Below are positions 1 to 39,037 of a stretch of DNA of 39,037 bases, piece after piece. This DNA is from Bacteroidales bacterium. GTDB lineage: Bacteria > Bacteroidota > Bacteroidia > Bacteroidales > UBA932. The position numbers were made by a program, and so were the translations under genes. Numbering within the stretch: position 1 is the first letter of the stretch; every line of letters begins with the position of its first letter. The notes under the pieces were generated by a model. That model made no database searches. It saw only the letters and a list, made by a program, of their open reading frames with translations, and had not been told where the DNA came from. The DNA lies in assembly GCA_017961015.1 (NCBI GenBank), contig JAGCYC010000026.1, positions 1 through 39,037 on the forward strand, written 5' to 3'.

Positions 1-548
<548 letters not shown>

Positions 549-573
549 TTCCTTCAGGAAAACTCATTTTCAC

Positions 574-606
574 AGCCTGACTCCTTTACGGAGCCAGGTT
601 TTTTGT
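574..606 (+). terminator. Rho-independent terminator after gapA
   Basis: Stem CCTGACTCC (576-584), loop TTTAC, stem GGAGCCAGG (590-598) with one A-C mismatch, followed by six T. It separates gapA from lpxB, whose promoter begins at the end of the T-tract. Confidence 0.8.
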
Positions 607-607
607 T

Positions 608-615
608 TATATTTG
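608..615 (+). promoter_or_regulatory. Bacteroidetes -7 promoter box for lpxB
   Basis: TATATTTG matches the Bacteroidetes consensus TAnnTTTG exactly. No convincing -33 TTTG is seen at the usual spacing. The lpxB start codon begins only four bases after the box, so the predicted transcript would have little or no 5' leader. This is the only promoter I see for lpxB-pdxB-DUF4301-citDEFX. Confidence 0.6.
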
Positions 616-619
616 TAGC

Positions 620-1777
620 ATGAAGTATTATCTGATAGCCGGAGAAGCTTCCGGGGACCTGCACGGTTCCAATCTGATGAAGGGGCTCTATGCCAAGGAC
701 CCCGGGGCCGATATCCGCTTCTGGGGCGGGGCCCTTATGGACGGAGTGTACCGGGAGCATCAGGGCGGCGGCGACGGCTTCGTGAAAGACTATCGCGACA
801 GCGCCGTAATGGGCTATCTGGAGGTACTTCTGAAGGCCGGGACCATAGCCCGCAAGCTAAGCGAGGCAAAGCGCGACATCGCCGCCTGGAAGCCCGACGT
901 GGTAATCCTGATAGACTATCCCGGCTTCAACCTCAAAGTGGCGGAATTCGCGCACTCACGGGGGATAAAAGTCTTTTACTACATAGCCCCCAAACTCTGG
1001 GCCTCCCGCGAGGGCCGCGTACGCAAGCTCAAGGCCTGGGTGGACCGTCTTTTCATAGTCTTCCCCTTCGAGAAGGAGTATTTCGGCAGGCTGGGAGTTC
1101 CCTATACCTATGCCGGAAATCCCCTGATAGACGCGATCGACAGCCATCCTGCCCTGCAGGAATCCAGGGAAGCCTTCCTGAAAAGGACAGGGCTTCCGGA
1201 CGTTCCGATGATTGCCCTTCTTGCCGGTTCGCGCAATATGGAGATAGGCTCGATGATGCCGCCTTTCATAGCCTTTGCCGACAAATGGCACGAAGCCTAC
1301 CCGGAATATCTCTTCCTTATTGCGGCCGCTCCGCAGAGAAGCCCCGAAGACTACGCCAAATGGCTTGTGGACAGGCCCTGGGTGCGGGTACTCTTTTCCG
1401 AAACCTACGCCGTCCTGCGTCACAGCCGTGCGGCGGTGATCAATTCCGGCACGGCCTCGCTGGAAGCCGCCCTTATAGGCACTCCGCAGGTGGTGGCATA
1501 CCGTACCGCCCGGATCAGCTATGCGATAATGCGGAATCTTATCCGCGTAAAGTATATTTCCCTGGCAAACCTCATCATCGGCAAGGCAGCCTTCAAGGAA
1601 CTGCTGCAGGACTATCTTACAGCCGATAACCTCTTCAACGAGATGCGCCGTATCCTTGAGGATGCACCTTACCGCGAGGCAATGCTGGAAGATTACGCCC
1701 GTGTGCGGGAGCTCCTTGGAGGAAGCGGAGCATCGAAGGCCGTCGCCGGGGCTATGACAGAATACCTAAAGGGATGA
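620..1777 (+). CDS. lpxB: Lipid-A-disaccharide synthase
   Basis: Family GT19 glycosyltransferase of lipid A synthesis. It condenses UDP-2,3-diacylglucosamine with lipid X to form the tetra-acyl disaccharide 1-phosphate at the inner face of the cytoplasmic membrane. The 385-residue length is normal for the family. The N-terminal GEASGDLHG motif (residues 8-16), the KVFYYIAPKLWASREGR segment in the first domain, and the UDP-binding NSGTASLEAALIGTPQVV stretch in the C-terminal domain are diagnostic. It heads an operon: its TGA overlaps the pdxB ATG (ATGA). No lipid A neighbours are present; the gene is grouped with pdxB and the citrate lyase genes instead. Confidence 0.96.
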   Translation: MKYYLIAGEASGDLHGSNLMKGLYAKDPGADIRFWGGALMDGVYREHQGGGDGFVKDYRDSAVMGYLEVLLKAGTIARKLSEAKRDIAAWKPDVVILIDYPGFNLKVAEFAHSRGIKVFYYIAPKLWASREGRVRKLKAWVDRLFIVFPFEKEYFGRLGVPYTYAGNPLIDAIDSHPALQESREAFLKRTGLPDVPMIALLAGSRNMEIGSMMPPFIAFADKWHEAYPEYLFLIAAAPQRSPEDYAKWLVDRPWVRVLFSETYAVLRHSRAAVINSGTASLEAALIGTPQVVAYRTARISYAIMRNLIRVKYISLANLIIGKAAFKELLQDYLTADNLFNEMRRILEDAPYREAMLEDYARVRELLGGSGASKAVAGAMTEYLKG

Positions 1778-2808
1778 AAGTAGTTGCCGATACCAATATC
1801 CCCTTCCTGAAGGGAGTACTTGAACCTTATGCCGAGGTAGTGTACAAGGAAGGCCGTTCCATAGACCGCGAAACCGTGGCCGATGCCGACGCCCTGCTCC
1901 TTCGCACCCGCACCAAGTGCAACGCCCAACTGCTGGAGGGAAGCCGGGTGAAGATGATTTCCAACGCCACCATAGGAACCGACCACGTGGACCTGCCCTG
2001 GTGCGAGGCCCACGGCATAAGCGTCTGCAATGCCGAAGGCTGCAACGCCGGCGCCGTGGCGGACTATGTCTTCTCCGCCCTTTACGGCATAGCGGCCCGC
2101 CGCGGAATACGCCTCAAGGGCGCCACGCTGGGCCTGGTAGGTGTGGGCCATGTGGGCAAACTTGTGCAGGAAATGGCCCTCAAGCTGGGTTTCCAGGTGC
2201 TCTGCTGCGATCCTCCCCGCGCCGCCGCGGAAGGCCCCGAAGGTTTCGTGAGCCTGGACGCCCTGCTGGAAGAGGCCGATATCGTAAGCCTCCACGTCCC
2301 GCTGGACGACAGCACCCGCAATATGGCCTCCGACGAATTCTTCGAGAAAATTCGCCACGGAGCCGTGCTCATAAACGCCGCACGCGGCGAGATAATAGAC
2401 GATGCTGCGCTGCTGCGCGCGCGCCCGAAGCTTGGCGCCCTGGTCCTGGACACCTGGAACAGCGAGCCCACGGTGAATCCTATGATAATCGACATTTGCG
2501 ATATCGCCACGCCGCATATCGCCGGCTACTCCTATCAGGGCAAGCGCAACGGAACCGCGATGGCGGTACAGGCACTTGCGAAGCATTTCGGCATAGAGGA
2601 ACTGTTCGACTTCTATCCCCCTGCACCCGGCGAAGCTATGCAGCCCGTAGCCCTGGACGTGGAAGGCCTGTCCCAGGGTGAGATAGCCGCCCTTCTGCAG
2701 TACAACTATCCCATCTTTACGGACGATTTCCTCTTCCGTTCAGACCCCGGCAGTTTCGAAAGGCTGCGCAGTGAATACAACTACAGACGAGAATTTTATA
2801 TACGCTAA
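1774..2808 (+). CDS. pdxB: 4-phosphoerythronate dehydrogenase
   Basis: NAD-dependent D-2-hydroxyacid dehydrogenase family member that oxidises 4-phospho-D-erythronate in the DXP-dependent pyridoxal phosphate pathway. The 344 residues contain the Rossmann motif GVGHVG (123-128) and the catalytic Arg in NAARG (R204), Glu in NSEP (E231) and His in TPHIAGYS (H248). The residues after about 255 fit the PdxB-type dimerisation tail, which separates it from SerA-like relatives, and GYSYQGK is typical of PdxB. It overlaps lpxB by four bases and ends five bases before the preferred start of the next gene. A different 2-hydroxyacid dehydrogenase is possible but less likely given the C-terminal extension. 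Confidence 0.9.
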   Translation: MKVVADTNIPFLKGVLEPYAEVVYKEGRSIDRETVADADALLLRTRTKCNAQLLEGSRVKMISNATIGTDHVDLPWCEAHGISVCNAEGCNAGAVADYVFSALYGIAARRGIRLKGATLGLVGVGHVGKLVQEMALKLGFQVLCCDPPRAAAEGPEGFVSLDALLEEADIVSLHVPLDDSTRNMASDEFFEKIRHGAVLINAARGEIIDDAALLRARPKLGALVLDTWNSEPTVNPMIIDICDIATPHIAGYSYQGKRNGTAMAVQALAKHFGIEELFDFYPPAPGEAMQPVALDVEGLSQGEIAALLQYNYPIFTDDFLFRSDPGSFERLRSEYNYRREFYIR

Positions 2809-2812
2809 AACT

Positions 2813-4306
2813 ATGTTCAACGCCAAAGACAGCAAACAGATTGCAGAGCGCGGCGCTTCCCTGAAGCAGGTGCGCGCCCAGATGGAACGTTTCAAGACAG
2901 GTTTCCCCTGGATGCAGATAGTAGGCCCCGCCACCCCCGAGCGCGGTATCCGTGTCCTGAGCCCGGAAATGGAGCAGCAGGCAGTGGATTACTGCGGCAA
3001 GGCTTCCGTAGCCGGCCGATGCAAGTTTGTCCCAGCATCGGGAGCCGCATCCCGTATGTTCAAGGATATGTTCGCGGCTTTGGACAAACTGGAAGCCGGA
3101 GAAGACGTCCCCGAAGGATCACCGGCAGCCCGTCTGGCCGCGTCCATCAAGGATTTCGCCTTCTATACACCCGAACTCTTCGGCGAGCCCGAAGACAGCG
3201 CGGCCTACCGCCTGAAAGTGCTCAGGGCCCTGCTTACCCCCGAAGGCCTCTCCTACGGCAGCAAGCCCAAGGGTGTGCTCAAGTTCCACCGTTATCCCTC
3301 CGAGGTGCGCACAGCCCTGGCCGAGCATCTGGTGGAAGCCCAGGCCTACCTTCGCAATGCCGACGGCAGCTGTTCGCTCACTATCACCATCTCCCCCGAG
3401 CACAGGGAACTCTTTGACAAGGCCGTGGCCGAGGTGAAGGAAGCTTATGAAAAACGCTACGGAGTAAGGTACGACATCCGTTTCACCACCCAGGACAAGG
3501 CCACCGATACCATAGCGGCCGATTCCTCCAACCGTCCTTTCCGCAAGGCCGACGGCAGCCTGCTCTTCCGTCCGGGAGGCCACGGCGCCCTTATCTATAA
3601 TCTGGACAAGGTGCAGGAAGAACTGGTAAGCATAAAGAATATCGACAACGTATCCCACGAAAAGTATCTGGAGATCACGGCCCGTTCCAAGAAAGTGCTT
3701 ATGGGCATAGCCCTGGAGCTGCGCGACCGTATCTTCGGCTATCTGAGGGCCCTGGACCAGGATCCCACCGAGAAGCTCTGCGACGAGATAGAGAACTTCC
3801 TGGACCGCCATCTGTGCATACAGATACCCCTGGCCCACAGCCATCAGGAGCGTGTGGAGATGCTCCGCTCCAAGCTGAACCGCCCCATCCGCGTGTGCGG
3901 TATGGTCCGGAACGAAGGCGAGCCCGGCGGCGGCCCTTACGTGATAGCCGGTAAAGACGGCTGCACCAGCCTGCAGATCCTGGAAAGCGTCCAGATCAAT
4001 CCCGACGACAAGGGCGCGATGCAGGCTATGTCCCGTGCCACCCACTTCAATCCGGTGGACCTGGTATGCCTGCTGCACGACTATAAGGGCGGCAAATTCA
4101 ATCTCCTGGACTTCGTGGACCACGATGCCGGCTTCCTTAGCAGCAAGAGCTACGAGGGACGCGAACTCAAGGCGCTGGAGCTTCCCGGCCTGTGGAACGG
4201 GGCTATGAGTGACTGGAACACCCTTTTCGTGGAGGTTCCCGCCCAGACCTTCAATCCCGTGAAGGTGGTCCTGGACCTCCTGCGTCCGGCACATCAGAAT
4301 CAGTAA
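2813..4306 (+). CDS. DUF4301 family protein
   Basis: A soluble protein of 497 residues with no signal peptide or membrane segment, recognised as the Bacteroidetes family DUF4301, whose function is unknown to me. The ATG at 2813 gives the family-like beginning MFNAKDSKQIAERG and lies just after the pdxB stop; an upstream GTG at 2771 would overlap pdxB by 38 bases and is less likely. Visible conserved stretches include FVPASGAASRMF near residue 60, a GTP/ATP-like Gly-Ala-Ala-Ser-Arg turn also seen in some nucleotide-binding proteins, LFRPGGHGALIYNL near the middle, and the C-terminal LPGLWNGAMSDWNT. The first and second resemble sugar-nucleotidyltransferase-like substrate loops, but that is only an impression. 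Thirteen bases separate it from citD. Confidence 0.85.
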   Translation: MFNAKDSKQIAERGASLKQVRAQMERFKTGFPWMQIVGPATPERGIRVLSPEMEQQAVDYCGKASVAGRCKFVPASGAASRMFKDMFAALDKLEAGEDVPEGSPAARLAASIKDFAFYTPELFGEPEDSAAYRLKVLRALLTPEGLSYGSKPKGVLKFHRYPSEVRTALAEHLVEAQAYLRNADGSCSLTITISPEHRELFDKAVAEVKEAYEKRYGVRYDIRFTTQDKATDTIAADSSNRPFRKADGSLLFRPGGHGALIYNLDKVQEELVSIKNIDNVSHEKYLEITARSKKVLMGIALELRDRIFGYLRALDQDPTEKLCDEIENFLDRHLCIQIPLAHSHQERVEMLRSKLNRPIRVCGMVRNEGEPGGGPYVIAGKDGCTSLQILESVQINPDDKGAMQAMSRATHFNPVDLVCLLHDYKGGKFNLLDFVDHDAGFLSSKSYEGRELKALELPGLWNGAMSDWNTLFVEVPAQTFNPVKVVLDLLRPAHQNQ

Positions 4307-4319
4307 ACAGTTTAGATAT

Positions 4320-4589
4320 ATGAAAGAAGCAGTTGCAGGTACTCTCGAATCCGGCGATATCTTCGTCAGGATCGGCCCTGGTGAAGGCCTTCAGATAGAC
4401 CTTCAGAGCTCGGTAGCCGCACAGTTCGGCCGCCAGATCAAGGAAGTGATCGGCGAAACCCTTAAGGAGCTCGGAATAAGCGACGCGCACGTGAGCGCCG
4501 TGGACAAGGGTGCTTTGGATTGTACAATCAGGGCCCGCGTGACAGCAGCCGCGGTCCGTTCAAGCGGAAAAGACGTATGGAAAGATTAA
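4320..4589 (+). CDS. citD: Citrate lyase acyl carrier protein (gamma subunit)
   Basis: Small carrier subunit of the citrate lyase complex. Its serine carries the 2'-(5''-triphosphoribosyl)-3'-dephospho-CoA prosthetic group on which acetyl and citryl thioesters form. The 89 residues match the family's usual length, and AVAGTLESGDIFVRI near the N-terminus contains the modified serine (S11). The segment VDKGALDCTIRARV near the C-terminus is also typical. It is the first gene of citD-citE-citF-citX and overlaps citE by 13 bases. No promoter box is visible in the 13-base gap upstream, so it is probably cotranscribed with the DUF4301 gene. Confidence 0.95.
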   Translation: MKEAVAGTLESGDIFVRIGPGEGLQIDLQSSVAAQFGRQIKEVIGETLKELGISDAHVSAVDKGALDCTIRARVTAAAVRSSGKDVWKD

Positions 4590-5467
4590 GGAGAACAATG
4601 ATGTTCGTACCGGGCAACAAACCCGGTATGATGGCCGATGCCCACATCTACGGGCCCGACTGCATAATGCTGGACCTGGAAGATTCGGTAACCCTGGCCG
4701 AAAAGGATGCCGCCCGCCTGCTGGTGTACAACGCCCTCAGGAGCATAGACTACGGCGACACCGAGATGGTCGTGCGCATCAACCCCCTGAACACGCCCTA
4801 CGGCCGCAAGGATGTGGAGGCTGTGGTCAAGGCTGGGGTGGATGTGATCCGTATGCCCAAGACCGAGACCGCGGAAGAAGTGGTGGAACTCGAGGCCGAA
4901 ATCCTGAAAGTCGAAAAGGAAATCGGCAGGGAAGGGGAGACCCGCATTATGGCCGCCATAGAAAGCGCCCTTGGCGTGGTGAACGCGTATGCCATCGCAA
5001 CGGCCTCCAAGAGGATGATGGGAATAGCCCTCGGGGCCGAAGACTACAGCGCCAACCTCAAGACCAACCGCACCCCCGGCGGCGCCGAACTCCTGCTTGC
5101 CCGGGAACAGATAGTGGTGGCCGCCCGCGCAGCCGGCATAGCCTGCTTCGATACGGTGTATTCCAACCTGGACGATATGGACAGCTTCCGCAAGGAGGTG
5201 GAGCTGGTAAAGACCCTCGGCTTTGACGGAAAATCCATTATCAACCCCCGCCAGATAGAGATTGTGAACGAAGTCTTCACTCCCACGGAGAAGGAGATCA
5301 CCAAGGCCCGTGCAGTGGTCGCCGCCATCCGTGAGGCCCAGGCTATGGGTTCCGGAGTCATTTCTCTCAACGGCAAGATGGTGGACCGTCCCGTAGTTCT
5401 CAGGGCCGAGCATACCATAGCCCTGGCCATAGCTGCCGGCGTAATTGACAAGGAGGAAGAGTTATGA
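4577..5467 (+). CDS. citE: Citrate lyase beta subunit (citryl-ACP lyase)
   Basis: HpcH/HpaI-fold Mg-dependent lyase that cleaves citryl-ACP into oxaloacetate and acetyl-ACP. The ATG at 4577 gives 296 residues starting MERLRRTMMFVPGNKPG; a TTG at 4520 would only add unconserved residues read from within citD. Motifs: MLDLEDSV (31-38), the RMPKTET segment, AAIESALG with the metal-ligand Glu, GIALGAEDYS with the metal-ligand Asp, and DGKSIINPRQ. The C-terminal SLNGKMVDRPVV is typical of CitE and argues against malyl-CoA lyases of the same fold. Its TGA overlaps the citF ATG. The adjacent citD and citF make the assignment secure. Confidence 0.96.
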   Translation: MERLRRTMMFVPGNKPGMMADAHIYGPDCIMLDLEDSVTLAEKDAARLLVYNALRSIDYGDTEMVVRINPLNTPYGRKDVEAVVKAGVDVIRMPKTETAEEVVELEAEILKVEKEIGREGETRIMAAIESALGVVNAYAIATASKRMMGIALGAEDYSANLKTNRTPGGAELLLAREQIVVAARAAGIACFDTVYSNLDDMDSFRKEVELVKTLGFDGKSIINPRQIEIVNEVFTPTEKEITKARAVVAAIREAQAMGSGVISLNGKMVDRPVVLRAEHTIALAIAAGVIDKEEEL

Positions 5468-6885
5468 GAAATTCGAAAGTACTTTCCCTGGAAGAAGCTA
5501 TCCGCCGTTCCGGACTGAAGGACGGTATGACCATCAGTTTCCACCATCATTTCCGTGGCGGGGACAAGGTGGTTAACCTGGTTGTGGACTGCCTGGCCCG
5601 AATGGGCTTCAAGGACCTTAAACTGGCCGCCTCCAGCCTTTCGGACGTGCACAGCCCCCTTATCGGGCATATCAAAAACGGCGTCATCACCGGCATCTCC
5701 ACCTCGGGACTTCGCGGTGAACTGGCCGATGCCATATCCCACGGGCTGATGGACAGCCCCGTGGTGTTCCGTTCCCACGGCGGACGCGGCAGCGCCATCG
5801 CAAACGGTGAACTCAAGATAGACGTAGCCTTCCTGGGTGCATCGGCCTCGGACGAGCTCGGAAATGCCTGCGGCGTGCCCCGCAGCGAGAATGCCAAGAG
5901 CATCTGCGGCTCGCTGGGCTATGCCCTTCCCGACGCCCGTTACGCCTCCCACGTTATCGTCCTTACCGACGACCTTGTCCCTTATCCCAACCTTCCTGCC
6001 GGAATCCGCGGGGCCGATGTGGAATCCGTTGTAGTGGTGGACAGCGTGGGCGATTCCTCCAAGATATCGGCCGGTGCCATACGCGACAGCAAGAACCCCC
6101 GCGACATCCTGCTCGCAAAGCAGGCCGCAAAGGTTGTGATCAACTCCGGCCTCTTTGTGGACGGCTTCTCCATCCAGACAGGTACAGGCGGTGCCTCGCT
6201 GGCCGTCGTCAAATACATACGCGAGGAAATGATAGCCCGCGGCATCAAGGCCTCCTTCGCCCTCGGCGGCATTACCGCCCATATGGTGAAGCTTCACGAG
6301 GAAGGCCTTATCGGCAGGCTTATAGATGTCCAGTCCTTCGACAAGGTGGCTGCCCAGAGCATCGCCTCCGATCCTTCCCACGTGGAGGTATCGGCAGTTG
6401 AATATGCCTCGGGACAGCACACTGGATCGGCCACCCACGCGCTTGACATAGTGATTCTGAGCGCCCTCGAGGTGGATACCGATTTCAATGTGAATGTGCT
6501 CGTAGGAAGCGACGGCGTTATCCGCGGCGCCATAGGCGGGCATCAGGATACGGCCGAGGACAGTGCCCTGAGCATCATCGTGTGCCCTCTGCTGCGTGGA
6601 AGGATACCCTGCGTGGTACCCAAGGTCACCACTCTCATTACTCCCGGAAAGAGCGTGGACGTAGTGGTTACCGAATACGGTATAGCAGTCAACCCCAATC
6701 GGCCCGAAATTGCCGAAAGGCTGAAGGCCGCCGGCCTGAAACTCGTTGACATAAAGGAACTTGCCGATAAGGCCCGTTCCGTGATAGGCACTCCCGATCC
6801 CCTTCCCTTCGGGGATAAGGTCGTGGGCGTGGTGATGAACCGCGACGGCTCGGTACTGGACAAGATTTACAATATCCGTGATTAG
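5464..6885 (+). CDS. citF: Citrate lyase alpha subunit (citrate:acetyl-ACP transferase)
   Basis: Transfers the carrier thioester from acetate to citrate, giving citryl-ACP for CitE. At 473 residues it is somewhat shorter than the roughly 510 of the enterobacterial protein; the N-terminus is the compact part. Characteristic segments are TISFHHHFRGGD near residue 24, FLGASASDELGNACG around residue 125, the CoA-transferase-type glycine loop QTGTGGASLAV around residue 240, and TEYGIAVNP near residue 400. It is cytoplasmic and works in the CitD-CitE-CitF complex. It overlaps citE by four bases and citX by eight. Confidence 0.95.
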   Translation: MRNSKVLSLEEAIRRSGLKDGMTISFHHHFRGGDKVVNLVVDCLARMGFKDLKLAASSLSDVHSPLIGHIKNGVITGISTSGLRGELADAISHGLMDSPVVFRSHGGRGSAIANGELKIDVAFLGASASDELGNACGVPRSENAKSICGSLGYALPDARYASHVIVLTDDLVPYPNLPAGIRGADVESVVVVDSVGDSSKISAGAIRDSKNPRDILLAKQAAKVVINSGLFVDGFSIQTGTGGASLAVVKYIREEMIARGIKASFALGGITAHMVKLHEEGLIGRLIDVQSFDKVAAQSIASDPSHVEVSAVEYASGQHTGSATHALDIVILSALEVDTDFNVNVLVGSDGVIRGAIGGHQDTAEDSALSIIVCPLLRGRIPCVVPKVTTLITPGKSVDVVVTEYGIAVNPNRPEIAERLKAAGLKLVDIKELADKARSVIGTPDPLPFGDKVVGVVMNRDGSVLDKIYNIRD

Positions 6886-7423
6886 CCTCGAGCAGCTGCT
6901 GAAAGCGAGGGACGAGCGCTGCAGTAAGCAGAAAAAGCTTCTGGAAGCCTTTCCCGGCCGGACTCTGGTATGCCTTACCGTGCAGCTCCCGGGTCCGGTC
7001 AAGCGCTCCCGCAACTCGCTCTTAGTGGGCGGTGCGGGTCTGGCGGCCCTGCTGGAGCGCTTCGGCAGCGTCCTTTCCCACGTCCAGGTAAGGGACCTTC
7101 CCAGCGGTTACGAGGCCTATTTACTTCTGCCTCTTCCTGCAGTGGCGGTAAAGCGCATCTGCTGCGAAATAGAGCAGACTCATCCTCTCGGACGCCTGAT
7201 GGATATCGACGTCCTCACTCTGGAGGATGGCAGCCCGGTGCCGCTGGACCGCTCCTCGCTGGGCCTTGGGGAGCGCACTTGCCTGCTGTGCCCCCAGCCT
7301 GCCCGCTACTGTATGCGGGCCCGCACTCACAGCCTGGAGGAGCTGCTGGGTAAAATAGAAACTATGATAAACGAATACAGCGAATGTCAGACCTTTACAG
7401 ACAACTCACCGGGGAGCAGATAA
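6878..7423 (+). CDS. citX: Holo-citrate lyase synthase (apo-citrate lyase phosphoribosyl-dephospho-CoA transferase)
   Basis: Attaches the triphosphoribosyl-dephospho-CoA group to the CitD serine. The 181 residues have the family's typical size and motifs: LLKARDERCSKQ at the N-terminus, LTVQLPGPVKRS (residues 33-44), HPLGRLMDIDVLT near residue 105, and the paired cysteines of TCLLCPQPARYC near residue 135. The start is a GTG that overlaps citF by eight bases. The 3' end overlaps the following DUF4954 gene by 40 bases, which fits translational coupling. Its partner activity, CitG, is encoded downstream at 9459. Confidence 0.93.
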   Translation: MISLEQLLKARDERCSKQKKLLEAFPGRTLVCLTVQLPGPVKRSRNSLLVGGAGLAALLERFGSVLSHVQVRDLPSGYEAYLLLPLPAVAVKRICCEIEQTHPLGRLMDIDVLTLEDGSPVPLDRSSLGLGERTCLLCPQPARYCMRARTHSLEELLGKIETMINEYSECQTFTDNSPGSR

Positions 7424-9378
7424 GTTTTCTTGAATCCCGGGGATGCCGGGCCGATGACTGGTCCACTGTCTATATCACCGATCCCGACTCATTGAGGTAT
7501 GTACGTGATGTGCGCTTTTCGGCAACGGTCCGCTTAGGCCGTTTTACCGGGGAGTTCACCCTGCCCGGAGGTATAAAAAAGCATTCCGGCATACGCAACG
7601 CCACTCTCCACAACGTGACGGTAGGGGATGACAGCCTTATCGAGAACATCTCCAACTATATCGCCAACTACGATATCGGCAGTCACAGCTACATAGAGAA
7701 CGTGGACCTTCTGCTCACTGAGGAGAAGTGCCGTTTCGGTAATGGCGTGGCAGTTTCCGTGATGAACGAGACCGGCGGCCGTGAAGTCCGTATCTTCGAC
7801 CGCCTGAGTGCCCAGCTGGCCTATGTCCTGTGTATGTACAGGCACCGCAAAGAGCTGGTAGACAGGCTGGACTCGCTCATTGAAGAGTACGCTTCGCGGC
7901 AGGAATCGGAACGCGGGAAGATAGGCGACCACGTATCGATCCGCAATACCCGTCATATCAACGGTGTAAAGATAGGGGACTATGCCGTGATAAGCGGCGT
8001 GTCCCGGCTGCGCAACGGAAGCGTCAATTCAAATGCGATAGCCCCCGTGACCATCTCCCACGGCGTCATAGCCGACGATTTCATTATCTCCAGCGGAAGC
8101 AATATCTCCGACAACACCTGCCTGGAGCGCTGTTTTGTGGGCCAGTGCTGCATAATGGGACACGGCTACAGTGCCTCTGATTCGCTGTTTTTCAGCAACT
8201 GCCAGGAGGAGAACGGCGAGGCCTGCGCCATCTTCGCCGGACCATTCACGGTTACCCATCACAAGTCCACCCTCCTGATCGCCGGAATGTTTTCCTTTAT
8301 GAACGCCGGCAGCGGCTCCAACCAGAGCAACCATATGTACAAGCTGGGGCCCATCCATCAGGGAATACTGGAAAGGGGAGCAAAGACCGCATCCGACTCA
8401 TATATACTCTGGCCGTCCCGGGTTGGAGCCTTCTCGCTGGTAATGGGTAGGCACGTAACCCACTCCGACACCTCTTCGCTGCCCTTCTCCTATCTTATCG
8501 AGCAGCAGAATACCACTTATCTGGTGCCCGGGGTGAACCTTCGCAGCGTAGGTACCATACGCGATGCCCAGAAATGGCCCAGGCGCGATGCCCGCAGGGA
8601 TCCGGACCGTCTGGACTGCATAAACTACAACCTGCTCAGCCCCTATACCATCCAGAAGATGTTCAGGGGTATCGGCCTTCTGGAGAGTCTTCAGGACGCT
8701 TCCGGAAAGCTGTCCGACATCTATTCCTACCACAGCACGAAAATACGCAATTCCTCACTTCAGGGAGGTATCCGTTACTACCGTACAGCGATAACCAAGT
8801 TCCTGGGGAATTCCATAATAAAGCGCCTGGAAAACCTTCCGGCCAATGCCTCCGATGCCCTTATACGCGAGACTCTCAAGCCGGGCTGTCCTGCCGGGGA
8901 AGGCGAGTGGGTGGACCTTAGCGGTCTGATTGCTCCCAAAAAGGCCGTATCGGATCTTCTGGACAGGGTGGAAAGGGGAGAACTCACGCTGGAAGGCCTG
9001 GGCGAAGGTTTCAGGGCTATTCACGATTATTATTACGACGCCGAATGGACCTGGGCCTACGACAAGTATGCCTCCTTCTTCGGCTATCCTCTGGAAACGG
9101 TTACGGCGGCCCAGGTGGTACGCATCGTGGATCTTTGGAAAGAGGCTGTAATCGGCCTTGACAAGGAGATTTACGAGGATGCGCGGAAAGAGTTCAACCT
9201 GGCTTCGATGACGGGATTCGGGGCCGATGGGGACAAGCAGATAAAGGAGCGCGACTTCAGCGAAGTCAGAGGCGGTTTCGAATCCAATTCCTTCGTGAAG
9301 GCTGTCCTTGAGCATATCCGCGTGAAAGAGGCCCTGGGGAATGAACTGATATCGAGACTTTGCGGCTCAAAGTGTTGA
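7384..9378 (+). CDS. DUF4954 family protein with left-handed beta-helix
   Basis: A 664-residue protein lying inside the citrate lyase cluster. I recognise the Bacteroidetes DUF4954 family; its molecular function is not known to me. Residues of about 60-330 read like an irregular hexapeptide-repeat left-handed beta-helix, as in sugar nucleotidyltransferases and acyltransferases: IGSHSYIENV, IGDHVSIRN, IGDYAVISGV, VIADDFIISSGSNISDN. A conserved loop GPFTVTHHKSTLLIAG with two histidines and HVTHSDTSSLPFSYL follow. The C-terminal third is predicted mostly helical, and there is no signal peptide. It overlaps citX by 40 bases and precedes citC-citG by 80. The context suggests cotranscription with citrate lyase, but a role in citrate metabolism is only inferred from position. 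Confidence 0.85.
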   Translation: MSDLYRQLTGEQISFLESRGCRADDWSTVYITDPDSLRYVRDVRFSATVRLGRFTGEFTLPGGIKKHSGIRNATLHNVTVGDDSLIENISNYIANYDIGSHSYIENVDLLLTEEKCRFGNGVAVSVMNETGGREVRIFDRLSAQLAYVLCMYRHRKELVDRLDSLIEEYASRQESERGKIGDHVSIRNTRHINGVKIGDYAVISGVSRLRNGSVNSNAIAPVTISHGVIADDFIISSGSNISDNTCLERCFVGQCCIMGHGYSASDSLFFSNCQEENGEACAIFAGPFTVTHHKSTLLIAGMFSFMNAGSGSNQSNHMYKLGPIHQGILERGAKTASDSYILWPSRVGAFSLVMGRHVTHSDTSSLPFSYLIEQQNTTYLVPGVNLRSVGTIRDAQKWPRRDARRDPDRLDCINYNLLSPYTIQKMFRGIGLLESLQDASGKLSDIYSYHSTKIRNSSLQGGIRYYRTAITKFLGNSIIKRLENLPANASDALIRETLKPGCPAGEGEWVDLSGLIAPKKAVSDLLDRVERGELTLEGLGEGFRAIHDYYYDAEWTWAYDKYASFFGYPLETVTAAQVVRIVDLWKEAVIGLDKEIYEDARKEFNLASMTGFGADGDKQIKERDFSEVRGGFESNSFVKAVLEHIRVKEALGNELISRLCGSKC

Positions 9379-9405
9379 GAAATCGGCGGAAAAGAGGTAT
9401 ATTTG
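9375..9405 (+). promoter_or_regulatory. Internal promoter for citC/citG-acn-icd
   Basis: -33 TTG (9375-9377) and a perfect -7 box TATATTTG (9398-9405) are separated by 20 bp. The pair sits at and just after the stop codon of the DUF4954 gene and 53 bases before the citC-citG start. It would allow the downstream three genes to be expressed apart from citDEFX. Confidence 0.6.
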
Positions 9406-9458
9406 CACTGTGATTCCCTTACAGGCGGAACCGGGAGTATTGGAAAGCCTGTCGGAAG

Positions 9459-11162
9459 ATGCAAGATTACGAAAACCACAGCATACAGGAGCTGCCTCTG
9501 AGCGCTCCGTTTTTCCGCACGCAGGTGGTGAACTTCCTCTCGGAGAACGGTCTCCGGCTGGAAGATGTCGATTCGTATTTCACCCTTCAGGATTCAAACG
9601 GCAGGATAATGGCCGGCGCTGGCCTTAAGGCCGATGTCATCAAATGCGTGGCAGTGGCTCCGGAGGCCCGGAGCGAAGGCCTGAGCGCCCCTTTGATCTC
9701 GCATCTAATCTCGGTGGCAGCCCTCAGGGGGGTGAACAATCTTAAGGTATTCACCAAGCCCGCCAACCTTCCACTTTTCCGCAGCCTGGGCTTCAAGGAA
9801 CTTGCAAGCGCCCCCGACGCCGTCTTTATGGAGAACGGCAGGGGACTGGAGAAATACTGCGAGACTCTGCGCGGCCTCAGGCGTCCCGGCAAGTGCGGGG
9901 TTGTCGTAATGAACGCCAATCCCTTCATCCTCGGCCATAAGTATTTGGTTTCCAAAGCTCTGGAGAGCGTTGACACTCTCTTCGTGATTCCTGTTGCCGA
10001 GGACCTTTCGCTCTTCAGCTATGCCGAAAGACTGGCTATGACCGAGGCCGGAATCCGGGAATTCGGCGGCAGGGTGGTGCTTGTCCCCGGCAGTTCCTAC
10101 TGCATATCGGCCGCTACTTTCCCCACCTATTTCCTGAAGGACCTTTCATCGGCCTCGATGAACCAGATGGCCCTGGACCTGGATCTGTTTGCCAGGCATA
10201 TCGCTCCCGCCCTTGGGGCAAGCCTGCGCTTTGTGGGGAGCGAACCCTCCGACCGCCTTACCGCACGCTATAACAGCCTGATGAAAAAGGCCCTGCCTAC
10301 GATGGTGATTCCCCGTCTGAAGGGCTCCGACGGCCGTTTTGTCAGGGCTACCCGGGTTCGCGCCCTCCTGGAGGAAGGCCGATACCGCAGGGCTTCGGAG
10401 CTTACCCCCGCTTCCACCCGGCCTTATCTTCTGGCCTTCCTTGCCCACAGGGCTCTCCGCCTTGAGCTGGATGCCCCGCTCAAACCCGGCCTGGTATGTC
10501 CGGGCTCCAGTGGCGCCCACTCCGATATGGACTACGGCACTATGCTTCGCGGAATACAGGCCCTGAGGCCCTTCTGGCCCCGTATGGCCCTCGCCGCTAC
10601 CGCCGATGAGCTGCGACTCCTCGGAATAGAGGCCGAAAAGGCTATGATGGCCGCTACCGGCGGAGTGAATACGCACAGGGGTGCGATTTTCGCCATCGGC
10701 CTGGCGCTTAATGCCGGCTATGGACAAGGCTACTTCCCTGAGAATAAGAGAGTTATGCAAAAACGCCTGGCCGAAATTGCCCAGGCGATTATCGATAAAC
10801 AGCTGAAAGACAGAAAGTTAAGCAAGTCGGCCCTGAGTAAGTCCGCGGCCCGTGCCATAGCGCTTGAAGGCTACAGGCCCCTTTTCCGGGACTGGCTGCC
10901 TTATTTCCGTTCACTCAAGGGCGATTCCCTGGCGCTGCAGAAGACGCTCCTGAGGATTATGGCTTCGCTGGAGGACAGCTGCGTGCTTCACCGCGCCGGA
11001 GCCGCCAAAGCACTGGAGCTGCGGAAGGCGGCGGGGGAGACATCGGCCGATGAAAAGGCCCTTGCCCGGCTTTGTTCCCTCTGCGAGGCCGAAGGTATTT
11101 CACCCGGAGGCGCCGCCGATATGCTTTCACTGACGATATTTATAGATTCTATACTGAAATGA
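9459..11162 (+). CDS. citC/citG: Fused citrate lyase ligase (CitC) and triphosphoribosyl-dephospho-CoA synthase (CitG)
   Basis: One 567-residue protein carries two citrate lyase accessory activities. Residues 1-325 are CitC, which acetylates the CitD prosthetic group with acetate and ATP: a GNAT-like domain (KADVIKCVAVAPEARSEGL, 57-74), then a nucleotidyltransferase domain with NANPFILGH (152-160), ATFPTYFLKDLS (219-230) and RATRVR (296-301). Residues from about 326 to 567 are CitG, which makes the prosthetic-group precursor from ATP and dephospho-CoA: KPGLV (342-346), SGAHSDMD (351-358), ATGGVNTHRGAIF (399-411) and SCVLHRAG near 507-514. No linker separates them; the last CitC helix runs straight into the first CitG helix. 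The CitG half, about 240 residues, is shorter than free-standing CitG. Its stop overlaps the aconitase ATG. Confidence 0.92.
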   Translation: MQDYENHSIQELPLSAPFFRTQVVNFLSENGLRLEDVDSYFTLQDSNGRIMAGAGLKADVIKCVAVAPEARSEGLSAPLISHLISVAALRGVNNLKVFTKPANLPLFRSLGFKELASAPDAVFMENGRGLEKYCETLRGLRRPGKCGVVVMNANPFILGHKYLVSKALESVDTLFVIPVAEDLSLFSYAERLAMTEAGIREFGGRVVLVPGSSYCISAATFPTYFLKDLSSASMNQMALDLDLFARHIAPALGASLRFVGSEPSDRLTARYNSLMKKALPTMVIPRLKGSDGRFVRATRVRALLEEGRYRRASELTPASTRPYLLAFLAHRALRLELDAPLKPGLVCPGSSGAHSDMDYGTMLRGIQALRPFWPRMALAATADELRLLGIEAEKAMMAATGGVNTHRGAIFAIGLALNAGYGQGYFPENKRVMQKRLAEIAQAIIDKQLKDRKLSKSALSKSAARAIALEGYRPLFRDWLPYFRSLKGDSLALQKTLLRIMASLEDSCVLHRAGAAKALELRKAAGETSADEKALARLCSLCEAEGISPGGAADMLSLTIFIDSILK

Positions 11163-13399
11163 TTACGATTAAAGCGGAAGGAGTATATCTCCTGAATGGA
11201 AAAGAGCTTGCGGGGAACGCCCCGCTGAGTCCGGACCAGGCCCGCGAGGCCACGATGGCCTACAGGATCCTGCGTTCGCACGAGGTTCCCGCCGAACAGC
11301 CGGACGGCCTTATGCACATCCGTTTCGATGCAATGGTTTCCCACGACATAACCTATGTGGGAATTATCCAGACTGCCAGGGCCAGCGGCCTCGAGACCTT
11401 CCCCCTGCCTTATGCGATGACCAACTGCCACAATTCCCTCTGCGCCGTGGGCGGTACCATAAACGAGGACGACCACGTCTTCGGCCTTAGCGCAGCAAAG
11501 AAGTACGGCGGTATCTACGTCCCTGCTAACCAGGCGGTTATCCATCAGTATGCCCGTGAGACCCTCACCAGCTGCGGCGGTATGATACTGGGTTCCGACT
11601 CCCATACCCGCTACGGTTCGCTGGGAACGATGGGCGTTGGCGAAGGCGGCGGCGAGCTGGTAAAACAGCTGCTCCGCAATACCTGGGACATCGCAGCTCC
11701 CCAGGTGGTGCTGGTTTGGCTGGAGGGTAAGCCGCGCCACGGCATCGGCCCTCACGATGTGGCCATTTCCCTTGTGAAGGCCGTGTTCGAGAGCGGCTTC
11801 GTTAAGAACAAGATCCTGGAATTCGCAGGCCCCGGCGTTGCGAACCTGCCCGTCGACTTCCGCAACGGAATAGATGTGATGACAACTGAAACCACCTGTC
11901 TGTCAAGTATATGGATTACCGACGACAAGGTGGAGGAATACTACCGTATGCACGGCCGTCCGGAGTCGTTCAAGCAGCTTGAACCCGGCGAGGTGGCCTG
12001 GTATGATTCTGTGATCACCGTGGACCTGTCCAGCCAGGAGAGTATGATCGCCCTGCCTTACCACCCCTCAAATGCCGTGAGCATACACGAGCTCCAGGCC
12101 AATCCCGAGAAGGTGCTGCGCGAGGTGGAGGAGGACACCATACGCCGCTTCGGCGACAAGGTCCATCCCGACCTGCTGTCCAAGATACGCGACGGGAAAG
12201 TATATGCCGACCAGGGCATCATCGCAGGCTGCTCCGGCGGTACCTACGACAACCTTTCCGAGGCCGCTTCCATCCTCAACGGCAAATCCATCGGCAACGA
12301 CTACTTTACTATGAGCGCCTATCCCCAGAGCACTCCGGTATATCTCGCAACCACCCGCAACCACATTGCCGAAGAACTCCTGGAGGCCGGCGTGGTAATC
12401 AAACCCGCCTTCTGCGGCCCCTGCTTCGGAGCCGGCGACGTGCCTTCCAACAACGGCCTTTCCATACGCCATACCACCCGTAACTTCCCCAACAGGGAAG
12501 GCTCCAAGCCCGGTCAGGGCCAGATTTCGATGGTAGCCCTTATGGATGCCCGTTCCATAGCCGCAACCGCGGCGAACGGAGGTGTTATCACCGCCGCTAC
12601 CGATATCGAGTACAGCGACACCCACAAGCCTTACAGCTTCGACGGCCGCATATATGAAAAACGCGTGTACAAGGGCTTCGGCAAGGCTATGCCCGAGGAG
12701 CCGCTGCGTTACGGCCCCAATATCAAGGACTGGCCCGAGATGCCCGCAATGCAGGAGAATATGCTGCTGGAGCTTGCCGCCGTCATCCACGACCCGGTGA
12801 CCACCACCGACGAACTTATCCCTTCCGGCGAAACCTCCAGCTACCGTTCCAATCCGCTGAAGCTTTCCGAGTTTGCCCTTTCGCGCCGCGTGCCCGAATA
12901 TGTGGGCCGCTCGAAGAGGATACAGGAAGACGACCGCAACCGCCGTGCAGGCGTCCTTTCACCCGAGCTGGTGAAGGCCCTCGCAGTTGCAGGAACTCCG
13001 ACAGAAGCCACATCTTTCGGCTCCTGCGTCTTCGCCAACAAGCCTGGTGACGGCAGCGCCCGCGAACAGGCCGCTTCCTGCCAGAAGGTGCTGGGCGGTG
13101 ATGCCAACATCTGCTACGAATTCGCCACCAAGCGCTACCGTTCCAACTGCATCAACTGGGGTATCGTTCCCTTCACCCTGGATGCCGGCGTTCCCTTCGA
13201 CTTCCAGGTTGGCGACTATGTGTTCGTCCCCGGAATCCGTCAGGCCATACTCGGCGGGGCCGAGAAACTGGAAGCCAGAGTCATAACCACCGATGGCAGG
13301 AGCGTTCCCATCACCCTGAATGTCAAGGGTCTGAGCCCCGAGGAGAGGCAGATCCTGGCCGATGGCTGTCTTATGAATTACTACAAAAACAAACAATAG
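11159..13399 (+). CDS. acn: Aconitate hydratase
   Basis: Interconverts citrate and isocitrate with a [4Fe-4S] cluster. The ATG at 11159 overlaps the citC-citG stop (ATGA) and gives 746 residues; an upstream in-frame ATG at 11072 would only add an arginine-rich stretch read from the citG frame. The three cluster ligands are visible: C358 in AGCSGGTYDN, and C419 and C422 in FCGPCFGAGD. Other family features are GSDSHTRYGSLGTMGVGEGG near residue 142, RNFPNREGSKPGQGQ and the C-terminal swivel-domain segment YRSNCINWG. It resembles the Bacteroidetes variant of the mitochondrial-type enzyme. The next gene, icd, starts four bases after its stop. Confidence 0.96.
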   Translation: MITIKAEGVYLLNGKELAGNAPLSPDQAREATMAYRILRSHEVPAEQPDGLMHIRFDAMVSHDITYVGIIQTARASGLETFPLPYAMTNCHNSLCAVGGTINEDDHVFGLSAAKKYGGIYVPANQAVIHQYARETLTSCGGMILGSDSHTRYGSLGTMGVGEGGGELVKQLLRNTWDIAAPQVVLVWLEGKPRHGIGPHDVAISLVKAVFESGFVKNKILEFAGPGVANLPVDFRNGIDVMTTETTCLSSIWITDDKVEEYYRMHGRPESFKQLEPGEVAWYDSVITVDLSSQESMIALPYHPSNAVSIHELQANPEKVLREVEEDTIRRFGDKVHPDLLSKIRDGKVYADQGIIAGCSGGTYDNLSEAASILNGKSIGNDYFTMSAYPQSTPVYLATTRNHIAEELLEAGVVIKPAFCGPCFGAGDVPSNNGLSIRHTTRNFPNREGSKPGQGQISMVALMDARSIAATAANGGVITAATDIEYSDTHKPYSFDGRIYEKRVYKGFGKAMPEEPLRYGPNIKDWPEMPAMQENMLLELAAVIHDPVTTTDELIPSGETSSYRSNPLKLSEFALSRRVPEYVGRSKRIQEDDRNRRAGVLSPELVKALAVAGTPTEATSFGSCVFANKPGDGSAREQAASCQKVLGGDANICYEFATKRYRSNCINWGIVPFTLDAGVPFDFQVGDYVFVPGIRQAILGGAEKLEARVITTDGRSVPITLNVKGLSPEERQILADGCLMNYYKNKQ

Positions 13400-13402
13400 A
13401 TT

Positions 13403-14617
13403 ATGGAAAAGATCAAAATGAAAACGCCGCTCGTAGAGATGGACGGCGACGAAATGACCAGGATCCTCTGGAAGATGATCAAGGATGAGCTCATCCTTCC
13501 TTTCGTGGACCTCAAGACAGAGTACTACGACCTTGGCCTGGAGTATCGTGACAAGACCTCCGACCAGGTTACCATCGACAGCGCCAACGCCACCAAGCGT
13601 CTGGGAGTTGCCGTAAAGTGCGCCACCATCACTCCCAATGTGCAGCGTATGAGCGAGTACAACCTGCACCAGATGTGGAAAAGCCCCAACGGCACCATCC
13701 GTGCAATGCTGGACGGCACCGTGTTCCGCACACCCATCACCATCCCCTCCATCCACCCTGCGGTGAAGTTCTGGAAAAAACCCATCACCATCGCCCGTCA
13801 CGCCTATGGTGACGTTTACCGCGATGTGGAAATCCAGACCCGCGAGCCCGGCGTGGCAAAGCTCGTGTTCGAGGGTGTATCCGGTGAGCGCATCGAGGAA
13901 GTGATCCACGAGTTCTCCGGCCCCGGCGTCATCGAGGGTATGCACAACACCGACGCCTCCATCCGCAGCTTCGCCCACTCCTGCTTCAAATATGCCCTGG
14001 ACGTAAAGGAGAACCTCTGGTTCGCCACCAAGGATACCATCTCCAAGAAGTACGACGGCCGCTTCAAGGCCATCTTCGAGGAAGTTTTCGAGGCCGAATA
14101 CAAAGAGGCTTTCGAGAAAGCCGGAATCGAGTATTTCTACACCCTTATCGACGATGCCGTAGCACGCGTGATGCGCAGTGAAGGCGGTTTCATCTGGGCC
14201 TGCAAGAACTACGACGGCGACGTGATGTCCGATATGGTCTCCACCGCCTTCGGCTCCCTTGCTATGATGACCTCCGTCCTGGTGAGCCCCGACGGAAAAT
14301 ACGAGTACGAGGCCGCCCACGGCACAGTTACCCGTCACTATTACAAGTACCTCAAGGGCGAGGAAACCTCCACCAACCCTATGGCCACCATCTTTGCCTG
14401 GAGCGGCGCTTTCCGCAAGCGCGGTGAAATGGACCGGCTCCCCGAGCTCGTGAATTATGCGAACCAACTGGAACAGGCCTGCTTCGACACCCTCAACGAA
14501 GGCCTTGAGACCAAGGACCTGGTGAACCTGTCGGAGGGCATCACTCCCAAGGGCCTCACTTCGCTGCAGTTCCTGAAGGAAATTCGTGTCCGTCTTGAAA
14601 AACGTCTGGCAAAATAA
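13403..14617 (+). CDS. icd: NADP-dependent isocitrate dehydrogenase
   Basis: Oxidatively decarboxylates isocitrate to 2-oxoglutarate. The 404 residues belong to the homodimeric, eukaryote-like IDH class: [11 protein letters not shown] near the N-terminus (12-22), [11 protein letters not shown] around residue 73, the substrate-binding [17 protein letters not shown] around 93-109, the [17 protein letters not shown] metal/coenzyme segment, and the C-terminal [24 protein letters not shown], which in this class binds NADP. With the preceding aconitase it forms a two-step route from citrate to 2-oxoglutarate next to the citrate lyase genes. No terminator is evident before the aquaporin gene 59 bases downstream. 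Confidence 0.96.
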
Positions 14618-14639
14618 TTAGTTTTTGCCGATATTTTCA

Positions 14640-14647
14640 TAACTTTA
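14640..14647 (+). promoter_or_regulatory. Possible -7 box upstream of the aquaporin gene
   Basis: TAACTTTA differs from TAnnTTTG at the last base. A TTTTTG stretch lies upstream (14622-14627) but only 12 bp away, shorter than the usual 19-21. The call is weak; readthrough from icd is an alternative. Confidence 0.3.
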
Positions 14648-14676
14648 CCGAGCATAAACCAAAACCTTTTGTGAAA

Positions 14677-15354
14677 ATGAAAAAGTACATTGCAGAATGC
14701 ATCGGAACGTTCGTTCTTACGTTCCTGGGCTGCGGAACAGCTATGTTCCTCGGTTGTACCACTCCTGCCGGTGTGGTAGGTACCGCAATCGCCTTCGGTC
14801 TGGCAGTAGTTGCTATGGCCTACACCATCGGCGGAATCAGCGGTTGCCATATCAATCCTGCCATCACCCTCGGCGTGGCCCTTTCCGGACGTATGAGCTG
14901 GAAGGATGCCTGCGGCTACTGGTGCGGCCAGATTGTAGGCGGTATCATTGCAGGTGCCGTACTGCTTGCTGTCGCCAGCGTAGTCAGCGCTCCCGACCTG
15001 ACCGGTGCCCTCGGCTCCAATGGCGTTGCCAACGCCGGCGGCGTATGGGGTGCCTGCCTCGTGGAAGTAATCGCTACCTTCCTCTTCGTGCTGGTCGTAC
15101 TGGGTACTACCGATGAAAAGACCGGTGCAGGCAACTTCGCCGGACTGGCCATCGGCCTCAGCCTCATTCTCATCCACCTGGTGTGCATCAACCTCACCGG
15201 TACTTCCGTGAACCCCGCCCGTTCCATCGGCCCCGCCATTTTCGCCGGCGGTCAGGCCCTCAAGGACGTCTGGGTATTCATCTGCGCTCCTCTGGTGGGT
15301 GGCGCCCTCGCTGCCTGCACTTGGAAAGCTCTTGCCTGCGAGTGCAAGAAGTAG
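14677..15354 (+). CDS. aqpZ: Aquaporin Z-like MIP family channel
   Basis: Inner-membrane channel of the major intrinsic protein family, 225 residues and six membrane segments. The two half-helix motifs are intact: HINPAITLG (NPA at 60-62) and SVNPARSIG (NPA at 179-181). The selectivity positions favour water over glycerol: H167 in LILIHLVC and R182 in NPARS match AqpZ. The first selectivity position, Phe in E. coli AqpZ, aligns with a tyrosine here (AMAYTIGG, Y49), a possible tuning of the pore. An additional GTG start at 14671 would add two residues; ATG at 14677 is preferred. The gene ends at a strong terminator. Confidence 0.93.
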   Translation: MKKYIAECIGTFVLTFLGCGTAMFLGCTTPAGVVGTAIAFGLAVVAMAYTIGGISGCHINPAITLGVALSGRMSWKDACGYWCGQIVGGIIAGAVLLAVASVVSAPDLTGALGSNGVANAGGVWGACLVEVIATFLFVLVVLGTTDEKTGAGNFAGLAIGLSLILIHLVCINLTGTSVNPARSIGPAIFAGGQALKDVWVFICAPLVGGALAACTWKALACECKK

Positions 15355-15376
15355 TTTTCCGTTTTTCGGTTTGATT

Positions 15377-15411
15377 AAGGGTTGGCTCGGCAAAGAGTCA
15401 ACCCTTTTTTA
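15377..15411 (+). terminator. Rho-independent terminator after aqpZ
   Basis: A 12-bp stem, 15377-15388 with 15395-15406 and one G-T pair, encloses the loop GGCAAA and is followed by T residues. It lies between aqpZ and the 3' end of the reverse-strand gene, and may slow transcription from that side too. Confidence 0.85.
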
Positions 15412-15430
15412 TATATCCGTTGGAGAGGAT

Positions 15431-15967
15431 TTATCCGAGTGGATAGAAAGTGACGTGGGGGCTGTAGCGGCTGGCCCAGCTGCCGTCGTAGTGGCGGCGC
15501 ACTGTGCGGGCACTGGCAAAGGCGTTGAAATTGTCCCAGGCCTCAAGGAAAAGCACGGCGAAATCTGTGCGGTCGTGGAGGGCAAGGGCGAAGAGCGTGT
15601 ATACAGCTACTATGAATACGCACGCGCGCTCGCGGTCATCGGCCTGGGGATTGGCGGGGGTGCAGATGCTCAGGCGGGTGCTCTGGGCGAAGGCGAGGTC
15701 CGCTATTGCATCGGCCAGAAGGGCTTCCTCGGAGGGAGCGTAGAGCTGCTTGCAGTACCTCTGAGCGGCAAACTGCCTTTGCTCCAACTCCTTCTGGACC
15801 ACCGGCAGCCACTGGGGCAGGGGGGCGTCGAAGAAGTTCTGGGGGGAGGCCTCTCCCTTCAGGAACTGTAGGGCGAGCACGCAGTAGTCGCGCACGGAAG
15901 CTTCCACTACCATACGGTACGGGGCCTGCGGGTCTATCAGGCTCAGAATATGCGCCGCTGTTTGCAT
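15431..15967 (-). CDS. Hypothetical protein, unrecognised
   Basis: A 178-residue protein that I cannot assign to a family. It has no signal peptide or clear membrane segment, and is probably mostly helical in the first 140 residues. It contains many Ala, Leu and Gln, and ends in an aromatic stretch (HYDGSWASRYSPHVTFYP). The ATG at 15967 is preferred because a perfect -7 box (15984-15977, reverse strand) ends nine bases upstream; the longer frame would need a TTG at 15979 inside that box. The opposite strand also has an open frame here (15299-15871), but it runs through the aqpZ terminator and lacks a promoter, so the reverse frame is favoured. It is divergent from the D-2-hydroxyacid dehydrogenase gene. 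Confidence 0.65.
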   Translation of the reverse strand: MQTAAHILSLIDPQAPYRMVVEASVRDYCVLALQFLKGEASPQNFFDAPLPQWLPVVQKELEQRQFAAQRYCKQLYAPSEEALLADAIADLAFAQSTRLSICTPANPQADDRERACVFIVAVYTLFALALHDRTDFAVLFLEAWDNFNAFASARTVRRHYDGSWASRYSPHVTFYPLG

Positions 15968-15976
15968 AAGGTCGCT

Positions 15977-15984
15977 CAAATATA
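15977..15984 (-). promoter_or_regulatory. -7 promoter box for the hypothetical gene
   Basis: Read on the reverse strand the sequence is TATATTTG, a perfect Bacteroidetes -7 box, with the start codon nine bases further on. The predicted leader is very short. No -33 element is evident. Confidence 0.5.
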
Positions 15985-15996
15985 CGAAAAATATTG

Positions 15997-16004
15997 TATT
16001 TTTG
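15997..16004 (+). promoter_or_regulatory. -7 promoter box for the D-2-hydroxyacid dehydrogenase gene
   Basis: TATTTTTG matches TAnnTTTG exactly and lies 29 bases before the chosen ATG at 16034. It is 12 bp from the divergent reverse-strand box at 15977-15984, so the two promoters share one short control region. Confidence 0.55.
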
Positions 16005-16033
16005 TCATCGCAAGCCTTTTAGCCCCCAGCCTT

Positions 16034-16966
16034 ATGAAAATAGTTTTTCTCGATGCCATAACGATGGGCGACGCCTCCCTGGAGGAGATATCGGCCCTTG
16101 GCGAACTTGTCACCTACCCTTCGTCCACAGCAGAAGAAGCCCGCGAGAGGGTCCGTGATGCCGATGTCGCCATCCTCAACAAAGTCATTGTGGACCAGGC
16201 ATTTCTGGATGCAGCGCCCAAGCTCCGCCTGGTGTGCGAGGCGGGAACCGGGATAAACAACATAGACGTTGACCTGTGCCGGGAAAGGGGTGTGGCTGTG
16301 CGCAATGTAGCGGCCTATTCCACCGATTCAGTGGCCCAGACGGCGTGGATGCACATCCTGAACCTTGCGGCCGATCCCTTCCACTACGACGGCTTCGTCC
16401 GTGACGGCCGATACAGCCAGAACAAGGTGCACGTGGATTACAGGCACCCTTTCACCGAACTTGCGGGCAAGGTCCTTGGCATCGTGGGTATGGGCGCCAT
16501 AGGGCAGAAGGTGGCATCGATAGGAAAGGCCTTCGGTATGGAGGTAATCTACTATTCCACTTCGGGCACCGGCCATTGCAAGGACTATCCCTGCGTGAGC
16601 CTGGACACCCTTTTGGAAAAGGCCGATGTAATCTCCATCCACGCCCCTTACAATGAAAGGACTGCCGGGCTGATAGGTAAGGCGGAATTCCGGAAGATGA
16701 AGCCCGCTGCCTTCCTTGTAAACACCGGAAGGGGAGGGATAGCAGTGGAGGCCGATCTGGCCGAAGCCCTGGACCAGGGCCTTATCGCCGGAGCAGGACT
16801 GGATGTTTATGTAAAGGAACCGCTGCCTGCCGACAGCCCCCTTATGCATCTGCAACATCCTGAGCGTCTGCACTTTACGCCGCATATAGCCTGGTATTCC
16901 CGCGAGGCCCGCGCCCGTCTTGCACACGAAATGGCAAAAAATATTGAAAATTTTTTTGCAGAATAA
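16034..16966 (+). CDS. D-2-hydroxyacid dehydrogenase (glycerate/phosphoglycerate dehydrogenase-like)
   Basis: NAD-dependent 2-hydroxyacid dehydrogenase of 310 residues. The Rossmann loop GMGAIG (152-157) and the catalytic Arg in NTGRGG (R233), Glu in KEPL (E262) and His in TPHIAW (H284) are all in place. The sequence HIAWYSREAR resembles hydroxypyruvate/glycerate reductases more than SerA, and there is no C-terminal ACT domain. The exact substrate cannot be read from sequence. The start at 16034 follows a promoter box; an upstream ATG at 15950 lies in the opposite-strand gene's 5' end and is rejected. The 3' end contains the -33 element of the next operon. Confidence 0.88.
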   Translation: MKIVFLDAITMGDASLEEISALGELVTYPSSTAEEARERVRDADVAILNKVIVDQAFLDAAPKLRLVCEAGTGINNIDVDLCRERGVAVRNVAAYSTDSVAQTAWMHILNLAADPFHYDGFVRDGRYSQNKVHVDYRHPFTELAGKVLGIVGMGAIGQKVASIGKAFGMEVIYYSTSGTGHCKDYPCVSLDTLLEKADVISIHAPYNERTAGLIGKAEFRKMKPAAFLVNTGRGGIAVEADLAEALDQGLIAGAGLDVYVKEPLPADSPLMHLQHPERLHFTPHIAWYSREARARLAHEMAKNIENFFAE

Positions 16967-16985
16967 AAAAGTTTTAATACCTTTG
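16955..16985 (+). promoter_or_regulatory. Promoter of the ABC transporter/GntR operon
   Basis: -33 TTTG (16955-16958) and -7 TACCTTTG (16978-16985) are separated by 19 bp, the best-formed promoter in the window. The -33 element lies inside the last codons of the dehydrogenase gene. The -7 box overlaps the left arm of the palindrome at 16981-17017. Confidence 0.75.
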
Positions 16986-17017
16986 CGGTGTACTAATAAA
17001 CTAATACACTCGCAAAG
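16981..17017 (+). promoter_or_regulatory. Palindromic probable operator for the GntR/YtrA-type repressor
   Basis: A two-part inverted repeat. The outer arms CTTTGCG (16981-16987) and CGCAAAG (17011-17017) are perfectly complementary. The inner arms GTGTACTA (16988-16995) and TAATACAC (17002-17009) pair with one mismatch around a six-base centre, and one T is unpaired on the right. The palindrome covers the end of the -7 box, the predicted transcription start and the bases up to two before the ATG. Long palindromes with GT...AC ends are typical of operators of the YtrA subgroup of GntR regulators, and such a regulator is the third gene of this operon, so autorepression is inferred. Confidence 0.6.
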
Positions 17018-17019
17018 AT

Positions 17020-17847
17020 ATGGTAAAAGTTGAAAATCTGGCCTTCAGTTACGGGACACTTCCCGTGCTGAAAAACATTTCGCTCGAGCTCGTAAGCGGC
17101 AACATTTACGGTCTGCTCGGTGAAAACGGAGTAGGGAAGACTACCCTGCTCACTCTTCTCTGCGGTCTCAAGAAGCCCCTCTCCGGCAGCATCGACGTTG
17201 ACGGACGCGACCCCTTCGACCGTAAGCCCTCGCTCCTTCAGGAGCAGTTCTATCTCCCCGACGAGGTGAGCCCCGTCCATTCATCGGCCAAGAACTTTGC
17301 CCTGGAAAACGGAGCTCTCTGGCCCCGCTACGACAACGCCAAGTTCCTGGAGGTAATGCAGCTGCTGGAAATGGATCCCGAGCAGCATATGGACCAGATG
17401 AGCGCCGGTCAGCTCAAAAAGACCTGGATTTGCTTCGCCCTTGCCTGCAACGCGCGTTACTACTATATGGATGAGCCCACCAACGGCCTGGACATCCCTT
17501 CCAAGGCCCAGTTCCGCAAGGCTATCACCAAGTACACCGGCGAGGAGAGTATGATCGTGATTTCCACCCATCAGGTGAGGGATCTGGAGAATGTGATAGA
17601 CCCCATCATCATCCTGGACAGCCAGGAGGTGCTGGTGAACGCTTCCCTGGAGGAGATCTCTTCCAAACTCTACTTCGACTATGGCTCCCAGGTAAGGGCC
17701 GATGCCCTCTATATGGAGCAGGTTCCCGGCGGATGCATCCAGGTATATCCCAATGCCGCAGCCGAGGAGTCCAAGGTAAATTTGGAGGCCTTCTTCAATA
17801 CCGTTCACGCCCACAAGGACGTTGTCAAACCTCTTTTTAGAAAGTAA
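17020..17847 (+). CDS. ABC transporter ATP-binding protein
   Basis: Cytoplasmic ATPase of a two-gene ABC transporter, 275 residues. Walker A GENGVGKT (34-41), Q-loop near residue 75 (LLQEQFYLPDE), a signature motif in the variant form MSAGQ (127-131), Walker B YYYMDEP (147-153) and the switch histidine in STHQVRD (H184) are all present, so it should hydrolyse ATP. The last 75 residues form a short variable extension. The paired permease follows after five bases and a YtrA-type GntR regulator after that, the arrangement of YtrA-controlled transporters. The substrate is unknown; envelope stress or antibiotic export is a common theme for this arrangement. Confidence 0.92.
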   Translation: MVKVENLAFSYGTLPVLKNISLELVSGNIYGLLGENGVGKTTLLTLLCGLKKPLSGSIDVDGRDPFDRKPSLLQEQFYLPDEVSPVHSSAKNFALENGALWPRYDNAKFLEVMQLLEMDPEQHMDQMSAGQLKKTWICFALACNARYYYMDEPTNGLDIPSKAQFRKAITKYTGEESMIVISTHQVRDLENVIDPIIILDSQEVLVNASLEEISSKLYFDYGSQVRADALYMEQVPGGCIQVYPNAAAEESKVNLEAFFNTVHAHKDVVKPLFRK

Positions 17848-17852
17848 CAGCC

Positions 17853-18671
17853 ATGATTAACGAGACATTCAGTTTTCCGCGTTTCCGGAACTATTTTGTA
17901 TATGACCTCAAGCAACTGTGGCGCAACAACGGCCGTGCTGTCATCGTACTTGGTGGCCTGAGCCTTCTGAGCTACCTGCTCTGGGTTACCTGCGCCCTTA
18001 TCTTCACTCACGGCTGGCAGGCACCCACCCTGGCCGCCCGTGGAACTATCTTCTATATCGGCGCCCTTATCCTCGTGCTCTATAACACCCGCAGCTACGG
18101 CTACCTTACGGAGAAGAAGGCCGGCAGCGCCTGGCTGATGGTCCCTGCATCGGCCCTTGAGAAGTTCATCTCCATGATGATTATAACGGTGTTTGTCTTC
18201 CCCCTGGCCTATGTGGCTTCCTATATGCTCATCGACGGAGTTATCTGCCTGATTGACAGCACTGCGGGCCAGGCCCTCATAGGCGGTATCGGCCCTCTTA
18301 CCCAGATGATCAGCGAAGGGCTCGAGCGTGCCGGCGAACAGGGACTCAGCTTCAACCTTTCTGCCCTGGCTTTCCCTGTACTGCTGCAGTTCATATCCAA
18401 TCTGCTGTACTTCCTGCTTTGCGGCATCTGCTTCAAAAAGTGGAAGCTTATCGGGGCCTTCGGCATACTGGTGGGAGTGGAGATAGTGATTACCGCCGTC
18501 CTTTCCATCATTACCCTGGGCAATGTGGAGTGGTTCAACAATCTGAACGACGTCGCCTCACTGGAGAGCTTTATGAACGCAGCTATGACTGTGGCCGGTT
18601 TCATAAATGCCGCTCTGGTACTGGGCCTTGGCTGGGGAATATATCACAGGATCAAGACTTTAAAGCATTAA
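17853..18671 (+). CDS. ABC transporter permease
   Basis: Integral membrane partner of the preceding ATPase, 272 residues. About six hydrophobic segments are visible: near residues 30-52, 64-80, 105-128, 168-192, 197-222 and 245-265. Segments 3 and 4 are joined by a longer polar loop with little similarity to known families. It has no signal peptide and no substrate-binding partner gene in the operon, which fits an exporter of the ABC-2 type rather than an importer. Three bases separate it from the GntR gene. Family assignment rests on context and topology, so the substrate is left open. Confidence 0.85.
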   Translation: MINETFSFPRFRNYFVYDLKQLWRNNGRAVIVLGGLSLLSYLLWVTCALIFTHGWQAPTLAARGTIFYIGALILVLYNTRSYGYLTEKKAGSAWLMVPASALEKFISMMIITVFVFPLAYVASYMLIDGVICLIDSTAGQALIGGIGPLTQMISEGLERAGEQGLSFNLSALAFPVLLQFISNLLYFLLCGICFKKWKLIGAFGILVGVEIVITAVLSIITLGNVEWFNNLNDVASLESFMNAAMTVAGFINAALVLGLGWGIYHRIKTLKH

Positions 18672-18674
18672 ACT

Positions 18675-19013
18675 ATGGACTTTAACGCAGACAGACCAAT
18701 CTTCCTTCAGATTGCCCTTTCGATATGCGACCGCATACTCTCGGGCGAGCTCAAGGGGGAGGACCGTATCCCTTCGGTAAGGGAGTACGGGGCCGATATA
18801 GGCGTGAATCCCAATACTATGATGCGCGCCTATGAGAAACTCACGGCCGATGGAATTATCTACAACCGCCGGGGCATAGGTTACTTCGTATCGGCCGATG
18901 CCAGGGAACAGATCCTGAGCGCCCAGCGCCGGGAGTTCCTCCAGAAGGATGTCCCCGCCATCAAACAGCGCCTGGCCTTGCTTGGCCTAAGTTCCGAAGT
19001 ATTTAACGATTAG
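18675..19013 (+). CDS. GntR family transcriptional regulator, YtrA subgroup
   Basis: A 112-residue regulator consisting of a winged helix-turn-helix domain (residues about 1-75: PIFLQIALSICDRILSGEL, RIPSVREYGADIGVNPNTMMRAYEKL, IIYNRRGIGYFV) and a short helical tail of about 35 residues for dimerisation. There is no large effector-binding domain, which is the mark of the YtrA subgroup. These proteins usually repress their own operon, which encodes an ABC transporter. The palindrome at 16981-17017 over the operon promoter is the likely binding site. It is the third gene of four; the lipoprotein gene follows after six bases. Confidence 0.92.
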   Translation: MDFNADRPIFLQIALSICDRILSGELKGEDRIPSVREYGADIGVNPNTMMRAYEKLTADGIIYNRRGIGYFVSADAREQILSAQRREFLQKDVPAIKQRLALLGLSSEVFND

Positions 19014-19019
19014 AATAAT

Positions 19020-19712
19020 ATGAAAAAGTTATTTATAGTAATGGCAGTGGCCGCAGCGGCAGTATCCTGCAAATTCGTAAGCATAAATCCCAGTATGTTC
19101 AACAAAGAAGGAATAAGCTGCAAGGGACCCGTGGAGACCCGCGTAATGGAAGGTCTGGAAGGCTTCACCGCCATCCAGGTGAACGGACAGGCCGATATTG
19201 AATTCACCCAGAGCAGCGCTTTCTCGGTCTCAGTAAAGGCCAATAACGAAGTGTTCGATTATCTCGATTACGTGGTGGAGGACGGCGTACTTGTCCTTCA
19301 GACCAAGGACAAGGCCAAGATCTGGGCCGAAGAATTCGACATCTATATCCGGGCTCCCAAGCTTGAAAAGATAGAAGTGAAGGGCGCCTCCGATATGGAA
19401 ATCAACGGCGGATACATCTCCGATTCCCCTATGTCCATAGTGGTAGACGGTGCCGGTGACTTCTCCTTCGAAGGCATTCAGGTACCCGCCCTGGGCATCG
19501 AGGTAAACGGTGCCGCCGATATCGAGGCCGATGGCATCAGCGTGGGCGAGCTCAGCGTAAGCATCAACGGCGCCGGTGACGTGGACGTGAGCGGCAAGGC
19601 CGATAAGGCCAGCTTCAGCGTCCAGGGTGCAGGCGACATTGACGCCCGCGGCCTGGTGTGCGAATCCATCCAGACTTCCAAGGCCGGAATCGCTTCCATC
19701 AAGCTCCCTTAG
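19020..19712 (+). CDS. DUF2807 (GIN domain) lipoprotein
   Basis: Exported lipoprotein of 230 residues. The N-terminal signal peptide ends in a lipobox, AAVSC, with the lipidated Cys at residue 17. The body is a DUF2807 putative auto-transporter-adhesin head (GIN) domain: repeated short beta strands such as VEVKGASDMEINGG, VDGAGDFSFEG, VNGAADIEADG, INGAGDVDVSG and VQGAGDIDARG form a right-handed beta-helix-like ladder. Similar proteins sit in ABC/GntR operons of other Bacteroidetes, and their function is unknown. The operon ends at the hairpin at 19730-19767. Confidence 0.9.
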   Translation: MKKLFIVMAVAAAAVSCKFVSINPSMFNKEGISCKGPVETRVMEGLEGFTAIQVNGQADIEFTQSSAFSVSVKANNEVFDYLDYVVEDGVLVLQTKDKAKIWAEEFDIYIRAPKLEKIEVKGASDMEINGGYISDSPMSIVVDGAGDFSFEGIQVPALGIEVNGAADIEADGISVGELSVSINGAGDVDVSGKADKASFSVQGAGDIDARGLVCESIQTSKAGIASIKLP

Positions 19713-19729
19713 GGCTTGGCGCATAAAAG

Positions 19730-19767
19730 AACCGGAGGAAAGACCTGGATCTTCCCTCCGGTTTTTT
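19730..19767 (+). terminator. Rho-independent terminator between convergent genes
   Basis: A 14-bp stem (19730-19743 with 19750-19763, one mismatch), loop CCTGGA, then T residues. It ends the ABC/GntR operon. On the reverse strand the stem is followed by CTTTTATG, so it may also serve the convergent gene whose stop codon is 16 bases away. Confidence 0.85.
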
Positions 19768-19782
19768 GTATCCGATAACTAA

Positions 19783-20757
19783 TTACCAGCCAAGTACATA
19801 GGCGAAGATAAGCGGGGCTACGATGGTAGCGTCGCTTTCCACGATGAACTTGGGTGTATCGGGAGCAAGCTTGCCCCAGGTGATCTTCTCGTTGGGAACG
19901 GCACCGGAATAGGAACCGTAGGAGGTGGTGGAATCGGAGATCTGGCAGAAATAGGCCCAGAGGGGAGTGCCGGTCCAGCCCAGGTCCTGCTCCATCATAG
20001 GAACGCAGCAGATGGGGAAGTCACCGGCGGTACCGCCGCCGATCTGGAAGAAGCCTACTCCGGCTCCCTGGCTGTTCTTCTTGTACCAGTCCACGAGGAA
20101 CATCATCACTTCCACGCCCTGGATTACCATATGGGGATCGTACTCGCCGCGGATTACGTGGGCGGTGAAGATATTGCCGGTGGTGCAGTCTTCCCAGGCG
20201 GGGCAGATGATGGGAATGTTCTTCTCGCAGGCTGCCACTACCCAGCTGTCCTTGGGGTCGATCTCATAATACTGCTCCAGGACACCGCTGCGGATCATCT
20301 GGTAGATGAACTCGTAGGGGAGGTAGCGCTTGCCTTCAGCCTTTGCTTTGTCCCAGACCTCCACGAGGTGCTTTTCCAGACGGCGGAAAGCCTCTTCCTC
20401 GGGGATGCAGGTGTCGGTTACGCGGTTATAGTGGTTGTCCAGAAGTTCCTGTTCCTGCTTGGGGGTGAGGTCGCGGTAACCGGGAACACGGTAATAGTGG
20501 CTGTGGGCCACCAGGTTCATAATGTCCTCTTCCAGGTTGTTGGCGCTGCAGCAGACGAAGGCTATCTTGTCCTGGCGTATCATTTCTGCCAGGGAGAGGC
20601 CCAGTTCGGCGGTTGACATAGCACCGGCCATAGCGAGGAACATCTTTCCGCCCTTGTTCAGGAGGTCTTCATAGGCCTTGGCGGCATCGATCAGAGCTGC
20701 CGAGTTGAAGTGGCGGTAATGGTGGGTAATGAATTTAGAAACAGGTCCTTTTTCCAT
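19783..20757 (-). CDS. Deoxyhypusine synthase-like protein
   Basis: A 324-residue member of the deoxyhypusine synthase (DHS) fold family. The sequence around the family's catalytic lysine is kept (NEKITWGKL, K296), as are SANNLEEDI (residues 71-79), where DHS has its NAD-contacting TAGGVEED, and GGGTAGDFP (240-248). Bacteria lack eIF5A, so protein hypusination is not expected; bacterial relatives have been linked to polyamine-type reactions, and I cannot say which one applies here. The ATG at 20757 is chosen; an upstream ATG at 20796 would add a lysine-rich, unconserved start and lies between the promoter and the preferred start codon. The gene stands alone, divergent from the polyene-like operon. 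Confidence 0.88.
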   Translation of the reverse strand: MEKGPVSKFITHHYRHFNSAALIDAAKAYEDLLNKGGKMFLAMAGAMSTAELGLSLAEMIRQDKIAFVCCSANNLEEDIMNLVAHSHYYRVPGYRDLTPKQEQELLDNHYNRVTDTCIPEEEAFRRLEKHLVEVWDKAKAEGKRYLPYEFIYQMIRSGVLEQYYEIDPKDSWVVAACEKNIPIICPAWEDCTTGNIFTAHVIRGEYDPHMVIQGVEVMMFLVDWYKKNSQGAGVGFFQIGGGTAGDFPICCVPMMEQDLGWTGTPLWAYFCQISDSTTSYGSYSGAVPNEKITWGKLAPDTPKFIVESDATIVAPLIFAYVLGW

Positions 20758-20797
20758 TTTCTTATAGTTTTTGTTTTTAAGTGTCAATTTTATCACG

Positions 20798-20805
20798 CAA
20801 AATTA
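20798..20805 (-). promoter_or_regulatory. -7 promoter box for the deoxyhypusine synthase-like gene
   Basis: Reverse-strand TAATTTTG matches TAnnTTTG. A reverse-strand TTTG lies 24 bp upstream (20830-20833), slightly longer than the usual spacing. The start codon is 40 bases downstream. Confidence 0.5.
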
Positions 20806-20866
20806 AGCATAAATTGAGGAAAAAGGAAACAAATCGGCCTCATTTTATAAATCCCCAAAGAATTGC

Positions 20867-20874
20867 TATCTTTG
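20867..20874 (+). promoter_or_regulatory. -7 promoter box for the polyene-like operon
   Basis: TATCTTTG matches TAnnTTTG exactly, 25 bases before the methyltransferase ATG. No -33 TTTG is visible at the standard distance. It is the only promoter seen for the whole 20900-29164 run. The remaining bases of the 142-base intergenic region (20758-20899) are AT-rich and show nothing else. Confidence 0.55.
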
Positions 20875-20899
20875 TAAGATTAAACACTAAGCCAAAGAA

Positions 20900-21991
20900 A
20901 TGCACCTGTTTCCGTCGTTAGAGAAAGTATATACCAAGGACAGGCTGAGCGCACGTGACGCCCAGCGTATGGCCGAATTCAGCGCCTTCGGTCCCATCGT
21001 GTTCCAGGCCAGCCGTCTTATGGTAAAATTCGGGATTCTGGAACGCCTCCGTGACAAGGAGATGACCGTGGAAGAAGTGGCCTCCGAGGCCGGTCTTTCC
21101 CTCTATGCAGCCAAAGTTCTTATGGAGGCGGGCCTTTCCGTAGGTACGGTGCTCATCAACCCCGAAACCGACCGCTATTCCCTGTCCAAGGTGGGCTGGT
21201 TCCTAATCAACGATCCTGCCACGCGGGTGAATATGGACTTCAACCACGACGTGAACTACGAGGGCTTCTTCCATCTGGAGGAGTCCCTGAAGGAGGGCCG
21301 CCCCGCCGGTCTGCCCCATTTCGGGAACTGGCCCACGCTCTATGAGGGCCTTTCCTCGCTGCCTGAGCAGGTGAAGAAGAGCTGGTTCGGTTTCGATCAT
21401 TTCTACTCCGACAATTCCTTCGACGAGGCCCTGCCGATAATCTTCTCGCAGGATGTCAGAAGGATTATGGATGTGGGAGGCAATACCGGACGCTTCGCCC
21501 AGCGCTGCGTAGCCTACGATCCTGAGGTGAAAGTGACCATAGTGGACCTTCCCCAGCAGCTGGAGATGATGCGCAAGGCCACGGAGGGAACGCCCGGTGC
21601 CGACCGTATCGAAGGCTATCCTATGAATATGCTGGACAGCAGCCTGGATTTCCCGGAAATCGGGGCCGATGTGATCTGGATGAGCCAGTTCCTGGACTGC
21701 TTCTCGGAGCCTCAGATCCTGAGCATCCTTACAAGGGCGGCCAAGGTTGCCGGTCCGTCAACAAGGCTTTGCATAATGGAGACTTTCTGGGACCGCCAGC
21801 GCTACGAACCCGCATCGTTCTGCCTCACTATGACCAGCCTGTATTTCACGGTGATGGCCAACGGCAATTCCAAGATGTACCATTCCGACGATATGGCCGC
21901 CCTGGTGCGCAAAGCCGGCTTCGAGGTGGATGAAATACACGACGGGCTTGGTCAGGGACACAGCATAATGGTTTGTAAATTAGCAAAATAG
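20900..21991 (+). CDS. SAM-dependent O-methyltransferase-like protein
   Basis: A 363-residue class I methyltransferase in the pattern of plant-type and polyketide O-methyltransferases. The N-terminal helical dimerisation/winged-helix part (about 25-105) reads FGILERLRDKEMTVEEVASEAGLS. The SAM-binding domain begins with motif I DVGGNTG (191-197), followed by IVDLPQQLEMM with the acidic ribose-binding residue. MSQFLDCFSEPQILSIL and RAAKVAGPSTRLCIMETFWDR follow the usual order. It opens the operon and ends eight bases before the first ACP gene. Methyltransferases occupy this place in many Bacteroidetes aryl-polyene clusters; the acceptor here is inferred only from that context. Confidence 0.88.
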   Translation: MHLFPSLEKVYTKDRLSARDAQRMAEFSAFGPIVFQASRLMVKFGILERLRDKEMTVEEVASEAGLSLYAAKVLMEAGLSVGTVLINPETDRYSLSKVGWFLINDPATRVNMDFNHDVNYEGFFHLEESLKEGRPAGLPHFGNWPTLYEGLSSLPEQVKKSWFGFDHFYSDNSFDEALPIIFSQDVRRIMDVGGNTGRFAQRCVAYDPEVKVTIVDLPQQLEMMRKATEGTPGADRIEGYPMNMLDSSLDFPEIGADVIWMSQFLDCFSEPQILSILTRAAKVAGPSTRLCIMETFWDRQRYEPASFCLTMTSLYFTVMANGNSKMYHSDDMAALVRKAGFEVDEIHDGLGQGHSIMVCKLAK

Positions 21992-21999
21992 TATAAGAT

Positions 22000-22242
22000 A
22001 TGACTTTGGAACAGATTCAGGAGAAGGTAAATGCCTTCCTTGTGGACGAATTGGAAATAGATGAGGAGAAAATCACCGACGGCGCACGTCTGAAGGAAGA
22101 CCTCGGGATAGATTCCCTGGAGGTCGTGGACGTGGTGGTGCTGGTGGACCAGGAGTTTGGCTTCAAGATGAAGCCGGAGGACTTCAAGGGTCTCCCTACC
22201 TATGGCGATTTCTGCCGTTTCATCGAATCCAGGCTTGGCTGA
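22000..22242 (+). CDS. Acyl carrier protein (first copy)
   Basis: An 80-residue carrier protein. The phosphopantetheine site is S39 in the motif GIDSLEVVD, preceded by ITDGARLKEDL. The four-helix spacing is normal. Because it lies between a methyltransferase and an acyltransferase gene in a polyene-like operon, it probably carries pathway intermediates rather than the main fatty acid chain. A second, distinct ACP is encoded at 25276 in the same operon. It overlaps the acyltransferase reading frame. Confidence 0.93.
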   Translation: MTLEQIQEKVNAFLVDELEIDEEKITDGARLKEDLGIDSLEVVDVVVLVDQEFGFKMKPEDFKGLPTYGDFCRFIESRLG

Positions 22243-23122
22243 GAAGTCAAATAGCAGGCTCTGGCGCGGAAGCACCGACGGGACGCCCTGGATGCACAGG
22301 GCGCTCATCGGCCTTTTCCGTTTCGTGCCCCTGAGGCTTATGTATGTGGTTATGGCCACCGCCATTCCCGTATATGTGGTGGTCGATTCCAGGGGACGCA
22401 GGGCTTCGTACAACTTCTTCCGCCACCGCATAGGCTACGGCCGCCTGCGCAGTGCCCTTCACGTGCTGAAGAATATGTACTGTATGGGACAGGTGGTTAT
22501 GGACCGCTTCGCCTCCTATGCCGGACGCTGCTTCGGTATGCAGGGACCGGGAATTGAACTCTACGACAAGCTCAGCCGCGGGGCCGAGGGTTTCCTGCTG
22601 TGCAGCTCGCACCTTGGAAACTTCGAGCTGGCCGGCTATCTCCTGAGGCCCAGAAAGCCGATGAAAGTGCTTGTCTATGAGGGAGAAACGGCTACGGTGA
22701 TGCAGAACCGGGCCCGGCTCTTCGGAGAGGGCAACGTGACTATGGTGCCGGTGAGGGAAGACCTTTCGCACATCTTCATCCTGAACAGCGCCCTCAGCGA
22801 CGGGGAGATTGTCTCCGTCCCTTCAGACAGGGTTTACGGATCGGCCAAAGTGGTGAAGGCAAGGTTCTTCGGCCAGGAGGCTTCCTTCCCTTCAGGCGCC
22901 TTTACGATGGCCCTTCAGAGGGGGGTGCCCGTGGTGAGCTGCTTCGTTATGAAGGTATCGGCCAGGGAGTACCGCGTGCTGATGGACCGCCTCCCCATTC
23001 CCGAAGAGGGAAGCCGGAACGACAGGCTTCAGGCCCTGGCACAGTCCTTTGCCGATTCGTTGGAAAAAGTGGCCAGGGAATACCCCGACCAGTGGTATAA
23101 TTTCTACGATTTCTGGGCGTGA
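22202..23122 (+). CDS. LpxL/HtrB-like lysophospholipid acyltransferase
   Basis: Membrane-associated acyltransferase of the lipid A secondary acyltransferase superfamily, up to 306 residues. The catalytic HX4E motif is SSHLGNFELAG (H137, E142). A hydrophobic segment at about 41-62 probably anchors it. The ATG at 22202 overlaps the ACP gene by 41 bases; a TTG at 22235, overlapping by eight bases and giving MAEKSNSRLWRGSTDGTPW, is a plausible alternative. In aryl-polyene clusters this enzyme is thought to attach the ACP-bound chain to a lipid acceptor; the same role is inferred here. Its stop overlaps the GTG start of the next gene. Confidence 0.87.
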   Translation: MAISAVSSNPGLAEKSNSRLWRGSTDGTPWMHRALIGLFRFVPLRLMYVVMATAIPVYVVVDSRGRRASYNFFRHRIGYGRLRSALHVLKNMYCMGQVVMDRFASYAGRCFGMQGPGIELYDKLSRGAEGFLLCSSHLGNFELAGYLLRPRKPMKVLVYEGETATVMQNRARLFGEGNVTMVPVREDLSHIFILNSALSDGEIVSVPSDRVYGSAKVVKARFFGQEASFPSGAFTMALQRGVPVVSCFVMKVSAREYRVLMDRLPIPEEGSRNDRLQALAQSFADSLEKVAREYPDQWYNFYDFWA

Positions 23123-23547
23123 CGGATCTTACTCATATAGATATGGGAACCATCCTGCTGCAACAGCGGCCTTTCCGCTTTGTGGATACGCTGGAAAGCT
23201 GGGATCCTAAGACCACCGTGACCGGATTCAGCATCGAACCCGACGTGCTCCTGCTGGAAAACGGGCTCCTTTCCGAGGCCGGGCTGCTGGAGCATATGGC
23301 TCAGTCCTGCGCCGCCCGCATCGGCTACGAGACGGTATATATTAAGCACGAGCCGGTGAAGATAGGCTTTATAGGCCAGGTGAAAGACTACAAGATAGCC
23401 AGGCTGCCCAGGGTGGGGGAAAGGCTCCGCACTACGGTGGAACTGGTTTCCGACGTGTTCGGAATAAGCCTCTGCGACGTGAGCGTACGCTCCGGAGATC
23501 AGTTCATAGCAAAGGCAAGCTTAAAGACGGCGATTAAGAGTGATTAA
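23119..23547 (+). CDS. Hotdog-fold 3-hydroxyacyl-ACP dehydratase-like protein
   Basis: A 142-residue FabZ/ApeP-type hotdog protein. The core helix GLLEHMAQSCAA (about 56-67) keeps the catalytic-site Glu, and IGFIGQVKDYKI and GERLRTTVELV follow in the family order. The position that is His in FabZ (PHRYPFLLVD) appears as Gln in LQQRPFRFVDTL. This form recurs in Bacteroidetes clusters, so it is probably a subfamily trait rather than decay, but whether it dehydrates or performs another thioester step is uncertain. The GTG start overlaps the acyltransferase stop by four bases, and the end overlaps the ketosynthase start by eight. Confidence 0.85.
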   Translation: MTDLTHIDMGTILLQQRPFRFVDTLESWDPKTTVTGFSIEPDVLLLENGLLSEAGLLEHMAQSCAARIGYETVYIKHEPVKIGFIGQVKDYKIARLPRVGERLRTTVELVSDVFGISLCDVSVRSGDQFIAKASLKTAIKSD

Positions 23548-24607
23548 GACAAATATCATAGGCTGCGGCGTGGTAACACCGCTTGGGAACACCCCCGGGG
23601 ACGTTTTTGGCGCCCTCCAGGCTGGCCGTACGGCGGTAAGGGAGCATCCTGCAGGGACGCTCGGCCTTAAGGAGCCCTTCTGCGCATCCCTTTTCGAGGG
23701 GCCCAGGGAGGATCTGTTCTGCCGCATAGCCGTGGAGGCGGGGGAGAAGGCCCTTGCCGAAGCCGGAGGCCTGACTCCCGGGACAGCCCTGGTGCTGTGT
23801 TCGGTGAAGGGTGAGATCGGCTCCCTCAGGGAAGGCGAGGATGTGTCGCTGGCGGCAGCGGCCCGAAAAATAGCGGAAAGGCTTGGAATCCAGGGGATGC
23901 CGGTGGTGGTGTCGGATGCCTGTATTTCGGGGCTTTCCGGCATAGTACAGGCCCGGCGTATGCTTCTGGCCGGGCTCTGGGACAGGGTGCTGGTGATAGG
24001 CGCCGAGGTCCAGTCCCGCTTCATCGTGGCCGGATTCAACTCGCTCAAAGCCCTTTCGGAGCAGCCCTGCAGGCCCTTCGACGCCTCCCGTTCCGGCCTT
24101 AATCCCGGCGAGGCGGCAGCCGCCCTGGTGCTTTCCCTCGAGGACAGCCCCTGGGAAGTGGTGCACGGGGCCATCCGTAACGATGCAAACCACATTTCCG
24201 GTCCTTCGAGGACGGCCGAGGGCTCGTTCAACGCCCTCTCGGCAGTGCTTCCCTATATGCAGGGGCGGCCGGCTTTTGTGGGCGTACACGGTACCGGAAC
24301 CCTTTACAACGACCAGATGGAGGCCATCGCTCTGGAGCGTGCAGGCCTCCTGGATATCCCTGTGAGTGCCCTGAAAGGCTATTTCGGCCATACGATGGGA
24401 GCTGCGGGAATACTTGAGACCATAATCGGGATGCAGTCCCTTCTGCAGGGACGGATCCCTGGCAACCGCGGCTTCGCCAAGGCAGGCACCGAGCCTTCGG
24501 TGAATATATCGGCCCAGGCGATGGAGTGCAGCGGAAACGAATTCCTGAAACTGCTGTCGGGTTTCGGCGGCATCAACGGAGCCCTGCTCATAAGACACTG
24601 CGTATGA
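23540..24607 (+). CDS. Beta-ketoacyl-ACP synthase (first copy)
   Basis: Condensing enzyme of 355 residues, FabF-like. The catalytic triad is complete: Cys128 in SDACISGLSG, His250 in VHGTGTLYND and His284 in LKGYFGHTMGAAG, with K279 in the same motif. The C-terminal GFGGINGALLI is the usual glycine-rich loop. It is shorter than FabF (about 410) because several surface loops are reduced, giving a compact form. The start is a GTG that overlaps the preceding gene. The pair with the second ketosynthase at 25537 suggests separate roles in chain extension. Confidence 0.9.
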   Translation: MIKTNIIGCGVVTPLGNTPGDVFGALQAGRTAVREHPAGTLGLKEPFCASLFEGPREDLFCRIAVEAGEKALAEAGGLTPGTALVLCSVKGEIGSLREGEDVSLAAAARKIAERLGIQGMPVVVSDACISGLSGIVQARRMLLAGLWDRVLVIGAEVQSRFIVAGFNSLKALSEQPCRPFDASRSGLNPGEAAAALVLSLEDSPWEVVHGAIRNDANHISGPSRTAEGSFNALSAVLPYMQGRPAFVGVHGTGTLYNDQMEAIALERAGLLDIPVSALKGYFGHTMGAAGILETIIGMQSLLQGRIPGNRGFAKAGTEPSVNISAQAMECSGNEFLKLLSGFGGINGALLIRHCV

Positions 24608-25263
24608 AGACGGTAGCTATAGAAAAGGGAACTTCGCTTACGGAACTGTACCGTAGCCTTGGGGGCGATTACCCCAAGTTCTTCAAGATGGACATCCAGT
24701 GCAAGCTTGGCTATCTGCTGGTAGAAAAGCTGCTGCAGGATGCTCCGGACCGTTTCGTGCCCCGTAAGGACGTGGCCGTACTGGTGTTCAGCCGCAGCGG
24801 TTCCCTTGCCGATGACAAGGCCTTCGCCGCAACCCTGGACACTTTCCCTTCGCCCGCCCACTTCGTATATACCCTTCCCAACACGGTTTGCGGCGAGATT
24901 GCCATAAGGAACCGTTTTATGGGTGAGACCCGTTCCTACGTGCTGGACAGCTTCGACCCTGAAATCCTCGGTGAGCTGGTGCTTGAAGCCTTCCTTGACG
25001 AGGAAAGCTCCAGCGTCATCGCCATCTGGGCCGATGCCCCCTCGGAAGAGGAATGGGAGGCCCGCGCCTGGCTGTTCACGGCTCAGGACCTGATGCCCGC
25101 CCACCACTGCTGCCATCACGGCGAGGGAGGCTGCCATCACGGCGAAGGCCACCACGAGGGCGGCTGCTGCCACGGGGAAGGGCACGGCGAGGGCAGCTGC
25201 TGCCACGGTGAAGGGCACGGCGAGGGACAGCACGAAGGCTGCTGCCATCACAAAGGAGAATAA
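24604..25263 (+). CDS. Truncated ketosynthase-like protein with His/Cys/Gly-rich tail
   Basis: A 219-residue protein in two parts. Residues 1-165 resemble the N-terminal part of a ketosynthase chain-length-factor domain (PF13723-like): SPAHFVYTLPNTVCGEIAI (83-101) and the region around it match the same segment of the gene at 26684, but there is no active-site Cys-His-His triad. Residues 167-219 are a low-complexity tail with 15 His, 9 Cys, 17 Gly and 9 Glu among 53 residues, built of units such as CCHGEGHGEG. This composition suggests metal binding, for example of Zn, Ni or Cu. The reading frame is uninterrupted, with ATGA overlap upstream and 12 bases to the ACP gene downstream. Its function is unknown; an inactive partner of the adjacent ketosynthases is the working idea. 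Confidence 0.82.
   Translation: MKTVAIEKGTSLTELYRSLGGDYPKFFKMDIQCKLGYLLVEKLLQDAPDRFVPRKDVAVLVFSRSGSLADDKAFAATLDTFPSPAHFVYTLPNTVCGEIAIRNRFMGETRSYVLDSFDPEILGELVLEAFLDEESSSVIAIWADAPSEEEWEARAWLFTAQDLMPAHHCCHHGEGGCHHGEGHHEGGCCHGEGHGEGSCCHGEGHGEGQHEGCCHHKGE
25162..25227 (+). repeat. Two tandem 33-bp units in the His/Cys tail
   Basis: Units 25162-25194 and 25195-25227 differ at only a few bases and encode [GS]CCHGEGHGEG twice. Less regular HHGEGGC-type copies run from 25102 to about 25260. Slippage or unequal recombination here would change the tail length in steps of 11 residues without a frameshift. Confidence 0.85.
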
Positions 25264-25275
25264 AGTACATACAAT

Positions 25276-25536
25276 ATGGAAGAACTTATCAAAGAACTGA
25301 AAATCAAACTCATTGAGTCCCTGAATCTGGAAGAGATGACCCCTGAGGACATCGATGTGAACGCTCCCCTTTTCGGGGACGAGGGCCTGGGCCTTGATTC
25401 CATCGACGTGCTGGAACTGATAGTCCTGCTCGAAAAAGACTACGGTATCCGCCTCGCCAACCCGGCAGAGGGAAAGGCCGTCTTTGCCAGCATTGCCGTG
25501 ATGGCCGATTACGTAGCAAAGCACCGTACAAAGTAA
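25276..25536 (+). CDS. Acyl carrier protein (second copy)
   Basis: An 86-residue carrier protein. The attachment serine is S42 in LGLDSIDVLEL, preceded by FGDEG. The DSID and LGLDS forms resemble ACPs of aryl-polyene and other secondary pathways more than the housekeeping AcpP. It differs clearly from the first ACP of the operon (GIDSLEVVD), so the two may serve different steps. Its stop codon is directly followed by the GTG of the second ketosynthase. Confidence 0.92.
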   Translation: MEELIKELKIKLIESLNLEEMTPEDIDVNAPLFGDEGLGLDSIDVLELIVLLEKDYGIRLANPAEGKAVFASIAVMADYVAKHRTK

Positions 25537-26691
25537 GTGGAGCGCAGGATAGTCATAACGGGAAGCGGCGTGGTAAGCGCCCTCGGACTGGGGAAGGCAG
25601 CGAATGAGAAAGCCTTTGCCCAGGGACTCCGTGCCATTGCTCCCGTGCGCTACCTGAAGACTTCCCTGCTGGATTTCCCGGTAGGGGAGGTGCCTGCATC
25701 GGACGATGAGCTGATGCGCCTCTGCGGCGTTTCCGAGCGCATCCCGAGGGGCAGCCTCCTGTCTGTCCTGGCCCTTCGCGAGGCCCTTTCCGAGGCCGGT
25801 TTTGCCGATGGGGCAGGTATGCCCCTCATCAGCGGCACCACCGTCGGAGGTATGGACCTGAGCGAAGCCTCTTTCCCGGAATTCTCTTCCCTTCACGACT
25901 GCGGTGCGTCCACCGATGCCGCCGCGGATGTGGTAGGAGGCTTCGGCTACCGTACGACGCTTTCCACCGCCTGTTCATCGGCCGCCAACGCCCTGGCCTT
26001 CGGCGCAAGGCTTATACGCAGCGGCCTGGTGAAAAGGGTAGTGGCAGGAGGAGCCGAAAGCCTTTCCGACTATCATCTGCACGGCTTTGCCTCCCTGATG
26101 ATCCTGGACCGCGAACCCTGCCGTCCCTTCGACCTTGGCCGCGCCGGCCTGAACCTTGGCGAAGCCGCCGCCTTCCTTGTCCTGGAAAGCGAGGAAGCGG
26201 CCCTGGAGCGCGGTGTAAAGCCCCTTGCCCTGCTTGAAGGCTGGGGAAATGCCTGCGACGCCTATCACCAGACGGCCTCGTCGGAAAACGGCGAAGGCGC
26301 ATATCTGAGTATGCTCAAGGCCCTTGAATCGGCCGGCCTGAAGAGTTCGGACATAGATTATGTGAATGCCCACGGTACGGGAACGCCCAATAACGATGCC
26401 TCCGAAAGCGCCGCTCTCAGGCGCGTGTTCGGCGAGGTTCTGCCCCCGGTAAGTTCCACCAAGGCGCTCAGCGGGCATACTACCAGCGCTTCCGGCTCCC
26501 TGGAAGCCGTGTTCTGTATGATTGCCCTCAAGGAAGGTCTTATTCCCGCCCAGCAGGGCCTTTCCACTCCTGATCCGGCTTGCATCCTGCCGGTAACGGA
26601 AAGCCTTCACAGGCCTCTGAGGCATATCCTTTGCAATTCCTTCGGCTTCGGAGGAAACGATACTTCCCTCATAATAGGCCGATATGAATAA
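25537..26691 (+). CDS. Beta-ketoacyl-ACP synthase (second copy)
   Basis: A 384-residue FabF-like condensing enzyme with a complete active site: Cys146 in LSTACSSAAN, His279 in NAHGTGTPNND, and His314 with K309 in STKALSGHTTSASG. GFGGNDTSLI near the C-terminus is the usual loop. The GTG start directly follows the ACP stop. It is probably the main elongating ketosynthase, with the protein at 26684 in the place where a chain-length factor is usually encoded. It overlaps the next gene by eight bases. Confidence 0.92.
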   Translation: MERRIVITGSGVVSALGLGKAANEKAFAQGLRAIAPVRYLKTSLLDFPVGEVPASDDELMRLCGVSERIPRGSLLSVLALREALSEAGFADGAGMPLISGTTVGGMDLSEASFPEFSSLHDCGASTDAAADVVGGFGYRTTLSTACSSAANALAFGARLIRSGLVKRVVAGGAESLSDYHLHGFASLMILDREPCRPFDLGRAGLNLGEAAAFLVLESEEAALERGVKPLALLEGWGNACDAYHQTASSENGEGAYLSMLKALESAGLKSSDIDYVNAHGTGTPNNDASESAALRRVFGEVLPPVSSTKALSGHTTSASGSLEAVFCMIALKEGLIPAQQGLSTPDPACILPVTESLHRPLRHILCNSFGFGGNDTSLIIGRYE

Positions 26692-27235
26692 GCCGGTGTA
26701 CATACTCTCCCGCGTACAGCTGGGCCCCGAAGACCCGGACTTCCGCAGCGTGCTTACGCCTATGGAGGCCCGTCGTCTGGGACGTCTTCTCAAACGTGCG
26801 GTATGGACTTCCAGGACAGCCCTGGAACAGGCCGGAGTAAGCTGCCCCGATGCAGTGATTACCGCCACCGACTTCGGCGCCCTGAGCCAGTCCGAGGCCT
26901 TTCTGGAGGCCCTCAAGGACCCTGAAGGCTCGCCCAGGCCTACCCATTTTATGCAGTCCACCCACAATACGATAAGTTCGCTTATAGCTATGAACCTTCA
27001 CTGTCACGGCTATAACGCCACCTATTCCCACAGGGGGACTTCGCTTCAAAGTGCCCTTGCCGATGCCTGGATGCTCATCCAGGAAGGACAGGCCTCGACC
27101 GTGCTGGTGGGACAGTTCGACGAACCCTCGCGCTATAATCTGGAATCGGCCGATATCGCCCTTTCCCTGGTCCTTTCAGACCGGGGAGGCGAGGGTGCCG
27201 AGCTTCTGAAAAATCCTTTGGAGGAGCTGCTATGA
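26684..27235 (+). CDS. Ketosynthase-like protein lacking the catalytic residues (possible chain-length factor)
   Basis: A 183-residue protein resembling the N-terminal ketosynthase domain (PF13723-like) only. The segment RPTHFMQSTHNTISSLIAM (85-103) and the following HCHGYNATYSHRG mirror the region before the active-site nucleophile, but no Cys occupies that place and the C-terminal half with both histidines is absent. It is therefore unlikely to condense on its own. A parallel segment in the protein at 24604 suggests they are paralogues or form a pair. A role in chain-length control or in stabilising the adjacent ketosynthase is inferred from gene order. Confidence 0.8.
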   Translation: MNKPVYILSRVQLGPEDPDFRSVLTPMEARRLGRLLKRAVWTSRTALEQAGVSCPDAVITATDFGALSQSEAFLEALKDPEGSPRPTHFMQSTHNTISSLIAMNLHCHGYNATYSHRGTSLQSALADAWMLIQEGQASTVLVGQFDEPSRYNLESADIALSLVLSDRGGEGAELLKNPLEELL

Positions 27236-27591
27236 TTTGGAAAATTCTGCCTCTGGCGCTGCTTCAAAGCGCTTTTCTCTGTGCCACCCAGGTACTTCTG
27301 AAATTTGCCAGCCGTAGCATTTCGGCCTTTCAGTGGAAGTGGGCCTGGTGGCGCGACTGCCTGCTTACCAACTGGTGGCTGTTGGGAACAGGAGCCGCCG
27401 GACTGGTGGCTATGGTGCTGTGGGTGTATATCCTCAAGCATTTCCCTTTCGGAATAGCCTATCCCCTGAGCTGCCTGAGCTATGTCTTCGGCCTGCTGGC
27501 AGCTGCCTTTATCTTTAAGGAAAACGTTGCCTGGACCCAGTGGCTGGGCGTTTTCCTGGTTATGAGCGGTTGTATCCTGATTGCCCGATGA
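27232..27591 (+). CDS. Small EamA/SMR-type membrane transporter
   Basis: A 119-residue inner-membrane protein with four hydrophobic segments: about 4-22, 47-67, 71-92 and 98-117. The PFGIAYPLSCLSYVFGLLAA and FKENVAWTQWLGVFLVMSG stretches belong to the EamA/small multidrug resistance superfamily, in the size class of ArnE/ArnF half-flippases, which usually work as dimers. In this operon it may flip a lipid-linked intermediate or its glycosyl donor. The ATG overlaps the preceding stop, and its own stop overlaps the next ATG. Confidence 0.85.
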   Translation: MIWKILPLALLQSAFLCATQVLLKFASRSISAFQWKWAWWRDCLLTNWWLLGTGAAGLVAMVLWVYILKHFPFGIAYPLSCLSYVFGLLAAAFIFKENVAWTQWLGVFLVMSGCILIAR

Positions 27592-28112
27592 CACGACGCC
27601 CGAGCATATTCCTCTGCCTGCTTCTGAGCCTTCTGCCCCTTGCGGCCGCGGCCCAGGACAGCGGGCTGCTGGAAAGGATAGTAAGGGCCAACAGCCCTTC
27701 ATCGGCCCGGGCCGATTTTATCCAGCGCAGGCATTCTCCTCTGCTGGAGGGCGAACTCCTGAGCGAGGGCAGGCTGTACCTGCTTTCTCCCGACAAGCTG
27801 CGCTATGAGCAGACAAAGCCCGTTCAGAAGCTCAGCATCCTGGACGGAAGCGCTGCAAGAGGCCGTTTCCGTGTTCCTTCCTTCGACGATTTCGAGATAA
27901 GCCTGCTGCAGGACGGGAAGAAGCTCTCCCTGGTGATGGATCCCCGGCGCAGGGACCTCAGGCAGCTGTTTACGCGCGTGGTGCTGGAAGTGGATCCCTC
28001 AAGCCTGCTGGTTCAGAAGGTCCTTCTGCTGGGGCTTGACGGCAATTCCACTTTGCTGGAATTCAAGAATTTGCAGCTGGACGTACAGCTGGACGAATCT
28101 TTGTTTGAATGA
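27588..28112 (+). CDS. LolA-like outer membrane lipoprotein carrier
   Basis: Periplasmic protein of 174 residues with a signal peptide (MTRRPSIFLCLLLSLLPLAA, cleavage expected near residue 22). The mature part resembles LolA: repeated beta strands and the RYEQTKPVQKLSILDGS segment, typical of half-barrel lipid carriers. LolA-like proteins are regular members of aryl-polyene clusters, where they are believed to carry the product across the periplasm. The ATG at 27588 overlaps the stop of the transporter gene; an upstream ATG at 27540 would bury the signal peptide and is rejected. Confidence 0.88.
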   Translation: MTRRPSIFLCLLLSLLPLAAAAQDSGLLERIVRANSPSSARADFIQRRHSPLLEGELLSEGRLYLLSPDKLRYEQTKPVQKLSILDGSAARGRFRVPSFDDFEISLLQDGKKLSLVMDPRRRDLRQLFTRVVLEVDPSSLLVQKVLLLGLDGNSTLLEFKNLQLDVQLDESLFE

Positions 28113-29164
28113 TGCTGGAAGGTCTGTTATATACCGTCGGATCCCGTGAAAAAGGGACGGCAAGCCTGAGGCTTCTTCCCGGAAGTCCCGTTTATGCCGC
28201 CCATTTCCCGGACTATCCCATCACTCCCGGCGTCTGCCTTGTGGAAATAGCCAGGGAACTGATGGAAAAGGAGCTGGGCAGGCCGCTTTATCTGTCGGCC
28301 ATCCGTAAACTCAAGTTCCTTAAGCCGGTATTTCCCGGTGAAGAAGGGACGGAACTCAGCGTCGAGTTCTCGGAAAACGGTGCTTCCTTCTTCCTGGAGG
28401 GCAATTGCTGTGCAAGTTTTGAATGGTCCTTCCGTCCTGCAGATACCCTGGTGGTAATCCCCACCTACAACAATGAAGGGACTCTTGCCGATGTAATAGC
28501 GCGTGTAAGGGCCCAGGGACTGCCCATCTGCGTGGTGGATGACGGCAGCACAGACTCCACCGCCAGTATCCTCAAGGGAGAAAAGGACGTGAGGGTACTA
28601 AGGCACAGTGTAAACCAGGGCAAGGGCGCTGCGCTCAAGACGGCCTTCAAGGCAGCCCGTGACTGGGGCTTCGACTATGTCCTTAGCCTTGATGCCGACG
28701 GTCAGCATTTCCCCGAGGATATACCGGGAATACTGGACAGCAGGGGTCCGGGAAAGCTCATTGTGGGCAGCCGCAATATCAATGCCGATGGAATGGCCGT
28801 GTCCAGCAGCTTTGCGAACCGCTTCTCCAATTTCTGGTTTATGCTGTACACGCTTAATAAACTGAGCGATACCCAGACCGGTTTCAGACTGTACAGCCTG
28901 AGGGACCTGCCGTCGCTGAGCCTGGTGACATCACGTTACGAGGCCGAGCTTGCCCTCCTGGTGCTGAGCGCCTGGAAGGGTGTAAAACTGGAAAGCGTTC
29001 CAGTGAAGGTTGTCTATCCGGAAAACCGGGTATCACATTTCCACCCGGTGAAAGACTTTGCGAGGATTTCCCTCCTGAACACCGTCCTCCTTCCCATAAC
29101 CCTGCTTTACGGCTATCCCAGGATGCTACTGGGCAGGCTGTTCGGCAGGCGAAGGGCGGACTGA
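28109..29164 (+). CDS. Hotdog dehydratase domain fused to family 2 glycosyltransferase
   Basis: A 351-residue two-domain protein. Residues 1-110 form an ApeI/FabZ-like hotdog domain with the catalytic-type His in AAHFPDYPITPG (H32) and Glu in CLVEIA (E46). Residues from about 113 form a dolichyl-phosphate-mannose-synthase-like GT-A domain: VVIPTYNNEGT (115-125), DDGSTDST (144-151), the DxD motif in LDADGQH (194-200) and DTQTGFRLYS. The fused pairing suggests that the acyl chain and a sugar-phosphate step are processed together. It is the last gene of the operon and overlaps the convergent phosphodiesterase gene by 39 bases. The sugar and acceptor are unknown. Confidence 0.88.
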   Translation: MMLEGLLYTVGSREKGTASLRLLPGSPVYAAHFPDYPITPGVCLVEIARELMEKELGRPLYLSAIRKLKFLKPVFPGEEGTELSVEFSENGASFFLEGNCCASFEWSFRPADTLVVIPTYNNEGTLADVIARVRAQGLPICVVDDGSTDSTASILKGEKDVRVLRHSVNQGKGAALKTAFKAARDWGFDYVLSLDADGQHFPEDIPGILDSRGPGKLIVGSRNINADGMAVSSSFANRFSNFWFMLYTLNKLSDTQTGFRLYSLRDLPSLSLVTSRYEAELALLVLSAWKGVKLESVPVKVVYPENRVSHFHPVKDFARISLLNTVLLPITLLYGYPRMLLGRLFGRRRAD

Positions 29165-30352
29165 GGGCTTCAGGGCCGGCAGCAGTTCTTCCAGTGAACC
29201 GTCATTCGGAGCAGGTTCCACTCCAAGCAGATAACACATAAGCTCATAGACACTTACGTTCCTGAACGAGGGAATGGTGGTGCCGCGCAGAAAATCCGGT
29301 CCGGTGGCCCTGAACATAGTCTGCATATCGGGCTCGGAGGGGAAATAACCGTGGCCGCCGCGGAGTGTCCGGGGATGCTCGGTGAAACGCCAGCCAAGAT
29401 CAGGAGCCACTATTATGTCACCCAGCCTGGGGCTGGTGCCGTAGTTGAGTTCGGCCGGTACTTCTTCCTTTTTCCATACATTCAGGTGCTCCACGCCGCT
29501 CAGGGCGTTCAGGATGGAGTCGCGGCAGGCCTCGTTTGTGCTGAATATGCTGGTGGGGGTTCCGGTGACCACCCGGGTGGCCCATTCCTGTTTTATGTAT
29601 TTGGAAGGGGAAATGCAGCGCTCCGGGCTGATGGATGTCATACCGTGGTCGGAGAGCACTATCAGGTCTATCTTATCGGCATAGGGGAGGTCCTCAAGGC
29701 CTTTCAGGAGCAGGCCCAGCATCTTGTCCACGCGGCGCACTGCCCTTGCGGTCTTGCGGTGACGGGGGCCGAAGGCGTGGCCGGTATGGTCGGGCTCGTT
29801 GAAGTAGAGCATCACCAGGCGGGGCCTGTCGGCTTCTGGGAGTTTGAGAAGGTCCAGAGTCCTTTCCACCCTTTTCTCGAAAGAAAGGATTTCGTAGCTT
29901 ACATACTTGCTGTAATAGCGTGGCAGCGAGCCGTTTATAAGGTATTCACTGCCCACCCAGTAGGTTACGCCGGCAATCAGGCCCTGCCTTTGGACTGTGG
30001 TCCAGATGGGTTCGCCAAGATAAAAGTAACCGTTCACCTTTTCCTTGCTGCCCATCGTATAGAGCGTATTGTGCTCGCTGTCCCAGAAAGCGTTGTTCAC
30101 CAGTCCGTTGTGGTCGGGGACCAGTCCGGTGGCCATTGCATAGTGGTTGGGAAAGGTGGAAGCCGGATAGGAGGGCAGCATCACGGAGCTCACCCCTTCA
30201 CGGGCCATACGGTCAAGATTCGGCGTATGGTACCACTTTGTGTAGTCGTGGCGGAAGCCGTCCATTGAAACGACAACCACATAGCGGTCGCGTATCTGGG
30301 CCTGTGCAAGGCCGCACAGCAGGATAAGGAGCAGGGATAGCAGGCGTTTCAT
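29126..30352 (-). CDS. Type I phosphodiesterase/nucleotide pyrophosphatase
   Basis: Exported hydrolase of the alkaline phosphatase superfamily, 408 residues with a signal peptide (MKRLLSLLLILLCGLAQA). The nucleophile Thr lies in YPASTFPNHYA, with metal ligands in VVSMDGFRHDY near residue 33, EPDHTGHAFGP around 190 and VLSDHGM around 233. It resembles eukaryotic ENPP proteins and probably cleaves nucleotide or phosphodiester substrates in the periplasm. The C-terminus, about 15 residues rich in Pro, Ser and Glu, overlaps the convergent glycosyltransferase gene by 39 bases. Upstream lies the terminator of the beta-barrel gene, and no clear promoter box was seen. Confidence 0.92.
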   Translation of the reverse strand: MKRLLSLLLILLCGLAQAQIRDRYVVVVSMDGFRHDYTKWYHTPNLDRMAREGVSSVMLPSYPASTFPNHYAMATGLVPDHNGLVNNAFWDSEHNTLYTMGSKEKVNGYFYLGEPIWTTVQRQGLIAGVTYWVGSEYLINGSLPRYYSKYVSYEILSFEKRVERTLDLLKLPEADRPRLVMLYFNEPDHTGHAFGPRHRKTARAVRRVDKMLGLLLKGLEDLPYADKIDLIVLSDHGMTSISPERCISPSKYIKQEWATRVVTGTPTSIFSTNEACRDSILNALSGVEHLNVWKKEEVPAELNYGTSPRLGDIIVAPDLGWRFTEHPRTLRGGHGYFPSEPDMQTMFRATGPDFLRGTTIPSFRNVSVYELMCYLLGVEPAPNDGSLEELLPALKPSVRPSPAEQPAQ

Positions 30353-30367
30353 CTGTGTCGGGGAATA

Positions 30368-30407
30368 GAAAAAGGCCGCGCCGTGTGAAATAGCGGAGCG
30401 GCCTTTT
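30368..30407 (-). terminator. Rho-independent terminator after the beta-barrel gene
   Basis: Ten-base perfect arms AAAAGGCCGC (30370-30379) and GCGGCCTTTT (30398-30407). On the reverse strand the stem is followed by a T-rich run. It ends the lipoprotein/beta-barrel unit 15 bases after the stop at 30423. Confidence 0.8.
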
Positions 30408-30422
30408 GATTGAACTTATCTG

Positions 30423-31388
30423 TTAGAGATAGTAGTTGAGGCTTAAACGGAGGCCGAAGTTGTCGGTGCCGTAAAGGATGCCGGTGGAACCGGGGCTCAC
30501 CAGCTTGTTGTACTCGATTACACTGCCTTCGTCGGAACCGCCCTGGACTGCCATAGTGGTGAAACCTTCGTAGGTGGTGTAGGTCTGGGGCTGGAAGAGC
30601 AGCATTACGGGAGTGAAGGTGAGGGCTGCGCCAAGGGACATCTGTCCGGCGAAGAACCATTCCACGCCCATATCGATAGAGATACCCAGAGCGTTGGTAT
30701 AACCGACGTTGAAGCGTTTCAGGGGACGGGCATAGGTGATGCCGAGATGACCGACGGGAGCACCGTCGTTAAGGCTGTCGGCAACCTTGTTACCGCCTTC
30801 CAGTTTCTGGGTGTAGGCAGTGCTGGTAGGTACGTTGCCGTTCCAGTCCTTGTTGAAGGGGTTGCCGTATTTGAAGTCCATCGAACCGCCGGCGATAGCA
30901 TAGAGGACGCCGATGGAAGCATTGAACTTGAGGGGACCGTTGCCCTTGATCATTTCCAGGGCCAGGCCCAGGGAGGCGGCGTTCAGTTTGGAGCTCACCT
31001 GGTCCACTACCTTATTCTCGGATACGGGGCTCAGATAATGGGAATAGTCGTCCTGGACATAGTCCTTCTGGTTGATTATGCTGCCGGTGATACCCAGCTG
31101 GGCACGCAGTGCAACGCTCTCGGACATATGGAAGCGCAGTTTGAAGGAAGCTACGGGATCCTTGGAAAGGATGTACATCTGGGCAGGGACATCTCCAAGA
31201 TCCTTCGTCCAAGCGCCGGAGAAGGCTCCGTCTTCGGGTTTCCACTTGCTCTCGGCAAAAGCGGTCATAGGGTTTACATTTACGCCGAAGGATATGTCGC
31301 CGGCTTTGATTTCGGTCTTTTTCCCCTGGGCGAAAGCGCTCGTGAGGCTAAGGAGCACGATGGTGCTTACAAGAATGAACTTTTTCAT
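30423..31388 (-). CDS. Outer membrane beta-barrel protein, small
   Basis: A 321-residue exported protein with a signal peptide (MKKFILVSTIVLLSLTSAFA) and alternating hydrophobic/polar strands throughout the mature part (FGVNVNPMTAFAES, FKLRFHMSESVALRAQLGI, AASLGLALEMI, GLRLSLNYYL). It ends in a C-terminal aromatic/Leu signature (YYL) typical of outer membrane barrels. It is not a SusC/SusD or TonB receptor: the length is too short and no plug domain is present. A role as a small porin or structural barrel is inferred. Its start is 21 bases after the stop of the lipoprotein gene, so they are cotranscribed. Confidence 0.82.
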   Translation of the reverse strand: MKKFILVSTIVLLSLTSAFAQGKKTEIKAGDISFGVNVNPMTAFAESKWKPEDGAFSGAWTKDLGDVPAQMYILSKDPVASFKLRFHMSESVALRAQLGITGSIINQKDYVQDDYSHYLSPVSENKVVDQVSSKLNAASLGLALEMIKGNGPLKFNASIGVLYAIAGGSMDFKYGNPFNKDWNGNVPTSTAYTQKLEGGNKVADSLNDGAPVGHLGITYARPLKRFNVGYTNALGISIDMGVEWFFAGQMSLGAALTFTPVMLLFQPQTYTTYEGFTTMAVQGGSDEGSVIEYNKLVSPGSTGILYGTDNFGLRLSLNYYL

Positions 31389-31409
31389 GGCTGTAAATAT
31401 TTCTGAGCG

Positions 31410-31811
31410 CTATAGTTTCTTGGTTTTGATAGTCAGCAGTTCGGTCTCATCACCTGCCTTGACGGTGCTGAAGGAGGTTGCACTGTTGGGCTTTCCGAAG
31501 CGCATTCCGGCGACGGAAATCTCGTCTTCCACCATCTGGATGCTGCCGGAGAAACCGGCCTTGCCATTGCAGGGGATTTCTTCCTTGAATTTGCCGTCAC
31601 TGTCGGTGACGGTCGTGATCTTGGTTACAGGTGAGCCGGAAGAGATGGAAATCTCTACGGCCACACCGGGAATGCCGTTTGTGTTTTCCGGATACTGAAC
31701 CTGTCCCCTTACGGTTACAGTGTACTTGTAGTCCAGCTTGGTGGGACTTACCTTAGTGCATGCAGTCAGGGCAAGTAAGACGCACGCGAAGGCCAATGCA
31801 AGTTTTTTCAT
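31410..31811 (-). CDS. Lipoprotein with carboxypeptidase-regulatory-like domain
   Basis: A 133-residue lipoprotein. The signal peptide ends in a lipobox LTAC (Cys18). The mature part contains an Ig-like beta-sandwich of the carboxypeptidase regulatory-like type, recognisable by VTVRGQVQYPENTNGIPGVAVEISISSG followed by VTDSDGKFKEEI. Such domains are common in Bacteroidetes surface proteins. It lies directly upstream of the beta-barrel gene in the same unit, so a surface-exposed partner of that barrel is a reasonable guess. Function unknown. Confidence 0.82.
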   Translation of the reverse strand: MKKLALAFACVLLALTACTKVSPTKLDYKYTVTVRGQVQYPENTNGIPGVAVEISISSGSPVTKITTVTDSDGKFKEEIPCNGKAGFSGSIQMVEDEISVAGMRFGKPNSATSFSTVKAGDETELLTIKTKKL

Positions 31812-31847
31812 AAGCAGAAATATTTAAGGTTTATCTGTTTCGACACT

Positions 31848-31879
31848 CAAAGATAAAAAAAAGATACAAGCGGAGCAAA
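31848..31879 (-). promoter_or_regulatory. Promoter of the lipoprotein/beta-barrel operon
   Basis: Reverse-strand -7 box TATCTTTG (31855-31848) and -33 TTTG (31879-31876) are separated by 20 bp, a complete Bacteroidetes promoter. The start codon of the lipoprotein gene is 36 bases downstream. The surrounding bases 31812-31893 are AT-rich. Confidence 0.75.
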
Positions 31880-31893
31880 TAATAAAAACAAAA

Positions 31894-33282
31894 TCAGTCC
31901 TCGGGAGCGAACATAGGGTCCCAGGCCGGCAGCAGGACGGGTTTCTGCTCCATAAGCTTCAGGACATCGGCTCCGGCATAGTTCTTCCTGACCACCAGGC
32001 GGAACATATACTCGTCAAACCAGCTGTCAGTCATTATTATATTGCCCTTGTAGCCGCTGCTGTCGCCCCAGCTGTTCTCCACCATCCATTTTACTGGTTT
32101 TGAATCCCGGATGTCCACGGCGATGAGGGTCATCGCGTGGGTGGAACCGCTGTCGTGGGTGAGGATGCGCTCCTTCTTGTCCATTGTGAACGGGACGCCC
32201 AGAAGGGAGGAGTAGTCAAAATTGTCGGGATTGGCTACGCCCTTCTTGCGGTCCAGGAACTTGCCCACGTCGCAGGAGAAGTACAGGGCGGTGCCGTCCT
32301 TGATGGAGGCTATGGCCATTTTCTTGATGTCCTCCATCGGCAGATTCAGATAAATCCAGTTCTGCCCGTCATAGACGTGACGGTCGCAGTCTATCTCGTA
32401 AACCTTACCGTAGGGGACGGCAGGGTTGTTCATCACCATAATGTAATTGTTCTCCAGGTCGTCGCCCAGGAACTCGCGGTAGAACTCCAGCGGTGTGTAC
32501 TCTTTTGCGGGAGCGGCAATCTCGCCCTTGGCGTTGTAGCGGGTCCAGCTGAAGCTCTTGGGAGGCGTTCCAAGGCAGAGGGCGAGCACGCGGTACACCT
32601 GCGTGAGGATTTCCTCCTTGCGCTGCTGCAGCTGCTTTTCCGGAGTCTCCCTGAGACGCAGCCCGCCTTCGCGCAGGAGGGCTCTCAGGCGCGAGCGCAT
32701 CTGGGCGGTGTTGTTGGCCGAATAGGTCTCGGCCATAGCCTCGGAGGGCACTACGCCGTACTTCATTATAAGGTTGGCCACGCCGGTGAACTGTCCGCCG
32801 TCACCGATGGGGTTGGCGAAGAGCCAGTCCACCTTGCGGTTGTCCATAGGCAGTTTACGGGTGTCGATGACGCTCTGGAGGAAGAGGTTGGACTTTTCCA
32901 GCTGGTCGTAGAAGAAGAGATAGTTCTGCGAGAAGGTGAAGTTCCCCAGTCCGTGTTCGCGTATCATCTGCGCGCGGAGCACGTTCAGGCCGGTGAAAAG
33001 CCAGCATCGGCCCGAAGAGCGCTGGTCCGTATGGCCCTTGGTAGGGACTATGTCGGAAAAATGGGTGTCTGTCATCGCAGCCTCGTCGGCCGATGCGGCA
33101 AGGACATTGATAGCCGTGCCGGCAAGGGCGTTGCGGAGGGCCTTGTCCGTGGCGTTTCCTTCGAAGGAGGCTTCAAGGCGGGAAAGCAGTTCTGCCGATA
33201 TGCCTCCGTCCGGGCTGGTCTTCTGGCCGTTTGCGGCAAAGGCGGCAAGCAGGCCGATAGCTAAAAGAACAGTACGTTTCAT
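31894..33282 (-). CDS. Exported C1-family cysteine peptidase (bleomycin hydrolase/PepC-like)
   Basis: A 462-residue papain-fold peptidase of the C1B (bleomycin hydrolase/aminopeptidase C) group. The oxyanion-hole Gln and nucleophile Cys lie in DQRSSGRCWLFTG (Q87, C93), the active-site His in STHAMTL and the Asn in VENSWGD. The N-terminal 19 residues (MKRTVLLAIGLLAAFAANG) are a signal peptide, unlike the cytoplasmic PepC, which supports a periplasmic or secreted role. The ATG at 33282 is chosen because it starts the signal peptide; the longer frame to 33336 would put 18 residues in front of it. It probably trims peptides for nutrition. Confidence 0.9.
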   Translation of the reverse strand: MKRTVLLAIGLLAAFAANGQKTSPDGGISAELLSRLEASFEGNATDKALRNALAGTAINVLAASADEAAMTDTHFSDIVPTKGHTDQRSSGRCWLFTGLNVLRAQMIREHGLGNFTFSQNYLFFYDQLEKSNLFLQSVIDTRKLPMDNRKVDWLFANPIGDGGQFTGVANLIMKYGVVPSEAMAETYSANNTAQMRSRLRALLREGGLRLRETPEKQLQQRKEEILTQVYRVLALCLGTPPKSFSWTRYNAKGEIAAPAKEYTPLEFYREFLGDDLENNYIMVMNNPAVPYGKVYEIDCDRHVYDGQNWIYLNLPMEDIKKMAIASIKDGTALYFSCDVGKFLDRKKGVANPDNFDYSSLLGVPFTMDKKERILTHDSGSTHAMTLIAVDIRDSKPVKWMVENSWGDSSGYKGNIIMTDSWFDEYMFRLVVRKNYAGADVLKLMEQKPVLLPAWDPMFAPED

Positions 33283-33285
33283 TCC

Positions 33286-33322
33286 AAAAAAAAATTCGTA
33301 ACCTTGCGAAGTTACGAATTTT
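33286..33322 (-). terminator. Terminator of spt, overlapping the promoter of the C1 peptidase gene
   Basis: Perfect 12-bp arms AAAATTCGTAAC (33291-33302) and GTTACGAATTTT (33311-33322) around the loop CTTGCGAA. On the reverse strand the stem is followed by nine T (33294-33286). The hairpin ends only four bases before the peptidase start codon, and the -7 box of that gene lies within it (see the promoter entry). The stem is AT-rich, so termination strength is uncertain. Confidence 0.65.
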
Positions 33323-33337
33323 CTGTCAATATGCAAA
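33307..33337 (-). promoter_or_regulatory. Probable promoter of the C1 peptidase gene
   Basis: Reverse-strand -33 TTTG (33337-33334) and a near-consensus -7 TAACTTCG (33314-33307) are separated by 19 bp. The -7 element covers the loop and inner arm of the terminator palindrome, and the -33 lies just beyond the spt stop codon. The predicted leader is about 20 bases. Confidence 0.5.
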
Positions 33338-33344
33338 CCGGCGC

Positions 33345-34535
33345 CTAGGCGATGATGCCTTCCTCGCGGAACACCCGGGTAAGGGCGTCCACTGCGCGGT
33401 CCACCTGCTCGTGGGTATGGGTTGCCATAAGCGAGAAGCGGATCAGGGTGTCCTGGGGGGCGCAGGCCGGCGGAATCACCGAGTTGATGAACACACCCTC
33501 GTCAAAGGCGCGCTTGGTTACCAGGAAGGTCTTTTCCAGGTCTCGCACGTACAGGGGAATGATAGGGCTTTCGGTCTCGCCGATCTCGAAACCTTCCTCG
33601 CGGAAGCGCTTGAGGGCGTAGTTGGTCACATCCCAGAGGGCTTCGATACGCTCGGGCTCCTGCTGCAGGATATGGAGGGCCTCCAGGGCCGATGCCGTTG
33701 CGGCGGGAGTGTCGGAAGCGCTGAAGATATAGGTGCGTGCGGTGTGGCGCAGGTAGTTGATAATGGTCTTGTCGGCTGCGATGAAACCGCCGATGGAGGC
33801 AAGCGACTTGGAGAAGGTGCCCATTATGAGGTCCACCTCGGAGGTGAGGCCGAAGTGGTCGCACACGCCGCGGCCCTGACGGCCGAACACGCCCAGTCCG
33901 TGGGCTTCGTCAACCATAATGGCCACGTTGGCGTATTTGTGCTTGAGATCCACGATCTCGGGAAGCTTGGCCAGGTCTCCTTCCATTGAGAAGACGCCGT
34001 CCACCACGATAAGCTTTACGGAATCCTCGGGGAGGCGCTGCAGGGTGCGCTCCAGGTCTTCCATATCGTTGTGCTTGTAGTGCAGGCCCTTGGCGAAGGA
34101 CAGGCGGCGGCCGTCCACGATGGAGGCGTGGTCGCGGTCGTCACAGATAATGAAATCGTCCTTGGTGAGGAGCTGGGGGATGACGCCGGAGTTTACTGTG
34201 AAGCCGGTGGAGAAGCACAGGGCTTCGTCCTTTCCGACGAATTCGGCCAGTTCCTTCTCAAGCTGGACGTGGATGTCCAGGGTGCCGTTAAGGAAACGGG
34301 AACCGGCGCAGCCGGAACCATACTGGCGGAGGGCCTTTACGCCCGCCTCGATTACACGCTCGTCGCCGGTGAGGCCTGTATATGCATTGGAACCGAACAT
34401 AAGGATATGGTGTCCGTCCATTTCCACTTCGGTGCCCTGCTTGCTGACTATTTGTCTGAAATAAGGGTAGATACCCTTTTCCATCATCTGCTGCGGCAAA
34501 GTGTATTTTGCCAGTCTTTCGTCTAAGAGTGCCAT
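33345..34535 (-). CDS. spt: Serine palmitoyltransferase
   Basis: PLP-dependent alpha-oxoamine synthase that condenses serine with a long-chain acyl-CoA or acyl-ACP to start sphingolipid synthesis, a hallmark of Bacteroidetes membranes. The 396 residues start MALLDERLAKYTLPQQ and include the GSN-A-YTGLTG segment (48-56), GCAGSRFLNGT (75-85), the PLP-binding DEAH (209-212) and the Schiff-base lysine in FSKSLAS (K243). Length and N-terminus match Bacteroides Spt rather than the related glycine C-acetyltransferase (Kbl). The ATG at 34535 is chosen over one at 34574. The gene is alone on its transcript, with a divergent glnS. Confidence 0.88.
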   Translation of the reverse strand: MALLDERLAKYTLPQQMMEKGIYPYFRQIVSKQGTEVEMDGHHILMFGSNAYTGLTGDERVIEAGVKALRQYGSGCAGSRFLNGTLDIHVQLEKELAEFVGKDEALCFSTGFTVNSGVIPQLLTKDDFIICDDRDHASIVDGRRLSFAKGLHYKHNDMEDLERTLQRLPEDSVKLIVVDGVFSMEGDLAKLPEIVDLKHKYANVAIMVDEAHGLGVFGRQGRGVCDHFGLTSEVDLIMGTFSKSLASIGGFIAADKTIINYLRHTARTYIFSASDTPAATASALEALHILQQEPERIEALWDVTNYALKRFREEGFEIGETESPIIPLYVRDLEKTFLVTKRAFDEGVFINSVIPPACAPQDTLIRFSLMATHTHEQVDRAVDALTRVFREEGIIA

Positions 34536-34571
34536 ATTGTCTTGACAGGTATAAGTTTCAGTAACAGGCTG

Positions 34572-34579
34572 CAAAATTA
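34572..34579 (-). promoter_or_regulatory. -7 promoter box for spt
   Basis: Reverse-strand TAATTTTG, matching TAnnTTTG, 36 bases before the spt start codon. No clear -33 element is seen. The box overlaps the left arm of an inverted repeat at 34568-34602. Confidence 0.5.
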
Positions 34580-34594
34580 ATAAAAAATCTGTGA

Positions 34595-34628
34595 TTTGCA
34601 GCAGTTAGGCTTTTTTTTCGTATCTTTG
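34595..34628 (+). promoter_or_regulatory. Promoter of glnS
   Basis: -33 TTTG (34595-34598) and a perfect -7 TATCTTTG (34621-34628) are 22 bp apart, slightly above the usual spacing. The glnS ATG follows 24 bases later. The spacer holds a T-run. Confidence 0.6.
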
Positions 34629-34652
34629 GATGTTTTTGCAAGCTAAATCCGT

Positions 34653-36302
34653 ATGGAAGAGAACAAACTCAATTTTATCGAAGAAATCATTGAAAAAGAC
34701 CTTGCCGAAGGCCGTGTGAAATCCATCGTGACCCGTTTCCCTCCGGAGCCCAACGGCTATCTCCACCTTGGACACGCCAAGAGCATCTGCCTCAACTTCG
34801 GCCTGGCCCAGAAATACGGCGGGGTTACCAATCTGCGCTACGACGACACCAACCCCACCAAGGAAGACACCGAATACGTGGATTCCATCAAGGAGGATAT
34901 CGCCTGGCTGGGTTTCCACTGGGACAAGGAACTCTATGCGTCGGACTACTTCGACCAGCTTTACGAATGGGCCGAGGAACTCATCCTCCGCGGCCTGGCC
35001 TACGTTGACGACCAGACCCAGGAAGAGATACGCCTTGGCCGCGGAACCGTGGACAAGCCCGGCACCCCCAGCCCCTGGAGGGACCGCAGCCCCGAGGAGA
35101 ACCTCCGTCTTTTCCGCGAGATGAAGGCCGGAAAGTATGCCGAGGGTGAAAAGGTCCTTCGCGCCAAGATAGATATGGCCCATCCCAATATGATGTTCAG
35201 GGATCCGCTAATGTACCGTATCAAGTACGCACACCATCACCGTACCGGCGACAAGTGGTGCATCTACCCGATGTACGACTTCACCCACGGCCAGTGCGAC
35301 TCCATAGAGCACATCACCCACTCCATCTGCACCCTGGAGTTCGACGTCCACCGTCCCCTTTACGACTGGTTCATCCAGACCCTGGGTATCTTCCCTTCGC
35401 ACCAGTACGAGTTCGCCCGCCTGAACCTCACCTACACCCTTATGTCCAAGAGAAAGCTCCTGGAACTGGTGCAGAAAGGCTTCGTGAGCGGCTGGGACGA
35501 CCCTCGTATGCCCACGCTCTGCGGTGTCCGCCGCCGCGGCTACACCGCCGAGGCCCTGAAACTCTTCTGCGAGAAGATAGGCGTTTCCAAGCGCGACCAG
35601 CTTATGGACATCCAGCTGCTGGAATGGTGCGTAAGGCAGGACCTGAACGCCCGTTCCAACCGCTATATGGTAGTACAGGATCCAATCAAGCTGGTGATTG
35701 ACAACTATCCCGAGGACAAGGTTGAATGGTTTGACTGCCCCCTGAATCCCGCCGATCCCGAGGGCCCTTCCCGCCGCGTTCCCTTCGGCCGCACCCTCTA
35801 TATCGAGAGGGCCGATTTTATGGAGGACGCCCCCAAGAAGTTCTTCCGCCTCAAACCCGACGGAGAGGTCCGTCTCAAATACACTTATATAATCAAGTGC
35901 GAGCAGGTGATAAAGGATGCCGATGGCAAGGTAGTGGAACTGCATTGCAGCTACGACCCTTCCACCCATCCCCAGACTGGGGAGTGGCGCTCTGTCAAGG
36001 GCACCATCCACTGGGTGAGCGTACCCCACGCCAGGGAGCTGGAGCTGCGCAACTACGACCGCCTCTTCACCCTTGCCGATATGTCCCAGGTCCCCGAGGA
36101 CAAGGACTACAAGGACTACCTGAATCCCGAATCCCTGGTGCTGGGCACCGGATATGCGGAACCTGCCCTCCTCGAGGACAAGTCCGGAATCGCGGTCCAG
36201 TTCGAGCGTACCGGTTACTATATCGAGGATAAGGATTCCACCCCCGGACATCCCGTCTTCAACAAGACCACTGCCCTCAAGGATTCTTACAAACCCGAAT
36301 AG
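34653..36302 (+). CDS. glnS: Glutaminyl-tRNA synthetase
   Basis: Class I aminoacyl-tRNA synthetase charging tRNA-Gln with glutamine. The 549 residues match E. coli GlnRS closely in size. The HIGH-type motif is PPEPNGYLHLGHAKS (30-44, HLGH at 38-41), and the KMSKS-type loop is LMSKRKL, preceded by the RLNLTYT segment. The N-terminal catalytic domain is followed by the two beta-barrel anticodon-binding domains (from about residue 335, ANPADPEGPSRRVPF-like text to the end). The FPPEPNG form and the bacterial-type C-terminus separate it from GltX. Two GC-rich palindromes follow its stop. Confidence 0.95.
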   Translation: MEENKLNFIEEIIEKDLAEGRVKSIVTRFPPEPNGYLHLGHAKSICLNFGLAQKYGGVTNLRYDDTNPTKEDTEYVDSIKEDIAWLGFHWDKELYASDYFDQLYEWAEELILRGLAYVDDQTQEEIRLGRGTVDKPGTPSPWRDRSPEENLRLFREMKAGKYAEGEKVLRAKIDMAHPNMMFRDPLMYRIKYAHHHRTGDKWCIYPMYDFTHGQCDSIEHITHSICTLEFDVHRPLYDWFIQTLGIFPSHQYEFARLNLTYTLMSKRKLLELVQKGFVSGWDDPRMPTLCGVRRRGYTAEALKLFCEKIGVSKRDQLMDIQLLEWCVRQDLNARSNRYMVVQDPIKLVIDNYPEDKVEWFDCPLNPADPEGPSRRVPFGRTLYIERADFMEDAPKKFFRLKPDGEVRLKYTYIIKCEQVIKDADGKVVELHCSYDPSTHPQTGEWRSVKGTIHWVSVPHARELELRNYDRLFTLADMSQVPEDKDYKDYLNPESLVLGTGYAEPALLEDKSGIAVQFERTGYYIEDKDSTPGHPVFNKTTALKDSYKPE

Positions 36303-36351
36303 ATGGCCGGTTGGGGCCGGCCATGACGTCATCCCCGGCCTGACCGGGGAT
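36303..36351 (+). repeat. Two GC-rich palindromes after glnS (REP-like)
   Basis: ATGGCCGG (36303-36310) and CCGGCCAT (36317-36324) form a perfect 8-bp hairpin with a six-base loop. ATCCCCGG (36331-36338) and CCGGGGAT (36344-36351) form another with a five-base loop. They are joined by the palindrome TGACGTCA (36324-36331). No T-run follows, so it is a poor terminator. The second unit has the look of short dispersed palindromes found between genes in many bacteria; no second copy occurs in this window. Confidence 0.6.
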
Positions 36352-36356
36352 CTCCT

Positions 36357-37886
36357 ATGTCAGGACAAGCCAGCATATCGGATAATTCAAGGAGAATCGC
36401 CCGAAATACGGTTCTTCTGTATTTCCGTATGTTGGTAATGATGGTGATAGGGCTCTTTACCTATCGCATCATCCTGAAGGCACTCGGAGTAGAAGACTAC
36501 GGCGTTTACAGTGCTGTGGGCGGTGTGGTCACTATGTTCATGCTGGTGATGAACACCGTCTCTTCGGCCATTACCCGTTATATAACTGTTGGACTGGGAA
36601 AGGGTGACCCGCTGCGCCTCAAGACCACCGTGGGTACCAGCATTGCCATTATGGCGGGCTTCAGCCTGCTCATCGTACTCCTGACGGAGACGGCCGGTCT
36701 GTGGTACCTGCATCACAAGATGGTGATTCCCCCGGGCCGGATGGCGGCTGCCGGAGTGGTGCTGCAAACCTCCATGGCCATCCTCATCGTGAATCTCCTG
36801 AGCCTGCCTTTCACGGCGGCCATCAATGCCCACGAGCATATGGGCGCCTACGCCTACATATCTATCCTGGAAGCTGTCCTGAAGCTGGCCGTAGCGGCCG
36901 GAGTATGGTATTCCGGGGCCGATAAGCTTGTGGTGTACGCCTGGCTCCTGCTGGCGGTTTCCGTGTTGGGGCGCGGTGCCTACGCCGTCTTTGCCGCCTG
37001 GCATTATCCAGAGTGCAGGGGAAGAATCAGGGCCGATAAGGGCCTGGTCCGTGAGATGGGCGCCTTTGCCGGCTGGAATTTCTTGGGAAGCGGGGCCTAT
37101 ATGCTCAATACCCAGGGTATCAACCAGCTTATGAACCTCTTCTTCGGTGTGGGTATGAACGCTGCCAGGGGAGTGGCCGACAAAGTGGAACAGGTGGTTC
37201 GCCAGTTCGCCACAAACATTGCCCTGGCCCTCAATCCGGCCCTTACCAAGAGCTATGTGAGCGGCAACAGGGAATACGCCTTTGACCTCGTTTGCAAGGG
37301 ATCCAAGTACTACTTCTGGGTGTTGTGGGTCATTGCCATCCCGTTCTTCACGGATGCCGATACCATCCTCACCCTCTGGCTGGGACAGTTGCCGCCGGAT
37401 GCAGCCTTATTTACCAAGCTTACCCTGCTGTGCTTTGTGATTGACTTCACGCCAGGCACGCTCAATATCCTGGAACTGGCCAACGGCCGCATCCGCCGTT
37501 ACTATATCTTTACCAGCGCCACCGCAGCCTTGGCGTTTGTGTTTACTTACCTGGCTTACCGCCTGGGGGCTCCCGGTTGGACAGGTTATGGCATCTTTGC
37601 CGTCTGCTACATAGCCAAAGCGGCCGTGATGCTGTTCATAGCCCACAGGGATACCGGCCTTCCCATCAGGCAGTACTGGCAGAAGGGCCTGTGGCCCGCT
37701 CTCTGTCCCGGTCTCATAACCCTTCTGGTGGTGACCTCTCTGGTGTTCCTCCTTCCTTCCGCCTGGTGGCGCTTCCTGGTGACTGCCCTGGTGGGTGTGA
37801 TTTCCATGGCCTTGGGCGTATGGCTGTTCGGCCTTACGGAAGGTGAGAAGGCCTATGCCCGTACCAAACTGCCTTTCCTTAAATGA
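36357..37886 (+). CDS. Polysaccharide flippase, Wzx/MATE-like
   Basis: Inner-membrane flippase of the MOP superfamily, 509 residues with about 12 to 14 hydrophobic segments spread over the whole length. The N-terminal RNTVLLYFRMLVMMVIGLFTYRII and LGVEDYGVYSAVGGVV segments are typical of Wzx-type exporters of lipid-linked oligosaccharides in O-antigen, capsule or exopolysaccharide loci. It heads a same-strand run with two glycosyltransferases, overlapping the next gene by four bases, and is probably the start of a surface polysaccharide locus that continues beyond the window. Confidence 0.9.
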   Translation: MSGQASISDNSRRIARNTVLLYFRMLVMMVIGLFTYRIILKALGVEDYGVYSAVGGVVTMFMLVMNTVSSAITRYITVGLGKGDPLRLKTTVGTSIAIMAGFSLLIVLLTETAGLWYLHHKMVIPPGRMAAAGVVLQTSMAILIVNLLSLPFTAAINAHEHMGAYAYISILEAVLKLAVAAGVWYSGADKLVVYAWLLLAVSVLGRGAYAVFAAWHYPECRGRIRADKGLVREMGAFAGWNFLGSGAYMLNTQGINQLMNLFFGVGMNAARGVADKVEQVVRQFATNIALALNPALTKSYVSGNREYAFDLVCKGSKYYFWVLWVIAIPFFTDADTILTLWLGQLPPDAALFTKLTLLCFVIDFTPGTLNILELANGRIRRYYIFTSATAALAFVFTYLAYRLGAPGWTGYGIFAVCYIAKAAVMLFIAHRDTGLPIRQYWQKGLWPALCPGLITLLVVTSLVFLLPSAWWRFLVTALVGVISMALGVWLFGLTEGEKAYARTKLPFLK

Positions 37887-38716
37887 TACGTTACTCCGTC
37901 ATAGTTCCCTACCGGGGAGAGCCCGGGCTCCTGCAGCGGGCCCTGGCCTCTGTCCCTGCGCGGGAAGACGTGGAGGTGCTGGACGTCGAGGATGCAGAGG
38001 GCCGTGGCGGCGGCTGGGCACGGAACCGGGCGCTGGAAAAGGCGCAGGGAGAGTGGCTGGTTTTCCTGGATGCCGACGATTTTTTCCTTCCCGGGGCCTT
38101 TGAGGCCATGGATAAGCATGCCGATGGGGAGGAAGACCTGGTGTTCTTTGACATTACCAGTGTCTATTCCGACAGTTTAAAACCTTCGGCCCGTCACCTG
38201 ACGCGCTCGGGGATGCTGGCCCGCTATGCTTCCAAGCCCTCACAGGTGCAGTTCTATGGCCGCTATTTATACAACGAGCCCTGGGGTAAGATGATCCGGC
38301 GCTCGCTGGTTCAAGCCAGAGGAATCCGTTTTGACGAGACCCTCTGTGCCAACGATTTCACCTTCTCTGTCCTCTGTGGCCATTGGGCCGATAAGGTCTG
38401 CTACGACCCTACGCCCGTCTACTGCGTGACGGAGCGGGAGGGGAGTGTGAGCAGCCTTTATTTTGACAGCCCTCAGAAGACGCTGGACCGCCTTAAGGTT
38501 TACTGGAAGGTGCAACAGTTCTTTGATAGGGAAAACATCCCGCTGGAACCTTTTTATGGCCTGTGGATGATGTGCAGGAACCAGGGAGGGGAGACCCTCC
38601 GCGTAGCCCGTGAGTTCTGCGCCCGGGAGTCCATTTCCCGCTGGCAGCTCTGGCGGGGCTGTGCCAGACGTATCATTAAAAAGCGCCTCCGCCGGGGCGT
38701 TCCGTACAATGCCTGA
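37883..38716 (+). CDS. Family 2 glycosyltransferase
   Basis: A 277-residue GT-A fold enzyme. The N-terminal SVIVPYRGEPGLLQRAL (residues 5-21), the GGGWARNRALEKAQGEW segment and the DxD-type metal motif in FLDADDFF are clear. The remaining half is more variable and lacks membrane segments. It should be soluble and act at the inner face of the cytoplasmic membrane, adding a sugar to the lipid-linked repeat unit. It overlaps the flippase gene by four bases and the next glycosyltransferase gene by eight. Confidence 0.9.
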   Translation: MIRYSVIVPYRGEPGLLQRALASVPAREDVEVLDVEDAEGRGGGWARNRALEKAQGEWLVFLDADDFFLPGAFEAMDKHADGEEDLVFFDITSVYSDSLKPSARHLTRSGMLARYASKPSQVQFYGRYLYNEPWGKMIRRSLVQARGIRFDETLCANDFTFSVLCGHWADKVCYDPTPVYCVTEREGSVSSLYFDSPQKTLDRLKVYWKVQQFFDRENIPLEPFYGLWMMCRNQGGETLRVAREFCARESISRWQLWRGCARRIIKKRLRRGVPYNA

Positions 38717-39037
38717 GGTCAGTGTCATCATAGTATGTATGGGAGACCCCAGGCGCCATCTTTACGCTTGCCTGGCCAGCATCCTTGCCCATACCGCCCT
38801 TGAGTGCGAATTCCTCTTGACTGCCTACCGTATGCCCGTGGAGCTCAGGGAGGAACTGGCAGGGCGCTATCCCTTCGTGAAAATCACAGTCAACGACGCT
38901 GTGGCCGGTTTTTCGGAGAACAACAATCTCTCCCTGGAAAAGGCCACGGGGGAGTACTGCTTCATAGTGAACGACGACACCCTCATCGAGGCCGATGTAA
39001 TAGGCGACCTGGTGAAGGATATGGAAAAGCTGGGCCC
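38709..39037 (+). CDS. Family 2 glycosyltransferase, N-terminal part (3' truncated by window)
   Basis: The reading frame starts at ATG 38709, overlapping the previous stop by eight bases, and runs open to the last base, so about 109 residues are visible and the stop lies beyond the window. It begins MPEVSVIIVCMGDPRRHL, then has FSENNNLSLEKATGEYCF and the metal-binding VNDDTLIEADV, the standard GT2 order. A rhamnosyltransferase-like enzyme is possible from the FSENNN form, but too little is present to choose. Confidence 0.85.
   Translation, partial: MPEVSVIIVCMGDPRRHLYACLASILAHTALECEFLLTAYRMPVELREELAGRYPFVKITVNDAVAGFSENNNLSLEKATGEYCFIVNDDTLIEADVIGDLVKDMEKLG

Follow-up and report, generated by a model that had tools for sequence, protein, structure and literature searches.

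Why does a small protein from a polyketide gene cluster end in a dense run of histidine and cysteine, and what might such an ending do there? The protein is encoded in a 39,037-nucleotide stretch of Bacteroidales DNA (hereafter the window). We asked whether its tail is real, what it is attached to, where else it occurs, whether selection acts on it, and which known proteins it resembles.

A histidine- and cysteine-rich tail

The open reading frame at 24604-25263 (plus strand) encodes a 219-amino-acid protein, and its ATG and the stop codon of the ketosynthase gene upstream (23540-24607) lie in a 4-nt overlap. The last 53 residues (167-219; 25102-25263 including the stop) form a SlyD-like tail of 15 His, 9 Cys, 17 Gly and 9 Glu, and translation confirmed the His and Cys counts given in a first-pass annotation of the locus. 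His and Cys together make up 3.3% of the 18 other window proteins (5738 amino acids); with that background, the binomial probability of at least 24 such residues in 53 is 7e-22. Among 306 stop-to-stop frames of at least 60 amino acids on both strands, the runner-up 50-residue stretch holds 14 His and Cys, versus 24 here. The tail contains a 33-bp tandem repeat of 3.3 copies (25117-25226), and it is predicted to be disordered, with a pLDDT of about 46-49 from residue 171 on.

A frame artefact or read-through is ruled out by the tail's two alternative frames, which contain no His or Cys and one of which has stops in every copy of the repeat. It is also ruled out by the 48 synonymous versus 5 nonsynonymous differences in the first 165 codons between two other tailed genomes (G284 and G285), and by the position of the downstream acyl carrier protein (ACP) gene. 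Of 20 tail-less relatives, 17 have the ACP start -20 to 23 nt from the stop of the gene studied here, and no such start was found close by in the other three (the script used for this gap mis-picked the ACP methionine in the tailed G284 and G285). Because the ACP follows so closely in the tail-less relatives, we regard the tail as an insertion.

The folded part resembles a half-size chain-length factor

Residues 1-166 (24604-25101, plus strand) behave as a half-size, ApeC-like chain-length factor (CLF), the partner of the ketosynthase encoded just upstream (KS1). The first-pass annotation had described a ketosynthase-like fragment without a catalytic triad. The triad is indeed absent, and in alignments of 30 and 70 relatives none of the domain's invariant or nearly invariant positions is a Cys or His; the term fragment does not hold, since the structure prediction shows what seems to be an entire domain with a single thiolase fold, roughly half as large as a ketosynthase, and not a broken one. 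The predicted structure matches the ApeC fold, with 16-17% identity in structural alignments. ApeC itself, known from the ApeO-ApeC structure PDB 6QSP and from an A. baumannii structure (PMC8358021), is a half-size protein with a single thiolase fold according to the accessible part of the latter report. Like ApeC, the domain is half ketosynthase size, its gene adjoins that of a ketosynthase, and no catalytic triad is expected; that part of the report mentions no His/Cys tail on ApeC.

Natural fusions help build the case for a ketosynthase partner. The CLF is fused behind a ketosynthase, in one open frame with ketosynthase motifs, in 20 of 80 named relatives. A model of one such fusion (pTM 0.89) has the PfaC KS-CLF didomain 6riw as its top match, with a TMq of 0.67 as opposed to about 0.5 for single ketosynthase chains among the matches listed. 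The single-chain KS-CLF proteins come from Prevotella-related and other Bacteroidales genomes (fusion loci L147, L149, L168-L172, L177, L180, L183, L187-L191 and L195-L197), and 17 were aligned.

Sequence profiles gave less. The tailed protein has no Pfam match, and 2 of 30 relatives of the domain match PF00109 weakly; we therefore say that the domain works like ApeC, not that it is a proven member of a family. An hhalign comparison of the CLF family with ketosynthases found nothing (probability 0.1), and a first scan of genome contigs gave no relatives. In a profile search of the PDB, the domain matched a designed protein at 4e-5, owing to repeated fragments, and the ketosynthase chain 6kxd_B at E 1.1. 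The domain also weakly matches AmcG of cispentacin biosynthesis (NCBIfam NF058659), likewise a short family (157 positions), with 14.4 bits where the cut-off is 80; AmcF, the companion of AmcG, is matched by KS1, and we infer that AmcG is a ketosynthase-like partner. In all, the assignment draws on structure prediction, fusions and gene position, and both the single thiolase fold and a KS-CLF-like docking are predicted.

An aryl-polyene/flexirubin-like gene cluster

The tailed gene lies within a block of plus-strand genes that begins with an FlxJ-family methyltransferase (20900-21991; NF053543, 584 bits, cut-off 560), placed first in the block by synteny. An ACP (22000-22242), an LpxL-like acyltransferase (22202-23122) and a FabZ-like dehydratase (23119-23547; weak, E 0.008) follow. 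Next comes KS1 (23540-24607; PF00109/PF02801, motif DACISG), the likely partner of the tailed protein, in which C128, H250 and H284 are nearly invariant in an alignment with KS1 as its first row (A4). Another ACP (25276-25536; PF00550, with NF006617 over cut-off) starts 12 nt past the tail's stop. It is followed by a second ketosynthase, KS2 (25537-26691; PF00109/PF02801), and by a second ketosynthase-like fragment that has no such tail (Ketoacyl-synt_2, 26684-27235; PF13723, 3.8e-12, over cut-off). With KS2 followed by this short protein, the operon may encode two KS-CLF pairs. An EamA-type membrane protein, a LolA-like protein and a dehydratase-glycosyltransferase fusion occupy 27232-29164.

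This gene order is common to the window, G284, G285, the tail-less G291 and the two contigs of G361 combined. In the tail-less G381 it matches from the first ACP through the dehydratase, with no methyltransferase match in the 860 nt before the first ACP and no match for the glycosyltransferase part. The methyltransferase is over its cut-off and both ketosynthase and ACP genes are present; the dehydratase match is weak, and the LolA-like protein scores 68.7 bits to LolA2_flexi, below the cut-off of 125. No aryl starter genes (ammonia-lyase, ligase) were found among the window proteins scanned. The cluster would be aryl-polyene/flexirubin-like, and the earlier view of a polyene-type operon that includes a condensing-enzyme partner is supported.

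The tail is confined to one small clade

Among the relatives examined, the tail occurs in four genomes: that of the window (G000), G361, G285 and G284. They belong to a small set of Bacteroidales whose nearest named relatives are from the rumen. The four tailed sequences group together as one clade (support 99/87) in a tree built from 49 domains, where the window sequence has a long branch (0.65). The domain itself has matches in 61 of 149 genomes at the family level, 99 of 300 at the genus level (including tail-only matches on SlyD) and 107 of 393 at the order level. The first-pass annotation raised the idea of a tail conserved at this locus, which fails for the wider family: the tail was present in 0 of 29 relatives examined at the family level, at 3 of 29 loci at the genus level (G361, G285 and G284; 26 without), and at 1 of 80 loci on named contigs. 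The last, Tb.RUG.329, is of the same species as one of the three genus-level tailed genomes, and its first 165 CLF codons are identical to those of the second G361 copy. Another draw of 400 genus genomes, which overlapped the first (127 matching), gave no additional tailed genome, and no further tail was seen by match range among the order-level matches listed; match range was the sole basis for judging the remaining genomes.

Outside the four genomes, domain matches that extended past residue 167 ran through stop codons (G345, G410, G278 and G139), and the G797 locus, when examined, had no such tail. Two weak tail matches (L034 and L035) were attributed to chance. Searches with the tail alone miss diverged tails, as one failed to recover that of G361, and their weak matches had E values of 0.04-1. 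The tail matched no PDB sequence, and the publications listed showed nothing about such a tail on a ketosynthase or CLF. G361 has two variants of the tailed gene, at the ends of contigs C156 and C185 (L074 and L075), which differ by 20 synonymous and 3 nonsynonymous codons in the first 165; these probably come from two strains, the repetitive tail having interrupted the assembly.

Selection on the tail

Tail length, which the first-pass annotation proposed to compare among strains, varies from 39 to 58 amino acids by in-frame indels, while the His+Cys fraction stays at 0.45-0.50 in the four genomes (0.012-0.024 in the domains), and does so across about 60% domain identity. Between the G284 and G285 tails, pS is 0.765 and pN is 0.050. 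The His/Cys sites of this pair comprise 14 identical, 5 synonymous and 0 nonsynonymous codons (P = 0.004). The corresponding counts are 11, 11 and 2 for G361b-G285 (P = 0.0002), 11, 6 and 4 for G361a-G284 (P = 0.08), and 28, 0 and 0 between the two G361 variants; the P values assume a null that allows transitions only, the pairs compared share history, and the repeats make the tail alignment generous. Substitutions in the tail are thus mostly purifying, and selection appears to keep the tail in place.

Could the tail nonetheless be low-complexity sequence that has no role with metals and persists only because it aids solubility or expression? Its variable length, its predicted disorder and its absence from the other relatives examined all fit that idea. 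However, the constant His+Cys fraction and the mostly purifying substitutions, clear at the His/Cys sites of two pairs and weaker in G361a-G284, make a neutral extension unlikely, and we give this explanation poor odds. A role in metal-dependent regulation or assembly, in which bound metal or disulfides would tie KS-CLF complexes together or control how the ACP gains access, seems similarly improbable. The tail does sit where 6 of 80 named relatives fuse the CLF to the downstream ACP (L128, L129, L133, L136, L138 and L151, all Bacteroidales), and metal-bridged polyhistidine assemblies are known from what is accessible of one source (PMC10382482), but variable tail length and spacing argue against a precise geometry. 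Judged from the sequences compared, the tail is a real feature, clade-restricted and under selection.

Resemblance to SlyD tails and to another host

Most of the similar sequences examined in the genus are tails of the metallochaperone SlyD. In a first set, 10 of 10 similar stretches sit on SlyD; a SlyD-tail query matched 39 of 400 genus genomes, with SlyD as the host in 31 (27 of 30 loci in one batch and 4 of 9 in another) and 8 chance matches. Both kinds of protein end in a His/Cys/Gly/Glu tail of variable length with CCHGEG-type units, and with some SlyDs of the same genus the likeness extends to the start and end motifs. In G361 and G285, the CLF tail starts with VPPEEEHHCCHG or LPPAEGHHCCHG and ends in HCHCKENK; some SlyD tails start with LPPEEHHCCHG, LPLEEEHHCCHG or LPLEEGHHCCHG, and some end in HCHDKE or HCKDKE. 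The hosts differ: SlyD is an FKBP-type prolyl isomerase, and here the tail is on a polyketide-synthase subunit with a predicted thiolase-like fold and no Pfam match to an FKBP-type domain. Klebsiella UreE and mycobacterial GroEL1 are comparable in carrying a His-rich metal-binding C-terminus on another core fold, going by the excerpts available; UreE is a nickel chaperone whose tail, as quoted there, has His without Cys, and the GroEL1 host is a chaperonin.

How much of this likeness reflects ancestry? For four of five CLF tails (three of four genomes), the local score to SlyD was reached by none of 500 residue shuffles and none of 500 unit shuffles, while for the G284 tail it was reached by 5 and 20 of 500, respectively. 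No other CLF tail scores as high to SlyD repeats as that of the window (232), which lacks the PPEE junction and has a weak junction score (57 of 2000). Reversed versus real tails scored 167 and 232 (G000), 153 and 171 plus 157 and 175 (G361), 128 and 165 (G285), and 95 and 112 (G284). Reversal lowers the G361 scores little, and composition and repeat therefore account for part of the likeness to SlyD. CLF and SlyD tails share codons only as often as usage would lead one to expect, and a recent transfer of DNA from SlyD is therefore not supported; this test has little power, because homologous CLF tails hardly exceed the usage expectation either.

We also found that such stretches are not limited to SlyD and CLF. 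A 264-amino-acid CBM9-like protein in G466 (L266, 1302-2093, minus strand; PF16011, 1e-46) contains the His/Cys loop RHHCCCHHEEEEGGEHHCCHHHDENEGGEHHCCGGGR, with units HHCC, CCHHHD and EGGEHHCC; none of the other stretches comes as close to the G284 and G285 tails. The tails score 183 to this loop versus 112 to the best SlyD tail in G284, and 167 versus 165 in G285; no shuffle reached the loop score for the G361, G284 and G285 tails, whereas 206 of 1000 did for G000. The CLF tail is C-terminal, whereas the G466 loop lies inside a protein of a carbohydrate-binding family; sequences of this sort therefore appear on further hosts, whether by arising there or by being acquired.

The tail may have been captured from SlyD, may be a module that several hosts share, or may have arisen by convergence. 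Under convergence, the tail would have grown on the CLF by repeat expansion, with selection for metal binding favouring the same CCH, HHCC and GEG units. The 33-bp repeats, the G466 loop, the high scores of reversed tails and the codon identities are in keeping with this, P/E-rich linkers are common, and SlyD was undetected by its domain query in 22 of 22 genomes tested from the surrounding clade (4 tailed and 18 not; 70-97% complete). Set against it are the junction, order and C-terminal end that four of five tails have in common with SlyD beyond shuffles, and the tail-less relatives, most of which have no spacer from which a tail could be read through. We put convergence at somewhat below an even chance, an estimate that the G466 loop raised slightly.

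SlyD and nickel

Does the tail stand in for SlyD? SlyD was detected in 10 of 10 other genomes, two of which (G260 and G336) were chosen because their SlyD was already known. A general replacement of SlyD by the tail is weakened by the 18 tail-less sisters in which SlyD was likewise undetected. A more specific version, in which the tail replaces the SlyD nickel store that serves HypA/HypB in [NiFe]-hydrogenase maturation, finds some encouragement in the tailed genomes, all four of which have HypB over cut-off and no detected SlyD. In the window genome, HypB lacks a His-rich stretch and is encoded close to a HypA-like ORF. In addition, the SlyD tail is reported to be essential for hydrogenase maturation in the accessible part of one source (PMC7055735). 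However, 17 of 18 tail-less sisters without SlyD also have HypB over cut-off, and HypB occurs in just 3 of 10 SlyD-bearing genomes, so SlyD and HypB are not paired in this genus. With HypB in 21 of 22 SlyD-less and 3 of 10 SlyD-bearing genomes, simple nickel-hydrogenase replacement is not supported, and we consider it a long shot. Across the 32 genomes, SlyD and HypB are nearly mutually exclusive, possibly reflecting one evolutionary event. On contig C37 of the window genome (L222, 4815-8671), HypB, a 941-aa ORF and the HypA-like ORF stand in a row; the 941-aa ORF resembles an iron-sulfur/NAD(P)-type oxidoreductase, both it and the HypA-like ORF being named by eye.

A metal buffer on a polyketide synthase?

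The reading that best accommodates these observations, with a probability of roughly 65%, is a SlyD-type metal-buffering tail on the KS-CLF complex of an aryl-polyene/flexirubin-like type II polyketide synthase; the tailed sample behind it comprises four genomes, two of them close. The CLF (24604-25263) would dock on the ketosynthase encoded just upstream, and a tail of 39-58 amino acids would have been added at its C-terminus, directly before the ACP gene, in one clade. By analogy with SlyD, the tail likely binds metal: it would be a flexible multi-site ligand, each chain holding several soft or borderline divalent ions of the Ni/Zn/Cu class at modest affinity. In the text available of PMC7055735, the unstructured tail of SlyD is reported to allow binding of as many as 7 Ni by the E. 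coli protein and of 2.4 Ni or 3.3 Zn, with micromolar affinity, by that of H. pylori. The early suggestion of a metal-type tail on a condensing-enzyme partner gains support, in that SlyD tails of this type are known to bind metal. The tailed KS-CLF complex would then act as a metal buffer, and the tail may shield nearby thiols (the ketosynthase cysteine and the ACP phosphopantetheine) from such metals. Because the gene is small, this main claim is directly testable.

A bolder and rather unlikely proposal is that within this Bacteroidales genus a His/Cys module has been passed between, or repeatedly grafted onto, unrelated proteins: SlyD, the CLF in a clade where SlyD was undetected, and the CBM9-like protein. 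On the CLF, the module would let the KS-CLF complex buffer cytosolic metal or respond to metal as an enzyme. A disordered tail rich in His and Cys is commonly taken to identify a protein that handles metal. In the present case, selection appears to maintain such a tail on a subunit of a polyketide synthase, and the metallochaperone that normally carries it was not found in these bacteria. If the tail binds metal, it would link secondary-metabolite synthesis with metal buffering, and it would offer a compact case for asking whether modules of this kind move between unrelated proteins.
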